From: Lachnospiraceae bacterium
GTDB taxonomy: Bacteria > Bacillota > Clostridia > Lachnospirales > Lachnospiraceae
Assembly (NCBI GenBank): GCA_024681795.1
Contig: JAILAD010000051.1
Span: forward strand, 1-64,000
DNA length: 64,000 bases
Reading direction: 5' to 3'
Shown here: piece by piece, positions 1 to 64,000 of the stretch
Layout: each line of letters starts with the position of its first letter
How positions within the stretch are numbered: position 1 is the stretch's first letter
Translations under genes and position numbers: made by a program
Notes under the pieces: model-generated
What the model saw: the letters and a program-made list of their open reading frames with translations, nothing else
Database searches by the model: none
Told to the model about the DNA's origin: nothing

Positions 1-147
1 AAACGTACTTGGAAAATTCATAGATTTTTACTTGAAAGATATATTTTCAGAAGGTATAATTAAAGGTGCTGTTAGGGTTAAACGGCACCGGCTTTCGGGT
101 CGCGTATAGCAAAAAAAAGAAAAATATATGCAAAGGGGTACGATATT

Positions 148-1227
148 ATGCCTAGAATTGAAGAGATTTTGCAGGTTTCCATGGATGCCAGAGCATCCGA
201 TATCCATTTGACAGCAGGTCTTCCTCCGAAGATGCGTGTAAACGGACATCTTCTGAACATGGATTTCCCGGTGTTAAAGCCTGAAGATACAATGGAAATC
301 GTTCGTCAGATTATGACAGACCACCAGAGAGCAATGTTTGAAGAGCGTGGTGAGTTGGATATGTCCTTTGCGGTAACCAACCTCGGTCGTTATCGTGTAA
401 ACGTATTCCGTCAGAGAGGTTCCGTAGCAATGGCAATGCGTGCCGTTAACACGGTTATTCCTTCTCCCGCACAGTTGGGCGTTCCCAATGCGGTTGTAGA
501 TTTGTACAACAGAAAGCGTGGTCTGGTTCTGGTTACCGGTCCTACCGGTTCCGGTAAATCCACAACACTTGCTTCCATTATTGATAAAGCAAACAATAAC
601 CGTGATGCACATATTATTACTCTGGAAGACCCGATCGAGTATCTGCACATTCACAAAGTTGCAATGGTTAACCAGCGTGAAATCGGTTTTGACTCCATGA
701 GTTATGCAAATGCACTTCGTGCGGCACTCCGTGAAGATCCCGATATTATTCTCGTAGGAGAGATGCGTGACTACGAAACCATTTCCGTAGCCGTAACCGC
801 AGCCGAAACAGGACACTTGGTATTATCCACACTGCATACCATCGGTGCAGCATCCACCATCGACCGTATCATCGACGTTTTCCCGCCTCATCAGCAGCAG
901 CAGATTCGTGTACAGCTGGCAAACGTTTTGGAAGCGGTTATTTCCCAGCAGCTGGTTCCTACCGCAGACGGAAGAGGACGTGTTGCAGCATTTGAAGTTA
1001 TGCTTGCAAACCACGCTGTTCGTAACCTGATTCGTGAAGGAAAATCGCATCAGTTGATGTCCATCATGCAGACCAACCGTCGTGCCGGAATGGTTACCAT
1101 GGATGAAGCTCTTACCGAACTTTATCTGGAAGGTAAGATTGATCAGGAGAACCTTGTAGAATTTGCACAGGATCCTGTAGGTATGATTCAGAAACTCGGT
1201 CTTAAGGGTGTTACCGTTAACAACTAG
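148..1227 (+). CDS. pilT: Type IV pilus retraction ATPase PilT-family protein
   Basis: Walker A GPTGSGKST, Asp box ITLEDPIEY, His box LSTLHT, MDEAL C-terminal motif; full-length 359 aa. Confidence 0.95.
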   Translation: MPRIEEILQVSMDARASDIHLTAGLPPKMRVNGHLLNMDFPVLKPEDTMEIVRQIMTDHQRAMFEERGELDMSFAVTNLGRYRVNVFRQRGSVAMAMRAVNTVIPSPAQLGVPNAVVDLYNRKRGLVLVTGPTGSGKSTTLASIIDKANNNRDAHIITLEDPIEYLHIHKVAMVNQREIGFDSMSYANALRAALREDPDIILVGEMRDYETISVAVTAAETGHLVLSTLHTIGAASTIDRIIDVFPPHQQQQIRVQLANVLEAVISQQLVPTADGRGRVAAFEVMLANHAVRNLIREGKSHQLMSIMQTNRRAGMVTMDEALTELYLEGKIDQENLVEFAQDPVGMIQKLGLKGVTVNN

Positions 1228-1253
1228 GCAGGTTCTTTTCTTTGAATTTTATG

Positions 1254-1277
1254 CGGGCAGACCGTCTGGTCTGCCCG
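1254..1277 (+). terminator. Strong hairpin downstream of pilT (no clear U tract)
   Basis: cgggcagacc-gtct-ggtctgcccg perfect inverted repeat 3' of the pilT stop; weak U tract so terminator role is tentative. Confidence 0.5.
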
Positions 1278-1327
1278 AAACTATCTGAAACAGTTTCATC
1301 GTAATTCTGATTTCTTTTTATTTTTCC

Positions 1328-1413
1328 GATTTATTCAATTACACAATTCAGTATTCGTCTGATTATTCAATTACTCAATTCAGTATTCGTCTGATTTATT
1401 CATTTATTCAATC
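1328..1413. repeat. Imperfect ~32-33 bp tandem repeat, about 2.6 copies, AT-rich
   Basis: gatttattcaattacacaattcagtattcgtct / gattattcaattactcaattcagtattcgtct / gatttattcatttattcaatc read directly. Confidence 0.85.
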
Positions 1414-1519
1414 TTAGCAGTCAATTTAGGTTTCCCGATTAAGGTTACCCGGTTTATGTTGCTCAATTTAAGGGTTTTATTTGAAACGGAAGTTTATAAA
1501 ATTATAAGGAGGACAAAGT

Positions 1520-3055
1520 ATGTTTAGTCTCATTCAGTCATCCGCGGTAGTGGGGATGAGCAGTTTTTTGGTTCGCGTGGAAGTGGACGTATCGAACGGT
1601 TTACCCGGATTCGAAATCGTGGGAATGGCGAGCAGTGAAGTGAAAGAAGCGAAGGAAAGGGTGAAGGTTGCGTTAAAAAATATCGGAATACCGCTGCCTC
1701 CGAAGAAAATCACCGTGAATCTTTCGCCCGCGAACATCCGAAAGACCGGAACGGGTCTTGACCTTCCCATAGCCGTAGGAATGCTTGCATCGATGGAGAT
1801 GATTCCGCCCGATTCGTTTGCAGATACATTATTTGTCGGAGAACTCGGACTGAATGCCGAACTCAAATTCGTAAAAGGGATTCTTCCGAGCGTAATCATG
1901 GCAAAGGAACACGGAATCCGGAACTGCATTGTTCCGAAAGTGAATGTATTGGAAGGCAGCATGATCAGGGAAACGGAAGTACTCGGATTTGATAACCTGA
2001 TTGATATCATAGATTATCTGGTAAACGGGATAACAGGCGGGACAAAATGCTGCCGCGTCAGGACGGATCCGGAACGAATCCTTGCCGCAGGACGGAATGT
2101 CCGGAACGTTGATTTCGATGAAGTTTACGGCCAGGAAGGAGCAAAGAGAGTCGCTGAAATTGCAGCGGCAGGGTTTCATCACTTCATGATGGTGGGACCG
2201 CCCGGAGCCGGCAAATCCATGATAGCCAAACGTATTCCGTCCATTCTTCCTCCTCTTTCCATGAAGGAAAGTCTTGAAATATCACAGATCTACAGTATCA
2301 AAGGTCTTTTATCCGAAGAGAATCCGTTAATTATAAACAGGCCGTTTCTGGCACCGCATCATACAACTACAACTACCGCAATGACCGGTGGGGGAGGCCG
2401 GGTTCAGCCGGGAATCATTTCCATGGCACACAGGGGTGTTCTTTTTTTGGATGAGGCTCCGCATTTTTCCAGAGAAGTTCTGGAAGTTTTAAGGCAGCCG
2501 TTAGAGGACAAAAAAGTGGAGGTTTCAAGAATCGGCGGGAGTTTTGTTTTTCCGGCGGATTTCATGCTGGTTCTGGCATGTAATCCGTGTCCCTGCGGTT
2601 ATTTTCCGGACAGAAATAAATGCAGATGTACCGAATACGAAATTCAAAGGTACCGCGCACGCCTCTCCGGGCCGATTCTGGACAGAATCGACTTATGTGT
2701 TTCTGCCAATAAAGTTTCGCTGGATGAACTGAAAGGAGTGGGAAAGAAACCGGAAAGCAGCGCCGAAATCCTTGAACGGATAAAGGCTGCCAGAAAATTG
2801 CAGGAGAAAAGATTCGCAGGTACCGGATATACGTTTAACTCCGAGATTGGTTCCGGGTCGATTCGGGAATACTGCGAAATGGATTCGTCCGCACAGAAAC
2901 TGCTGGAGAAGGCTTACGATAAAATGGCTCTTTCCGCAAGGGCTTATCACAGGATTCTTCGTGTTTCGAGAACAATCGCGGATTTGGAGGAAAGCGGGAA
3001 GATATGCGCCAAACACGTGGCGGAGGCAATCGGATACCGCATGACGGATTATTAA
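1520..3055 (+). CDS. YifB/ComM-family Mg-chelatase-like AAA ATPase
   Basis: GLPGFEIVG N-terminus, Walker A GPPGAGKSMIAKR, CNPCPCG motif typical of YifB/ComM. Confidence 0.95.
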   Translation: MFSLIQSSAVVGMSSFLVRVEVDVSNGLPGFEIVGMASSEVKEAKERVKVALKNIGIPLPPKKITVNLSPANIRKTGTGLDLPIAVGMLASMEMIPPDSFADTLFVGELGLNAELKFVKGILPSVIMAKEHGIRNCIVPKVNVLEGSMIRETEVLGFDNLIDIIDYLVNGITGGTKCCRVRTDPERILAAGRNVRNVDFDEVYGQEGAKRVAEIAAAGFHHFMMVGPPGAGKSMIAKRIPSILPPLSMKESLEISQIYSIKGLLSEENPLIINRPFLAPHHTTTTTAMTGGGGRVQPGIISMAHRGVLFLDEAPHFSREVLEVLRQPLEDKKVEVSRIGGSFVFPADFMLVLACNPCPCGYFPDRNKCRCTEYEIQRYRARLSGPILDRIDLCVSANKVSLDELKGVGKKPESSAEILERIKAARKLQEKRFAGTGYTFNSEIGSGSIREYCEMDSSAQKLLEKAYDKMALSARAYHRILRVSRTIADLEESGKICAKHVAEAIGYRMTDY

Positions 3056-3116
3056 AGAACGACAGTAACCTTGAAAAGAGGAGTCATTTCGAGGTGGATT
3101 CATTACAAAGAAAGGT

Positions 3117-4313
3117 ATGGTTATGAACAGAGAGTCTGTATTTGCAAACGGTCTTTATGTAATTAAGGGGCTGGGGTCCAAAAGATTGAGGAAACTGTAT
3201 GAGGTGACCGGAAGTACGGAAGGAATTCTTAAGCTTTCAAGGAATGAGCTTCTTGAACTTAACGGGAATGAAAAGCCGGAGAGTCTTTTCCGACTGCAGG
3301 AAGAATACCGGCAAAATTCCGATTCCGTATTTAAACGGATGGAAAAGTTCTGCAAAGAACAGGAAGAGAGGGGGATTCATTTTGTTTTCATCGGAGAAGA
3401 GAAGTATCCCATGAAACTGAAAAGAATATCGGACCCGCCGTTCGGCCTTTATTACAGGGGCCGTCTTCCGAAACACAATACTCCGGTGGTGTCTGTTATC
3501 GGAGCAAGGGAATGTTCGGATTACGGAGGAAAGTGTGCGAAGATGTTCGGGGAAACACTGGCGGAATATGGTGTGGCTGTAGTCAGCGGAATGGCAAGAG
3601 GAATTGACGGAATCTCACAAAACGCCGCATTGGAAGCCGGCGGAGAATCCTACGGAATACTCGGATGCGGGGTGGATCTTTGTTATCCGGAGGAGAACAG
3701 GGAATTGTACGATAAATTGATTCTTAAAGGAGGAGTATTGTCGGAGTATCCTCCCGGTGTGCCGGCCAAAAGCAATCATTTTCCGGCAAGAAACCGTCTT
3801 ATCAGCGGAATGTGTGATATCCTGCTGGTGGTGGAAGCAAGAAAAAAGAGCGGAACCTTTATCACCGTGTGTCAGGCACTGGAACAGGGGCGTGAGATTT
3901 TTGCCGTTCCGGGAAGAATTACGGACGGACTGTCTGACGGATGCAACCGCCTGATTGCGGACGGCGCGGGAATTGCAGCCGATCCGGGAATGCTTCTGGA
4001 TGCGCTCTGCGGAATTAATGAAGCTGTTCTGGAAACCGACGGTAAACCGACAGGAAGAGTGAAGTCAGGATTAATCGATGTCGGAGATCATTTTATTCAG
4101 GATAATGTTATGAAAGGTCTGGATACAAAAATCGGGGTAAAAAGCGCAATCCTTCGCATTTTGGAAGGTACGCCGGTCAGTATGGAAGAAATTCTGGTAC
4201 GCCTTGAAAAAATCGGAATAGAAATATCCTATGCGGATTTAATGTGTGAGCTGACGGATTTATGTATTGAAGGGAGGGCGGAAGGCATCGGAAACTACTA
4301 CAGAAAAATGTGA
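3117..4313 (+). CDS. dprA: DNA-processing protein DprA/Smf (start may be 3123)
   Basis: Rossmann core SVIGARECSDYGGKCA, GMARGIDG, RNRLISGMCDILLVVEA, C-terminal winged-helix segment. Confidence 0.95.
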   Translation: MVMNRESVFANGLYVIKGLGSKRLRKLYEVTGSTEGILKLSRNELLELNGNEKPESLFRLQEEYRQNSDSVFKRMEKFCKEQEERGIHFVFIGEEKYPMKLKRISDPPFGLYYRGRLPKHNTPVVSVIGARECSDYGGKCAKMFGETLAEYGVAVVSGMARGIDGISQNAALEAGGESYGILGCGVDLCYPEENRELYDKLILKGGVLSEYPPGVPAKSNHFPARNRLISGMCDILLVVEARKKSGTFITVCQALEQGREIFAVPGRITDGLSDGCNRLIADGAGIAADPGMLLDALCGINEAVLETDGKPTGRVKSGLIDVGDHFIQDNVMKGLDTKIGVKSAILRILEGTPVSMEEILVRLEKIGIEISYADLMCELTDLCIEGRAEGIGNYYRKM

Positions 4314-4431
4314 TATAATTAAAAAATGTCTGTCCCGGCCCAAAACAGAAATTAGTGGTTGAAATTCGCGTGCTTTTCGATTAAAATAATATAGAGTTAT
4401 TTTGTAAGCTAATTTTTAGGAGGAAGATTGT

Positions 4432-4989
4432 ATGATTTCTGCCGGTGATTTTAGAAACGGTATTACAGTTGAAATTGAAGGAAATGTATTTCAGATCGTA
4501 GAATTCCAGCATGTTAAACCCGGAAAGGGTGCTGCGTTCGTTCGTACGAAACTGAAAAACATCAAGAACGGCGGCGTGGTAGAGAAAACATTCAGACCTA
4601 CTGAGAAATTCCCTCCCGCACGTATTGACAGAAAGGACATGCAGTATTTATATGCGGACGGTGACATGTATAATTTCATGGATACCGAAAACTATGAGCA
4701 GATTGCACTTAATGCAGATGAAGTAGGTGATGCTCTTAAGTTCGTAAAAGAGAACGATATGGTTAAGGTTTGTTCCCATAACGGAAGCGTATTCGCAATC
4801 GAGCCTCCTTTGTTCGTAGAACTTGAAGTAACCGAAACAGAACCCGGATTCAAGGGTGATACCGCAACTGGTGCAAGCAAGCCTGCTACCGTAGAGACCG
4901 GTGCAACCGTAAATGTACCTTTATTTGTTGAAATCGGTGACAAGATTAAGATTGATACCAGAACAGGTGAGTATTTATCCAGAGTATAA
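4432..4989 (+). CDS. efp: Elongation factor P
   Basis: [50 protein letters not shown]-terminus. Confidence 0.98.
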
Positions 4990-5073
4990 CGGATTCGTGA
5001 TATTCCGGAATTTTATGTCCGTATTTTACGAAACGGAAACTGTTCTGTAAATCATTTTTTCACTGTGCTTTGT

Positions 5074-5106
5074 AAGGCAACGAATTTATTTCGTTGCCTT
5101 TTTTCG
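5074..5106 (+). terminator. Intrinsic terminator after efp
   Basis: aaggcaacgaa-tttat-ttcgttgcctt followed by a T run. Confidence 0.9.
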
Positions 5107-5249
5107 TGGAAACGGTTCCGCTGTTTCACAAAAAATATCATTCAGGACCGGACCTGTATCCGGCCGATAACAATTCACTTCGGGAATCCGGGTTCGCGGA
5201 TTTCCACCGGTCAAATCTGTTTATTCTAATTTCAGAAAGGAAAATCACT

Positions 5250-6188
5250 ATGAAGAATAATACTAATTACACCTATGAAGAATTTCAGACCATCCTTGCC
5301 GAAAGAGTTCAGGCAAAACTGGATGAGCATATCACCGTAAACATCACGGATGTTGTAAAGAATAACGGTATCGTTTTAAGAGGAATGACATTTACGGGGC
5401 AGGGAGAAACAATCTCTCCGACAATTTACCTGGAGCAGTTTTATGAAGCATACCTGTCGGGATGCGACTGGGGAGAAATTGTGGATCATATTGTCGATAC
5501 GTTTCATCTCGGTGCCAAGAAAGAAATTTTTGATGTTCAGTCCTTTTTAGATTTTGACAAAGCAAAGGAAAAAATCGTGTTTAAACTGATTAATTACGAG
5601 AAAAACAAAAAACTGCTGGAACAGATTCCGCACAGGAAATTTCTGGATCTGGCCGTAGTTTATTATTACCTTTTAAGTAATGAAGCGGTTGAAAATGCCA
5701 CGATTCTGATTTATAACAACCATCTGGAAATCTGGGGAATCACTCCGGAGGAGCTGGATGAAATCGCACAAAAAAATACACCGCTGCTTTTAAATGCGGA
5801 GTTGCGTTCCATTACGGATGTGCTGACCGAACTGTTAAGGCAGAAAGAGATTGACACCTCCTTTCTGAATGAAGAACCGGGTGATGATAACAGCGGAATG
5901 TATGTGTTAAGTAACCGGACAAAGATTTTCGGTGCGGCGGTTATGCTGTACTCCGAAGTGCTGAAACAGTTTGCGGAAAGGAAAAAGACGGATCTGTTTA
6001 TACTGCCGAGTTCCGTCCACGAGGTGATTATCATTCCGAAAGAGAACGGTATGGAGTGGAAGAAACTGCAGGAGATGGTAATCGAGGTGAACGAAACGCA
6101 GGTGGAGGATACGGAGGTTCTGTCGGATTCGGTTTACTGTTATTCAAGAGAGAAGGATGAACTTATTCCTGCATGGGAAGTAGCCTGA
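5250..6188 (+). CDS. DUF5688-like protein of unknown function
   Basis: MKNNTNYTYEEFQTILAERVQAKL; RBS agaaagg before ATG at 5250. The listed start at 5094 lies inside the efp terminator. Confidence 0.75.
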   Translation: MKNNTNYTYEEFQTILAERVQAKLDEHITVNITDVVKNNGIVLRGMTFTGQGETISPTIYLEQFYEAYLSGCDWGEIVDHIVDTFHLGAKKEIFDVQSFLDFDKAKEKIVFKLINYEKNKKLLEQIPHRKFLDLAVVYYYLLSNEAVENATILIYNNHLEIWGITPEELDEIAQKNTPLLLNAELRSITDVLTELLRQKEIDTSFLNEEPGDDNSGMYVLSNRTKIFGAAVMLYSEVLKQFAERKKTDLFILPSSVHEVIIIPKENGMEWKKLQEMVIEVNETQVEDTEVLSDSVYCYSREKDELIPAWEVA

Positions 6189-6232
6189 AACCGGAATAAT
6201 ACGGCGGAAAAATGATATAAAGGAATCGGCAA

Positions 6233-6269
6233 AAAGAATGCCGGAGGTTTTTTACTTCCGGCGTTCTTT
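6233..6269 (+). terminator. Probable terminator hairpin after the DUF5688-like gene
   Basis: aaagaatgccggagg ... cttccggcgttcttt near-perfect inverted repeat. Confidence 0.7.
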
Positions 6270-6391
6270 CGATTAAGTTGCGGGCAGGGGGAAGTTAAGG
6301 TATAATACGTTCAGTTATCCGGAACAGACGGAAACAGACAGAATTATACAGAAACTGACAAAACAGAAACAGACAGAGAGGAATTTCTGTA

Positions 6392-8275
6392 ATGAACCGG
6401 AACAAAAAGAAAATCGCGATAATCCGTAAAATAACGGCACTCATGCTTTGCTCATTTCTGCTTTTTTCCTGCGGATGCAGCCGGTTTCGTGTGGAACCGT
6501 ATCCTTTTTTTAATTCAAGTGAGGCAGTAAACGAGGAGCGGAACGGAAGCTACAAGTATCTGCAATATAAGGATTTGACACCTGAGGAAATCGTTGCAAA
6601 ACTGACCCTTGAGCAGAAAGCGGCTCAGATGGTTCAGCCTGCCTGCTATAACGTGAACGAGAAAAAAATGAAGGAACATGATTACGGAAGCATTCTTTCG
6701 AAGAGCAGTACTCTTTATTATTATGAATGGCAGAGCTATGTGGACGGATTTCAGAACCGCGCCGTTTCTTCCGAATCCGGAATTCCGTATTTATACGGAC
6801 AGGATGATGTGCACGGAGTGAATTACTGTCTGAATTCCGTAATTTTTCCCCATAATATCGGACTTGGCGCCGCAAACGACCCGGAACTTATGTATAAAGT
6901 CGGACAGATTACGGCAGATGAGGCAAAACTCTGTCATATGCTCTGGAATTTTGCACCCTGTGTTGCACAGTCCGAAGACCCGAGATGGGGCAGAACGTAT
7001 GAAAGCTACGGCGCCGATCTTGAGATTATAAAGAGTCTGAGCGTCGCATATACGAAAGGCTTAAAAGACGGCGGTGTGGTTGCCTGTGCAAAACATTTTT
7101 TTGCGGACGGAAACGTGGAATACGGCAGCGGCGAGGATTCCGATGTAGACAGACTGATTGACAGAGGAGATTCCGTTCTTTCCGATGAGGAAATCAAAGA
7201 ACTTCTTTCGGTATATCAGGCACAGATTGATGCCGGGGTGCAGACCATTATGATCAGCCATTCTTCCCTAAACGGTGTAAAAATGCATGAGAATGCGGAA
7301 TATATCGGCTATCTGAAAAATGAAATGGGATTTAACGGTTTTATTGTAAGCGACTGGAATTCCGTACAAAACACCTCGCCCGAGACCTATTATGAACAGG
7401 TTGTGACTTCCGTAAATGCCGGAATTGACATGCTGATGGAAGTGGATACCTTCGACGAGGCAAAGTATGATATTATCAATGCCGTTAATGCCGGAGACAT
7501 TTCAGAAGAAAGAGTGGATGATGCGGTAACCAGAATTATCCGTGTAAAAAAAGAGGCGGGGATTTTTGAAGATCCGTTCCTGGAGAATATCGAGACCGTT
7601 AAAACGGAGACGGGAAGTGATGAGTACCGTGCCGTTGCAAAGCAGCTGGTGGAAGAGAGTCTGGTTCTTGTTAAGAACAAAGGCGGTGTTCTCCCGTTAA
7701 AAGAGGGCAGCAGGGTTTACATTACCGGTCCTGCAATGGACAATGCGCAGGCGCAGTGCGGCGGCTGGACGATTGACTGGAATCAGAGTCCGCTTGAAGA
7801 TATCGAGGGTGTAACAACGATTCTTGACGGCTTTGAAGAAGTTGCGGCGGAAAAAGGCATTACGGTAACGACCGATCCGGAGGAAGCGGAGGATGCGGAT
7901 GTCGTGCTGCTTGTGGTCGGAGAAAAGGCATATGCCGAGTGGAACGGTGATACACCGGATCTGGAACTTACCGGTGCGCTTGGGCTTGACGGTAATAAAA
8001 AGGCAATCAAAGAGGCTGAGAATTTAAAAAAGAAAAAAATACCCGTCGTGACGTTAATCGTTGCCGGGCGAAACGTCCTGATCGGTGAATATGAAAAAAA
8101 CTGGGATGCAATCGTAATGTGCTACCTCCCGGGATCCGAAGGAGACGGGGTCGCAGAGGTGGTATGCGGTAATGCGGATTTCAAGGGGAAACTGCCGAGT
8201 CCCTGGTATTCTTCCTTAGAGGAAATCGGAACGGAAGAGTGCATGTATCCGATGGGATACGGACTGAATTATTAA
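6392..8275 (+). CDS. Glycoside hydrolase family 3 lipoprotein (beta-glucosidase-like)
   Basis: Lipobox-like LLFSCGCS; GH3 motifs DVHGVNY, CAKHFFADG, GFIVSDWNSVQ (SDW nucleophile region), C-terminal YPMGYGL. Confidence 0.92.
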   Translation: MNRNKKKIAIIRKITALMLCSFLLFSCGCSRFRVEPYPFFNSSEAVNEERNGSYKYLQYKDLTPEEIVAKLTLEQKAAQMVQPACYNVNEKKMKEHDYGSILSKSSTLYYYEWQSYVDGFQNRAVSSESGIPYLYGQDDVHGVNYCLNSVIFPHNIGLGAANDPELMYKVGQITADEAKLCHMLWNFAPCVAQSEDPRWGRTYESYGADLEIIKSLSVAYTKGLKDGGVVACAKHFFADGNVEYGSGEDSDVDRLIDRGDSVLSDEEIKELLSVYQAQIDAGVQTIMISHSSLNGVKMHENAEYIGYLKNEMGFNGFIVSDWNSVQNTSPETYYEQVVTSVNAGIDMLMEVDTFDEAKYDIINAVNAGDISEERVDDAVTRIIRVKKEAGIFEDPFLENIETVKTETGSDEYRAVAKQLVEESLVLVKNKGGVLPLKEGSRVYITGPAMDNAQAQCGGWTIDWNQSPLEDIEGVTTILDGFEEVAAEKGITVTTDPEEAEDADVVLLVVGEKAYAEWNGDTPDLELTGALGLDGNKKAIKEAENLKKKKIPVVTLIVAGRNVLIGEYEKNWDAIVMCYLPGSEGDGVAEVVCGNADFKGKLPSPWYSSLEEIGTEECMYPMGYGLNY

Positions 8276-8395
8276 TCGTAGTTCCGGGTTGCGGTTGATT
8301 TACATAATATAATTTTTTAACGCTTTACAAACATTTTCGGATGTGATAAAATTCAAAAGCACTGTAATAATTTTGTAACAATTTATTCTTTGCAT

Positions 8396-8467
8396 GCACT
8401 CGTAGTCTAATGGATAGAACGATGGCCTCCGACGCCGTTAATGCAGGTTCGATTCCTGTCGAGTGCA
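8396..8467 (+). tRNA. tRNA-Arg, anticodon CCG
   Basis: Acceptor GCACTCG/CGAGTGC, anticodon arm ATGGC-CTCCGAC-GCCGT, T arm GCAGG-TTCGATT-CCTGT; CCA not encoded. Confidence 0.95.
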
Positions 8468-8518
8468 TTTTTTGACCGTAAAACCGGTCAGAGTTGTTTG
8501 TTTTATCGAGGTTTTGAA

Positions 8519-9736
8519 ATGGCGGCAAAAAAAAGAAAAAATCATATAAACAGTGAAAAAACAGGATTTGCGGGATTCGTGGACCATTATTACTTTGCGG
8601 TTGCGGGATTTGTATTTGCCTTAAGCGTTGCAATTACATTTCTTGTGGTATTCCGGATTGCGGTCGTAAAGGAAAACAAAGAGAAAAAAGAGCAGGAAAT
8701 TGCCAATATGGGTGAACTTTCCGAGGATGGAAGAGACTATGCACTGGAAGTCGATGCACATCCCGAGGTCAATGAAGTAATGGAAGCTTACCATAAGGCC
8801 TTGGCGGATTACGACGAGGAAGTCATTCAGAAATACTTACTTTATGTAAACCAGAATGAGCTTGACAGCATTGCCGTAAAAAGCGAGTACATTGAAAGTT
8901 ATGACAATATCACCTGCTACACACAGAAAGCGCAGGCGGAAGGGGCATATTATGTATATGTTTCTTACAATCTGAAGATGAAGGGGTATGCAACGAAGCT
9001 TCCCGGAATGATTGGTTTTTATTTCTGTTATGATGATGCCGGCAATCCGAAAATCTGCCGTCAGAGTGATATTTCAGAGGACGTTATTACGGATTTCTAT
9101 CTGGCATTTTCCAAGCAGGATGTGCAGGATTTATTCAATAAAACCGCACTTGCATATAATGAAACACTTGATTCCGATGAGGATTTAAAGACCTACATGG
9201 AAGGCTTTGATGAACTTGTCAAGCAGGAAATGGTAAAGAAAATTGCGTTAAGAGCCGCAACGGAAACACCTTCCGAGCCGGTATCGGAGGCGGTTTCGGA
9301 AGAACCTTCGGAAGAGACAAACAAGAGCGATGTTGTGGAACCCACCACAGCGGTAAATGTCAGAGGTTCGGCATCCGAGAAGGGGGAACTGAAAGGACAG
9401 GCTTCTCCCGGAATGAGACTTACCAGGGTGGAAGAGATGATTAATGGCTGGAGCCATGTTATTTTCAACGGAGCCGACGGATATATCAAGACGGAATTCC
9501 TGACAGTGGTTTCGGACGAGGCAGCCGATGGAAATACGGGCGATTCGGAAAGCACCGGTAAATTTGTTACCGTAAAAGAAGGAGTCAATATCCGCGCAGA
9601 GGCTTCCAAGGATTCCACGGCCGTTGCAATGGCGGATCCGGGAACCAAGCTTGAACTGATTGAGAAAAAGGACGGCTGGTGCAAGATTAAATACAACGGA
9701 CAGATTGCTTATGTAAAAGCGGATTATGTAGAATAA
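8519..9736 (+). CDS. Membrane-anchored protein with two C-terminal bacterial SH3 domains
   Basis: One N-terminal TM (YYFAVAGFVFALSVAITFLVVF), then VNVRGSASEKGELKGQ and VNIRAEASKDSTAVAMADPGTKLELIEKKDGWCKIKYNGQIAYVKADYV. Listed start 8441 lies within the tRNA. Confidence 0.85.
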   Translation: MAAKKRKNHINSEKTGFAGFVDHYYFAVAGFVFALSVAITFLVVFRIAVVKENKEKKEQEIANMGELSEDGRDYALEVDAHPEVNEVMEAYHKALADYDEEVIQKYLLYVNQNELDSIAVKSEYIESYDNITCYTQKAQAEGAYYVYVSYNLKMKGYATKLPGMIGFYFCYDDAGNPKICRQSDISEDVITDFYLAFSKQDVQDLFNKTALAYNETLDSDEDLKTYMEGFDELVKQEMVKKIALRAATETPSEPVSEAVSEEPSEETNKSDVVEPTTAVNVRGSASEKGELKGQASPGMRLTRVEEMINGWSHVIFNGADGYIKTEFLTVVSDEAADGNTGDSESTGKFVTVKEGVNIRAEASKDSTAVAMADPGTKLELIEKKDGWCKIKYNGQIAYVKADYVE

Positions 9737-9759
9737 AAAGCAGAGTCTGTGATATAATA

Positions 9760-9786
9760 AAAGGGTTGTGGAACAACCCTTTTTTA
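9760..9786 (+). terminator. Intrinsic terminator
   Basis: aaagggttgt-gga-acaaccctttttt hairpin with T run. Confidence 0.9.
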
Positions 9787-9841
9787 TTATGCAAAGGACC
9801 GGATCGGGAAAACGGATAACCGCAAAAAAGGAATCGAAAGT

Positions 9842-10558
9842 ATGGAAAAAATCCGTGTTAACAAATATATAAGGGAATGCGGGATTGCCTCAAGAAGAGA
9901 AGCGGACCGTCTCATTGAAGAGGGGCGCGTAACCGTAAACGGTGCAGTGGCGGATCCCGGCATGCAGGTTTCTGAGGAGGATACGGTCTGCATAGACGGA
10001 AAAGAAATCCGGTTAATCCCGGAAAAGCATGTGGTAGCATATTATAAGCCCAAGGGTGTGACCTGTACGAAAGACGATGCGCATGCCGAACTGACGCTTG
10101 AGCAGGTTTTCCGGTATCCGGTTCCGTTAACTTATGCAGGACGTCTGGATAAAGATTCGGAAGGGCTTTTAATAATGACCAATGACGGGGAACTGATAGA
10201 CCGGCTGATGCGTGCAAGATACGGTCATGAGAAGGAATACGAGGTTGTCCTGAAAAGGGAAGTGACGGATACGTTTCTTCAAAAATTTGCAGGCGGAGTT
10301 TATCTTCCCGAACTGGAGACGGTTACGAAGAAATGTATCATCAGAAAAACAGGAAAGAATAAAGCGGACATCATTCTGACACAGGGGCTGAACCGGCAGA
10401 TTAGGCGGATGTGCAAAGCGCTCGGAAATGAGGTCCTGTCATTAAAGAGAGTCCGTGTTGCGAATATTCTTCTCGGAGATTTAAAACCCGGAGAATACCG
10501 GAGAATTTCCGAAGAGGAAGAGAAGGAATTGCGGGAGTTACTGAAAATGCAGTTGTAA
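9842..10558 (+). CDS. RsuA/RluB/RluF-family pseudouridine synthase
   Basis: S4 domain IRVNKYIRECGIASRREADRLI, catalytic AGRLDKDSEGLLIMTNDG, LNRQIRRMC. Confidence 0.95.
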   Translation: MEKIRVNKYIRECGIASRREADRLIEEGRVTVNGAVADPGMQVSEEDTVCIDGKEIRLIPEKHVVAYYKPKGVTCTKDDAHAELTLEQVFRYPVPLTYAGRLDKDSEGLLIMTNDGELIDRLMRARYGHEKEYEVVLKREVTDTFLQKFAGGVYLPELETVTKKCIIRKTGKNKADIILTQGLNRQIRRMCKALGNEVLSLKRVRVANILLGDLKPGEYRRISEEEEKELRELLKMQL

Positions 10559-10587
10559 AAGGGATAGAAAAATACCGGGAGAGTGTT

Positions 10588-12561
10588 ATGTGGGAAGCTG
10601 AACAGAAAAGAATGAGAGAATTACACGTGATTCTGAAAGAAGCGTCAAGGGCATATTATGCCAATGACGAAGAAATCATGAGCAATTTCGAATACGATAA
10701 ACTTTACGATGAACTTGTGGCATTGGAAGAAAAAACAGGAATCGTATTATCCGGAAGTCCTACCGTGGAGGTCGGATATGAGGCGGTCGATTTTCTTCCG
10801 AAAGAGAGACATGTTTCTCCGATGCTGTCGCTTGCAAAAACGAAAAGCCGCGGGGAACTGGCTGACTGGCTCGGGGAAAAAGAAGGACTGCTTTCCTGGA
10901 AACTGGACGGCCTGACAATCGTACTGACTTATGAAAACGGGGAACTTCAAAAGGCGGTTACCAGAGGAAACGGAGAGGTGGGAGAAATCATTACCCCGAA
11001 TGCAAAGATGTTTTTAAATCTTCCTCTTAGGATTTCATATAAGGGGACACTTGTTCTTCGCGGAGAAGCGGTCATCGGATACGGGGATTTTAAAAAGATT
11101 AACGAAGCGATTTCGGATCCTGCGGAGCAGTACAAGAATCCGAGAAATCTCTGCTCCGGAAGCGTAAGACAGCTGAATAACGAAATCACGAAAAAGAGAA
11201 ACGTGCGATTTTTCGCATTTTCCCTGGTAAACGCTGAAGGTGTGGATTTCCGTAATTCCAGGGAAGAGCAGATGAATTATTTAAAGAGTCTCGGCTTTGA
11301 AACGGTATTCTTTAAGCGTGTCAACCGGCAGAATATACAGGAGGCGATTTCGTGGTTTGAAAAAGAAATCGAAAGTTATGACATTCCTTCCGACGGGCTT
11401 GTGCTGACCTATGATGACATTGCCTATGCCGTATCGCTCGGCAATACCGCAAAATCGCCGAGAGGATCCATTGCGTTTAAATGGCAGGACGAGATTGCGG
11501 TAACGACATTGAAATACATTGAATGGTCGCCTTCCAGAACGGGATTAATCAATCCCGTGGCGGTATTTGAACCGGTGGAACTTGAGGGCACCACGGTATC
11601 CCGTGCCTCCGTTCACAATGTCAGCGTCATGCGAAGCCTGAAACTGGGAATCGGGGATAAAATCAGTGTCTATAAAGCAAACATGATTATCCCCCAGATT
11701 GCGGAAAACCTGACCTGTTCCGATAACGTGGAAATTCCGGAACATTGTCCGGTATGCGGGAAGGAAACCATGATTCAGGAACAGAATGAAGCAAAGACAT
11801 TAATGTGCTTAAATCCGGAATGCCCGGTGAAAAAAGTAAAGGCGTTTACTCTTTTTGTCAGCCGTGATGCTATGAATTTTGACGGCCTTTCCGAGATGAC
11901 AATCGAGAAATTCACGGAACAGGGAATCATAAAAGAATATGCCGATTTCTATAAATTCCCGGATCACAAAGAGAAAATCGTTAACATGGAAGGCTTCGGT
12001 GAAACCTCTTACCGGAATCTTGTGGAGAGTGCCGAAAAAACAAGAAAAACCACGCTTGCCAAAGTGCTCTGTGCACTCGGGATTGCGGGAGTCGGTGTGG
12101 CAAATGCAAAGCTGATTGCCAGACATTTTGATGACGATATTTCCCGTCTTCGAAAAGCCACGAAAGAAGAAATCAGTGAAATAGACGGTGTCGGGGACGT
12201 CATCGGAACAAGCATTACGGAGTATTTTGCAAATCCCGTGAAAACGGAAGAATTAGACCGGCTGTTAAACGAACTTGAAATCGTGAAAACCGGGACAGAT
12301 GCATCAGCCATGACACTTACCGGTAAAACCTTTGTCATTACCGGAAGCCTGAATCATTTTAAGGACAGGTCTGCTTTAAAAGAGCGGATTGAGGCAAAGG
12401 GCGGCAAGGTTTCCGGAAGCGTATCCTCCAAAACGGAGTGTCTGATTAACAATGACGTAAATTCGGGCAGCAGTAAGAACAAGAGCGCGAAAAGTCTCGG
12501 CATTGAAATTTTATCCGAAGAGGATTTTCTTGCAAAATACGGAATAGATGCTGATTTCTGA
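10588..12561 (+). CDS. ligA: NAD-dependent DNA ligase
   Basis: KLDG nucleotidyltransferase motif, zinc finger CPVCGKETM..CLNPECPVKK, HhH region and C-terminal BRCT domain. Confidence 0.95.
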   Translation: MWEAEQKRMRELHVILKEASRAYYANDEEIMSNFEYDKLYDELVALEEKTGIVLSGSPTVEVGYEAVDFLPKERHVSPMLSLAKTKSRGELADWLGEKEGLLSWKLDGLTIVLTYENGELQKAVTRGNGEVGEIITPNAKMFLNLPLRISYKGTLVLRGEAVIGYGDFKKINEAISDPAEQYKNPRNLCSGSVRQLNNEITKKRNVRFFAFSLVNAEGVDFRNSREEQMNYLKSLGFETVFFKRVNRQNIQEAISWFEKEIESYDIPSDGLVLTYDDIAYAVSLGNTAKSPRGSIAFKWQDEIAVTTLKYIEWSPSRTGLINPVAVFEPVELEGTTVSRASVHNVSVMRSLKLGIGDKISVYKANMIIPQIAENLTCSDNVEIPEHCPVCGKETMIQEQNEAKTLMCLNPECPVKKVKAFTLFVSRDAMNFDGLSEMTIEKFTEQGIIKEYADFYKFPDHKEKIVNMEGFGETSYRNLVESAEKTRKTTLAKVLCALGIAGVGVANAKLIARHFDDDISRLRKATKEEISEIDGVGDVIGTSITEYFANPVKTEELDRLLNELEIVKTGTDASAMTLTGKTFVITGSLNHFKDRSALKERIEAKGGKVSGSVSSKTECLINNDVNSGSSKNKSAKSLGIEILSEEDFLAKYGIDADF

Positions 12562-12565
12562 AGAG

Positions 12566-12594
12566 TTCACAAAAACGGAAAAAAATGCTATAAT
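12566..12594 (+). promoter_or_regulatory. Candidate promoter for metA: TTCACA-17-TATAAT
   Basis: -35 12566-12571, -10 12589-12594, 17-bp spacer. Confidence 0.65.
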
Positions 12595-12627
12595 ATACTA
12601 TCTTTGTGAAAAAATCGGAGTTAAAAA

Positions 12628-13533
12628 ATGCCAATTCGTATACAAAACGATCTCCCTGCAAAGGAGATTCTGGAAAATGAAAATATATTTGTCATGGACG
12701 AGGACCGTGCGATTCATCAGGATATCCGTCCGCTGAAAGTGATTATCTTAAACGTAATGCCGCTGAAAGAGGAGACGGAACTTCAGCTTTTAAGACTGCT
12801 TTCGAATTCTCCGCTCCAGACGGATGTTACGTTTCTTACCATGAGAAGTCATGTGTCTTTGAACACTTCGGCAAGCCATCTGAATAAATTTTATAATTAT
12901 TTTGATGAGATTAAAGATCAGAAATTCGACGGTTTAATCATTACCGGAGCACCGGTCGAACAGATTGAGTATGAGGAAGTGGATTACTGGGAGGAACTCT
13001 GCAACATTATGGAGTGGTCGAAAACCAACGTGACATCCACGCTTCACATCTGCTGGGGAGCCCAGGCGGGACTTTATTATCATTTCGGACTTCAGAAGAA
13101 AATGCTTCCGAAGAAACTGTCCGGAATATACCTTCACCGTGTGATGAAGAGAAAAGAGCCGCTTGTCAGAGGCTTTGATGATGAATTCTATGCACCGCAC
13201 AGCCGTTATACCGAGGTAAGTGCCGAAGATATTCATAACTGCAATGCGCTGAAAGTGGTGGCGGAATCGGATGAGGCGGGAGTTTTTCTCTGTCTTACGG
13301 AAGACGGAAAGCAGATTTTTGTAATGGGACATCCCGAATACGACCGTTATACGCTTGATAAAGAATATAAAAGAGATCTCGGGAAAGGAATCAATCCGGA
13401 AATCCCGTTAAACTATTATCCGGACAACAATCCGGAAAATAAGCCGCTTATGTTATGGAGATCGCACAGTATGCTGATTTACTCCAACTGGCTTAATTAT
13501 TACGTATACCAGGTAACGCCTTACGAACTGTAG
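12628..13533 (+). CDS. metA: Homoserine O-acyltransferase (MetA family)
   Basis: [69 protein letters not shown]. Confidence 0.96.
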
Positions 13534-13579
13534 GGAATGAAAGCATGGTGTAAATCCGAATAAATACGGGGAGCTTCGT

Positions 13580-14539
13580 ATGGACAATTTTTTGGCAAAA
13601 ATGGAAAGAAAATTCGGCAAGTATGCAATCCGCAACCTGCCTTTATATCTGGTCATCTGTTACGGTTTCGGATATCTGATGAATATCTTTAAGCCGGAAT
13701 GGATTTTTGTGGTGAATTTAAATCCGTATGCAATTCTTCACGGACAGGTCTGGAGACTGTTTACCTGGATTCTGGTACCGGAGCAGACCAGTATCTTCTT
13801 TGTTATCATCGTTTTGTATTTTTATTATTCGCTCGGGCGGACGCTGGAGCGAAACTGGGGAAGTTTTCTCTTTAATGTTTATTTCTTCTCCGGATTTATT
13901 CTGACCGTGCTCGGTGCGTTCGGACTGTATCTTTACTTCAATACGCTCGGCGCTTCCTGGATTCAGGAAAATGAGGGGCTTTTTGCCTATATTATTCAGG
14001 GAAGTACGAATATTTACGCGGGAGACGAGTGGCCTGCGCTGCTCGGCGGAAATTATGCATATGCCTATATGGCAACGTTTTTCTCCACGTATTATATAAA
14101 TCTTTCCATTTTCCTTGCTTTTGCAATTATGTTCCCGGAAATGAAGGTGTATATCCTTTTCATCATTCCGATCAAAGTAAAGGTTATGGGAATCATCTAT
14201 GTGGTCATTCTTGCGCTCAATATTGCACTTGCATTTTACAGGGGCGGCGTAAGCTACGGACTATTGACGCTGGTATCAATCGGGGCATCGCTTCTTAACA
14301 CGCTGTTATTTTTCATTTATACGAAGCGGGGCAGATACAAATCTCCGAAGGAAATCAAACGCCAGCATGATTACAAGGTCAAAATCAAAGCCGCAGCAAA
14401 ACAGACGCACCACAAATGTGCAATCTGCGGACAGACCGAGGAGTCCAATCCGAATCTGCAGTTCCGGTACTGCTCGAAGTGCAACGGGAATTATGAGTAC
14501 TGTTCCGAGCATTTGTTTACACATAAGCATATCCAGTAA
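13580..14539 (+). CDS. Rhomboid-like multi-pass membrane protein with C-terminal Cys-rich (zinc-ribbon-like) tail
   Basis: NPYAILHGQVWRLFTWILVP and LGRTLERNWGSFLFNVYF rhomboid-like N-terminal features; CAICGQ...YCSKCNGNYEYCSEH tail; no GxS or TM6 His motif seen. Confidence 0.75.
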   Translation: MDNFLAKMERKFGKYAIRNLPLYLVICYGFGYLMNIFKPEWIFVVNLNPYAILHGQVWRLFTWILVPEQTSIFFVIIVLYFYYSLGRTLERNWGSFLFNVYFFSGFILTVLGAFGLYLYFNTLGASWIQENEGLFAYIIQGSTNIYAGDEWPALLGGNYAYAYMATFFSTYYINLSIFLAFAIMFPEMKVYILFIIPIKVKVMGIIYVVILALNIALAFYRGGVSYGLLTLVSIGASLLNTLLFFIYTKRGRYKSPKEIKRQHDYKVKIKAAAKQTHHKCAICGQTEESNPNLQFRYCSKCNGNYEYCSEHLFTHKHIQ

Positions 14540-14553
14540 AAAGAGTGGAAAAT

Positions 14554-15321
14554 ATGAATCAGGAAGAATTATTCAGCGAACAGCTTGCAGAATTAAGAGA
14601 ACTTGCAAAAAGTAAAAACGGTACCGTTACCGTCTCGGATATCAGGGAAACCTTCAGCGAGATGGAACTTGACGATGCCCAGATCAAACTGATTCTGGAT
14701 TATATCAAAGAGAATACGAAGATTAAAGTCGACAGCGAAGAAGACGGGGAAAACGACCGAAAAGAACTGTCGGGCGAGGATTCAAAATACATTTCTTTGT
14801 ATCTGGAGGAACTGGAGGAACTTCCGAAAATCAGTGAAGGAAAGAAAAGGGCTTTGTTTATGTCTGCCATGAACGGCGAAAAGCAGGCAAAAGAGGAACT
14901 GATTCTGGCACTCCTTCCACAGGTTGTGGACATCGCGAAATTATATACGGGTCAGGGCATTCCCGTTGAAGACTTAATCGGAGAAGGAAATGTTGCACTT
15001 GCCATGTCCATGGATGTTATCGAGCAGGAAGAAACTCCGGAGGAAGCGGAAGAGATGTCTGCCGGTATGGTAATGCGGGCGATGGAAGAACTGGTAAATG
15101 AGGATTCTCTTTCAAAGGATGCATTCGAAGAGTGGGCGGACCGTGCCAACGAGGTTTTGGAAAAAGCAAAGGAATTATCGGAGGAACTGCTCCGCAAGGT
15201 GACCATTGAGGAATTATGCAAAGAAGCCGGTTTCGAGAAAGAGTTCGTCATGGACGTTTTGGAAATAACGGGTGGCGGAATCGAATACCTGGAGCTTCCG
15301 GAGGACGGAAGGAAAGAGTAA
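14554..15321 (+). CDS. Degenerate sigma-70-like protein (regions 1.2-2.2 and a 3-like segment; no region 4)
   Basis: YISLYLEELEELPKISEGKKRALF and AKEELILALLPQVVDIAKLYTGQGIPVEDLIGEGNVALAMSMDVIE match the sigma 1.2/2.1/2.2 pattern; VTIEELCKEAGFEKEFVMDVLEI resembles region 3. ATG 14554; the track uses GTG 14545. Confidence 0.8.
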   Translation: MNQEELFSEQLAELRELAKSKNGTVTVSDIRETFSEMELDDAQIKLILDYIKENTKIKVDSEEDGENDRKELSGEDSKYISLYLEELEELPKISEGKKRALFMSAMNGEKQAKEELILALLPQVVDIAKLYTGQGIPVEDLIGEGNVALAMSMDVIEQEETPEEAEEMSAGMVMRAMEELVNEDSLSKDAFEEWADRANEVLEKAKELSEELLRKVTIEELCKEAGFEKEFVMDVLEITGGGIEYLELPEDGRKE

Positions 15322-15322
15322 T

Positions 15323-15772
15323 ATGCCGGACAGTTTAGACCGTTCATTTAAATATACAATGCAGGACACTACCCGGATTTACATCGGCGGAAGAATGACT
15401 TACCGGGAAATGATTGAATGGGACGATGTTCCTTTTAAAATCAAATCCATCGTAAATAAGGAATTCGTTCCGGATGCAGGTTCCGCGGAGACTACATTTG
15501 CGGAGCACTTCAAAAAACTCGAAAAGGATTCTTTCCTGTTTCAGGTATTAAAGACGTTAAAAACCAAAATAAAGGTTGATCTGCCCGTTCTGAAAAAAGG
15601 GAAAAACGGACAGAGTGTGGTATATAAGAGCAAACTCTGCACGATAGACGAATATCTGGATTTTATTAAGAATCCGGACAATGCACTCCGGATGGAAGAC
15701 GGGACAGTGACCGAACCGGTCACGGAAGAAATTTCGTTTTCAAAACTGGCGGTTATGATATACTCCGGCTGA
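15323..15772 (+). CDS. Hypothetical protein adjacent to the sigma-like gene
   Basis: ORF with ATG at 15323 (MPDSLDRSFKYTMQDTTRIYIGGRMTYREMIEWDD); starts 2 nt after the upstream stop. Confidence 0.7.
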   Translation: MPDSLDRSFKYTMQDTTRIYIGGRMTYREMIEWDDVPFKIKSIVNKEFVPDAGSAETTFAEHFKKLEKDSFLFQVLKTLKTKIKVDLPVLKKGKNGQSVVYKSKLCTIDEYLDFIKNPDNALRMEDGTVTEPVTEEISFSKLAVMIYSG

Positions 15773-15953
15773 GTTTGGCAGATAAGCATAATTTTTTTAA
15801 ATTCATTCTGTCTAAAATGACGAAAACATAAATCCGTATCGGAAAGAACGGTATATTTGTGATAAAATAAATTAATTATGGGGATAAGGAATCGAGGGTG
15901 GTGTTTTACCCGGAAAGTACGAAACTATAATATTCACGGAGTAATTAAGTTAC

Positions 15954-18836
15954 ATGGGGATTACTGAAAATAACGGCAACAGATTGGCGTCAAACCCTCC
16001 TGCGGAGAGTCTGGGGCATCACGGCGACAAAAAAGGAAAAAATCGAAACAGTTATACATCGTTCCGGTATCTTCTGATTGTCGAAAATGTTTTGATTGCA
16101 CTTGCATTCAGTCTTTTTATTGTTGTTTATTTCAATGTCACAAGTATTGGACATTTCAATGTCTGGATTGTCCTTATGCTTTTCTTCGGCGGTGCGCTTT
16201 TAGCAGGCGGTGCGGCGATTTTCTTCAGAATCGTCAAATTCTTAAGTCAGAAAGATCTTCCCGTATATCACAATTTTCTGGATGATGAAAATGTAGACCC
16301 GGAAACGGGACTTTATTACTATGACATCTTTAACAACGAAGTGACGGATGCCATGTCCATTTCTTTAATCAACTGTTATCTGGCGACGTTCCAGATTGAC
16401 GGTTTTGAGCACCTGCGTCATTTTGTCGGCCTTCAGAAGGCAGGCGATACCATGGCGGAAATCGGTGAGGTATTCCGTAAAAACGGTGCGGAGATGATGG
16501 GACACAGAGTTATTTGCGGAACCAGATCTTCCCACGAATTCGTGCTTTTTATTTCCGAATGTGACGACGTAAAAGAAGTGCGGACATTTTTGAATAAAAT
16601 CATGAATGAAATCAACGGAATTCTCCTTCGTCTTCCTACAGCGGAGAACTTTACCGCATACTGCGGATTTGCCTGTTACAATACCCACGCGGACAATTAC
16701 GACGATTTAATCAAATATGCCGGATTTGCGGTAACGGAAGCGGGAATGTTCCATAAAGTGGAGCCGCATATTTTCTCGCTGGATGCATATAAGCGCCAGG
16801 AGAACGAATACTTAAAGGACGATAAATTACGTAAGATTCTTGACAATAACGAACTTCAGTATAATTTCCAGCCGATTGTAAGTGCGAAGACCGGAAAGAT
16901 TTTTGCATATGAAGCACTGATGCGTACCAAAAAAGAAGTGGGACTTGCACCGACTGACGTTCTGGAACTGGCAGCGCGTCAGGATCGCCTGTATGAAGTG
17001 GAACATTATACGTTCTATAACGTAATTAAAATCATGAATTCGCACGCGGATGCTTTTGAAGACAGGAGACTTTTCTTAAACAGTATTCCGACCGTAATTA
17101 TCAAAGAGGGTGAATTCGACGACCTGATGGAGCAGTATAAGGATGTGATGAAGCATCTTGTTATTGAGATTACCGAGAACGGAATGCAGTCCGAAGAGTC
17201 CTGTGAAATCGTACATAAGTACATGGAAAAATCCGGCTGTGAACTGGCCCTGGATGATTACGGTACCGGTTATTCCAATGCGACTACGCTTTTAAACAAT
17301 TCGCCGCATTACCTGAAACTGGATCATTCCATTATCATGGGTATTGATACGGATTCCAAAAAGCAGCACCTGGTATCGAACTACATTGATTTTGCAAACA
17401 ATCACAATATGCAGATTCTTGCGGAAGGTGTGGAGACCGCGGAAGAACTGCAGATGGTAATCCAGCTCGGTTGTCATCTGATTCAGGGATTCTATACCGG
17501 GCGTCCGAATGCGGAAATTGTGGATTCCATTGCAAAGCCCATCGAAGACGAGATTCTTGCCATTAACTTAAAACTTGCAAAGCTGGCCGATAAGAAGAAA
17601 GTATACGAGGCAACGAATTACGACAATATTTCCCTGATTGAGAAAGCGCTTGATTTCTATTCCGAGATTCATATTAAGGAATCGGCGGTCCGCATTGTGG
17701 GTGTTAAGACCAGAGAAGTCTCCATGGAGATTAATGTTGCGGATAATATCAAGACGAATATTTCCGTCCGTGATGTCTGCATGCGCGGCAAGACAGGTCC
17801 GGTTATCAATATCGGAGAGAATTCACAGGTCATCTTAAATCTTGAAGGAGACAACAATTTCTTCTTTGAAGGAATCAAGGTTCCGAAATCCTCCAAACTG
17901 ATTGTGCAGGGCAGCGGTAACTTAAACATTCATGTAGACCACAATAACGGTATCGGTATCGGAATGACCTCACTGGATGTTCCGGAAAGCAAGCCGGAAC
18001 CGTACGGAACCATGATTTTTGAGCAGGAAGGAACGATTCATATCGAAAGCAACTCCGAGCATGCAATCGGAATCGGAGGTGTGAACGGAGACGAGGACAG
18101 CGAAATCCGGTTAAGCAGCGGAACCTTCGAAATCCTTGCAAACGGAACGAAGAGTCTCGGAATCGGAGCCGTTACCGGATATGCGAGAATTTCACTTGAC
18201 CGTTGTAAAATCACGATATCCGCTTCCGGTGCGGATACCGTCGGAATCGGAACTTACGGCGGATGGATTGATTTTTCCTCTGTTGCGGATATTGAACTTG
18301 AGGTATCGGGAAGCAATGCAACCGGTATCGGATGTCTGAATGACAGCAAGGGTTCCGTTGTGTTCAACGAAGGTGTGGTAACGGTAACCAATACCTGTAT
18401 GAACGGTGTCGGAATCGGTTCCATGAACGGAAGTCTCGACATTCAGATGTTCGGTGTGGAAACCATGGTTTATACGGAGGGATCGGAAGTCGGCGGTATC
18501 GGAAATTACCGCGGCGACGGAAACGTGTCCATTCGAAACGGTGCCATCGTCAAGGTAAGTCTCCTCGGGGCATCGCCCGTCGCACTCGGCGGAATAAAGG
18601 GACGACTGGAGATAACCGGAGGAAATATTCTGGCGGATATGGAAGGATGTCCACAGCCTGTTAACTCCTACGATACGCCGGTTTATCATAAGCTTGTTAC
18701 GGATACGGATCTTTACTGTAAGAAGATTGAAACCGGGGAGGGCACGTATCAGTATGTAGCCAATACATCCGACAGATTTGAAAACCTGCATATTTACCTG
18801 CCGGAGAAATGTAAGGAAATGGATATTAAATTATAA
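15954..18836 (+). CDS. Membrane protein: degenerate GGDEF + EAL c-di-GMP phosphodiesterase + C-terminal GIG-repeat (beta-helix-like) domain
   Basis: Two N-terminal TMs; GGDEF position reads SSHEF; EAL motifs EALMRT, ITENG, LALDDYGTGYSN, LKLD, AEGVE, QGFYTGRP; C-terminal repeats with GIG core. Confidence 0.92.
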   Translation: MGITENNGNRLASNPPAESLGHHGDKKGKNRNSYTSFRYLLIVENVLIALAFSLFIVVYFNVTSIGHFNVWIVLMLFFGGALLAGGAAIFFRIVKFLSQKDLPVYHNFLDDENVDPETGLYYYDIFNNEVTDAMSISLINCYLATFQIDGFEHLRHFVGLQKAGDTMAEIGEVFRKNGAEMMGHRVICGTRSSHEFVLFISECDDVKEVRTFLNKIMNEINGILLRLPTAENFTAYCGFACYNTHADNYDDLIKYAGFAVTEAGMFHKVEPHIFSLDAYKRQENEYLKDDKLRKILDNNELQYNFQPIVSAKTGKIFAYEALMRTKKEVGLAPTDVLELAARQDRLYEVEHYTFYNVIKIMNSHADAFEDRRLFLNSIPTVIIKEGEFDDLMEQYKDVMKHLVIEITENGMQSEESCEIVHKYMEKSGCELALDDYGTGYSNATTLLNNSPHYLKLDHSIIMGIDTDSKKQHLVSNYIDFANNHNMQILAEGVETAEELQMVIQLGCHLIQGFYTGRPNAEIVDSIAKPIEDEILAINLKLAKLADKKKVYEATNYDNISLIEKALDFYSEIHIKESAVRIVGVKTREVSMEINVADNIKTNISVRDVCMRGKTGPVINIGENSQVILNLEGDNNFFFEGIKVPKSSKLIVQGSGNLNIHVDHNNGIGIGMTSLDVPESKPEPYGTMIFEQEGTIHIESNSEHAIGIGGVNGDEDSEIRLSSGTFEILANGTKSLGIGAVTGYARISLDRCKITISASGADTVGIGTYGGWIDFSSVADIELEVSGSNATGIGCLNDSKGSVVFNEGVVTVTNTCMNGVGIGSMNGSLDIQMFGVETMVYTEGSEVGGIGNYRGDGNVSIRNGAIVKVSLLGASPVALGGIKGRLEITGGNILADMEGCPQPVNSYDTPVYHKLVTDTDLYCKKIETGEGTYQYVANTSDRFENLHIYLPEKCKEMDIKL

Positions 18837-18846
18837 TATAAATGAG

Positions 18847-18900
18847 CATGGGGGACGGGGTTAGCGGTTCAAAAATGAACCACTAACCCCGTCCCCATGG
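18847..18900. repeat. Long GC-rich palindrome, REP/RAYT-type candidate
   Basis: catgggggacggggttagcggttc-aaaaat-gaaccactaaccccgtccccatgg, near-perfect inverted repeat. Confidence 0.8.
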
Positions 18901-18920
18901 CTCAAACAGAAAGGATATAT

Positions 18921-21839
18921 ATGAAACACATAAAAGGAACAATTCCCGAAACATACGAAATCGAAGAAGACCGCTTCAGCATGGATTTAAATTCCGCATT
19001 CATGCGGCTGAAACACAAAAAGACCGGCGCAAGAGTTGCACTGATTTCCAATGACGACGACAACAAGGTGTTTTATATCGGATTCCGTACTCCTGTTGAT
19101 AACAGCACAGGAGTACCGCACATTCTCGAACATTCCGTTCTTTGCGGTTCGGAGAATTTCCCGATTAAAGACCCGTTTGTGGAACTTGCAAAAGGTTCTT
19201 TAAATACGTTCTTAAATGCAATGACGTTTCCGGATAAGACCGTTTATCCGGTTGCAAGCTGCAATGACAAGGATTTCAAAAATCTTATGCATGTCTATCT
19301 GGATGCGGTTTTTCATCCGAATATCTATCACCATCCCGAGATTTTCAAACAGGAAGGGTGGCATTACGACTTAAAAAACGAGGAGGATGACCTTACGATT
19401 AACGGTGTGGTTTACTCGGAAATGAAGGGGGCGTTTTCTTCACCGGAAGATGTCATGGAAAGACAGATTATGAATTCTCTCTTCCCGGATATCACATACG
19501 GCGTGGAATCGGGCGGTGATCCGGATGTTATTCCGACATTAAGTTACGAAGAATTTCTTGATTTTCACAGAAGATATTATCATCCCACAAACAGTTATAT
19601 TTACCTGTACGGAAATATGGACATGGGAGAATATCTGGAATATATGGATAAAGAGTATCTGTCCGGTTATGATTACCAGCCGGTGGATTCCGAAATCCGT
19701 CTTCAGAAACCGTTTGAAAAACCGGTCGAGGTTGAAATTCCCCTTCCCGTTACCGATGAGGAAGACGGCGGTGCATTCTTAACCTACAATGTTGTAATGG
19801 GTGAAAATTCGGACAAGGAACTTTATGCGGCACTCCGGATACTTGATTATGCAATCTGTTCCGCGCCGGGTGCTCCGCTTAAGACCGCATTAATCGAAAA
19901 GGGCATCGGAAAAGACGTTTATTCAGGTTATGAAAACGGTATCAGACAGCAGTACTTCAATGTAATTGCGAGAGATGCGGATCTTTCGAAAAAAGACGAA
20001 TTCTTAACTACCATTCGTGAGGTTCTTTCCAAAATCGTGAAAGACGGATTCGAGGAAAAATCTCTGCGTGCGGCAATCAGCAGAATGGAATTTTCTTACA
20101 GAGAGGCAGATTACGGCTCTTACCCGAAGGGACTCGTATACGGCCTTAAAATGCTTGATTCCTGGTTATATGACGATACGAAAGCATTCTGGCATATCGA
20201 AGGGGATGAAACGTTTAAGAAGTTAAAAGAGAATGTATCGGCCGGATATTTTGAAAATCTGATCCGGACATATCTTCTTGATAATCCGCACTGCGCGATT
20301 GTTACGGGTGTTCCGAAAGCGGGACTCAGCATAAAGAAAGAGGAAGAACTTGCAAAGAAACTTGCGGATTACAAGGCTTCTTTGTCGAAAGAGGAAATTC
20401 TGAAACTGACAGAGGATACAAAGAATCTCGAAATCTATCAGGAGACTCCCGATACGAAGGAAGCGCTTGCAACCATTCCGCTGCTATCAAGAAGCGACCT
20501 GAGAAAAGAGATTATTCCTCTGAGCAACAGGGAAGAAGAAAAGGACGGACTGCATATTCTCCGCCACGATATCTTTACGAACGGAATCGCGTACCTGACG
20601 ATTTCGTTTGATGCAAACAATCTTCCCGTCCGGCTGTATCCGTATCTGTCCCTGTTAAAACTCTGCATGGGACTTATGGATACCGAACATTATAAATACG
20701 GCGACCTTGTTCATGAGATGGATTTGTATACCGGAATGCTTGTGACGGACACCTCGATTTATAACCCGATCGGGAAACGTGCGGAAATATACATGGAAAC
20801 AAGAATGAAGGTGCTGTACGAAAATATCGGAAAGGCATTTGAACTTGCGGGAGAAATTCTTTATACCACAAAGACAGAAGATGAAAAACGTCTTCGTGAA
20901 CTCATTTCGGAATTCCGTTCCAAATTCGAATCGGGATTTATGTCATCCGGTCATGCGATAGCGGTCGGAAGAATGACTTCCTATTATTCGGAAGGAGGAG
21001 CGGCAGCGGAACTGTTGTCGGGAATCTCTTTTCTTCGATTCTTACAGGATGCGGATGAGCATTTTGAGGAAAGAAAGGATAAGCTGATTGCCGGAATGAA
21101 AGAAGTAAGGGAATATATTTTCCGTCCGGAAAATGTGCTTCTTGACGTGATTTCCCCCGCAGATACCGACTTCGGAATGTATGAGGAATTCCGTAAAATC
21201 AAAGAGAGGGCATATACGTCGCCTCTTCCGGAAGAGCCGAAAGAAGGTATTAAACCGGTTCAAAGAAACGAAGGCTTTAAGACTTCCGGAGACGTGCAGT
21301 ACGTGGCAATGGGCGGTCATGCGGATACAGAACGTTTCCCGTTCAGCGGTGCCGTTTATGTATTAAAGACCATTCTTTCATATGACTATCTTTGGAATAA
21401 CGTCCGTGTAAAGGGCGGTGCATACGGATGTATTCCGTTGCTCAGCAGAATGGGAAACTGCAATTTTGTTTCTTATCGTGATCCGAATTTAACGGAAACC
21501 ATTGAGATTTTTAAGAATATTCCGGATTACGTTGAAAAATTTGAGGGAGACGAGGAAACGATGACCAAATATATCATCGGAACCCTGTCCGAACTTGATA
21601 CTCCGCTTTCGCCTTCCGCACTCGGAAACAGAAGTTTCAAATGTTTCCGGAACGGTCTTACGGAAGAAAGGCTGCAAAAAGAAAGAGATGAGCTGCTCGG
21701 ATGTTCTCCCGAAGCCATTCATTCTCTCTCTGCATATATCAGGGATGCCCTGAAGGACGAAAACATCTGTGTTATCGGTACACAGAGTAAAGTAGAGGCC
21801 AATAAGGAAATTTTCGGAGAGATTGAAAACCTGATATAA
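18921..21839 (+). CDS. M16C insulinase-family zinc metallopeptidase (PreP/Cym1-like)
   Basis: HILEHSVLCGS (HxxEH), SLNTFLNAMTFPDKTVYPVAS, KGGAYG; ATG at 18921 preferred over 18897, which is inside the palindrome. Confidence 0.95.
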   Translation: MKHIKGTIPETYEIEEDRFSMDLNSAFMRLKHKKTGARVALISNDDDNKVFYIGFRTPVDNSTGVPHILEHSVLCGSENFPIKDPFVELAKGSLNTFLNAMTFPDKTVYPVASCNDKDFKNLMHVYLDAVFHPNIYHHPEIFKQEGWHYDLKNEEDDLTINGVVYSEMKGAFSSPEDVMERQIMNSLFPDITYGVESGGDPDVIPTLSYEEFLDFHRRYYHPTNSYIYLYGNMDMGEYLEYMDKEYLSGYDYQPVDSEIRLQKPFEKPVEVEIPLPVTDEEDGGAFLTYNVVMGENSDKELYAALRILDYAICSAPGAPLKTALIEKGIGKDVYSGYENGIRQQYFNVIARDADLSKKDEFLTTIREVLSKIVKDGFEEKSLRAAISRMEFSYREADYGSYPKGLVYGLKMLDSWLYDDTKAFWHIEGDETFKKLKENVSAGYFENLIRTYLLDNPHCAIVTGVPKAGLSIKKEEELAKKLADYKASLSKEEILKLTEDTKNLEIYQETPDTKEALATIPLLSRSDLRKEIIPLSNREEEKDGLHILRHDIFTNGIAYLTISFDANNLPVRLYPYLSLLKLCMGLMDTEHYKYGDLVHEMDLYTGMLVTDTSIYNPIGKRAEIYMETRMKVLYENIGKAFELAGEILYTTKTEDEKRLRELISEFRSKFESGFMSSGHAIAVGRMTSYYSEGGAAAELLSGISFLRFLQDADEHFEERKDKLIAGMKEVREYIFRPENVLLDVISPADTDFGMYEEFRKIKERAYTSPLPEEPKEGIKPVQRNEGFKTSGDVQYVAMGGHADTERFPFSGAVYVLKTILSYDYLWNNVRVKGGAYGCIPLLSRMGNCNFVSYRDPNLTETIEIFKNIPDYVEKFEGDEETMTKYIIGTLSELDTPLSPSALGNRSFKCFRNGLTEERLQKERDELLGCSPEAIHSLSAYIRDALKDENICVIGTQSKVEANKEIFGEIENLI

Positions 21840-21977
21840 AAAGCACGAAACGGAAACCGGAAAAATATTTTATAAAATAGTCCATAAAAATCCTCCCGTG
21901 GAATCGTATCTTTTTCAGAAGCGCAGAAATAAGCGTAAAATGAAACAGGTAAGATTATCCAAAGGGAGGATTCTGTT

Positions 21978-23174
21978 ATGTATAAGAAAAAGTTAAAGAA
22001 AAGTGCAGTTGTTGCCGGAGTTATATTATCAGTGGCTTTACTGATGGGCGGTTGCAGTAATAAAAGCGGGGCAAGGCAGGAATTGTCACTCGCAAAAAAA
22101 GGAACTGCTCCGGCATATAACACGATGGATTATGCAGCCGGTGACGTCGCTTACGCAGATGATTATGATTACGGTTATGAAGCTGAAGAAAGCTATATGG
22201 CTGCGGCAGAACCGATGGATAATGCAGACGGAATGAACGAAGGACTCGAACAGGGCAATATCGTTGACAGCGGTTCGGCATCCTCCAGTGTCGGAAATAA
22301 CGAGAAGAGAAAATTAATCCGCACCGTGGATTTGCAGGTTGAAACGAAAGAATACGATCAGTTGAGAACCGGAATCGATGAACAGATTAAGGCGCTCGGC
22401 GGATATATTGAAAACGAATATTCCTACAACGGAAGTACCATTCAGGATGATTATTACTATACGGAGTACGGCAGGGCGGAACGCAGATATACCACTATGA
22501 CGGTTCGTATTCCCGACGCAAATCTGGATGATTTTGTAACGGTAATGAGCGGAATGTCAAATGTGGTTTCCAAAACTTCCACCGCAACGGATGTATCCCT
22601 GCAGTATACCGATCTTGAAAGTAAAAGAGATATGTACCGTGCAGAGCAGGAAAGCTTAATGATGCTTCTTGAAAAAGCGGAAACCATTGAAGACATTACT
22701 TATCTTACCTCCAGACTGACGGATGTACGATACAACATCGAGAGCATGGAACGGCAGTTACGCTTATATGACAATCAGGTGGATTACGCAACCGTGAACT
22801 TACGTGTAACGGAAGTGGAAGTACTGACTCCGCAGGTAGTGGAGCAGAAGACTCCTGCGGAAGAGATGAGCGAAGGTTTTAAGGCTTCCGTGGAAGATGT
22901 TCTTACATCCCTTCGAAGAACCGGTATGAATTTTGTCATTAATATCCCTTATATCATCCGGACACTTGTAATCCTGGCGATTATTGTCGGTGTAAACTAT
23001 GCAATCGTCCGCATCATCATAGCGGTTGTTAAGAAAAACATAAAAAAGAAAGCCGCAAAGAAAGCCGCTTTGGAAAATGCCAAAGAAAAAACCAAGGCAG
23101 AAACCAAAGAGGAAACAAAAGAAGAAACAAAAGCAGAAACAAAAGCAGAAACAAAAGCAGAAACCGAGGCATAA
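21978..23174 (+). CDS. DUF4349-type lipoprotein
   Basis: Lipobox ALLMGGCS; RKLIRTVDLQVETKEYDQLRTGIDEQIKALGGYIENE; C-terminal TM and KAETKEE repeats. Confidence 0.88.
   Translation: MYKKKLKKSAVVAGVILSVALLMGGCSNKSGARQELSLAKKGTAPAYNTMDYAAGDVAYADDYDYGYEAEESYMAAAEPMDNADGMNEGLEQGNIVDSGSASSSVGNNEKRKLIRTVDLQVETKEYDQLRTGIDEQIKALGGYIENEYSYNGSTIQDDYYYTEYGRAERRYTTMTVRIPDANLDDFVTVMSGMSNVVSKTSTATDVSLQYTDLESKRDMYRAEQESLMMLLEKAETIEDITYLTSRLTDVRYNIESMERQLRLYDNQVDYATVNLRVTEVEVLTPQVVEQKTPAEEMSEGFKASVEDVLTSLRRTGMNFVINIPYIIRTLVILAIIVGVNYAIVRIIIAVVKKNIKKKAAKKAALENAKEKTKAETKEETKEETKAETKAETKAETEA
23095..23170 (+). repeat. 12-bp tandem repeat coding for KAET/KEET tetrapeptides
   Basis: gcagaaacaaaa / gaagaaacaaaa units read directly. 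Confidence 0.9.
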
Positions 23175-23200
23175 CCCAATATACGTCCTTCTTTTTAAAG

Positions 23201-23230
23201 CAGGCAGGACCTTAAACGGTCCGGCCTGTT
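23201..23230 (+). terminator. Intrinsic terminator
   Basis: aggcaggacc-ttaaac-ggtccggcct-gtttt. Confidence 0.8.
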
Positions 23231-23320
23231 TTATCGTTTATACTGGTGTTTTACATGTGAAAATGGTAAAATATGTAAGTTGATGTTTTGTATAAAAGGA
23301 TATCAGGAAAATAAAGACTT

Positions 23321-24253
23321 ATGAACGACGAAAAGAATGAAAACGGTAAAAACGGGAAAACGAAATCGGGTTACGTCGGAATCATCGGACGTCCGAATGT
23401 AGGCAAATCTACCCTGATGAACCGGATTATCGGACAGAAAATAGCAATCACTTCCTCGAAACCGCAGACGACGAGAAATATCATTCAGACGGTTGTGACA
23501 AAAGAGAATGCACAGATTGTATTTCTGGACACTCCGGGAATTCACAAATCCCAGAACAAGCTCGGCGATTATATGGTGCGGAACGCAAAAAGCGTGGTAA
23601 ACGATGCGGATGTGATACTCTGGATTGTGGAACCCACCGATTATATCGGCGCGGGAGAAAAGGCGATTGTTGAGATTTTGAAAACCCTGCACATTCCGGT
23701 GATTCTGGTAATCAATAAAGTGGATACCATTAAAAAGGATGAGATTCTGCATTTCATGGACACCTACCGGAAGGAGATGAACTTCGCGGATATTATCCCG
23801 GTTTCCGCTCTGAAGGGAAATAACGTGGATCTTCTGATGGATACCTTAATTGCGAATCTGCCGGAGGGACCTTTCTTCTTTGACCGCGATACGGTTACCG
23901 ACCAGACCGAGAGGGAAATCGCAGCGGAAATTATCAGGGAAAAGGCGCTTCGTTTTATGCGGGATGAGATTCCGCACGGAATTGCCGTTACCATCGATAA
24001 AATGGAGTTTCAGAAAGGGCTTTGCAACATTTCCGCAACCATTATCTGTGAAAAAGATTCCCATAAAGGAATGATAATCGGAAAAGGCGGCGGGATGCTT
24101 AAAAAAATCGGAACCGCGGCCCGCGAAGATATCGAGAAAATGATTGATATCAAGGTAAATTTAAAACTCTGGGTAAAGGTAAGGAGTAACTGGCGCGACG
24201 ATGATTTTCTTTTAAAAGATATGGGATTCGGGAAAAACGGAGAGGAAATATAA
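23321..24253 (+). CDS. era: GTPase Era
   Basis: GRPNVGKSTLMN, DTPGIH, NKVD, C-terminal KH domain GMIIGKGGGMLKKIGTAAR. Confidence 0.98.
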   Translation: MNDEKNENGKNGKTKSGYVGIIGRPNVGKSTLMNRIIGQKIAITSSKPQTTRNIIQTVVTKENAQIVFLDTPGIHKSQNKLGDYMVRNAKSVVNDADVILWIVEPTDYIGAGEKAIVEILKTLHIPVILVINKVDTIKKDEILHFMDTYRKEMNFADIIPVSALKGNNVDLLMDTLIANLPEGPFFFDRDTVTDQTEREIAAEIIREKALRFMRDEIPHGIAVTIDKMEFQKGLCNISATIICEKDSHKGMIIGKGGGMLKKIGTAAREDIEKMIDIKVNLKLWVKVRSNWRDDDFLLKDMGFGKNGEEI

Positions 24254-24907
24254 GTGAATGATTTAACCGTTACCGGAATAGTATTAAAGGCCGAACCAAT
24301 CGGGGAATACGACAGAAGAGTGGTTTTGCTTACAAAGGAAAAAGGAAAAATCAGCGTCTTTGCAAGAGGGGCGTTAAGACCGAATAACCGATTCGTTGCC
24401 TGCACGAATCCTTTTGTTTTCGGTAATTTCGAACTTTATGCCGGAAGTAATTCCTACTCCCTTTCCAAGGTGGAAGTAAAAGATTATTTTGAAACCTTCC
24501 GGACCAATCTGGATCTGACTTTTTACGGAACATATTTTCTTGAAATTGCTGATTATTACGGCAGGGAAAATACCGACAACATCGGTTTGATGAGATTGTT
24601 ATACATGGCACTGAAACAACTGGCGGAGACGGATGTTTCTCCTGATTTTGTAAAGACCGTTTTTGAAATGAAGGCAATTATGCTGGAAGGAGAATTTCCC
24701 GGAATTCCGGAGGAAAGCGATTTGCCGGAATCCGGAAGAAAAGCGGTTGCATATGTTTATCAGGCAAAACCGGAAAATTCCTTTACGTTTAAATTATCCG
24801 ATGAAACCTTTAAAAAACTGGAAGGGCAGGTTGATGTAATCTGCAGAAACACATTTGACCGCGAATTTAATTCCCTTTCCATGATCCGGTTTGCGAAGCA
24901 GAACTGA
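24254..24907 (+). CDS. recO: DNA repair protein RecO (GTG start)
   Basis: VTGIVLKAEPIGEYDRRVVLLTKEKGKISVFARGALRPN; directly abuts era. Confidence 0.93.
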   Translation: MNDLTVTGIVLKAEPIGEYDRRVVLLTKEKGKISVFARGALRPNNRFVACTNPFVFGNFELYAGSNSYSLSKVEVKDYFETFRTNLDLTFYGTYFLEIADYYGRENTDNIGLMRLLYMALKQLAETDVSPDFVKTVFEMKAIMLEGEFPGIPEESDLPESGRKAVAYVYQAKPENSFTFKLSDETFKKLEGQVDVICRNTFDREFNSLSMIRFAKQN

Positions 24908-24942
24908 ACGAATATACAGAGGAAAGCACATAACAAAAGCAA

Positions 24943-27900
24943 ATGACAAAAGCATTTCCGAAAAAAGAAAATCTGCCGTTTAAGGTTTTGGGACTTGTGG
25001 CATTTACTGCCGCAAGTATTCTTTTGTATTTCGTAAATCCCATGAAAGGATTATCCTGGGTATTAATCTATCTTTTTCAGGCATTTTTATCTTTTCTTCT
25101 TCCGTATTTTGCCATTTTTCACAAAAGCATCAGCTCCGAAAAAGAAGTCATTCCGTTCACCGGTGCGAATGAACTAAGACTGTCCGTTTTAAGACATGCG
25201 ATATGCCAGATTTTTCTGTTTTTGTTATATTGTCTTCTGGGATTGTTCTCCCATACCGTATTGGGAGAAAAATCGGGAATCCTTTCTCTTTCCCTGATCC
25301 TTTTCTTTACCTGCATCATTCATTTCTTTGATGAGGAAATGTTTGTTTTCAATAAGGAATTAAAGCCGACCGGGGCAGAAAAATTTCTCATCCGTTACGA
25401 TCTTTACCTGTATGCGTTTTTAATTCCGGTTACGATTCAGATCCTTTTGTTTTCCATATACGAGGTTTTCCCGTTCGGCGACCAGGCTTATCTTCGGATG
25501 GACTGTTATCATCAGTATGCACCTTTTTTGAAGGAATTTTATCTGCGCATGCATAAGGGAAGCGGTCTTTTCTTTGCATGGGAAAACGGACTCGGAGTGA
25601 ATTACTGGGCACACTATGCATATTATCTTTCGTCTCCCCTGAATCTGATTGTTCTTTTGCTTCCCGGGAGATTTTTACTGGAAGGAATTGCGGCCGGTAT
25701 CATTTTGAAAAGTGCGCTTGCATCGGTTTCGTTCCTTTATTACCTGAATGCCAAACGGAAAGAAAGAAACGTAGTCCGCCTCGCATTTGCGGTATTTTAC
25801 GGCTTGTCAGCCTACATGCTTGCATATTCCTGCAATATTATGTGGCCGGAGACGTATATTCTGTTTCCGCTGATTATGCTGGGAGTGGAACGGATTGCAA
25901 AAGGAGAGGGCAGTAAACTGTATGGTGTAATGCTGTTTCTTTCCACGGTTGCGAATTTCTATATAACGATTATTGCGGGAATTGCAATTGTTCTGTATTT
26001 TATCGTAAACCTGATAATTCATCTGAAAGAGGGAAATACGTTTCTTAAAATCGGAAAATTTATTTGGACTACATTTGTAGTTGTATTGTGTGCGGGAGTA
26101 ATACTTCTTCCTGTGTATCTGTGTTTAAAAGCCACTCCGGCAGGTGCCTTTGAGTTTCCGAAAAAGGCAGAGTTCTATTTTGATTTTCATGAACTGTTCG
26201 GAAGGATGCTTGTAAACGTAAATACGATTCAGAACAATTCCGATTTGCCGAATCTGTACGGTTCCGTACTGGCACTTCTTTTATTGTTCTTATATTTTGC
26301 CAACAAAAAAATACCTCTGGTTTCAAAAATCACCAAAGGAATTCTGCTTTTGTTTTTGTTATTCAGTTTTCAGGTAAACGTACTGGATTATGTATGGCAC
26401 GGTTTTCATTTTCCGAATTCATTTCCGGCACGCGAGTCTTTCTTTTTTATCTTTCTGCTCATTTCAATGGGGGCGGAGTGCTATGAATACAGGGAGGAAA
26501 TCGGTAAAATCGATATCGTTGTAATCGGCTCTGTCATGATTGCCGGGTGCGGGGCGCTCTGGTTTTTCTTATCAAAAGACGATTTGGTAAACGGTGTTAC
26601 GACCTATCTTTGTTCGGCGCTTTTGATTCTTCTTTACGGAGCAATGCTGTATCTTTCGCATTTTACCGGGAAGAGAATTCTGAAGGTGCTGATTCTTGCG
26701 GTTGCGTTAATCGAATGTCTTTCCAATACCCTTGCGGTCGGAATCAATTCCACGGTAAACAGGGATGATTATATGAAAGACGGGAAAATCAAAGAAAAAA
26801 CAATCGCATATCTGGATGAGCAAAATGCAGGGGAGAATGCCGGATTTTACCGGGTTGAAGAATACAACAGAAAATTTATGAATGAGGCAGCATGGAGCGG
26901 ATACAAAGGCGCCTCCTATTTTTCTTCCACCATTTCGGGAGGAGTGAAGGATTTTTACGAAAATATGGGCTTAAGACATTCCGATGTGGCATATTCCTTC
27001 CAGGGTTCATCTCCTTTTCTGACTTCTTTCTTCGGTGTGAAATATATTCTGTCCGGAAAGGAGGAATCACCCGGAGAAACTTTCCGGGGATTTGAGATGA
27101 ATGACGGGGAAGAGACATTGTATGTGTATGAAAATCTTTATCCGTTAAGCGTCGGATTTGCAATTCCGAACGGAGTGGACGGACGGATGGAGTCGGGGGA
27201 AAAAAGACCGTTCCGGAATGAGAATGAATTTGCATCTCTTCTTTTGGAGGATCCGCATGCGCTTATGTTTAAAAAACTTCCGCCCTACGGAACGGAGGAA
27301 GGAGAGTATTCCTTCGGCAACAAAAAATCCGTAAAGGGAACGGGCACCGTTTATCAGGTTCCGGCCGGAAAGCATGCATTTTTCTATGTGTTAAATTATG
27401 TGGATTCGATTCGCGTGATTGTACAGGATGAAAACCGTAAAACCATTGATTCCGAAAAAGAAACGGATTTAAAATTCCGTCATATCATTGATGCCGGTGT
27501 TTATGACGAAGACCGTTTTCTGGTATTTGTCTGCGAGGATGACCCGGACGAGGAATTGTCGTTCCAGTCTTACTGCTTCCAGGAGGATACCTATATTGCT
27601 TTAATGAATAAACTCTCCGCAGATCAGTTGGAAGTGGAAGAGTATTCGTCTTCCGCCCTCAAGGGAAAAATAAACTGCAGCCGGGATGAAACACTGCTTT
27701 TCTCCATTCCGTACGATGCCGGATTTACGATGTTTGTAGACGGCATTGAAGCAGAACCGGAGGCGTTTGCGGACGCATTTTTGTCCGTGCCGTTAACGGC
27801 GGGAGAACACAGGGTGGAAATAAAATATGTTCCGCCCGGGTTTCAGCAGGGATTACTGTTAAGTGTTGCCGGATTCGTACTTGCAGCCGGTTCCTTTCTC

Positions 27901-27957
27901 CTGTCGGAAATGTACCGGAGAAAAAGTCGGAATAAAACAGCGGCAAAAAACAAATGA
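24943..27957 (+). CDS. YfhO-family multi-pass membrane protein
   Basis: DQAYLRMDCYHQYAPFLKEFYLRMHKGSGLFFAWENGLGVNYWAHYAYYLSSPLNLI; about 12 TMs; C-terminal soluble domain. Confidence 0.93.
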   Translation: MTKAFPKKENLPFKVLGLVAFTAASILLYFVNPMKGLSWVLIYLFQAFLSFLLPYFAIFHKSISSEKEVIPFTGANELRLSVLRHAICQIFLFLLYCLLGLFSHTVLGEKSGILSLSLILFFTCIIHFFDEEMFVFNKELKPTGAEKFLIRYDLYLYAFLIPVTIQILLFSIYEVFPFGDQAYLRMDCYHQYAPFLKEFYLRMHKGSGLFFAWENGLGVNYWAHYAYYLSSPLNLIVLLLPGRFLLEGIAAGIILKSALASVSFLYYLNAKRKERNVVRLAFAVFYGLSAYMLAYSCNIMWPETYILFPLIMLGVERIAKGEGSKLYGVMLFLSTVANFYITIIAGIAIVLYFIVNLIIHLKEGNTFLKIGKFIWTTFVVVLCAGVILLPVYLCLKATPAGAFEFPKKAEFYFDFHELFGRMLVNVNTIQNNSDLPNLYGSVLALLLLFLYFANKKIPLVSKITKGILLLFLLFSFQVNVLDYVWHGFHFPNSFPARESFFFIFLLISMGAECYEYREEIGKIDIVVIGSVMIAGCGALWFFLSKDDLVNGVTTYLCSALLILLYGAMLYLSHFTGKRILKVLILAVALIECLSNTLAVGINSTVNRDDYMKDGKIKEKTIAYLDEQNAGENAGFYRVEEYNRKFMNEAAWSGYKGASYFSSTISGGVKDFYENMGLRHSDVAYSFQGSSPFLTSFFGVKYILSGKEESPGETFRGFEMNDGEETLYVYENLYPLSVGFAIPNGVDGRMESGEKRPFRNENEFASLLLEDPHALMFKKLPPYGTEEGEYSFGNKKSVKGTGTVYQVPAGKHAFFYVLNYVDSIRVIVQDENRKTIDSEKETDLKFRHIIDAGVYDEDRFLVFVCEDDPDEELSFQSYCFQEDTYIALMNKLSADQLEVEEYSSSALKGKINCSRDETLLFSIPYDAGFTMFVDGIEAEPEAFADAFLSVPLTAGEHRVEIKYVPPGFQQGLLLSVAGFVLAAGSFLLSEMYRRKSRNKTAAKNK

Positions 27958-27983
27958 ACAGGCACAGGGCGGTTGAGATTTCC

Positions 27984-28012
27984 TTGCAAAGTCCGTTCGT
28001 GACTAGTATAAT
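27984..28012 (+). promoter_or_regulatory. Candidate promoter for glyRS: TTGCAA-17-TATAAT
   Basis: -35 27984-27989, -10 28007-28012, 17-bp spacer. Confidence 0.75.
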
Positions 28013-28114
28013 GAGAAAAGTCTGTGATTCGGACGAAACCGGAACGGAAAGCGTCGTGTAATCAGGGCACGACGGTAACATATTTAATTAATTTTCAGAA
28101 ACGGAGTAGTTGTT

Positions 28115-29515
28115 ATGGAAAAGACATTGGACAAGATTAAGAATCTCTGTAAAGGACGCGGATTTATTTATCCGGGTTCCGAAATATACGGAGGACTTGC
28201 AAACACATGGGATTACGGCAATCTCGGTGTGGAACTGAAAAATAACGTAAAACGTGCATGGTGGCAGAAATTCATTCAGGAAAATCCTTACAATGTAGGT
28301 GTGGACTGTGCAATTTTAATGAATCCGCAGACCTGGGTTGCTTCCGGACATCTGGGAAGTTTCTCCGATCCTTTGATGGACTGCAAGGAATGCCACGAGC
28401 GTTTCCGCGCGGATAAGGTAATCGAGGACTGGGCTCACGAGAACAACGTGACGTTAGAGAGCAGTGTGGACGGTTGGAACGGAGAGAAGATGATGAACTT
28501 CATCAAGGAAAACAGCATTCCCTGTCCTTCATGCGGTAAGCACAATTTTACGGATATCAGACAGTTTAACTTAATGTTCAAGACTTTCCAGGGTGTTACC
28601 GAGGATGCATCCGCAACCGTATATTTAAGACCGGAAACCGCACAGGGTATTTTCGTAAACTTCAAGAACGTACAGCGTACTTCAAGAAAGAAAATTCCGT
28701 TCGGTATCGGTCAGGTCGGCAAATCCTTCCGTAACGAAATCACACCCGGTAACTTTACATTCCGTACCCGTGAATTCGAGCAGATGGAACTGGAATTTTT
28801 CTGTGAACCCGGTACGGATCTTGAATGGTATGAGTATTGGAAGAAGTTCTGCAAGGACTGGTTACTTTCCCTCGGTATGAAGGAAGAGGAGCTGCGCTTC
28901 CGCGAGCATGATCCGGAAGAGCTTGCATTTTATTCCAAGGGAACTCAGGATATTGAGTATCTTTTCCCGACCATCGGCTGGGGCGAGCTTTGGGGAATTG
29001 CAGACAGAACCGATTACGATTTAACCCAGCATCAAAATGTGTCCAAACAGGACATGACTTATTTTGACGAGACCAAAAACGAGAGATATATTCCTTACGT
29101 TATCGAGCCGTCGCTCGGCGCAGACCGTATGGTTCTGGCTTTTCTTTGTGCTGCCTACGATGAGGAAAATCTGGGAACCGAGGAAGCACCGGACATTCGT
29201 ACCGTAATGCATTTCCATCCCGCAATTGCACCGGTAAAAATCGGCATTTTGCCGCTTTCGAAGAAACTCAATGAGGGTGCGGAGAAGATTTACGCAACTC
29301 TTTCCAAAAAATATGTTTGCGAATTCGATGATCGTGGAAACATCGGAAAGAGATACCGCCGTCAGGACGAAATCGGAACACCGTTCTGCGTTACCTATGA
29401 TTTCGACTCCGAAACGGATCACTGCGTTACCGTAAGATTCCGTGATACCATGGAACAGGTAAGAGTTTCCGTGGATGAACTGGATGCGTTCTTTGCGGAT
29501 AAATTTACATTCTGA
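28115..29515 (+). CDS. glyS: Glycyl-tRNA synthetase (dimeric, eukaryote/archaea-like type)
   Basis: [62 protein letters not shown]. Confidence 0.97.
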
Positions 29516-29547
29516 TCTTAGATCAAAACTTAACGGAATATCGAAAG

Positions 29548-29574
29548 CCCCTTCCTTCGGGAAGGGGTTTTTTG
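29548..29574 (+). terminator. Intrinsic terminator after glyRS
   Basis: ccccttcc-ttcg-ggaagggg followed by TTTTTTG. Confidence 0.93.
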
Positions 29575-29621
29575 TTCCGAAAAGATCCGGGAGAACAGAC
29601 CGGATGGAGAGGCATGCAAAA

Positions 29622-29650
29622 TTGACAGGAACAGAGAAATGTAATAAAAT
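29622..29650 (+). promoter_or_regulatory. Candidate pilus-operon promoter: TTGACA-17-TAAAAT
   Basis: -35 29622-29627, -10 29645-29650, spacer 17. Confidence 0.75.
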
Positions 29651-29687
29651 GTCCATGTGTTAGAAAAAACGGGAGGATAGTTTAGCG

Positions 29688-29703
29688 TTTTTTTTTAAAA
29701 AAA
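29688..29703 (+). repeat. T9A7 homopolymer tract just 5' of the first pilus ORF
   Basis: gcgTTTTTTTTTAAAAAAAcaATG. Confidence 0.95.
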
Positions 29704-29705
29704 CA

Positions 29706-30446
29706 ATGAAGTATTCTGCATACGGGGAAAAGAAAAAGATCAACAGGACATGCAAAAAGAAAGGAAAAATGTCATTCTTTCTTTTTTTTGCTGTCTTTTT
29801 TTTGTGTTTTGCAAAACCGGTATATGCCTCGGATAATTATGTTCCGATTTCAATCCGGATCCCGTTTTACTGCGAACAGATAGCCCAAAAAGAAGAAGCC
29901 TTTTATGAGATCCGGATCCGTGGGATCTCCGAAAATGCACCCCGGCCGGAAGAAGAGAAAGAGATCATTCAATGGGGGCAGGGGAATTTTCTGATCTTTG
30001 TAACGGAACCGGGAACATACCGCTACCGAATTACACAATACAAAGGAACCGCAAAAGACGTTGTTTACGATGAAAGTTCTTTTGATGTCTATGTTTGCGT
30101 GGTAGATAACGGCGAAGGAAAGCTACACCATACTCTTTCCGTGACAAAGGCGGACAGTGATATCAAACCGGATACGCTTTTATTCGCGAATTATTGTGAA
30201 AACAGCACTCCGCCGCCTTCCGATGAGCGGACTTCGGAGAATGAAGATCAAAATACGGCTGTGGATGCGCGCAGCCGGATTTTGAACAGTATGTTTTCGT
30301 CCAAAACGGGGGAGAACAATGCTTTTTACGTATCGGCGTTTTTTGCCGGGATGATCCTGCTTGCCATCGGCGCGGGGATCTATGTATCCGGAAAAAAAAG
30401 ACGGCTGCAAACAGGTTTAACGGATCACGATGAAGAAAGAGTATGA
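29706..30446 (+). CDS. Secreted, membrane-anchored minor pilin-like protein (FctA/Spy0128-like domain)
   Basis: Signal peptide FLFFAVFFLCFAKPVYA; EPGTYRYRITQYKG...DESSFDVYVCVVDNGEGKLHHTLSVTK pattern; C-terminal SSKTGE + TM + KKRR. Confidence 0.72.
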   Translation: MKYSAYGEKKKINRTCKKKGKMSFFLFFAVFFLCFAKPVYASDNYVPISIRIPFYCEQIAQKEEAFYEIRIRGISENAPRPEEEKEIIQWGQGNFLIFVTEPGTYRYRITQYKGTAKDVVYDESSFDVYVCVVDNGEGKLHHTLSVTKADSDIKPDTLLFANYCENSTPPPSDERTSENEDQNTAVDARSRILNSMFSSKTGENNAFYVSAFFAGMILLAIGAGIYVSGKKRRLQTGLTDHDEERV

Positions 30447-31000
30447 CGGATACGGAAAAGAAAGAAAATAAAATGCGACCGGAAGAAAACAAGAGCAAAA
30501 ACCGGGGGAAGAGGAAAACCGCACTTTCCTATGCCGTTGAATTTTTTGTAAAGATCGCAGCAACGGCAGCGGTGATTGCGATATTGACGATCTTCGTGGT
30601 GGGGATCTACGTCAATCACAGCAACAGTAATTATCCCATGATAAAAGACGGAGATCTGTGCATTACATATAAACTCGCGGATCTGGCCGTCGGAGACGAG
30701 ATCGCATATCTTCGGGACGGAAACGTTGTCTTCGGAAGGATCGTGGCACGGGCCGGAGATGTGGTTGAGATTCGCGACGATAATCTGACGGTAAACGGAT
30801 ACGGCGTTTTTGAAAATGCCGTGTATCCCACCCCTGCGGAGGGAGCGAAGATAGTTTTCCCGTATACGGTCCCGCAGGATACTTTTTTTGTGTTAAACGA
30901 TTACCGTTCGGATCCCGGGGACAGCAGGATCTGCGGAGGGATCAAAAAGGATCGGATCAAGGGTAAGGTTGTTATGGTGCTTCGGATCAGAGGCATTTGA
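30443..31000 (+). CDS. SipA-like signal peptidase I homologue in the pilus locus, probably lacking catalytic Lys
   Basis: Single TM; NSNYPMIKDGD; VVFGRIVARAGDVVEIRDDNLTVNG; NDYRSDPGDSR box. Overlaps the upstream ORF by 4 nt. Confidence 0.85.
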   Translation: MTDTEKKENKMRPEENKSKNRGKRKTALSYAVEFFVKIAATAAVIAILTIFVVGIYVNHSNSNYPMIKDGDLCITYKLADLAVGDEIAYLRDGNVVFGRIVARAGDVVEIRDDNLTVNGYGVFENAVYPTPAEGAKIVFPYTVPQDTFFVLNDYRSDPGDSRICGGIKKDRIKGKVVMVLRIRGI

Positions 31001-31031
31001 CAATATAAAAAATTTTATGGAGGAAAGTCTA

Positions 31032-32318
31032 ATGAAAGGAAAGACAAAAAAAGTTTTAACGTTCCTGGTCACATCAGTCCTTGCGGTGCTGATGATGGCA
31101 TCGGTTGCAGGTGCGACCGCCAACTATACCGCTGTTACGGGTACATCAACGACATTCACCAAATATCTTGTTGTTCCCTCGGATGCAAATATTCCGAACA
31201 AAACATTTAATTTTTCCATCGCTGCGGGAACTGCAGTGGTCGGAAGCACGGACAGCATGCCGATCTATGCCGGGGATGATGCCGCAAGAGTTACGGGAAC
31301 CCCGACCATCGCTGCCGATCAGGCGGCATTTGTTTCCACGGATACCACCACGGCAGGGGCTGCGAATGACGGGATCGCCAATGATATCGGGAAAAAGTAT
31401 GCGTCCAAAACGGTGACGATCGATTTTTCTTCCGTTTCCTACAAGGAACCGGGTGTGTATCGCTATGTTGTAACGGAAGATACCACGGCACCAACCGGTG
31501 TTAATTTTGACACGCAGGTAAATAGAACTCTGGATGTGAACGTGATCGATGACGGCGGAACGCTTAAGATCGATTCCTATGTGATGTATTACGGTGAAGT
31601 GACGTCTGCGCAGAGTAAAACCGACGTAAAGGCCGATACGGATACCAAAAAAGCAAAAGCGAGTGGTATCAAAGTCGGAGATAAGTGTAACAGTTATGTG
31701 AATTCTTATCCTTCCCAGAATCTCTACGTCGGAAAGAAGATCGACGGCAACCAGGCATCCAAAGATAAGTATTTCAGATTTACCGTGAAGATCACCGGCG
31801 CAGGAAGCGGTACGGTGATCAATGTGGGCGGAGACTATACGACTGCTGCCATCGCAAAGGACGTTAACGGTGCAACGACCATTACGGATGCCGATCTGGC
31901 AGGCGCAGACACCTATACCAACCCGGGTACGATTACGGCAGATGCAAACGAAGAGGCTACGGCGGTCTTTTATCTGCAGGGAGATCAGTATGTGAATCTG
32001 ATGGGGATCCCTACAGGGGCTGTCTATATAGTAACGGAAGATGATTATTCTTCAGACGGCTATGTCAGCACGGCTGCTTCTTCAACCGCTTCATTTACCA
32101 TCGGAACGGATCCGAATACTCTGACCTTTGATGATGCGACCACCGGAACGGTCGCAGACGGAGAGGATGTTTATACAGGATACAAAAACGTGAAACAGGG
32201 AGTGATCCCTACAGGCGTCATCTTATCCGTAGCACCCTGGATCATTGCCGGGATCGTTGTGATCGCAGGTGTTGTATTCTTTGCGATCCGTTCCCGCAAA
32301 AAATATGAAGAAGAGTAA
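31032..32318 (+). CDS. Major pilin with two Spy0128/FctA-like domains and IPTGV sorting signal
   Basis: RBS ggaggaaag, ATG 31032; EPGVYRYVVTED...NRTLDVNVIDDGG; C-terminal QGVIPTGVILSVAPWIIAGIVVIAGVVFFAIRSRKKYEEE. Confidence 0.9.
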   Translation: MKGKTKKVLTFLVTSVLAVLMMASVAGATANYTAVTGTSTTFTKYLVVPSDANIPNKTFNFSIAAGTAVVGSTDSMPIYAGDDAARVTGTPTIAADQAAFVSTDTTTAGAANDGIANDIGKKYASKTVTIDFSSVSYKEPGVYRYVVTEDTTAPTGVNFDTQVNRTLDVNVIDDGGTLKIDSYVMYYGEVTSAQSKTDVKADTDTKKAKASGIKVGDKCNSYVNSYPSQNLYVGKKIDGNQASKDKYFRFTVKITGAGSGTVINVGGDYTTAAIAKDVNGATTITDADLAGADTYTNPGTITADANEEATAVFYLQGDQYVNLMGIPTGAVYIVTEDDYSSDGYVSTAASSTASFTIGTDPNTLTFDDATTGTVADGEDVYTGYKNVKQGVIPTGVILSVAPWIIAGIVVIAGVVFFAIRSRKKYEEE

Positions 32319-32359
32319 TCCGGGATTTTTAAGTCCCGTAGTATAAAAGGAACGGATAT

Positions 32360-33064
32360 ATGAAAAAGTTTTGGGTTTGGATGAATATCATATATGAAAG
32401 AGCCATGTTCCTGGTATTTGCGGTGGCCCTTCTGGTGGTGGCATACGGATTGTATGATGCCTGGTATGTGTACCGGAAGGCTTCCGATGACAGTTATCTG
32501 AATTACAAACCCGCAGTCGGGGAGGCGATCCCCGAAGAAAGCCCCATAACGGATGATATGGTCGCATGGATCACGGTGGACGGGACCAATGTGGATTATC
32601 CGGTAATGCAGGGGCAGACCAATTCCGATTATCTAAACACAAATCCTTACGGGGAATATTCCCTGTCGGGCAGCATTTTTCTCGACTGCAGAAACAGCGG
32701 GGATTTTACGGACGATTATTCCATACTTTACGGACACCACATGGAGTACGGAAAAATGTTCGGTGCATTGGATGACTTTTTTGATCAGGATTATCTGGAA
32801 AGTCATAAAAGCGGAACTCTGACGGTGGGAAAAACCGCCGGGAAGGAGTATCCGATAGGTATTTTTGCATGTGCGAAAGTGAACGTATATGACAATCAGG
32901 CGCTGGATCCGGACGTATTGGAAAACATTACGAAGATCATTGACGGGGAAGCGCAGTACATAAATACCTCCATAAAAAAAAGTGATCATATACTGGCACT
33001 TTCCACATGTACGGAACCTGTTTCCAATAACAGGTTGATCGTTTTTTGTTATATTTACGAATAG
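32360..33064 (+). CDS. Class B-like sortase
   Basis: YPVMQGQTNSDYLNTN, YGHHM, LSTCTE, NNRLIVFC (His/Cys/Arg triad). Confidence 0.94.
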   Translation: MKKFWVWMNIIYERAMFLVFAVALLVVAYGLYDAWYVYRKASDDSYLNYKPAVGEAIPEESPITDDMVAWITVDGTNVDYPVMQGQTNSDYLNTNPYGEYSLSGSIFLDCRNSGDFTDDYSILYGHHMEYGKMFGALDDFFDQDYLESHKSGTLTVGKTAGKEYPIGIFACAKVNVYDNQALDPDVLENITKIIDGEAQYINTSIKKSDHILALSTCTEPVSNNRLIVFCYIYE

Positions 33065-33144
33065 TCCTGCCAAACGACGGTGGAGGTATCCGCAGAAAAG
33101 AGCAGACATTTATCGAAAAGACAGGTTAGAAGGAAGAAAAACCG

Positions 33145-36100
33145 GTGAGATATCGCAGATTAAAAAAGCGAATATTGAGTTTTCTTACGGCAACCGTGCT
33201 GATCATGACGACGCTGACCACACCCCTGACGGTTTTTGCGGATTCAATCCCGCAAGCCGGCACACAGACAGATTCAGGGTCCGTGGAAGTGTGTTCCGAA
33301 GAGGATCTTTTACAAAGGGATCTTTCAAAAGAAGATCTTTCGAAAGAAGATCTTTTGAATGAGACCCTTTCACAGGAAGAGTGTTCGAATGAGGAATTCT
33401 CTGAAGAGGAACCCGTGAAAGAGGAATTTCCCGAAGAAGAACCCGTGAAAGAGGAGTCGTCCGCAGCAAAGGATCCCGGGGAAAAAATCCCCGATGCCGT
33501 TATTTCCGGGGAAGAGATCTCCGATCAGGAGACGGCGGATCGGGACGTTTCAGACAAGGTCCCTTCCGGGAACGATACGACGGATGAGATCGTTTTGGAA
33601 CCGGCAAAAGAAAACGAATTGCATACGGTTGTATCCGAAAAGTCGGATTCGGCAGAACTGCTGATCTACAGTTCTTCGGATGATTCCACCGTGGAGGTTT
33701 TGCCTTCCGATGCCGTGTCGGAAGAGGAAGGCCTGGATGTTTTAAAGGCCTATGAGATCACCGGGAAGGATGAGGAGATCCCGTCAAAGATATCCGGCAG
33801 CGGGACCAAAGGACAGACTTCCGGATCGATCCATGAAACGGAAAACAATACGGAGAAAGAGCATGCGTCGGATCCTGACGGCACTTTCGCAAAAGACGGA
33901 AATGCAGAGTCGGAGGATGAGGCCGAAGAAACCGGCAGTGCCGGTGATACACAGACCGAAAACGGTGGGGAAGGAGAAAAGGAAACGCTGTATGTGCAGG
34001 CGGAACCTTCAAAGGATGTATCCTTATCCACAGACGAGACACTGGCTCTTTATACCGTTGAAGACAATAAAGCTAAAGATGTTATCATCGAAGATATCTC
34101 TCTGTCGAGCGAACCCTGTGAGATCGCAGGGGACGTTACGGAGATCGCGCTGGTGAAGGACAGCGGTTACCGTCATCTGAATCTGACGGTATATCCCGAA
34201 GAAGGTCTGAAGGACCGGTCTGTAACCTTAGACGGAATGATGCCGAAGGGCGCGGTGGCCGTGGCATCTTTGGCAAATTCTGATGAACAAAACGAGGATG
34301 CGGTTTTGATCGCATATGATATTTCCATTCTGAAGGACGGAGCCGAATATCAGCCGGGGGACGACAGACCCGTTCGCGTTCGGATCGAAGATCCTTCCCT
34401 GCTTGGCACACAGAATCTGGAAGTATGGCATATCCGCGATGACGGGACAGGGGAAAGGATTACGGACTTTTTGCTGGAAAACGGAAGGATCTCATTTGAT
34501 GCCACCGGTTTTTCCCTGTATGAGATCGTAGAAATACAGGGATCGGACGAACTGAAGCAGGTCACCACTCTTGACGGACTGAAAGGTGATAATGACGGGG
34601 TCGGATTTTTCCTTTTCAATTCAAAATCCACCGGAAAAGCCTTCTATTTTTCCAATACGGCAGCCAATAATCTGATCACCAAAACGTCGGTGAATGATGT
34701 TGCGTCGGCGGCAGCATGGCATTTTGAATCCGTGAACGATTCCAACACGGAGTATTATCTTTATACCGAGGTGAACGGCGCTAAGATGTATATGTATGCC
34801 GACAGTAACAGGAATATGAGCATTTCCGATACTCAGAAAACGTTATTTAAGGTTCAAAAATTTAACTCCACATCAAATACATTTTATATTTATAAAGACG
34901 AAAACGGAAAATGGGGGTTGAACCAGTTCGGCGGAGAGAACGGGAAAGGATACGGATTGTGGAACAATACAAACGATCCCGGATCATCCATCACGGTAGT
35001 GAATGCCATTGACAACGGTAGAGACACCCTGGGACTGGACGGAAAAACCTACGGACTTTGTGTCTACCAAAGCGGTAAGACCACCGGAGCCGGAATGCAG
35101 GGAAAGGAAAAAACCGTAGGAACGAGCAAAAGACTTGAGGCGATCGAAGCGGGGATCAAGACGAATCCTTTGGATTCTTCGAAGCTGATCGCCACGGATA
35201 AAGACCTGACCGAGTGGACGTTTCACTTCCTTTCCGGTGGGAAATATTCGGTCACGACGGAAGTTGACGGAGTTGTAAAATACCTGTGTATTGACGGAAG
35301 CAATGTCTCTTTGTCCGAGGAACTCACCGAAAACTGCAGACTTAACGTAACTGCGGGAAGCGGAGACTATGAAGGCAAGATCAGGATCTCCAACAGCAGT
35401 AACTATTCTCCGAACCTGTACAGCGGATCGATCTCCAACGGATTCGGAGGGTATAATGATTCCGGTGCCAACGAATGGTTTTATGCATTGACCAAGTCAT
35501 CCATCAGCGAGGATGATTATCAGGCATTCTCTGCATACAAAGTAAGCGTTTCCGATACCGTGAACGTGGCGAACGGAAAGCAGGTTGTGATATACACCCG
35601 TATTTGGAACGATACCGACAAAAAGTATGAATTTTATATTGTTGACAGTAACGGAAAACTCGTTGAGGCTTATGAAAGCGGAGATACATTAAACTGGTAC
35701 GGCCTTAAGATCAATAACCTTTTATGGGATTTTACGGAGTATTACTACGAAGGGACCACGACTCCGAATTATTATTATGAGTTACGAAACAGTTATTCCG
35801 GGAAGTATCTTGCACCCCAGATCGAAAACGGCCAGATCCTTTCCGATTCCCCCATAGGGATCAATCTAAACGGCAGAAAAGAGGGAGATTACAGCTCTAC
35901 CATCCTTGCATGGGATGATGATTACTATCAGTATGCGGGATTAAAAGATGATGATTCGAATAAAACGATCGTATCGACGGCCATGTCGAAAGCGGACAGC
36001 TTCTATTTTGCCGTTTTAGAGCCGGAAGAAGATGTACTGACCACGGTGGAGACGCTGGATAATAACGATTACGGTATCACCATGAAGATGATCGATTACA

Positions 36101-39100
36101 ATGATATTCGGAATTATAACGGGGATCGAAGAGACAGAGCACAGACGGAAGTGATGGGGACCGACACGGTCAAAAGTGCCAAAACGGCATCTGCCGATCT
36201 TGTTACGAAGTGGATGGAAAACGGATATCCGACTGCTACGCATACGGATCGTTCTCTTTCGGAGATCTTTCCGGAGACGGGAATGGAGACGGTGAATCAC
36301 CTGTTTTTGGAAAATACCCATCGGGAAAGCGGATATTTTGAATATAACTGTACCCAGAATTTTGCCACATTGGAGGACAACGGGAACTTCACCGTATATG
36401 ATCAGGTGGGAACCATAGAAAGCGGTAATAAATCACTGGATCACGGTCAGTTCATGCCCTATAACGACATAGAGGCGGGGAAAAAATCCAAGCTTCACCA
36501 TAATACCACGGATGAAACAGACCAGATCCTTTCGAGGGATGACCCGAGAAGGGACAAAGCTCTTTACCGGATCGATGAAAATGACGCGAATTTCTATTTC
36601 GGAATGGAACTGGAAGCAAATTTCACCCAGACGATAAACGGGGAAGACGCATGGGGCCATGATATCATTTTCGAGTTTACCGGAGACGATGATTTCTGGC
36701 TTTACGTGGATGACGTACTTGTGATCGATCTCGGGGGAATTCACGGCGGATTGCCCGGAAGGGTTAATTTCAAAACGGGGGAAGTAAACGTAAACGGAAG
36801 TGTTACGGATTTAAGAACACTGTTTACGGAATCCTATGTGGCAAAATATAAGAGCGAAAACGCCGATGCGGAGCCTTCCCAGGATCTGATCGACGCATAT
36901 CTGGCAAATTTCTTTGACGGCAGCGAAACCGTTTTTAAGGATTACAGTACCCACAATATGAAGGTGTTCTATATGGAAAGAGGAGCAGGGGCTTCCAATC
37001 TCCACCTTCGTTTTAACTTAAGTGCGGTAAAACCGGGGCAGGTGATGCTCTCCAAAGAAGTGTCCGGAACGGATAATGTGGATTTCAGTCTGGTGGAATA
37101 TCCCTTCCAGATCTATTACAAAGTGGATGACGGAAGCGGTATGTTCCGACTTTTGACGGAGAGTACGTCAAATACACCCGTAACGTATACAAACCCGAAC
37201 AAAACCGTAAAATACATGTCTTCCTACACACCTCCGGGGACAAATGCACAAAGTTACGAGCATGTATTTTTCCTGAATGCGGACGATACGGTATACATTG
37301 ATTTTCCGGACGATACCATTGAGTATTATATCGTGGAGTGCGGTCTTAATTCGGAAGTATATGATACGGTTTCCTGCAATGATGATGTACTATCCGGAAC
37401 GACTCCGGTAGAGGGTGTGCACAGGGTGGATTACGGCTGCAGTGTATCCACGGTATCGGACAGACCGGTCGTACGCTATGATAACCACGTAAAAGAAGGA
37501 GCCTTAAGAACCTTAAGCATCACCAAGAAACTTCTTAATGAAAGCGGAGACGAACTGACCATAGATGAGGACGCGACAACCTTTTCCTTCCGTCTGTATC
37601 TGGAAAATGAGAATGCCACCGGCAGTCTGGATTATGCCAATATGTATCCCTACTGTGTAAAAGACCCGCAGGGCAATTACTGTAAATGGGATGCGACCAC
37701 CGGCGGGTTTGTTTCCGTAGGAAAGAAGGTAAAAAGCGCACTGACGGAGGAAGAGAAGGAAGCGGTTACCTTCTATACTTCTCCCAACGGTTCCATTTCC
37801 AAGATCCCGGCAAATTATACGGTGGAAGTGGACGGACTTTTTGTGGGCAGCAAATTTAAACTGGAAGAAAAAGACAGTGAACTGCCGAGCGGTTATACCC
37901 TGAAAGAGTATCGTCGTGAAGAGGGTACCTATCATACGGAAGACGGCGAAAAAAATGAAGGGACCGTCAGGGCAAACGAGTCTCCGGAAATGACGGTGGT
38001 AAACCAAAGAGGCTGGGGATTGACGGGGGAGAAGATCTGGAGTGATTCCGCATATGTGGATTCCCATGATCCGATCTTTCTTGCGGTCTACTTAAAAGAC
38101 GATCAGACGGAGACGTTGCTTGACGGAAGCATCCGCCGTTTAGTATCTCCTGCAAAAAGCTGTTACTGGTTCTTCGATCATCTGGAGAGCGGTTATGATT
38201 TCAGCCGGTATGTGGTACGGGAAGTGGAACTGACCAATGCCGTGGTGGACAGCGAGGAAAAGGTAACATCCTATGATTCCATCAGTCTGATCTCCAACGG
38301 TGCATCCGTGGATATCAACGCGACTCCCGCGGGAGCGAGCCAGTCGGTATCCTATGGCTATACCGTGGAATATGAGCAGGGAACCGCCACCGGTACGTCG
38401 GATCTTAAAAATGCCCGTACGGATACCGTTTCCAATACCAGGGGCGGAGGGATCCAGTTGCGTTTGGGAGAATGGAACGGTACCGATGCGACCAGAACCA
38501 TACAAACGCCTTTATCAGACGGAGAATTCCTTTTACAGCTTGAAAAGACGACAGCCGGACAGACCGATACCGAAACCATCGGCAGTTATACGACGGACTT
38601 TAACGGAATGATCTCAATCCTGTATGAATATGAAATCGGTGAAGACAATGTTTATGTCTTAAAGCAGAATAAGGCACCGGAAGGATATATCGGATATGCA
38701 CAGGAGGTCCGGTTCTGGATCGAACATACGGATGGTCAGAGAGATACCGTTCATTTACTGAATGCGGAAAATGACGGGTGGGTGAACCATATTGAAAGAG
38801 ATACCGCGGAAAAACTCATCGCGGACATCAATGTATATAACAGGATCCTTGATCTGGCGGCGATCAAATACGACGGGGATGTGACTCCTTCGGTGGTATT
38901 GAAAGATGCCGAATTTGCCCTGTATCGTCAGGTTACGAAAACAAGCGGGGAAAAAGCCAGGGATTACTATCCCATAAGCGGATATACTTCTTTGATCTCC
39001 GGGGCAGACGGTGTGATCCCCAAAGTTACAAAGGATCTGCCTGCCGGAACCTATTATCTGAGTGAAAAAAATGCACCCTCCGGATATGCGTTACTGACGC

Positions 39101-39843
39101 AGGATCTCGTGTTTACCATATCCGATCTCGGAGTTGTGACCTTGGACAGTTATCCCTCCGGGAAAGCGGAACTTGAGGAAGTTTTGTCCGATTCCGGAAA
39201 GAAATGTCAGTATCTGATCAAGATCACCAATGTTTCGGAGGATTCCAAAGTAAAACTTACCCTCGGCAAAACCGTCAGCGGAAATATGGGAAGCAGGATC
39301 AGGGTTTTTTCATTCACCCTGAAATTCGAAAAAAGCGACGGAGCCGGAGGATACGAGCCCTTAAGCGGAACCTATAAGATCAATGACAGTGAACAGACCG
39401 TTACTTTGGATGCACAGGGGCAGACCATTGTCGAATTAAGTCATGACGAGACTTTTGTGATCGAAGGACTGCCGAAGGGGTGCAAAGCTACGGTAACGGA
39501 AGCGGATTATTCTTCCGACGGGTATGTTTTGTACGGTCTGAGTGCCGTCGATGATTCCAAGACCACGGAGTATATTAAGGACGGAGTGACGAATTTAAAC
39601 GTTTCCGGACTTTCCACCGGAACGGACGGAACAAAGAGTCTGGAAATGGTTCTGAATTCCGATACGACGGTGGATGTGATCAATCACCGGCAGGGGGCGA
39701 TCCCCACGGGAGTTGTCTTAAATACCACCATGCTGCTTTTCGTGGGAGCAGCGGCTGCGGCAGGAATACTATGGACCATACTCAGGAGAAGAAGTCTGAT
39801 GAGGGAATATGCCCGGATCGGGAGAAAAAAAGAGGAAGAGTGA
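33145..39843 (+). CDS. Giant LPXTG-like pilus adhesin/surface protein (2232 aa) with fibro-slime/PA14-like and SpaA/Cna-B-like modules (GTG start)
   Basis: Signal peptide; GDDDFWLYVDDVLVIDLGGIHGGLPGRVNFKTG fibro-slime motif; prealbumin-like EKNAPSGYALL, KQNKAPEGYIGY; C-terminal QGAIPTGVVL + TM + RRRS. Confidence 0.93.
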   Translation: MRYRRLKKRILSFLTATVLIMTTLTTPLTVFADSIPQAGTQTDSGSVEVCSEEDLLQRDLSKEDLSKEDLLNETLSQEECSNEEFSEEEPVKEEFPEEEPVKEESSAAKDPGEKIPDAVISGEEISDQETADRDVSDKVPSGNDTTDEIVLEPAKENELHTVVSEKSDSAELLIYSSSDDSTVEVLPSDAVSEEEGLDVLKAYEITGKDEEIPSKISGSGTKGQTSGSIHETENNTEKEHASDPDGTFAKDGNAESEDEAEETGSAGDTQTENGGEGEKETLYVQAEPSKDVSLSTDETLALYTVEDNKAKDVIIEDISLSSEPCEIAGDVTEIALVKDSGYRHLNLTVYPEEGLKDRSVTLDGMMPKGAVAVASLANSDEQNEDAVLIAYDISILKDGAEYQPGDDRPVRVRIEDPSLLGTQNLEVWHIRDDGTGERITDFLLENGRISFDATGFSLYEIVEIQGSDELKQVTTLDGLKGDNDGVGFFLFNSKSTGKAFYFSNTAANNLITKTSVNDVASAAAWHFESVNDSNTEYYLYTEVNGAKMYMYADSNRNMSISDTQKTLFKVQKFNSTSNTFYIYKDENGKWGLNQFGGENGKGYGLWNNTNDPGSSITVVNAIDNGRDTLGLDGKTYGLCVYQSGKTTGAGMQGKEKTVGTSKRLEAIEAGIKTNPLDSSKLIATDKDLTEWTFHFLSGGKYSVTTEVDGVVKYLCIDGSNVSLSEELTENCRLNVTAGSGDYEGKIRISNSSNYSPNLYSGSISNGFGGYNDSGANEWFYALTKSSISEDDYQAFSAYKVSVSDTVNVANGKQVVIYTRIWNDTDKKYEFYIVDSNGKLVEAYESGDTLNWYGLKINNLLWDFTEYYYEGTTTPNYYYELRNSYSGKYLAPQIENGQILSDSPIGINLNGRKEGDYSSTILAWDDDYYQYAGLKDDDSNKTIVSTAMSKADSFYFAVLEPEEDVLTTVETLDNNDYGITMKMIDYNDIRNYNGDRRDRAQTEVMGTDTVKSAKTASADLVTKWMENGYPTATHTDRSLSEIFPETGMETVNHLFLENTHRESGYFEYNCTQNFATLEDNGNFTVYDQVGTIESGNKSLDHGQFMPYNDIEAGKKSKLHHNTTDETDQILSRDDPRRDKALYRIDENDANFYFGMELEANFTQTINGEDAWGHDIIFEFTGDDDFWLYVDDVLVIDLGGIHGGLPGRVNFKTGEVNVNGSVTDLRTLFTESYVAKYKSENADAEPSQDLIDAYLANFFDGSETVFKDYSTHNMKVFYMERGAGASNLHLRFNLSAVKPGQVMLSKEVSGTDNVDFSLVEYPFQIYYKVDDGSGMFRLLTESTSNTPVTYTNPNKTVKYMSSYTPPGTNAQSYEHVFFLNADDTVYIDFPDDTIEYYIVECGLNSEVYDTVSCNDDVLSGTTPVEGVHRVDYGCSVSTVSDRPVVRYDNHVKEGALRTLSITKKLLNESGDELTIDEDATTFSFRLYLENENATGSLDYANMYPYCVKDPQGNYCKWDATTGGFVSVGKKVKSALTEEEKEAVTFYTSPNGSISKIPANYTVEVDGLFVGSKFKLEEKDSELPSGYTLKEYRREEGTYHTEDGEKNEGTVRANESPEMTVVNQRGWGLTGEKIWSDSAYVDSHDPIFLAVYLKDDQTETLLDGSIRRLVSPAKSCYWFFDHLESGYDFSRYVVREVELTNAVVDSEEKVTSYDSISLISNGASVDINATPAGASQSVSYGYTVEYEQGTATGTSDLKNARTDTVSNTRGGGIQLRLGEWNGTDATRTIQTPLSDGEFLLQLEKTTAGQTDTETIGSYTTDFNGMISILYEYEIGEDNVYVLKQNKAPEGYIGYAQEVRFWIEHTDGQRDTVHLLNAENDGWVNHIERDTAEKLIADINVYNRILDLAAIKYDGDVTPSVVLKDAEFALYRQVTKTSGEKARDYYPISGYTSLISGADGVIPKVTKDLPAGTYYLSEKNAPSGYALLTQDLVFTISDLGVVTLDSYPSGKAELEEVLSDSGKKCQYLIKITNVSEDSKVKLTLGKTVSGNMGSRIRVFSFTLKFEKSDGAGGYEPLSGTYKINDSEQTVTLDAQGQTIVELSHDETFVIEGLPKGCKATVTEADYSSDGYVLYGLSAVDDSKTTEYIKDGVTNLNVSGLSTGTDGTKSLEMVLNSDTTVDVINHRQGAIPTGVVLNTTMLLFVGAAAAAGILWTILRRRSLMREYARIGRKKEEE
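33301..33450 (+). repeat. About ten 15-bp tandem repeats encoding acidic pentapeptides
   Basis: Translation EDLLQ RDLSK EDLSK EDLLN ETLSQ EECSN EEFSE EEPVK EEFPE EEPVK. Confidence 0.9.
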
Positions 39844-39885
39844 GATAAAAAAGAGCAAAACCAAAAATATCGGAACGGATCAGAG

Positions 39886-39914
39886 AAAGGCCGGCGTATG
39901 TCGGCCTTTTTAAG
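39886..39914 (+). terminator. Intrinsic terminator after the pilus operon
   Basis: aaaggccg-gcgtatgt-cggccttt followed by T run. Confidence 0.9.
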
Positions 39915-39962
39915 TGCCGGAAAGTGTTTTTTTCGACATGTTTGAAATTTCGGAAAGATATA

Positions 39963-40054
39963 ACTTATGTAAACCTATAGAAATTATGTTAACTATGTAA
40001 AAAATTATGTTAACCAAAATAGAATTATGTGAACTTAAATAGAATTATGTAAAC
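39963..40054. repeat. Five direct repeats of (A)ATTATGTnAAC at 19-21 bp spacing
   Basis: Unit starts at 39963, 39982, 40003, 40023, 40043; later units share linker ..AAATAG. Confidence 0.9.
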
Positions 40055-40303
40055 AATTATTAAAATTCTGTTCATTAAAAGTTTAGAACTAACAGGGGGG
40101 ATACGGAAAAAAAAAGTAGCGAAAGAGCAGTGGATATGTTATAATTTTTAAGACGTGAAACAATCACGATACAGTAAGGAAGCGGAAGAAATCCCCTGTA
40201 AAAGACGGGGAAGGGGCTGCTTGCTTATTTTGCTGTTATTGATTCTGTAACAGCAGCAAACCGACCTCAGTGAAAAACAAATTATAAGGAGGATAAAGGC
40301 GGT

Positions 40304-42937
40304 ATGGCAAAGAAATGGGTTTATTTATTTACGGAAGGAAGCGCTGATATGCGCAACACCTTGGGTGGAAAGGGTGCGAACCTGGCGGAGATGACCAACA
40401 TCGGTCTTCCCGTGCCTCAGGGATTCACCATTACCACGGATGCCTGCACACAGTATTACGAGGATGGAAGAGAGATCAATGATGAGATCAAAGCACAGAT
40501 TGATGAGTATATCATCAAGATGGAAGAGATCACGGGAAAGAAATTCGGTGATCTGGAGAATCCGTTGCTGGTGTCGGTACGTTCCGGTGCGAGAGCTTCC
40601 ATGCCCGGCATGATGGACACGATCTTAAACCTTGGTCTGAATGAAGACGTTGTTAACGTGATTGCCGAGAAATCAAACAATCCCCGTTGGGCTTGGGACT
40701 GCTACAGAAGGTTTATTCAAATGTATTCCGACGTTGTTATGGAAGTCGGAAAGAAATATTTTGAAGAACTGATCGATAAAATGAAATCCGAAAAGGGTGT
40801 TAAGCTGGATGTGGAGCTTACGGCTGACGATCTGAAAGAACTTGCAAACCAGTTCAAAGCGGAATACAAAGCCAAGATCGGTGCAGACTTCCCCATTGAT
40901 CCCAAGGAACAGCTTTACGGAGCGATCAAAGCGGTATTCCGTTCCTGGGATAATCCCCGTGCCAATGTTTACCGTCGTGACAACGATATCCCTTATTCCT
41001 GGGGAACCGCAGTAAATGTTCAGTCCATGGCTTTCGGAAACATGGGCGACGATTGCGGAACCGGTGTTGCATTTACCCGTGATCCCGCGACCGGAGAGAA
41101 GGGTCTGTTCGGTGAATTCTTAACGAATGCACAGGGCGAAGACGTGGTTGCGGGTGTTCGTACCCCGATGAAGATCGGCGAGATGGAGCAGAAGTTCCCC
41201 GAGGCATTTGAACAGTTTAAAAATGTCTGCCAGACATTGGAGAGCCATTACAGAGATATGCAGGATATGGAGTTTACCGTAGAGCACGGAAAACTTTATA
41301 TGTTACAGACAAGAAACGGAAAGAGAACCGCTCAGGCGGCATTGAAGATCGCCTGTGATCTTGTGGACGAAGGAATGCGTACCGAAGAAGAAGCGGTTGC
41401 GATGATCGATCCCAGAAACCTGGATACCCTGCTTCATCCCCAGTTTGATGCGGCTGCACTGAAAGCTGCCACTCCTGCGGGAAGAGGACTGGGAGCTTCT
41501 CCCGGTGCCGCATGCGGTAAGATCGTATTTTCCGCAGAAGATGCAGAAGCCTGGGCAGCAAGAGGAGAAAAGGTTGTACTGGTCCGTCTTGAGACTTCTC
41601 CCGAGGACATTACGGGTATGAAAGTTTCCCAGGGTATCCTGACCGTCCGCGGCGGAATGACTTCCCATGCGGCAGTAGTTGCACGTGGTATGGGTACCTG
41701 CTGTGTATCCGGATGCGGCGACATCACGATGGATGAAGAGAATAAGAGATTTACTCTTGCCGGAAAAGAATATCATGAAGGAGACTGGCTTTCCATCGAC
41801 GGAACCACCGGAAATATCTATGACGGCAAGATTGCCACGGTAGATGCGAAGATCGCCGGCGAGTTCGGAAGAGTAATGGAATGGGCAGACAAGTACAGAA
41901 CCCTGAAGGTTCGTACCAATGCGGATACTCCCGCAGATGCAAAGAAAGCAAGGGAACTGGGAGCGGAAGGCATCGGCCTTTGCCGTACGGAGCATATGTT
42001 CTTCGAAGAGAGCAGGATCGCTGCATTCCGTGAAATGATCTGTTCCGATACCATTGAGGAAAGAGAAGCGGCTCTTGACAAGATTTTGCCTTATCAGCAG
42101 GATGACTTTGAAAAACTGTATGAAGCTTTGGAAGGATGCCCTGTTACCATTCGTTTCCTGGATCCTCCTCTTCATGAATTCGTTCCCACTGAGGAAGCCG
42201 ACATTCAGAAACTGGCTGCTTCGAAGGGAAAGAGCGTAGAGCAGATCAAAGAGTATATCAATTCCCTGCATGAATTCAATCCTATGATGGGACATCGTGG
42301 ATGCCGTCTTGCGGTTACCTATCCCGAGATCGCCAAGATGCAGACCAAGGCGGTCATTCGTGCGGCATTGAAAGTAAATGCGGCTCATCCCGACTGGAAT
42401 CTGGTTCCCGAGATCATGATCCCGCTGATCTGCGAAGTGAAGGAATTAAAGGTTGTAAAGAAGATTGTAACGGATACTGCCGATGCCGAGATCAAGGCAG
42501 CGGGAGCAGATCTGAAATATGAAGTCGGAACCATGATCGAGATTCCCAGAGCTGCACTTACAGCCGATGAGATCGCAAAAGAAGCCGATTTCTTCTGCTT
42601 CGGTACCAACGATCTGACCCAGATGACCTTCGGTTTCTCCAGAGACGATGCAGGAAAGTTTTTGAGCGCATATTATGACACCAAGATCTTTGAGAGCGAT
42701 CCGTTTGCAAAACTGGACCAGAACGGTGTCGGAAAACTGATGAAGATGGCAATCGAATTAGGAAAGCCCGTAAATCCGAATCTCCATTTCGGTATTTGCG
42801 GCGAGCACGGCGGCGATCCCCAGTCCGTTGAATTCTGCCATAAGATCGGTTTGAATTATGTATCCTGCTCACCGTTCCGTGTTCCGATTGCAAGACTTGC
42901 AGCAGCACAAGCAGCAATTGCCAATAAGAAGAATTGA
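40304..42937 (+). CDS. ppdK: Pyruvate, phosphate dikinase
   Basis: KWVYLFTEGSADMRNTLGGKGANLAEMTNIGLPVPQGFTI, GGMTSHAAVVARGMG catalytic His, C-terminal FGTNDLTQMTFGFSRDD. Confidence 0.98.
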   Translation: MAKKWVYLFTEGSADMRNTLGGKGANLAEMTNIGLPVPQGFTITTDACTQYYEDGREINDEIKAQIDEYIIKMEEITGKKFGDLENPLLVSVRSGARASMPGMMDTILNLGLNEDVVNVIAEKSNNPRWAWDCYRRFIQMYSDVVMEVGKKYFEELIDKMKSEKGVKLDVELTADDLKELANQFKAEYKAKIGADFPIDPKEQLYGAIKAVFRSWDNPRANVYRRDNDIPYSWGTAVNVQSMAFGNMGDDCGTGVAFTRDPATGEKGLFGEFLTNAQGEDVVAGVRTPMKIGEMEQKFPEAFEQFKNVCQTLESHYRDMQDMEFTVEHGKLYMLQTRNGKRTAQAALKIACDLVDEGMRTEEEAVAMIDPRNLDTLLHPQFDAAALKAATPAGRGLGASPGAACGKIVFSAEDAEAWAARGEKVVLVRLETSPEDITGMKVSQGILTVRGGMTSHAAVVARGMGTCCVSGCGDITMDEENKRFTLAGKEYHEGDWLSIDGTTGNIYDGKIATVDAKIAGEFGRVMEWADKYRTLKVRTNADTPADAKKARELGAEGIGLCRTEHMFFEESRIAAFREMICSDTIEEREAALDKILPYQQDDFEKLYEALEGCPVTIRFLDPPLHEFVPTEEADIQKLAASKGKSVEQIKEYINSLHEFNPMMGHRGCRLAVTYPEIAKMQTKAVIRAALKVNAAHPDWNLVPEIMIPLICEVKELKVVKKIVTDTADAEIKAAGADLKYEVGTMIEIPRAALTADEIAKEADFFCFGTNDLTQMTFGFSRDDAGKFLSAYYDTKIFESDPFAKLDQNGVGKLMKMAIELGKPVNPNLHFGICGEHGGDPQSVEFCHKIGLNYVSCSPFRVPIARLAAAQAAIANKKN

Positions 42938-42992
42938 TAGATACCGGCAATAGTTTTATACACTTTTGTTTACAAAATTTATATCTGAACCT

Positions 42993-43020
42993 AAAGGGAA
43001 AGCAAATTGCTTTCCCTTTT
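42993..43020 (+). terminator. Intrinsic terminator after ppdK
   Basis: aaagggaaagcaa-a-ttgctttccctttt hairpin. Confidence 0.9.
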
Positions 43021-43047
43021 CATTTGGTTAAGAATGCATAAAGGAAA

Positions 43048-43076
43048 TTGTTTTGAATTTCGGGTTTTGCTATAAT
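43048..43076 (+). promoter_or_regulatory. Candidate promoter TTGTTT-17-TATAAT
   Basis: -35 43048-43053, -10 43071-43076. Confidence 0.55.
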
Positions 43077-43194
43077 TATTATGTGTCCGTGCTAAGAGCG
43101 TTCGGATCCGGTATGTTCCGTTTGGTAATTAATAGAACGATTATTTTACATACTTACGGCTGATTTTTATAAAAAATATGTAAGGGAGTCTCAG

Positions 43195-43515
43195 GTGGTA
43201 GATATAGGAAATTTTGCATCTTCATCTTTTGACATATTCGATATCAATCTGGTTCAAAAAGAAGTAGATGGCGGTTCGGTTTCTGTTGATCAGATTGACG
43301 AAGCTGCAGGAAATAAACCAAATGCAAAATCGATTGTTATTTCCGGTTTAAAGCAGGACACTTTCGATTATTTTGTTAAGAAATACGGCCAACAATTTGA
43401 AGCCATCTCCTTTTGGAAAAATAAACTGGTAGAGGATCTTTCTCTGCTGGGAACACTGAAAGAAATACAGTTTGAATCATTATTGGAAGAGAAAAGGCAT
43501 GTGCAGTTAAAATAA
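43195..43515 (+). CDS. Small hypothetical protein (GTG start)
   Basis: 106-aa ORF MVDIGNFASSSFDIFDINLVQKEVDGGSVSVDQ; RBS-like aaggga upstream. Confidence 0.65.
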   Translation: MVDIGNFASSSFDIFDINLVQKEVDGGSVSVDQIDEAAGNKPNAKSIVISGLKQDTFDYFVKKYGQQFEAISFWKNKLVEDLSLLGTLKEIQFESLLEEKRHVQLK

Positions 43516-43541
43516 GGTCTGAATAACTAGGGGGAAATTAA

Positions 43542-43685
43542 ATAACCAGAGTCAGTTATAATAAGGCGATAGATTCACATATGCTTTTTATTGATGCAGA
43601 GGGCGGGGAAGAGCAGCTTAAAAAGGCTGACGATGAACTTAAAAAATTGGCTATCTTCAGACAGATAGGAACCATAAGAGCATAG
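43542..43685 (+). pseudogene. Cryptic 47-codon ORF lacking ATG/GTG/TTG at its 5' end (ATA start or decayed gene)
   Basis: aggggg-aaattaa-ATA ACC AGA...; ITRVSYNKAIDSHMLFIDAEGGEEQLKKADDELKKLAIFRQIGTIRA*; in-frame stop immediately before ATA. Confidence 0.45.
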
Positions 43686-43687
43686 TT

Positions 43688-44893
43688 TTGATCGAATTTA
43701 TGCTAAACGATACTCCGGGGAGTGTAACGGAAGTGCTTCGTCTGATTGACAATTATCAGCTTAATATTTCATTTATCAGTTCCCAGGAAAACGGCTCCGG
43801 TTATCAGGCTTTTAAAATGGGTCTTTTTGTTGAAGATGAAAAGACGATAGAAGAGTTTTTAGCGAAAGCCCGGGAAGTCTGCCCCGTGAGGGTAATTGAT
43901 TATAATCATTCGGAAAAGATATTTGACAACAGTATCTTTTATCAGTCATTTGTTTCGGGATTAATGAAGTTGTCAAATCTTCCGGAGAATAAAAGAAACG
44001 AATTGCTGGTTAACTCCAATCTGATTATGCAAATGCTGGATGAACAAGGCGTTTCCTCGTATAAAACATTCGAAAGCATAAGTAAGTTTGCAGAGCTGCT
44101 TTTCAAGTGCAGAGGTGACAATTTCTCTCCCGGAATAAACAAATATCAAATAACCGATAAGACCCAAATTACGGTAATTGAACCTCCTTGCGGTAGTAAT
44201 ACGGTTATTATTCATAGTAACGACGAAGTATTATTTGTTGATTCGGGATATGCTCTTTACAAAGAAGAGATGATAAAGATATTCAAAGAATTATTGCCTG
44301 ACTTTGATACCATAACCAAACGCATTTTTGTTACTCACGCGGATGTTGATCATTGCGGATTACTGCCTTTATTTGATGAGGTATATGCGTCGATACTTAC
44401 CAAAGAATGTCTGGAACTTGAATATAAGGGGGATGATGGTTTCCGCGAACAGAATCCGTTGCATAAACCCTATGTAAATATATGTAAGACACTGACTTTC
44501 TATAACCCTCCGAAATCCGATGTGATTAAAACAGTGGGCACTAAAGATAAGTCACAGGAAAAACCGATAGAGCAGACAGGATTTTTTGATTTCGGAGAAC
44601 TGCATTTTGAGGTTTATCAGGGCAAAGGCGGACATCTTTTGGGAGAAAGCGTTCTTTTGGACTATGATCATAAAATAGCTTTCACGGGAGATATCTATGT
44701 TAATGTTCACGGCATGACGCCCGAGCAGGCCGAGTATAACAGATATGCACCCGTTTTAATGACTTCGGTTGATACCGACAGTAAATTGTGTTCGGAGGAA
44801 AGAAATGCCATTATTCAACGACTCGGAGTTGGAGAATGGAGAATATTCGGAGCTCACGGTCAAATGAAAGAGTATAGTTTGAGAACAGAGTAA
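43688..44893 (+). CDS. ACT-like domain + metallo-beta-lactamase-fold hydrolase (TTG start)
   Basis: N-terminal LNDTPGSVTEVLRLIDNYQLNISFISS (ACT-like); MBL motif FVTHADVDHCGLLPLF, AFTGDIYV, GAHGQ. Confidence 0.82.
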   Translation: MIEFMLNDTPGSVTEVLRLIDNYQLNISFISSQENGSGYQAFKMGLFVEDEKTIEEFLAKAREVCPVRVIDYNHSEKIFDNSIFYQSFVSGLMKLSNLPENKRNELLVNSNLIMQMLDEQGVSSYKTFESISKFAELLFKCRGDNFSPGINKYQITDKTQITVIEPPCGSNTVIIHSNDEVLFVDSGYALYKEEMIKIFKELLPDFDTITKRIFVTHADVDHCGLLPLFDEVYASILTKECLELEYKGDDGFREQNPLHKPYVNICKTLTFYNPPKSDVIKTVGTKDKSQEKPIEQTGFFDFGELHFEVYQGKGGHLLGESVLLDYDHKIAFTGDIYVNVHGMTPEQAEYNRYAPVLMTSVDTDSKLCSEERNAIIQRLGVGEWRIFGAHGQMKEYSLRTE

Positions 44894-45057
44894 AGTGATA
44901 AATGAGATATAATACTACTGTGTCCGCTCAATATTATCAGGAAAGCGGACGGATCGTTATGAAGCTTTTTTAAAGAGCAGGTACTGTAATACCTGATTTT
45001 TTTTTGATATAATAAATCTGTATGTAGTTTAAATCGAAAACAAAGGAAAAACTTTAT

Positions 45058-46122
45058 ATGAACGAAATAAATAAAAAGAACGGAAAGAAAATTCTTCGGA
45101 ACATATTGATTATTGCAGGCATTGTGATTGTTGTGGCGGTAACGGGGTATGTTGTTTATACAAAACATATGCATTATGAAATCGAGCCGCATGAATCCTA
45201 TAACATTACGGGAAGAGACGGTGTATTTCCGGATTCCTCCGTTGTTTATATGACAAAGGATATCTCGCCGGAAGGACTGCAAAAAGCATATGATGCGCTG
45301 GGGGTGGAACTCCCCGGGAAAGTAGCGGTAAAACTTTCAACTGGGGAAGCGGGAAATCCCAATCATCTTGACCCGCAGTTAATCAGGGATCTTGTACAGA
45401 GAGTGGACGGTACCATTGTGGAATGCAATACCGCATACGGCGGCTCGAAAAGAATGGAAACCGAAATGCATATGCAGGTAGCCCGTGACCACGGATTTAC
45501 GGAAATTGCCGATGTGGATATCATGGACCGTGACGGGTATATGGTGATACCTGTGGAAGGCGGTACGATTTTAAAAGAAAACTGGGTCGGAAAGAATCTA
45601 GCAGAGTATGATTCGGTTCTGGTTTTAACACATTTTAAAGGTCATCCGATGGGCGGTTTCGGAGGCGCCTTAAAGAATATTTCCATCGGAATCGCATCCT
45701 CCGAAGGGAAAGTCCGCATTCATTCCGGCGGTAAACTCAAAAAACCGACGATTACATTATCGGCGATAGTTACCAATCAGGATGTTTTTACGGGTGCCAT
45801 GGCAGAGGCGGCCAAATCCGTTTATGATTATGAAAATCACGGGCAAAACATTGTTTTTATCAGCGTTATGAACCGGATGTCCGTGGACTGTGACTGTGTA
45901 TCGGATCCCGCTGATGTGGATATGCATGATATCGGCATTTTGGCATCCCTCGATCCCGTGGCTTTGGACCAGGCCTGCATCGATCAGGTTTTTGAAGCGG
46001 AGGACGGTGAAAGCCTGCAGAACAGAATCCTTTCCTTAAACGGACTTCATATTTTAAGCCATGCAGAGGAAATCGGTTTCGGAAACCGGGCTTACCGTCT
46101 GGTTAATCTTGATGGGGAATAA
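45058..46122 (+). CDS. DUF362-domain protein with N-terminal TM
   Basis: KVAVKLSTGEAGNPNHLDPQLIRDLVQRVDGTIVECNTAYGG, VLVLTHFKGHPMGGFGGALKNISIGIAS. Confidence 0.88.
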   Translation: MNEINKKNGKKILRNILIIAGIVIVVAVTGYVVYTKHMHYEIEPHESYNITGRDGVFPDSSVVYMTKDISPEGLQKAYDALGVELPGKVAVKLSTGEAGNPNHLDPQLIRDLVQRVDGTIVECNTAYGGSKRMETEMHMQVARDHGFTEIADVDIMDRDGYMVIPVEGGTILKENWVGKNLAEYDSVLVLTHFKGHPMGGFGGALKNISIGIASSEGKVRIHSGGKLKKPTITLSAIVTNQDVFTGAMAEAAKSVYDYENHGQNIVFISVMNRMSVDCDCVSDPADVDMHDIGILASLDPVALDQACIDQVFEAEDGESLQNRILSLNGLHILSHAEEIGFGNRAYRLVNLDGE

Positions 46123-46133
46123 AAGAGACGGAA

Positions 46134-47051
46134 ATGGTTTTGGAAATTCTGAAACGGGAATTCATATATGTCGGTTACTATTTTGTAAGACAGCTGTCTC
46201 AGATTTTCGGATACTGGGTTGCCGGAATGGTAATCGGGTCGGTAGTGTCCGTATTTTTCAAAGATAAAATACACGGCCTGATGCGAAACATGAAAGACGG
46301 CGGAGCGGGACTGCCGGGAATTATTCTGGCATCCGTTCTCGGAATAGCATCTCCGCTTTGTATGTACGGAACCATTCCGATTGCTGCGTCGTTTTCCAAA
46401 AGCGGGGTGAAAGATGAGTGGCTTGCGGCATTTATGATGAGTTCGATTCTTTTGAATCCGCAGCTGATTATATACAGTGCGGCACTCGGAACACCGGCGC
46501 TTATCGTCCGGATTGTCAGCTGTTTTCTCTGCGGAATCACGGCAGGAGTACTGATCCGGATTTTTTTCAAAAAGAAATCGTTTTTTGATTTTAAAGGTTT
46601 TGAGGAACCGAAGAATAAAGATACCGATCCGAATCTGTTTCTGCGCTTTTTAAAAAATCTATGGCGGAACCTGAAAGCGACCGGGCTTTACTTTTTCATC
46701 GGTGTTTTGTTATCGGCCCTGTTTCAAAGGTATATTCCAAAGGAGGCCATGACGTTTTTATTCGGCGGTAACGAGGCCTGGGGAGTCCTGATGGCGGCTA
46801 CAATCGGAGTACCGTTATATGTCTGCGGGGGAGGAACCATTCCGATTCTGAAGGGCTGGCTTGCTTCCGGGATGAGCATGGGAAGTGCGACTGCATTCAT
46901 GATTACGGGACCTGCAACGAAAATTACGAATTTGGGCGCATTAAAGGCGGTTCTCGGAATCCGGAATTTTATTCTGTACTGGGTTTATGTAATCGTGTTT
47001 TCGCTTCTGTCGGGGCTTTTGGTTAATTTGATTTTTATCAGTGTTGTGTGA
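46134..47051 (+). CDS. ArsP/YraQ (DUF318)-type permease
   Basis: PLCMYGTIPIAASF and LYVCGGGTIPILKGWLASGMSMGSATAFMITGPATK repeated Cys-containing permease motifs. Confidence 0.85.
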   Translation: MVLEILKREFIYVGYYFVRQLSQIFGYWVAGMVIGSVVSVFFKDKIHGLMRNMKDGGAGLPGIILASVLGIASPLCMYGTIPIAASFSKSGVKDEWLAAFMMSSILLNPQLIIYSAALGTPALIVRIVSCFLCGITAGVLIRIFFKKKSFFDFKGFEEPKNKDTDPNLFLRFLKNLWRNLKATGLYFFIGVLLSALFQRYIPKEAMTFLFGGNEAWGVLMAATIGVPLYVCGGGTIPILKGWLASGMSMGSATAFMITGPATKITNLGALKAVLGIRNFILYWVYVIVFSLLSGLLVNLIFISVV

Positions 47052-47064
47052 ACGGAGGTTTAGA

Positions 47065-47595
47065 ATGGCAAGAGTATCAACAAAAGAAAACAAATCCATT
47101 TATCAGAGAGTGCGTGAGGAAAAGGGGCTAAGCCGTGAGAAGGCCAGCGAACTTTTGGAATATATTACGCCGGAGCGCCTTGAGAGAATCGAGAACAGCA
47201 AGTTTGACGCAAAGCCGGATGAAATCATGACAATGGCGGAAAAGTATCAGATGCCGCAACTTTGCAATTATTACTGTGCAAACGAGTGCGCCATCGGAAA
47301 ACATTACGTTCCGGAGATTCAGATGAAGGACTTGTCCCAGATTGTTCTCGAGATGCTCGCATCCCTTCATTCCATTCAAAAAAGCCAGGACCGTTTAATT
47401 GAAATTACGGCGGACGGAAACATCGAGAACGAGGAAATGGATGATTTCGTAAATATTCAGGAAGAACTTGAAAAAATCTCTCTTTCCGTGGAAACCATGC
47501 AATTATGGGTGGAGAAAAAAATCGCATCCGGAAATATCGATTTTGCAATGTATCAGGAAGCTGTCGAAAAGAGAAAATCAATCAAAAAATCCTGA
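47065..47595 (+). CDS. HTH/XRE-type regulator with Cys cluster
   Basis: YQRVREEKGLSREKASELLEYITPERLERIENSK HTH; CNYYCANECAIG; ATG 47065 with RBS ggagg. Confidence 0.8.
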   Translation: MARVSTKENKSIYQRVREEKGLSREKASELLEYITPERLERIENSKFDAKPDEIMTMAEKYQMPQLCNYYCANECAIGKHYVPEIQMKDLSQIVLEMLASLHSIQKSQDRLIEITADGNIENEEMDDFVNIQEELEKISLSVETMQLWVEKKIASGNIDFAMYQEAVEKRKSIKKS

Positions 47596-47646
47596 CAAAA
47601 GAAGGCTGTTTGAAGGTAACCAGCAGGGAAGAGACGGAGGAATGTC

Positions 47647-48069
47647 ATGACGGACGGCGAAATCAGCAGTTATATGAAAAAAGTTTCCGGATTTATGGTC
47701 GGAAGTTTTATATTATGGATTATCATTGTCTGCTATCAGCTGATTGCGGGTATTTTTACCATGTTCTGGGGATACGGTATCGGAACGCTTTTGCTGATGG
47801 TTTATAATCTGATCGGATGCATCCGCTATGCAAAGCAGATTTCCGTTATCCGAAACTGCAGTACTAAGGACGAGGCTGCCTGGGTTGTCCGGTATTTCGA
47901 AAATTCCATTCCGATTTGCTGGGTATTTTTGTTTGTTAACCTGATTTTCGGCGGTGTTCTGGGATTTGCCGGTAATCTTTACGATCTGATTCTGGCATAC
48001 CGGGTAAAGAAAAAGAAGGATGAACTGCTCGGACAGACATTTTACGGAAATTACAGGGAAGAGCCGTAA
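47647..48069 (+). CDS. Small membrane protein, unknown function
   Basis: Three to four predicted hydrophobic segments; RBS ggagg upstream. Confidence 0.7.
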   Translation: MTDGEISSYMKKVSGFMVGSFILWIIIVCYQLIAGIFTMFWGYGIGTLLLMVYNLIGCIRYAKQISVIRNCSTKDEAAWVVRYFENSIPICWVFLFVNLIFGGVLGFAGNLYDLILAYRVKKKKDELLGQTFYGNYREEP

Positions 48070-48120
48070 GAATATACATACAGGAAATATTGCAAAAGCG
48101 ATTTCGGAAGCTTTGCCGGC

Positions 48121-49266
48121 TTAACCGGAAAGGTACTGCGCAAGAAGAAATCCGGGAATAACGACAATTAAGAAGAAAATCCAGCTGATTAACGTAAACA
48201 CCTTTATGAATTTCATACCGTTTTCCGGGTATTCCCTGACATAAATCCGATAGTTAATGACACTTGCCAAAGAGCCGATTAACGAGCATAAGCCTGCGGT
48301 ATCGGCACCGTAAATAAGAGCCTTGAAATTTTCCGTGAAAGGATATAACACGATAGTCGCAGGCACGTTAGAGATAAACTGCGAGAGAACTATTACGGAA
48401 AAATATTCCCGCCCCGTTACCACTTTCTGCAAAAACTCCGATATCTTCGGGTTTCCGGTAATGGCGGAAGAGAAGATAAAGAAGCAGAGGAAGGTTACCA
48501 GAAGCACGTAGTCAACCTTTAAAAAGAGTCTGATATTCAGAATCGCAACGGCAATTATCACAGCCAGAATGGCAAACGGCCACTGTTTTGTTCTTGAGAC
48601 AATGGTCCAGATAATCATTACAAATAAAACCAGATATCCGATTCTCCTGTGGCGGAGCTTCGGAGCCCAGTCTTTCGTGACGTTTTCGTCCGTATAAAGA
48701 ATTTCTTCTTTTATGTCTTTCCGGTATAAAAACAGAATAAAGAGAATCAGCAGAATGCCGGAACTCACACAGAGCGGGGACATCATGAAAATGAAGTTGC
48801 CCGCACTTTTTCCGGACTGCTCAAACAGAAAAAGATTCTGCGGACTTCCGAAGGGCATCAGTAATGATCCGCGAATGGCGGCAATGTTTTCAAACGTGAT
48901 GACCGGAAGGATATAATGTTCTTTTCCGCCGGCACGGAATAACAGTATCGTTAACGGAACGAATATAATCAGGGAAACATCGTTGGTAACGAACATGGAG
49001 GAGAAGAACACACCGAAAACGAGGAACATGGACAAAATTGCCATGGTCTTAAATTTTGTTCCGAACCGGATGACCGGACGGAAGATATTTTCCTGCTTGA
49101 ACCCTTCTAAAACAGTCAGCATCATAAAAAGCGTTCCGAGTGTATGCCAGTCGATTTTGGTAAAGAAATCAGCCTTCGGAGGGGTAATGAATAACGAGAT
49201 AATCGCTGCAAGCACGGAAACGGTCAGCATCGGTTCTTTTTTCAGGAAGGTAAGTACTTTTTTCAT
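48121..49266 (-). CDS. SLC13/ArsB/citrate-transporter-like permease
   Basis: MKKVLTFLKKEPMLTVSVLAAIISLFITPP; VTNDVSLIIFVPLTILL; about 10 TMs; only convincing minus-strand CDS. Confidence 0.88.
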   Translation of the reverse strand: MKKVLTFLKKEPMLTVSVLAAIISLFITPPKADFFTKIDWHTLGTLFMMLTVLEGFKQENIFRPVIRFGTKFKTMAILSMFLVFGVFFSSMFVTNDVSLIIFVPLTILLFRAGGKEHYILPVITFENIAAIRGSLLMPFGSPQNLFLFEQSGKSAGNFIFMMSPLCVSSGILLILFILFLYRKDIKEEILYTDENVTKDWAPKLRHRRIGYLVLFVMIIWTIVSRTKQWPFAILAVIIAVAILNIRLFLKVDYVLLVTFLCFFIFSSAITGNPKISEFLQKVVTGREYFSVIVLSQFISNVPATIVLYPFTENFKALIYGADTAGLCSLIGSLASVINYRIYVREYPENGMKFIKVFTLISWIFFLIVVIPGFLLAQYLSG

Positions 49267-49350
49267 AGATTCATTATAACATTGCAAGGAAAGATGTAGT
49301 ATAATATATGGGTATATTTTTGCAAATGGCAAAAATAAGGAGCGAAAACG

Positions 49351-50004
49351 ATGAAAAATTATGAGAGCAGCTTACGAAATGACAAAGTGAGCCTGAAATT
49401 CAGAAAAAGTGCCCGGGACCTGTATTCGGCAGGCATCGGAATTATGGGGTACGCTGTCTGGGGTGTGCTGAGTGTATTACTGCAATATTATTTTGATTCG
49501 AACAATATGCTGGATGCTTTAAAGGCATCCGTAAAATCGTTCATATCGAATATTAAAATGATAGACGGTACCGCAACCAAAGTAGTGTTTGCCATTGTGG
49601 TAATTTTAATTGTACTTTTTATTCTGTCTCTTATTCTCGGTGTGACGATGCTGGAGGTATATATCGGTTATACGGCCTGCAGGGAATGCCTAGGGAAAAA
49701 GCGTGGTGTTGTATATATCATTCTGGCATTTTTTCTGGTCCTCATTAATCTGTTTGCCGCCGTCAGCAATGCTTATGCTATCAGCAGCATGATAAGGGGC
49801 AACGATTTTTATATCGACAAATATTTTGATACGGACGGAATCTTTGAATTTTTAACCAGATTGTTTAACATTTCTTTGAAGGATTTCGCATCCCTGTTAC
49901 TTTCCTTAACCAATGCAGTGATCGGAATCGAATTAATTGTAAATGCATTCAAAGTAAAGGCACTTCGGAAAAAAATGGCAGGAGGTGGTATCAGTGAACA
50001 CTGA
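49351..50004 (+). CDS. Multi-pass membrane protein, first gene of the TIR cassette
   Basis: About four TMs; RBS aaggag; overlaps the next CDS. Confidence 0.75.
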   Translation: MKNYESSLRNDKVSLKFRKSARDLYSAGIGIMGYAVWGVLSVLLQYYFDSNNMLDALKASVKSFISNIKMIDGTATKVVFAIVVILIVLFILSLILGVTMLEVYIGYTACRECLGKKRGVVYIILAFFLVLINLFAAVSNAYAISSMIRGNDFYIDKYFDTDGIFEFLTRLFNISLKDFASLLLSLTNAVIGIELIVNAFKVKALRKKMAGGGISEH

Positions 50005-51163
50005 TTTTCATTATTATGCGACTTACTGCACTGCCGTTCTGGCCGGCTATTCCCACGAAGAAGCCTGCGAAATATGCTACAGTGCCCAGTTTGTGGATTT
50101 TTGCTCAAAGACTTTTTTATCCAGCATTAAGGGCCCGTTATCGGCGGCTACATCTCAGCTTGCGGTGGAACTGGTGGAGCAGAAGACGGACATCCTGGGG
50201 CTTCAGGATATTACCAGAATCTGGTCGTCCTTCCATTTCCTGCCGTATGATTTACATGCGAAGAAAAAACACTGTTCGAGAATTTATCTGAACAAATACC
50301 GGTTAATCTGCAATTCAAACGGAAAGCTGGTTGCAGATACCGTGAATCTGGCAAAAAACAAAACGCTCCAGGCAGTCGGAATTGCGATGCATGTGACAGC
50401 AGATACCTGGGCGCATAAGTATTTTGCGGGAACCCCTTCGATGGTAATCAACAATACGGACCGGTTTTTCTATGAGGTCCTTCCGGAAGGAGATTCCTAT
50501 TCCGTCAGACAGCTGAAATTTTCCCATAACCCCGGTGCAAAGGATGATCCGGAAAACGGAGTCTATGTCAATTCCCTTTACCAGACCAGTGAAAACACGG
50601 TTATGAATTTAGGACACGGAAGAGCGGGACATCTTCCGGATTACAGTTTTATCCGCTATAAATATCTGCCGGCATGGGCTGATTATGAGGAGGTTTTAAA
50701 GGATAATCCGTCGGATTATCTGCATGCCTTCGCCCAGCTGGTTTACGCAATGCGTTATATCCGGGGAGAGGTTGAAAATTTTGAATTAAATACCTATGCA
50801 TGGGATATCATCGAACCTTACCGCGGGGAAATCGAAACAATACTGGAAAAACGGCAGACGGACGATGCTGCCGACTGGAAGGCGCTCGGGGAGAAAATAT
50901 CGGGCAAAACCATACCCGATTTTGACATTGACCGGTATAAAGAGGAGTATAAAACAGCGTCAAAAGAAGAAAAGAACAATACCTTTCTCGGAAAATTTAT
51001 TCTGGGCGCGCTTGCGCAAAAAAGCATGGTTACGGGTAAAATCTACAAATCCGGTAATCCGATTGCGGGTGTTTCCGTTGATTATAAGAAAAACGGATTT
51101 GCCGGAATTAAGGATTATATGAAGCTGATAGAATATGCGAACGGAGGAAAAGACGATGAGTAA
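49994..51163 (+). CDS. DUF6765-like putative metal-dependent hydrolase (zinc phospholipase C-like)
   Basis: N-terminal MNTDFHYYATYCTAVLAGYSHEEA and AQFVDF, later HVTADTWAHKYFAG His/Asp motifs; GTG 49994 favoured over 49985. Confidence 0.72.
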   Translation: MNTDFHYYATYCTAVLAGYSHEEACEICYSAQFVDFCSKTFLSSIKGPLSAATSQLAVELVEQKTDILGLQDITRIWSSFHFLPYDLHAKKKHCSRIYLNKYRLICNSNGKLVADTVNLAKNKTLQAVGIAMHVTADTWAHKYFAGTPSMVINNTDRFFYEVLPEGDSYSVRQLKFSHNPGAKDDPENGVYVNSLYQTSENTVMNLGHGRAGHLPDYSFIRYKYLPAWADYEEVLKDNPSDYLHAFAQLVYAMRYIRGEVENFELNTYAWDIIEPYRGEIETILEKRQTDDAADWKALGEKISGKTIPDFDIDRYKEEYKTASKEEKNNTFLGKFILGALAQKSMVTGKIYKSGNPIAGVSVDYKKNGFAGIKDYMKLIEYANGGKDDE

Positions 51164-51698
51164 GGGAAAACGTGTCGCTTCGTTTCTGAGCGGTATTATC
51201 ACAATTCTTTTAAGCTTTTTGATGTTCTATTTTCCAAAACTCGGAATGATGATTATCGTGTTCATTATTTCCTTTACCCTTTTGGGATACGGAACCAGAC
51301 TTTTGACACATTATTCCACACTTTCCAGGCATATGGTCGGCGGCAAGGTTATTTTGTACATCGGCATGGTGATTTTTAATCTCGGAATTCTTACATTAAC
51401 CGCAGCCAGTGTCGGAAAACTGCCGGTTTTCATTTACCTGTTTGTTTTATTTATATTTACCGGTGCTTTGGACATTATGAAAGCATTTGAAGAAAAGAAG
51501 AACAAAGCACGGTTCTGGTTCTGGCGTCTGCTTTTCGGACTGTTTGCGGTGATGCTCGGAATCCTTTCGGTAGTCAGCTGCTTTGTATTAAAATCATCGG
51601 AAGGACTGAACTTTCTTTTCTGTACCGTTCTTTTTTATTCCGGATTTGTCAGAATTATCAAAGCATTCCGTAAGACTGCGATTGTTTATATTCAGTAA
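51156..51698 (+). CDS. HdeD/DUF308-like membrane protein
   Basis: Repeated paired TM segments; ATG 51156 overlaps the upstream stop. Confidence 0.72.
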   Translation: MSKGKRVASFLSGIITILLSFLMFYFPKLGMMIIVFIISFTLLGYGTRLLTHYSTLSRHMVGGKVILYIGMVIFNLGILTLTAASVGKLPVFIYLFVLFIFTGALDIMKAFEEKKNKARFWFWRLLFGLFAVMLGILSVVSCFVLKSSEGLNFLFCTVLFYSGFVRIIKAFRKTAIVYIQ

Positions 51699-51721
51699 AA
51701 GAAACATGAGGAGAGAATAGC

Positions 51722-54142
51722 GTGTCCGATCAGGTCAGATATGATGCCTTTATCAGTTACAGACACTGTAGCCCCGATAAAGAAATCGCCGAAAATTTGC
51801 ATAAGGCCCTGGAGAATTTCCGCCTGCCCCATGCTCTTTCGAAGAAAGTCGGAAAGAGAAAACTGGAACGGGTTTTTCGTGATGAAGCGGAACTCGCGGT
51901 AAGTGCCGAGCTTTCCGAAGAAATCGAAAAAGCACTTCTTTCCTCCGAGTACTTAATCGTAGTCTGTACTCCGAGGCTTCAGGAATCCGAGTGGTGCATG
52001 AAGGAAATCGATACCTTTTTAAAAATTTCCGACCGGAATCACATCCTGTTAGTCCTGGGAGAAGGAGAACCGGAAGAATCATTTCCTGAAATATTAACTT
52101 ACGAGGATGTGGAGAAAATAACCGGGGACGGGCAGATTTTTACCGTTCGCGAAAAGAGGGAACCTCTTGCGGGAGACTGCAGGGGAGAGACAAAAAAGAA
52201 ACGGAAAGAGGCGTTTAAGAATACCGTACTGCGTCTTTGTGCAACCATGTTCGGTGTTCGCTTCGATGATTTAAAACAGCGTCAGAAAGAGCGGAAAATG
52301 CGGACAAATGCTGTTGTTTCCGGTCTGATTTTTCTTGTTGTATTCTGTACTGCGGCACAGAATACTTATTTCTTAATTCAAACCCATAACCAGAATATAA
52401 TAATCATGGATAAACTTGCAACGATTACGGCCAGTTCTTCTCAGGAACTTTTGAACGACGGACGGAGAATGGATGCCATGTATGCCGCAAGAAGCGTACT
52501 TCCGGATACGGACAAAGAAGGATATAACGAGGATGCTTACAGGGTTCTTCAGGATGCAATGAATCTGTATATGTCCCCGAGTATTTATGCTCCGGAAAAA
52601 ACAATTCCGATTTATCCGGATACGGGAAAACTGAATGCGGATGCAAGTCTTTTACTTTGTCACGACAATTCCTGTTTTTACAGTGTGACAGAAGTGAAGA
52701 CGGGAGATGAAATCTGCAATTTTGAAGCGGATGAAACGACGGTAGTTGAGTTCAGCGGGAAAAATGGAATTCTGAAGTATGACGGTAACGAATTGATTTA
52801 TTTGAATCCGTATACGGGGGAGGAAAAAGAAATTGTGGTTCTGAAACTCGATCCCGAAAAAGCTTCGTATCAGATTTGTTCCGTTCCGGACGGCAGTATC
52901 TCCGAGGTTGTATTAAATGATGCCGTATATGCGGTTTCAGACGGGGAAATACTTTATAAACTGAATAAAGAATTACTGAAGATAGGAAAAGATGAATATA
53001 TCAGCAATCTCTCTTTTTCGGAAGACGGATTATACGGTGTCATCGGTATTTTGGAAAAAGATGTTTATACCCACGTAAGAATGATTGCGTTTGAAACCGT
53101 AAGCGGAAAGATTCTGGCAAGGTTTGACGATGACTGTGAAAATGAAGAGATTTTATCGGACGTTGTTCCCGGTGAGAAAGGATTCTTTTATCTGATAACA
53201 ACGGATGATAATTTATCGATTATCCGGTTTTTTGATTATAAAAAAAATAAAATAACCGGGGAGTATAAACTTACGGGCGAATATTATTGCAATATGTCCT
53301 GGATTGGCGACGTAATCGGTGTCTATTCTTCGGAACAGATTGCATTATTTGATTCGAACCTGAATTTACTTGCGCAGCGCGGAAATACAGGTTTTCCGGT
53401 CGGAGTTCTTGAGTATGAGGGTACGCTTGCATATATATTACCGGACGGAAAAATGTATTTCTGGGATAAGGAATATCAGTCATTCTGGTCAAAAAACGTT
53501 TTTCCTCAGAATGTAACCTTTCCGAATTATCTGGATTCAGTGGAATTCAGGAACGATGAATTCTTTGTTTTCCGTGAAGGAAAAGATTATGTCACGGAAT
53601 ATAAACCGTCCCGTACGGAATGCCTGACACCCGCTCAGGAAGCCGAGTTTGACCTTAAGTATTATGATAATCCGTGGCTTGATGAATTCGCGGATGAAAT
53701 TGCACGGACGGAGAATTTTGAGATTGCATCCAGTGCCGTTTCCAGTGACAAAAAATATGCGGTTGTCCAGTCAAAGGATTATCAATTATGGATTTATGAC
53801 GTTGAAACAAAACAACAGGTCCGGAAACTGTATGCGGAAGAGGGAGCTGTTCTCAATTTCTTTTACTGCCAGAAGGCAGACTGCTACCTGATTGAGTTCG
53901 GCGGAATAACGAATTACGGTGTCGGTATTTTTGACAATGAATTTCATTATAATGCATATATTCCGCAGTCCTATATCTCGGGTACCGTAGCAGGAACGGA
54001 CGATCCCGTAATCGCTCTTTCTGATTATCAGGATTATATGATTACCCCGCTAAGTTATGAAGACGTAATAAAAAGGGCGGACGAGGAACTGGCCGGATAC
54101 ACTCCGGATGTAAAGTTTTTGGAGAAGTACGGTCTGAATTAA
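51722..54142 (+). CDS. TIR domain - TM - large beta-propeller-like C-terminal domain (GTG start)
   Basis: RYDAFISYRHCSPDKEIAENLHKALENF, SSEYLIVVCTPRLQESEWCMKEIDTFL; TM VSGLIFLVVFCTAAQNTYFLI; about 550 aa of WD/propeller-like beta sequence. Confidence 0.88.
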   Translation: MSDQVRYDAFISYRHCSPDKEIAENLHKALENFRLPHALSKKVGKRKLERVFRDEAELAVSAELSEEIEKALLSSEYLIVVCTPRLQESEWCMKEIDTFLKISDRNHILLVLGEGEPEESFPEILTYEDVEKITGDGQIFTVREKREPLAGDCRGETKKKRKEAFKNTVLRLCATMFGVRFDDLKQRQKERKMRTNAVVSGLIFLVVFCTAAQNTYFLIQTHNQNIIIMDKLATITASSSQELLNDGRRMDAMYAARSVLPDTDKEGYNEDAYRVLQDAMNLYMSPSIYAPEKTIPIYPDTGKLNADASLLLCHDNSCFYSVTEVKTGDEICNFEADETTVVEFSGKNGILKYDGNELIYLNPYTGEEKEIVVLKLDPEKASYQICSVPDGSISEVVLNDAVYAVSDGEILYKLNKELLKIGKDEYISNLSFSEDGLYGVIGILEKDVYTHVRMIAFETVSGKILARFDDDCENEEILSDVVPGEKGFFYLITTDDNLSIIRFFDYKKNKITGEYKLTGEYYCNMSWIGDVIGVYSSEQIALFDSNLNLLAQRGNTGFPVGVLEYEGTLAYILPDGKMYFWDKEYQSFWSKNVFPQNVTFPNYLDSVEFRNDEFFVFREGKDYVTEYKPSRTECLTPAQEAEFDLKYYDNPWLDEFADEIARTENFEIASSAVSSDKKYAVVQSKDYQLWIYDVETKQQVRKLYAEEGAVLNFFYCQKADCYLIEFGGITNYGVGIFDNEFHYNAYIPQSYISGTVAGTDDPVIALSDYQDYMITPLSYEDVIKRADEELAGYTPDVKFLEKYGLN

Positions 54143-54158
54143 TGCATGGAAACCTGAA

Positions 54159-54263
54159 CGATTTTGCACGATTTTACATACGAAATGACTGACTTTGGCA
54201 GATTTTACTAAAAAAATTAATTTTATTTGTGGAGAATTTTGGTTGATTTTGACTGAGTTTGAC
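54159..54263. promoter_or_regulatory. Three pairs of 10-bp direct repeats, consensus about YGAYTTTRAC, upstream of fruK
   Basis: CGATTTTGCA-CGATTTTACA (54159-54178); TGACTTTGGC-AGATTTTACT (54190-54209); TGATTTTGAC-TGAGTTTGAC (54244-54263); TATAAT at 54269-54274. Confidence 0.75.
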
Positions 54264-54348
54264 CGTATTATAATTCTTGTAGGGAGTAATACGATTGAAT
54301 TCGGTCTTTTTTATTGAATCGGTCATGAACATGCAAAGGAGGGGCAAT

Positions 54349-55257
54349 ATGATTTATACTGTAACCTTCAACCCGTCTTTAGACTATATCGTAACTGTTG
54401 ATGATTTCAAACTCGGTCTTACAAATCGGACTACGTCCGAGTTAATGCTTCCCGGCGGGAAGGGCATTAATGTTTCCATTGTATTATCCAATCTGGGAAT
54501 CGAGAATACGGCGCTTTATTTTGCGGCAGGTTTTGTCGGAAGAGAGATTACCGCAAAGGTTAAGGAAAGCGGGATTCTGGCGGATGCAATAGAAATCGGG
54601 GAAGGGTGCTCGAGAATCAATCTGAAATTAAAGAGCATCGACGGAACCGAAATCAACGGTATGGGACCGGAAATCAGTCCGGAAAAACTGGAAGTTCTCA
54701 TGACAAAACTGGATGCATTGAAAGAAGGAGATACGCTCTGCCTTGCAGGAAGCATTCCGTCCAGTATGCCGGGCACGATTTATTCGGATATCTGCAAAAA
54801 GCTTGACGGAAGAGGAATCCGGATTGTGGTGGATGCAACAAGGGATCTTCTGGTAAATGTTCTTGAGTATCATCCGTTTTTGATTAAACCGAATAACCAT
54901 GAACTCGGCGAGATTTTCGGTGCGGAATTAAAAACAAGAGAAAGCGTTGTACCGTATGCAAAGAAACTGCAGGAGATGGGAGCACAGAACGTATTAATCT
55001 CCATGGCAGGCGAAGGCGGAGTACTGGCAGCGGCGGACGGAGGTATCTATATGTCCGAGGCACCGAAAGGAAAACTTGTAAACGGCGTCGGCGCGGGAGA
55101 CTCCATGGTGGCCGGATTTTTATACGGATTCCTGGAAAAAGGAGAGTATGAATACGCTTTTAAGATGGGACTTTCGACAGGTTCTGCAAGTGCGTTTTCG
55201 GAATATCTGGCAACAAAGGAAGAAGTGGAAGCGGTTTATCGGAGTTTAGGCCACTGA
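54349..55257 (+). CDS. fruK: 1-phosphofructokinase
   Basis: MIYTVTFNPSLDYIVTVDDF, LPGGKGINVS, VNGVGAGDSMVAGFLYG PfkB motifs. Confidence 0.95.
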   Translation: MIYTVTFNPSLDYIVTVDDFKLGLTNRTTSELMLPGGKGINVSIVLSNLGIENTALYFAAGFVGREITAKVKESGILADAIEIGEGCSRINLKLKSIDGTEINGMGPEISPEKLEVLMTKLDALKEGDTLCLAGSIPSSMPGTIYSDICKKLDGRGIRIVVDATRDLLVNVLEYHPFLIKPNNHELGEIFGAELKTRESVVPYAKKLQEMGAQNVLISMAGEGGVLAAADGGIYMSEAPKGKLVNGVGAGDSMVAGFLYGFLEKGEYEYAFKMGLSTGSASAFSEYLATKEEVEAVYRSLGH

Positions 55258-55350
55258 TCGGGCGGCAGACATTGTGACAAAAAAGAAACAAAAGGAAACA
55301 GAAAAAAAGCGAAACAGAACAAAAAGCAAAAAAGAAAAGGAGGAGAGAGT

Positions 55351-57408
55351 ATGAGAATTACGGAACTTCTGGATAAGCGGAGCGTTGATCTGAATGCGGC
55401 GCCGAAATCCAAAAAGGAAGCCATGGACATGGCGGTAGAACTCATGGCGGCAAGCGGAAAAGTTCAGGATAAGGAAGCTTACCGGGCACTTGTTTACGCA
55501 AGAGAAGAAGAAAGCACGACAGGTGTCGGAGAAGGAATTGCAATTCCTCACGGAAAAGGTGACTGCATCGATAAGCCCGGACTTGCGGCAATGATTATTA
55601 AGGACGGTGTGGATTACGAAGCACTCGATGACGAACCTGTCAATATCCTTTTCTTAATTGCGGCACCCGATACCAAGGACAATGTTCATCTGGATGTGAT
55701 GAGTAAATTATCCATGATGCTGATGGATGAGGATTTTCGAAACAACCTGATCAATGCAAAAGACGTGGATGAATTCCTCGCAGTCATTGACAAGGCGGAC
55801 GAAGAAAAGAAGAGCGTGGATGAAGGTCTTGCAGATGTGGTAATTGATGCAGGAAGCAGGTATCTGGTAGCGGTAACAAGCTGTCCGACCGGTATTGCAC
55901 ACACCTATATGGCAGCAGAAGGACTGGAGAAGGCAGCATCCAAAGCGGGAATCCCGATTAAAATCGAAACCAGAGGATCTTCGGGTGCAAAGAATACACT
56001 GACCGCGGATGATATTAAAGATGCACTTTGCGTAATCGTAACCGCTGATGCGAAAGTTCCGATGGAACGTTTTGCGGGAAAGAAAGTCATTCAGCGAAAG
56101 GTTGCAGACGGAATCAATAAGGCCGACGAACTCATTTCCCTTGCATTGTCGGGAAATGCGCCCGTATTTAACGGCGGCGGAGCCGAGGAAGCAGGCGAGA
56201 GCAAGTCTTCCGAAAAGAGCGGCGTAGGACATAAAGTTTATACCTGGCTGATGAGCGGTGTATCCCATATGCTTCCGTTCGTTATCGGCGGCGGTATTTT
56301 AGTGGCACTTGCATTCCTTGTTGATACGATTGCCGGATACGGTGCAACCGGCGGCGGAGATTTCGGCAGCATCACACCGCTTGCGGCATTCCTGAAATAT
56401 GTCGGCGGACTGGCAATGGGTCTGATGGTTCCGGTTCTCGCAGGTTATATCGCATATGCAATTGCAGACCGTCCCGGTCTTGCGGTTGGTTTTGTAGGAG
56501 GTATTCTTGCCGCAAACGGAAATGCAATTCTTTCCAACTTCGGTTTTGCATCCGGAACGTTAATGGACGGAAAGGCAGTCGGCGGTTTCGGACAGTTTTT
56601 GATGAAATTTGCATTCCAGCAGCCTGACGGCGGTAATACCGTATCCGGTTTCTTAGGCGGTATTGCAGCAGGTTTCCTTGCAGGATTTCTGGTACTCGGT
56701 CTTCAGAAGATCGGGGAAAAATTACCGGCTGCACTTGACGGTTTAAAGCCTACCCTGATTTACCCGCTTGTCGGTATTTTCTGTGAAGGCGTGATTATGT
56801 GCTTCGTTTTAAATCCCGTAATCGGACTGATTAATACCGGTCTTGCAAATGCACTTACCGCTATCGGAAGCGCAAACATGGTTTGGCTGATGGGACTGAT
56901 TCTGGGTGCCATGATGGCAATTGATATGGGCGGTCCGATCAACAAAGCCGCTTATGTATTCGGTACCGGTATGCTGGCGCAGGCAGCACTTTCCACCGAT
57001 CCGGCATTCCAGCAGATGGCATACATTGCAATGGCAGCAGTTATGGTCGGCGGTATGGTTCCTCCTATCGGAATTGCACTTGCATGCTTCATTTTCCCGA
57101 AGAAGTTTACGAAGGCAGAAAGAGGTTCCGCGGTATCCAACCTGGTTATGGGTGCATCCTTCATTACGGAAGGTGCGATTCCCTTTGCAGCGGCAGATCC
57201 GCTTCATGTAATTCCCTGCACTATGGTAGGCGCAGGTGTGGCAGGACTTCTTGCAGCACTCTTTAAGTGTACTTTGATGGCTCCTCACGGCGGTGTATTC
57301 GTTTTTGCAACCGTAGGTCACCCGCTTCTTTATGTAGTAGCATGGTTAATCGGAAGTGCCGTAACCTGCTTCTTACTTGGAATTTTGAAGAAACCGGCTG
57401 AAAATTAA
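55351..57408 (+). CDS. fruA: PTS fructose transporter IIABC
   Basis: IIA His region IAIPHGKGD, IIB VTSCPTGIAHTYMAAE, IIC multi-TM DMGGPINKAAYVFG. Confidence 0.97.
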   Translation: MRITELLDKRSVDLNAAPKSKKEAMDMAVELMAASGKVQDKEAYRALVYAREEESTTGVGEGIAIPHGKGDCIDKPGLAAMIIKDGVDYEALDDEPVNILFLIAAPDTKDNVHLDVMSKLSMMLMDEDFRNNLINAKDVDEFLAVIDKADEEKKSVDEGLADVVIDAGSRYLVAVTSCPTGIAHTYMAAEGLEKAASKAGIPIKIETRGSSGAKNTLTADDIKDALCVIVTADAKVPMERFAGKKVIQRKVADGINKADELISLALSGNAPVFNGGGAEEAGESKSSEKSGVGHKVYTWLMSGVSHMLPFVIGGGILVALAFLVDTIAGYGATGGGDFGSITPLAAFLKYVGGLAMGLMVPVLAGYIAYAIADRPGLAVGFVGGILAANGNAILSNFGFASGTLMDGKAVGGFGQFLMKFAFQQPDGGNTVSGFLGGIAAGFLAGFLVLGLQKIGEKLPAALDGLKPTLIYPLVGIFCEGVIMCFVLNPVIGLINTGLANALTAIGSANMVWLMGLILGAMMAIDMGGPINKAAYVFGTGMLAQAALSTDPAFQQMAYIAMAAVMVGGMVPPIGIALACFIFPKKFTKAERGSAVSNLVMGASFITEGAIPFAAADPLHVIPCTMVGAGVAGLLAALFKCTLMAPHGGVFVFATVGHPLLYVVAWLIGSAVTCFLLGILKKPAEN

Positions 57409-57496
57409 GACATCAAAACCGGGAAAAACGGAAAGTAAAAACACAATATAAAATAAAATATAAAGGTAAACAAAAAATTTAAGGAGGGTTTTTATT

Positions 57497-57754
57497 ATGG
57501 CAAGTTTTGATTATGTAATTAAGGATGTACACGGAATTCATGCTCGTCCCGCAACGGAGCTGTTCAAACTGATCAAAGGAAGAGACTGTGTTGTTAAAGT
57601 AGCAAAGGGCGATAAGGAAGTTCCGTTTAAGGGCGTTATGGGAATTATGTCTTTAGGTGCAAAGCAGGGCGACTCAGTCAAATTTTCCTTTGAGGGTGCA
57701 GAGGCTGATGCGCTGATGGCAGAAGTAAAAGCATTTATGGAAGCCAATCTGTAA
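57497..57754 (+). CDS. ptsH: Phosphocarrier protein HPr
   Basis: GIHARPATELFK phospho-His motif, MGIMSLGAKQGD regulatory Ser region. Confidence 0.98.
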   Translation: MASFDYVIKDVHGIHARPATELFKLIKGRDCVVKVAKGDKEVPFKGVMGIMSLGAKQGDSVKFSFEGAEADALMAEVKAFMEANL

Positions 57755-57828
57755 ACGGATCTGCAGGCAAGATTTGTTTCAGAGAGATACAGGTAACCCG
57801 TATGATTTGAATGATGAAGGAGAAGCAT

Positions 57829-59490
57829 ATGGTAGTTTATAGCGGAAAATCCGTATTCGGCGGGATTGCAATCGGAAAAATCTGCGTGTATGCCAAAGAA
57901 GATTCCCAGGTAAAACGTGAGAGAATCGAAGCCCCCGAAGCGGAAATCAAAAGATATCATGAGGCGAAAGACGTTGCAATTGAGCAGCTCGGTGTTCTTT
58001 ATGAAAAAGCCCTGAAGGAAGTCGGAGAAGACGGTGCAGGTGTTTTTGAAGCACACCAGATGATGCTGGATGACGGCGATTATATCGACAGCGTGGAAAA
58101 TATTATCCGTACACAGTCCGTGAATGCGGAATATGCGGTTGCTCAGACCGGAGACCAGATGGCACAGATGTTCCTCGACATGGAGGACGAATATTTCCGG
58201 GGCCGTGCGGCAGATGTACATGACATTTCGGAACGGTTGATCAGCGTGTTGTGCGGAAAGGGAAGCGGCGGAATTCAGACGGATGAGCAGGTAATTATCG
58301 TAGCGGACGATCTGGCACCTTCCGAAACCGTGCAAATGGACAAGGATAAAATTTTATCCTTCGTAACCGTACACGGCTCGGCAAATTCCCATACTTCGAT
58401 TCTTGCGAAAACCATGAACATTCCGGCCATGATCGGATGTGACATTCCTCTTGATGATACCGTAAACGGAAAGATGGCGGTTGTGGACGGTTTTGAGGGA
58501 AAGGTTTATATCGAACCCGATGAAGAAACCATGGCCGCAAAGAAGAAACTCTATGAGGAAGAGCAGGAAAAGAAAGCTCTTCTGGAACAGTTAAAGGGCA
58601 AGGACAATGTGACGCTTGACGGACAGCATATCAACCTTTATGCCAATATCGGAAATACCAAGGATCTGGGACTTGTTCTGAAAAATGACGCCGGCGGAAT
58701 CGGACTGTTCCGTTCGGAATTTATTTACCTCGGTTCTCAGGATTATCCGACGGAAGAAGAGCAGTTTGAGATTTATAAAACGGTTGCACAGACGATGGCC
58801 GGAAAGAAGGTTATCATCCGTACCCTGGACATCGGTGCGGATAAACAGGCCGACTATTTTGCACTTCCGAAAGAAGAAAATCCGGCAATGGGACTTCGTG
58901 CAATCCGCATCTGTTTAACCAGACCGGAAGTCTTTAAGACACAGCTTCGTGCAATTCTTCGTGCGAGTGCATTCGGAAAAATCGCAATCATGTTCCCGAT
59001 GATTATTTCGCTGGAAGAAGTGAAAGAGATTAAGGGAATCGTAAACGAAGTAAAAGCGGAACTGGATGATGCCGGAATTTCTTACGATAAAAATATCGAA
59101 CTCGGCATTATGATAGAAACACCGGCAGCCGTTATGGTTGCGGACGAACTGGCAGAGGAGGTTGATTTCTTCTCCGTCGGAACGAACGATCTGACGCAGT
59201 ATACACTTGCAATCGACCGGCAGAATGATTCACTTGAAAAATTCTACAATTCACATCATCCTGCAATTTTAAAAATGCTTAAGATGATTGTGGATGCGGC
59301 GCACAGACACGGCGCATGGGCCGGAATCTGCGGAGAACTCGGAGCGGATCTGACTCTTACCAAAGATTTTCTGGCAATGGGCTTCGATGAATTATCCGTA
59401 TCGCCCGGACGTATTCTTCCTCTTCGGAAGATTGTTCTGGAAACCGATGTTTCGGAGTATAAGAAGAGCCTGAATGAAGCAAATCCCTGA
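57829..59490 (+). CDS. ptsI: PTS enzyme I
   Basis: GSANSHTSILAKTMNIPAMIG active-site His, FFSVGTNDLTQYTLAIDRQN; ATG 57829 preferred. Confidence 0.97.
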   Translation: MVVYSGKSVFGGIAIGKICVYAKEDSQVKRERIEAPEAEIKRYHEAKDVAIEQLGVLYEKALKEVGEDGAGVFEAHQMMLDDGDYIDSVENIIRTQSVNAEYAVAQTGDQMAQMFLDMEDEYFRGRAADVHDISERLISVLCGKGSGGIQTDEQVIIVADDLAPSETVQMDKDKILSFVTVHGSANSHTSILAKTMNIPAMIGCDIPLDDTVNGKMAVVDGFEGKVYIEPDEETMAAKKKLYEEEQEKKALLEQLKGKDNVTLDGQHINLYANIGNTKDLGLVLKNDAGGIGLFRSEFIYLGSQDYPTEEEQFEIYKTVAQTMAGKKVIIRTLDIGADKQADYFALPKEENPAMGLRAIRICLTRPEVFKTQLRAILRASAFGKIAIMFPMIISLEEVKEIKGIVNEVKAELDDAGISYDKNIELGIMIETPAAVMVADELAEEVDFFSVGTNDLTQYTLAIDRQNDSLEKFYNSHHPAILKMLKMIVDAAHRHGAWAGICGELGADLTLTKDFLAMGFDELSVSPGRILPLRKIVLETDVSEYKKSLNEANP

Positions 59491-59596
59491 TGAATCAAAC
59501 CGTTCGGGGAGTTGTGCGAAAGCCTAGGGAATCATCCGTGATTCGGTTAAGCAAGGGTTTGAAAGTATTGATTTATGGCTAAAAGGAGCTGGTCAT

Positions 59597-60367
59597 ATGT
59601 TGTCGGAACAACGTAAATTTCAGATTCTTAACGCAGTAAAGGAAAAAGGCAGTATTACAAACAGCGAATTAAAGGAACTTCTGGATGCGTCGGAGTCTAC
59701 TATACGCAGGGATATTACGGAACTAGACCGGGAAGGAAAATTAATCAAGGTTTTCGGCGGTGCCATTTCGGTCAACGAAACGGAGTCGTTTGAAGAACTT
59801 TCCATGCAGCAGAAATCCGTAATTAATCTGGATGAGAAAAAAATAATCGGAGAACTTGCGGCGGCGCAGATTAAACCGGGCGACTGTGTTTACATCGACT
59901 CGGGAACTTCGACCGGATTTCTGGTGGATGCCGTTTCCGAAAAAGAAGCAGTCTATGTTACCAATGCGGTGGCTCATGCAAAAAATCTCGTACTTCGCGG
60001 ATTTAAGGTATTCTTAATCGGTGGGGAATTAAAAGAAACAACGGAAGCAATCATCGGTGAAACGGCGATCCTTTCATTGCAGAAATATCATTTTTCCGTC
60101 GGTTTTTTCGGAACGAACGGAATCAGCTTAAAGAGAGGATTTACGACACCGGATATCAGGGAAGCGACCATGAAGAAGGTTGCAATTCAGTGTACGGCTC
60201 CCCAAAGGCGTTTTATTCTGTCGGATCACGAGAAATTCGGACTGATCAGTACCGTTAAATTTGCGGACATCGGCGATGCGATTATAGTGACCGATGCAAA
60301 GCCGGCAGAGAAATATGCAAATTCGCTGAAACTGATTCTACCGGAACAGGCGGATGAACCGAAGTAA
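59597..60367 (+). CDS. DeoR-family transcriptional regulator
   Basis: LSEQRKFQILNAVKEKGSITNSELKELLDASESTIRRDITELDREGKLIKVFGGA. Confidence 0.95.
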   Translation: MLSEQRKFQILNAVKEKGSITNSELKELLDASESTIRRDITELDREGKLIKVFGGAISVNETESFEELSMQQKSVINLDEKKIIGELAAAQIKPGDCVYIDSGTSTGFLVDAVSEKEAVYVTNAVAHAKNLVLRGFKVFLIGGELKETTEAIIGETAILSLQKYHFSVGFFGTNGISLKRGFTTPDIREATMKKVAIQCTAPQRRFILSDHEKFGLISTVKFADIGDAIIVTDAKPAEKYANSLKLILPEQADEPK

Positions 60368-60440
60368 CAAAAGCGGTAAGCAACGGAAAGTAAAAAAATA
60401 ATAAAGTATATTCCCGTGGGAAATAGTGTGTGAGGAAAAA

Positions 60441-60476
60441 GAGGACAAATATATCGAATATTTGTTCTCTTTTTTG
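60441..60476 (+). terminator. Intrinsic terminator after the fru/pts operon
   Basis: gaggacaaatat-atcga-atatttgttctc followed by TTTTTTG. Confidence 0.88.
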
Positions 60477-60608
60477 TTTTCAAAAATACAGGGATATGAT
60501 AAAATAGATATATTATGAACCGTGTGCATTAAACAAATTCGAAGAATGCGGATAAAATATAAATACGGTTATTTTTAAAATGATTAATATACAAAAGAGG
60601 GCACCGAC

Positions 60609-60863
60609 ATGAAACATGTGACTTATTATCCCAAGGGAGTCTGCTCCATGCAGATTGATTATGATCTTGACGAGGCGGGTAAAATTTATAATCTGAAATA
60701 CCGCGGCGGCTGCAACGGAAACCTGAAGGCAATCGGAAAACTTCTGGAAGGACGGGACGCAAAAGAGGCGGCCGATATTTTACGCGGTAACGATTGCGGC
60801 GGAAGAGGAACATCCTGTGCAGACCAGCTTGCAAAGTCCATTGATGAGAATTTAAATTCATGA
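60609..60863 (+). CDS. TSCPD-domain protein (TIGR03905-like)
   Basis: YYPKGVCSMQIDYDLDEAGKIYNLKYRGGCNGNLKAIGKLLEG...CGGRGTSCADQLA. Confidence 0.88.
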   Translation: MKHVTYYPKGVCSMQIDYDLDEAGKIYNLKYRGGCNGNLKAIGKLLEGRDAKEAADILRGNDCGGRGTSCADQLAKSIDENLNS

Positions 60864-61999
60864 AACTGATTCATACTGCCGATTTACATCTGGATTCCGC
60901 TCTGGAACGTCATTTAAGCAAATCCCGTGCAGAGGAACGCAGGAATGAACTGCTTGCCGTGTTCCGCAGCATTGTCGGTTATTCCGTATCGATTGATGCG
61001 GAGGCAATTCTGATTGCAGGGGATTTATTTGATTTGTGTAAAATCAGCAGAACGGCACTGGATGCCGTGATCAGCACGGTAGTCGGAAATCCGAATCTGA
61101 TTTTTTATTATCTTCGCGGGAATCATGACGAAGGCGCATTTGTGGAGGAATTCAAAGCAAGAACGGGAAGCCTTCCGGATAATTTCAAAACTTTTTCGGA
61201 AGAGTGGACTTCTTATGAACTGACAGGAAGGGACGGCGTGAAAGTTACCATAACGGGTGCGGAAATGAACGGTCGGAACAATGCCCTTCTGGCATCTTCC
61301 TTAAGACTGGATGAGAAGAATCGGAATATAGTCATGCTTCACGGCCAGGTGGCGGATATCAGCGGGAATGCGGAAGGAGAAACGATTCCCATACGTGATT
61401 ACCGGAATAAGGGAATCGATTATCTGGCACTCGGACATATTCACACTCCGTCAGTGAATGTGCTTGATTCAAGGGGGAAATACGTCTATTGCGGCTGTCC
61501 GGAAGGACGCGGTTTTGATGAATGCGGAGAGAGGGGCTTTCAGGTCATTACCGTAAATCCTTACGGAATCGATGCGGAATTCGTTCCGTATGCCAAACGT
61601 GTAGTATATGACATAAACGTGGATATCACGGGCCTTTCCCATACGGAGGAAATAGTCGGGAGAGTGAAGGAAAGTGCACTGAATGCGGGTGTTTGCGAAA
61701 AGGATCTGTTAAAAGCCAGACTTTCCGGGGAAGTGGATTTACCGACGGTAATTTATAAGGATCAGATAAAAAAGGAACTGGAACCGTATTTTTATGTTGT
61801 CAGGGTGGTTGATGAAACACGCCCGCATATTGATTACAATGATTTTTCCGCAGATGCGTCTTTGAAGGGCGAGTTTGTCAGAATGATTAAAGAAGATATC
61901 GACGCGGGAAAACTGGATGAGGAAACCGCATCGAAGCTGATCCGGAACGGAATCGGACTGTTAATGGGAATTGATGTTCCGACAAAACAGCAATCGTGA
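60860..61999 (+). CDS. SbcD/YhaO-like metallophosphoesterase (DNA repair exonuclease)
   Basis: MKLIHTADLHLDSALE, AGDLFD, RGNHDE, LGHIHTP; 4-nt overlap with the upstream gene. Confidence 0.93.
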   Translation: MKLIHTADLHLDSALERHLSKSRAEERRNELLAVFRSIVGYSVSIDAEAILIAGDLFDLCKISRTALDAVISTVVGNPNLIFYYLRGNHDEGAFVEEFKARTGSLPDNFKTFSEEWTSYELTGRDGVKVTITGAEMNGRNNALLASSLRLDEKNRNIVMLHGQVADISGNAEGETIPIRDYRNKGIDYLALGHIHTPSVNVLDSRGKYVYCGCPEGRGFDECGERGFQVITVNPYGIDAEFVPYAKRVVYDINVDITGLSHTEEIVGRVKESALNAGVCEKDLLKARLSGEVDLPTVIYKDQIKKELEPYFYVVRVVDETRPHIDYNDFSADASLKGEFVRMIKEDIDAGKLDEETASKLIRNGIGLLMGIDVPTKQQS

Positions 62000-62049
62000 A
62001 AAGCGTTCCGACAAGACGGCGGAAATAACAGAAAAAAAGGAAGAATAAA

Positions 62050-64000
62050 TTGAAGCTGATTTCTCTTCATGTTGAAAAATTCGGAAACCTGACGGATTAT
62101 TCCATGGATTTTACGGATGGATTAAACCGGGTTTTAAAAGATAACGGCTGGGGCAAAAGTACGCTCGCGGCTTTTATTCGCGTAATGTTTTACGGCCTGG
62201 AGGGAAAGGGCTTAAGAAAAGATCTTACGGAAAACGACAAGGCCAGATACACCCCCTGGGAGGGCGGTGCTTTCGGAGGTTCCGTTACTTTTGAGGCAGG
62301 CGGGAAACGCTATATCTTAAGCCGGAATTTTGCGGATAAAACAAAGGGGAAACCGGTCCTTCAGGATGCGGATACCCTGCTTGAAAGCAACGATTATTCG
62401 GATAAAATCGGGGAAGAATTGTTCGGAATAGACAGCGAGTCCTATAAGAAGACGGCATTTATCGACCGTGACAATATCCGATACCTGGGAGCAAACAGTA
62501 AGATTGCATCCAAAGTATCCGTTCTTTCGCAGACCGACGATCTTGACCGTTTTGATGAAGTGGATAAACAGCTTTCCGTATTCGAAGTACAGAATTCCGA
62601 CGGAAGAAAAACGGGAAACCTGTATCTTTTGAATGAGGAAATTCTTTCTCTGGAAAACGAGATAAAAAAGGAAACCCTGATAAAAGAAGAAACGGAGAGG
62701 GAAAAAGAAGAAAAAAGCGAAATTATCCGAAAGGAAGAAACCTTAAAAGCAAAAAGAAAAGAGCTTTCGGAAAAAATAAAAAAACTTTCCGAAAACAGGG
62801 GAATTGCGGCAAATTATGCGCATTATCTGGAACTGAAAGAAAAATGCGGATTCCGCGAGAGTGAACTGAACCGAAAGAAAACCGTATTTGCAGGAGGCAT
62901 TCCTTCTTCGGAAAAACTCGATGAACTGGAAGAATTAAACCGGGACGCGGAGCAGAAAAAACTTCTTTTAAAACGCGGAAATGCTTCGGAAAATGAGGAC
63001 AGATACGAACATCTGAAAAGATATTTTAAGGATAATCCGCCTTCGGAAGAAACGGTGATTTCCAAACTTGAAATCTGTAACAGAATGCAGAAACTGTCGG
63101 AAGAAAACGACCGTCTTGAAAAGGAAATCGTATCCTTAAAGACGGAAATAAACAACCTTGAAATTCAGGCGGGAGATGAAAAAAGACTGCTTTCCGAAAA
63201 AGAAAGGGAGTTGCAGAAACTCAGAGAAGACTGCCGGAAAGAAGAGGTTGATTTTGAAACGGAGATTCCGGAAGGAAACGAAGAAACCGTAATACACCCG
63301 GCGGAGCCAGAGGGAACGAAAATGTCCGCATGGCTTTTTGTTTCTGCGGCAATTTTATTCGGAATCGGAATTGTTCTGATTCTTCTGTATTTTTTAATGA
63401 ACCGTATGCTTGGTATCCTGGGTGCCGGAATTCTTTTTCTGATGATTGGTTTCGCAGTATTTCTTGCCGGAAGCATGAGACGGAAAAAAGAAAGAAAACA
63501 GCGCCTTTACAGGGAAAAACTCATGGAAGAAAAAAAGGCTGCGGAAGAAAAGAGGAAACAGGAAATTCAGGACCGTCAGAAACGGGAAATGCTGGAACGG
63601 CAAAAGAAGCGTATGGAAGCGGAATATGAAATCAAGCTTCTTGAGTCAAAAAACGCCGATCTGGAAGAGAAGATAAAAAAGTCGGAGGTTTCCCTAACGG
63701 AAAAGAACAATTCCGTGAGGGAAAAAAACAATGCAGTAAAAGAAAACCTGGAAAAGTCCGGTAATTGTGAAAGTGACCTGAAGGAATTTTTAAACCGGTA
63801 TGAAATCCCGTTTTCCAAAGCGGATGTCGAAGATACTCTTTTTGAAATGAAGAGCAGAATTCCGGAATACCGTTCGCTTCGCAAGAGTAAGGAACAAAAA
63901 GAGGAAGAATACAGGAAACTGACGGAACAAAGCAAAGAAGCCGATGAGAAACTGAATTCGTTTTATGGTTCTCTCGGAGGAGATGCTGATTCTGCACCCG
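62050..64000 (+). CDS. SbcC/YhaN-like AAA ATPase with coiled coil and internal TM hairpin, truncated at window edge (TTG start)
   Basis: LKLISLHVEKFGNLTDYSMDF, Walker A NGWGKSTLAAFIRVMFYG; coiled coil; TM pair SAWLFVSAAILFGIGIVLILLYFLMNRMLGILGAGILFLMIGFAVFLAG. Open to the window end, absent from the ORF list. Confidence 0.9.
   Translation, partial: MKLISLHVEKFGNLTDYSMDFTDGLNRVLKDNGWGKSTLAAFIRVMFYGLEGKGLRKDLTENDKARYTPWEGGAFGGSVTFEAGGKRYILSRNFADKTKGKPVLQDADTLLESNDYSDKIGEELFGIDSESYKKTAFIDRDNIRYLGANSKIASKVSVLSQTDDLDRFDEVDKQLSVFEVQNSDGRKTGNLYLLNEEILSLENEIKKETLIKEETEREKEEKSEIIRKEETLKAKRKELSEKIKKLSENRGIAANYAHYLELKEKCGFRESELNRKKTVFAGGIPSSEKLDELEELNRDAEQKKLLLKRGNASENEDRYEHLKRYFKDNPPSEETVISKLEICNRMQKLSEENDRLEKEIVSLKTEINNLEIQAGDEKRLLSEKERELQKLREDCRKEEVDFETEIPEGNEETVIHPAEPEGTKMSAWLFVSAAILFGIGIVLILLYFLMNRMLGILGAGILFLMIGFAVFLAGSMRRKKERKQRLYREKLMEEKKAAEEKRKQEIQDRQKREMLERQKKRMEAEYEIKLLESKNADLEEKIKKSEVSLTEKNNSVREKNNAVKENLEKSGNCESDLKEFLNRYEIPFSKADVEDTLFEMKSRIPEYRSLRKSKEQKEEEYRKLTEQSKEADEKLNSFYGSLGGDADSAP

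What the first reader, a model, noticed from the sequence alone, without database searches (positions are those of the whole stretch)
49351..54142. Candidate TIR-based membrane system: membrane protein + DUF6765-like hydrolase + DUF308-like protein + TIR-TM-propeller
Four genes overlap or nearly abut, so are probably co-transcribed. The last product has a cytosolic TIR with SEWCMKE (the SxWCxxE pattern holding the catalytic Glu of NAD-cleaving TIRs), one TM and a large probable outer propeller, i.e. receptor-like topology. The second gene looks like a metal-dependent lipase/hydrolase. Together they could form an envelope-sensing NAD-depleting defence or signalling module not matching known Thoeris layouts.
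Basis: partly seen in the sequence, partly recalled or inferred. Interest (0 to 1): 0.66.

Follow-up and report, generated by a model that had tools for sequence, protein, structure and literature searches.

The report
Membrane TIR receptor beside unrelated cassette
A gut/rumen bacterium carries a receptor-shaped protein (a probable NAD-cleaving TIR domain inside the cell, one membrane helix and a fast-changing beta-propeller probably outside) that happens to sit behind a separate, widely conserved three-gene membrane cassette, so the proposed four-gene system is probably two independent things; the receptor family's true recurring partner appears to be a DHH phosphoesterase encoded elsewhere in the same genome.

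Summary
All four genes are real and correctly placed. They are tightly packed (11-bp overlap, 8-bp overlap, 23-bp gap) and probably co-transcribed. The conserved unit, however, is only the first three genes: 4-TM protein, DUF6765, DUF308. In 80 DUF6765 loci from GTDB genomes, 67 of the 71 with room on both sides keep this trio, and only one, a congener of the window, has the TIR gene. Within the genus a TIR gene lies beside the trio at two unrelated sites, using TIR paralogues from different clades.

The TIR protein belongs to a multi-copy Lachnospiraceae family: cytosolic TIR, one TM helix, WD40-like propeller. The putative catalytic Glu95 is invariant in 54/54 relatives. At the same locus in three species the TIR domain is 81-87% identical but the propeller only 26-36%. 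Elsewhere the family has a recurrent partner, a DHH/DHHA1 phosphoesterase with a C-terminal extension: neighbours in 16 of 21 genomes holding both, in all orientations, including another contig of this genome.

Most likely the TIR protein is a self-contained membrane receptor-enzyme making an NAD-derived signal or depleting NAD, and the trio is an unrelated membrane module. Enzyme activity, ligand and any role in phage defence are untested.

The parts
49276..49305 (+). promoter-like site (ATAACA-18-TATAAT) upstream of gene 1; none on + between gene 1 and the TIR gene
   Evidence: consensus match only
49351..50004 (+). gene 1 of the three-gene cassette: 4-TM membrane protein (MEM), no Pfam family, fast-evolving (about 35% identity to orthologues)
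   Evidence: found upstream of DUF6765 in 74/77 loci with room
49994..51163 (+). gene 2: DUF6765 protein, soluble, no signal peptide, GTG start behind AGGAGG; possible zinc hydrolase
   Evidence: 79-85% identical in the closest congeners
50390..50416 (+). invariant HxxxDxxxH motif of DUF6765 (residues 133-141 from the GTG start), candidate metal ligands together with invariant H6, H81, H208, H213, D216
   Evidence: 49-sequence alignment
51156..51698 (+). gene 3: DUF308 / HdeD-like 6-TM membrane protein
   Evidence: downstream of DUF6765 in 71/74 loci with room
51722..54142 (+). TIR-TM-propeller receptor-like protein, 806 aa
51722..52201 (+). cytosolic TIR domain (residues 1-160)
   Evidence: PF13676, PF01582 and ThsB_TIR above cut-off; plant, PdTIR and AbTIR structures by sequence
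51986..52006 (+). SEWCMKE motif (residues 89-95) with putative catalytic Glu95
   Evidence: S89 54/54, W91 53/54, E95 54/54 in relatives
52322..52378 (+). single TM helix (residues 201-219), N-terminus inside by the positive-inside rule
52577..54046 (+). WD40-type beta-propeller region (about residues 286-775), probably outside the cell, fast-diverging
   Evidence: family profile matches WD40 structures; dN 0.66-0.80 against 0.09-0.14 for the TIR domain

Best explanation
The window holds two functional units that touch. Unit 1 is the conserved cassette MEM-DUF6765-DUF308: two integral membrane proteins and a conserved soluble protein, probably a metal enzyme working at the membrane. Unit 2 is one member of a multi-copy family of single-pass TIR proteins. 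Its propeller, probably outside the membrane, senses an external or envelope cue. Clustering or a shape change then activates the cytosolic TIR domain, which splits NAD+ with Glu95, either giving a nucleotide signal or depleting NAD. In this clade the TIR gene has come to lie at the 3' end of the cassette and is probably co-transcribed with it, but it does not need the cassette. Elsewhere the family's recurring partner is a DHH/DHHA1 phosphoesterase with a C-terminal extension, which could break down or limit the TIR product. Shown: gene content, conservation and independence of the two units, topology signals, glutamate invariance, propeller divergence, DHH linkage. Inferred: NAD cleavage, ligand sensing, role of DHH, biological purpose.
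For: Trio conserved without TIR: MEM upstream 74/77, DUF308 downstream 71/74, both 67/71; TIR in 1/80 loci. TIR paralogues are found in most genomes of the genus, in many contexts. Cassette-adjacent TIRs of the window clade and of G011/G015 belong to different TIR clades. E95 54/54, S89 54/54, W91 53/54. One TM with 5 K/R before and 1 after. The WD40 match comes from the family profile. At one locus in three species, TIR domain dN is 0.09-0.14, like the flanking genes (0.02-0.13), while propeller dN is 0.66-0.80; the same contrast appears in three other orthologue pairs. DHH and TIR co-occur (21 genomes, hypergeometric P 1e-11, not corrected for phylogeny) and are neighbours in 16 of those 21, in this genome with a 4-bp overlap.
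Against: The TIR gene is probably in the same transcript as the trio and the order is kept in G025 and G028. Two separate TIR-cassette juxtapositions among about five cassette lineages of the genus are more than my rough chance estimate allows. There is no direct evidence of NADase activity, and catalytic and scaffold TIRs share much of this motif. The TIR structure model failed (pLDDT 43). The window copy itself has no DHH neighbour. Fast propeller divergence could be relaxed constraint.
Confidence: 0.6

Rival explanations
1. The four genes form one envelope-sensing TIR system, specific to this genus: the cassette makes or guards a membrane state that the propeller monitors.
For: Probable single transcript; order kept in G025 and G028 across near-saturated synonymous divergence; a second TIR paralogue lies at a cassette in G011/G015, separated by a GTPase gene.
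Against: TIR in only 1 of 80 DUF6765 loci; of nine cassette genomes of the genus, G002, G004 and G012 show no TIR at the cassette and G022 cannot be judged because its contig ends; most TIR paralogues have no cassette; the second case has another gene order and a different TIR clade. The flanks are syntenic too, so retained order carries little extra weight.
Confidence: 0.13
2. The TIR domain is a scaffold or adaptor and not an NADase; the protein signals by assembling other TIR or cytosolic proteins.
For: Many TIR domains act by assembly (own knowledge); only sequence motifs support catalysis here.
Against: Putative catalytic Glu95 invariant in 54/54 relatives with Ser89, and Trp91 in 53; nearest solved TIRs include plant TIRs, with PdTIR and AbTIR weaker; recurrent linkage to a phosphoesterase suggests a nucleotide product.
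Confidence: 0.15
3. The propeller diverges because it is under weak constraint or swapped between paralogues by recombination, not because it tracks a changing ligand.
For: The G025 propeller is closer to a non-cassette copy in G028 (dN 0.31) than to the syntenic G028 copy (dN 0.80), so paralogy or exchange has occurred. Synonymous sites are near saturation, so positive selection cannot be tested.
Against: Frames are intact in nearly all copies and parts of the C-terminal tail are conserved in all 14; the contrast recurs in four orthologue sets with a border just after the helical segment.
Confidence: 0.3

Closest known systems
Thoeris (ThsB TIR + ThsA effector)
   Same: ThsB-like TIR domain above the Pfam cut-off (26.4 against 21.2 bits), probable NAD-derived signalling
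   Different: Membrane-spanning with a propeller; none of the four genes is a ThsA-type effector; no PADLOC Thoeris match
TIR-STING, TIR-APAZ (short Ago) and RT-TIR retron effectors
   Same: TIR as probable NADase effector joined to a sensor
   Different: No STING, APAZ or RT domain found; only partial TIR-domain matches to RT-TIR_XII and PDC-S66
Bacterial conflict proteins with STAND/WD40 modules (eLife 2020, PMC7159879) and Apaf-1-type WD40 proteins
   Same: Effector domain joined to a WD40 propeller
   Different: No STAND NTPase in between; a TM helix and short helical segment instead, so receptor-like
Animal Toll-like and IL-1 receptors
   Same: Sensor, single TM, cytosolic TIR layout (PMC7075850 describes theirs)
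   Different: Reverse order (TIR at N-terminus), propeller instead of LRR or Ig; no homology of the whole protein shown
DHH/DHHA1 phosphoesterases (NrnA, DhhP, GdpP group; own knowledge)
   Same: The recurrent partner of this TIR family has DHH (57.6 bits) and a weak DHHA1 domain
   Different: C-terminal extension of about 170 aa without a Pfam match; neighbour of TIR-TM-propeller genes; not adjacent to the window copy
DUF6765 (PF20551), DUF308/HdeD (PF03729), Zn-dependent PLC (PF00882)
   Same: Members of DUF6765 and DUF308; weak resemblance of DUF6765 to PF00882 in 22/49 members
   Different: HdeD equivalog not met (20 of 189 bits); PF00882 below cut-off; no solved fold match

Membership tests
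TIR domain proteins | TIR domain above curated cut-off | tested here: met
   PF13676 45 against 28 bits; PF01582 29.5 against 21.3
NAD-cleaving TIRs | conserved catalytic glutamate | tested here: met
   E95 54/54; aligned with plant TIR SxWCxxE
NAD-cleaving TIRs | NAD+ hydrolase or cyclase activity | not testable with these tools
   needs purified protein
Thoeris | ThsB-like TIR | tested here: met
   PF08937 26.4 against 21.2 bits, domain only
Thoeris | adjacent ThsA-type effector | tested here: not met
   neighbours are DUF6765, DUF308, a 4-TM protein and CitMHS; no PADLOC Thoeris match
WD40-type propeller proteins | WD40 or propeller repeats | tested here: inconclusive
   family profile to WD40 structures E 3e-11; single sequence below Pfam cut-offs; model too poor
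Single-pass membrane receptor topology | TIR inside, propeller outside | tested here: inconclusive
   one TM, positive-inside charge 5 against 1; no experiment
DUF6765 (PF20551) | full-length match above cut-off | tested here: met
   242.7 against 26.6 bits, residues 1-348
Zinc-dependent phospholipase C (PF00882) | match above cut-off | tested here: not met
   14.5 against 26.8 bits; weak hit in 22/49 members, best E 0.0047
HdeD acid-resistance protein | equivalog score | tested here: not met
   20.2 against 189 bits
DHH plus TIR-TM-propeller pair | DHH-extension gene beside the TIR gene | tested here: not met
   absent at the window locus; present at G000:C29 and in 15 other genomes of 21 that hold both
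Anti-phage defence system | protects against phage | not testable with these tools
   no PADLOC system match beyond the TIR domain, none in viral contigs

The most novel reading that the evidence does not exclude
TIR-TM-propeller proteins of Lachnospirales are a Toll-like bacterial receptor family with an invariant cytosolic NAD-cleaving domain and a diversifying extracellular propeller, present as several paralogues per genome, whose NAD-derived signal is made or erased together with a partner DHH phosphoesterase: a two-gene membrane immune or stress system that the defence catalogue searched here does not list.
Probability: 0.3. Interest if true: 0.8.

Novelty: new variant of a known kind. 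Interest (0 to 1): 0.45.

Why it matters
If right, bacteria have a receptor family laid out like Toll-like receptors (variable outer sensor, one TM, conserved cytosolic TIR), kept as several paralogues per genome and linked to a phosphoesterase that could terminate a nucleotide signal. This makes a two-gene DHH-TIR pair directly testable in cultured Lachnospirales. It also shows that operon neighbourhood in one genome misled the partner assignment: the recurrent partner is elsewhere in the same genome.

Tried and rejected
Four-gene system: rejected as a conserved unit. Mobile or viral carriage of the TIR protein: no relatives in IMG/VR. Known defence system: PADLOC gives only TIR-domain fragments. 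GTPase (DUF697) between TIR and cassette in G011/G015 as a partner: it is a common gene of the genus, mostly elsewhere. DUF6765 fold by AlphaFold2 plus Foldseek: model pLDDT 77, pTM 0.84, no PDB match. Full-length TIR model with two sequences: unusable, pLDDT 43. Literature: no held paper on DUF6765, on TIR with DHH, or under TIR-TM-WD40 type names; a TIR survey (PMC7075850) was searched for this architecture without success.
Full report
What is there. Gene 1, 49351-50004, is a 217-aa protein with four predicted TM helices and no Pfam family. Gene 2 starts at GTG 49994 behind AGGAGG and is a DUF6765 protein (PF20551, 242.7 bits, cut-off 26.6), soluble and without a signal peptide. Gene 3 starts at ATG 51156 and is a DUF308 protein (38.6 against 25 bits) with six predicted TM helices. 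Gene 4, 51722-54142, is an 806-aa protein with an N-terminal TIR domain, one TM helix at residues 201-219 and a beta-rich C-terminal part. Genes 1-2 overlap by 11 bp, genes 2-3 by 8 bp, and 23 bp separate genes 3 and 4. No promoter-like site on this strand lies between gene 1 and gene 4, so co-transcription is likely but not shown. Upstream lies a divergent CitMHS transporter. The genes on both sides keep the same order in congeners.

Is the four-gene order conserved? No. DUF6765 relatives were collected from GTDB genomes (537 encode a relative, best 80 kept, mostly rumen Lachnospiraceae, Ruminococcus and Butyrivibrio). With family profiles, the 4-TM protein is upstream in 74 of 77 loci with room, DUF308 downstream in 71 of 74, and both in 67 of 71. 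In 61 relatives, DUF6765 and its DUF308 neighbour occur in the same nine genomes, all of this genus, next to each other. The TIR family occurs in 33 of 61 genomes, often in several copies, beside ksgA and glgB, SpoIIE-type, YfhO and CotH genes. The exact four-gene order is seen in G000, G025 and G028; G022's contig ends after DUF308. In G011 and G015 a TIR gene and a GTPase gene precede the trio. Those TIRs fall in another clade of the family tree than the window TIR, so the two juxtapositions probably arose separately. Two in about five cassette lineages is more than I would expect by chance (a rough estimate, not a test), so a loose genus-level link is not excluded. The GTPase is a common gene of the genus, mostly elsewhere.

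The TIR protein. TIR_2, TIR and ThsB_TIR models all pass their cut-offs. By sequence the nearest solved structures are plant TIRs, with PdTIR and AbTIR weaker. In 54 full-length relatives, Ser89 and Glu95 are invariant and Trp91 is kept in 53. Basic residues precede the TM helix (5 against 1 after it), which suggests that the TIR is inside and the rest outside. A profile of 14 relatives finds WD40 propellers of solved structure; the single sequence does so only weakly. A two-sequence AlphaFold2 model was too poor to use.

Divergence. At the same chromosomal place in three species the TIR domain is 81-87% identical and the propeller 26-36%. dN is 0.09-0.14 against 0.66-0.80, while flanking genes have dN 0.02-0.13. 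Three other orthologue pairs show the same contrast (0.034/0.18, 0.07/0.25, 0.04/0.30). Identity falls just after the helical segment, near residue 281, and rises again in the C-terminal tail. The 4-TM protein of the cassette diverges as fast (dN 0.60-0.75) while DUF6765 does not (0.10-0.13). Synonymous sites are near saturation, so positive selection cannot be tested, and one comparison (G025 with a second G028 copy) shows that paralogues or exchange are involved.

The recurrent partner. Around longer TIR-TM-propeller paralogues a DHH/DHHA1 phosphoesterase of about 510 aa recurs. In 246 genomes of the order, 41 have the long DHH form (judged from the match coverage), 32 have the TIR family, and 21 have both (hypergeometric P 1e-11, uncorrected for phylogeny). 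In 16 of those 21 the two lie within about 5 kb, most of them directly adjacent, in co-directional, reversed and convergent arrangements. In this genome the pair is at G000:C29 with a 4-bp overlap. The window copy has no such neighbour. That a phosphoesterase accompanies a probable NAD-cleaving TIR suggests a nucleotide product that is trimmed or removed; this is inference.

The cassette. DUF6765 has invariant H6, H81, H133-x3-D137-x3-H141, H208, H213 and D216, which fits a metal site. PF00882 (zinc-dependent phospholipase C) appears as a weak second match in 22 of 49 members (best E 0.0047). A fair AlphaFold2 model (pLDDT 77, pTM 0.84) matches no solved structure. 'Lipase/hydrolase' is therefore a lead, not a finding.

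Verdict. A receptor-like TIR protein sits, probably co-transcribed, behind an independent conserved cassette. The membrane-receptor NADase reading is the best account of the TIR protein, but activity, ligand and purpose (defence, stress or other signalling) are open. The defence catalogue searched has no entry for it beyond the TIR domain, and no relative was found in viral contigs.

Noticed in passing
G000:C29:18008-22632 (L146 4009-8633): DHH/DHHA1 phosphoesterase and a 1025-aa TIR-TM-propeller protein overlap by 4 bp in the window's own genome; the pair recurs across several families of the order.
   Followed up: yes
L156 (G001:C25) and L155 (G006:C6): Three and two tandem TIR-TM-propeller genes beside a DHH gene: local expansion of receptor-like paralogues.
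   Followed up: partly
window 49351-50004 and orthologues in L042, L043: The 4-TM cassette protein evolves as fast as the TIR propeller (dN 0.6-0.75) while its neighbour DUF6765 is conserved; unexplained.
   Followed up: partly
L060 (G028:C41) against L042 and L043: The G025 cassette TIR propeller is closer to a non-cassette copy in G028 than to the syntenic copy, suggesting exchange or duplication and loss.
   Followed up: partly
L194, L195, L196 (G095, G106, G074): Next to the DHH-TIR pair lie further proteins that look TIR-like with a hydrophobic segment (cluster c5); judged by eye only.
   Followed up: no
L058 8795-10000: IS605 OrfB / Cas12f-like transposase gene beside a TIR-TM-propeller gene in G017.
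   Followed up: no
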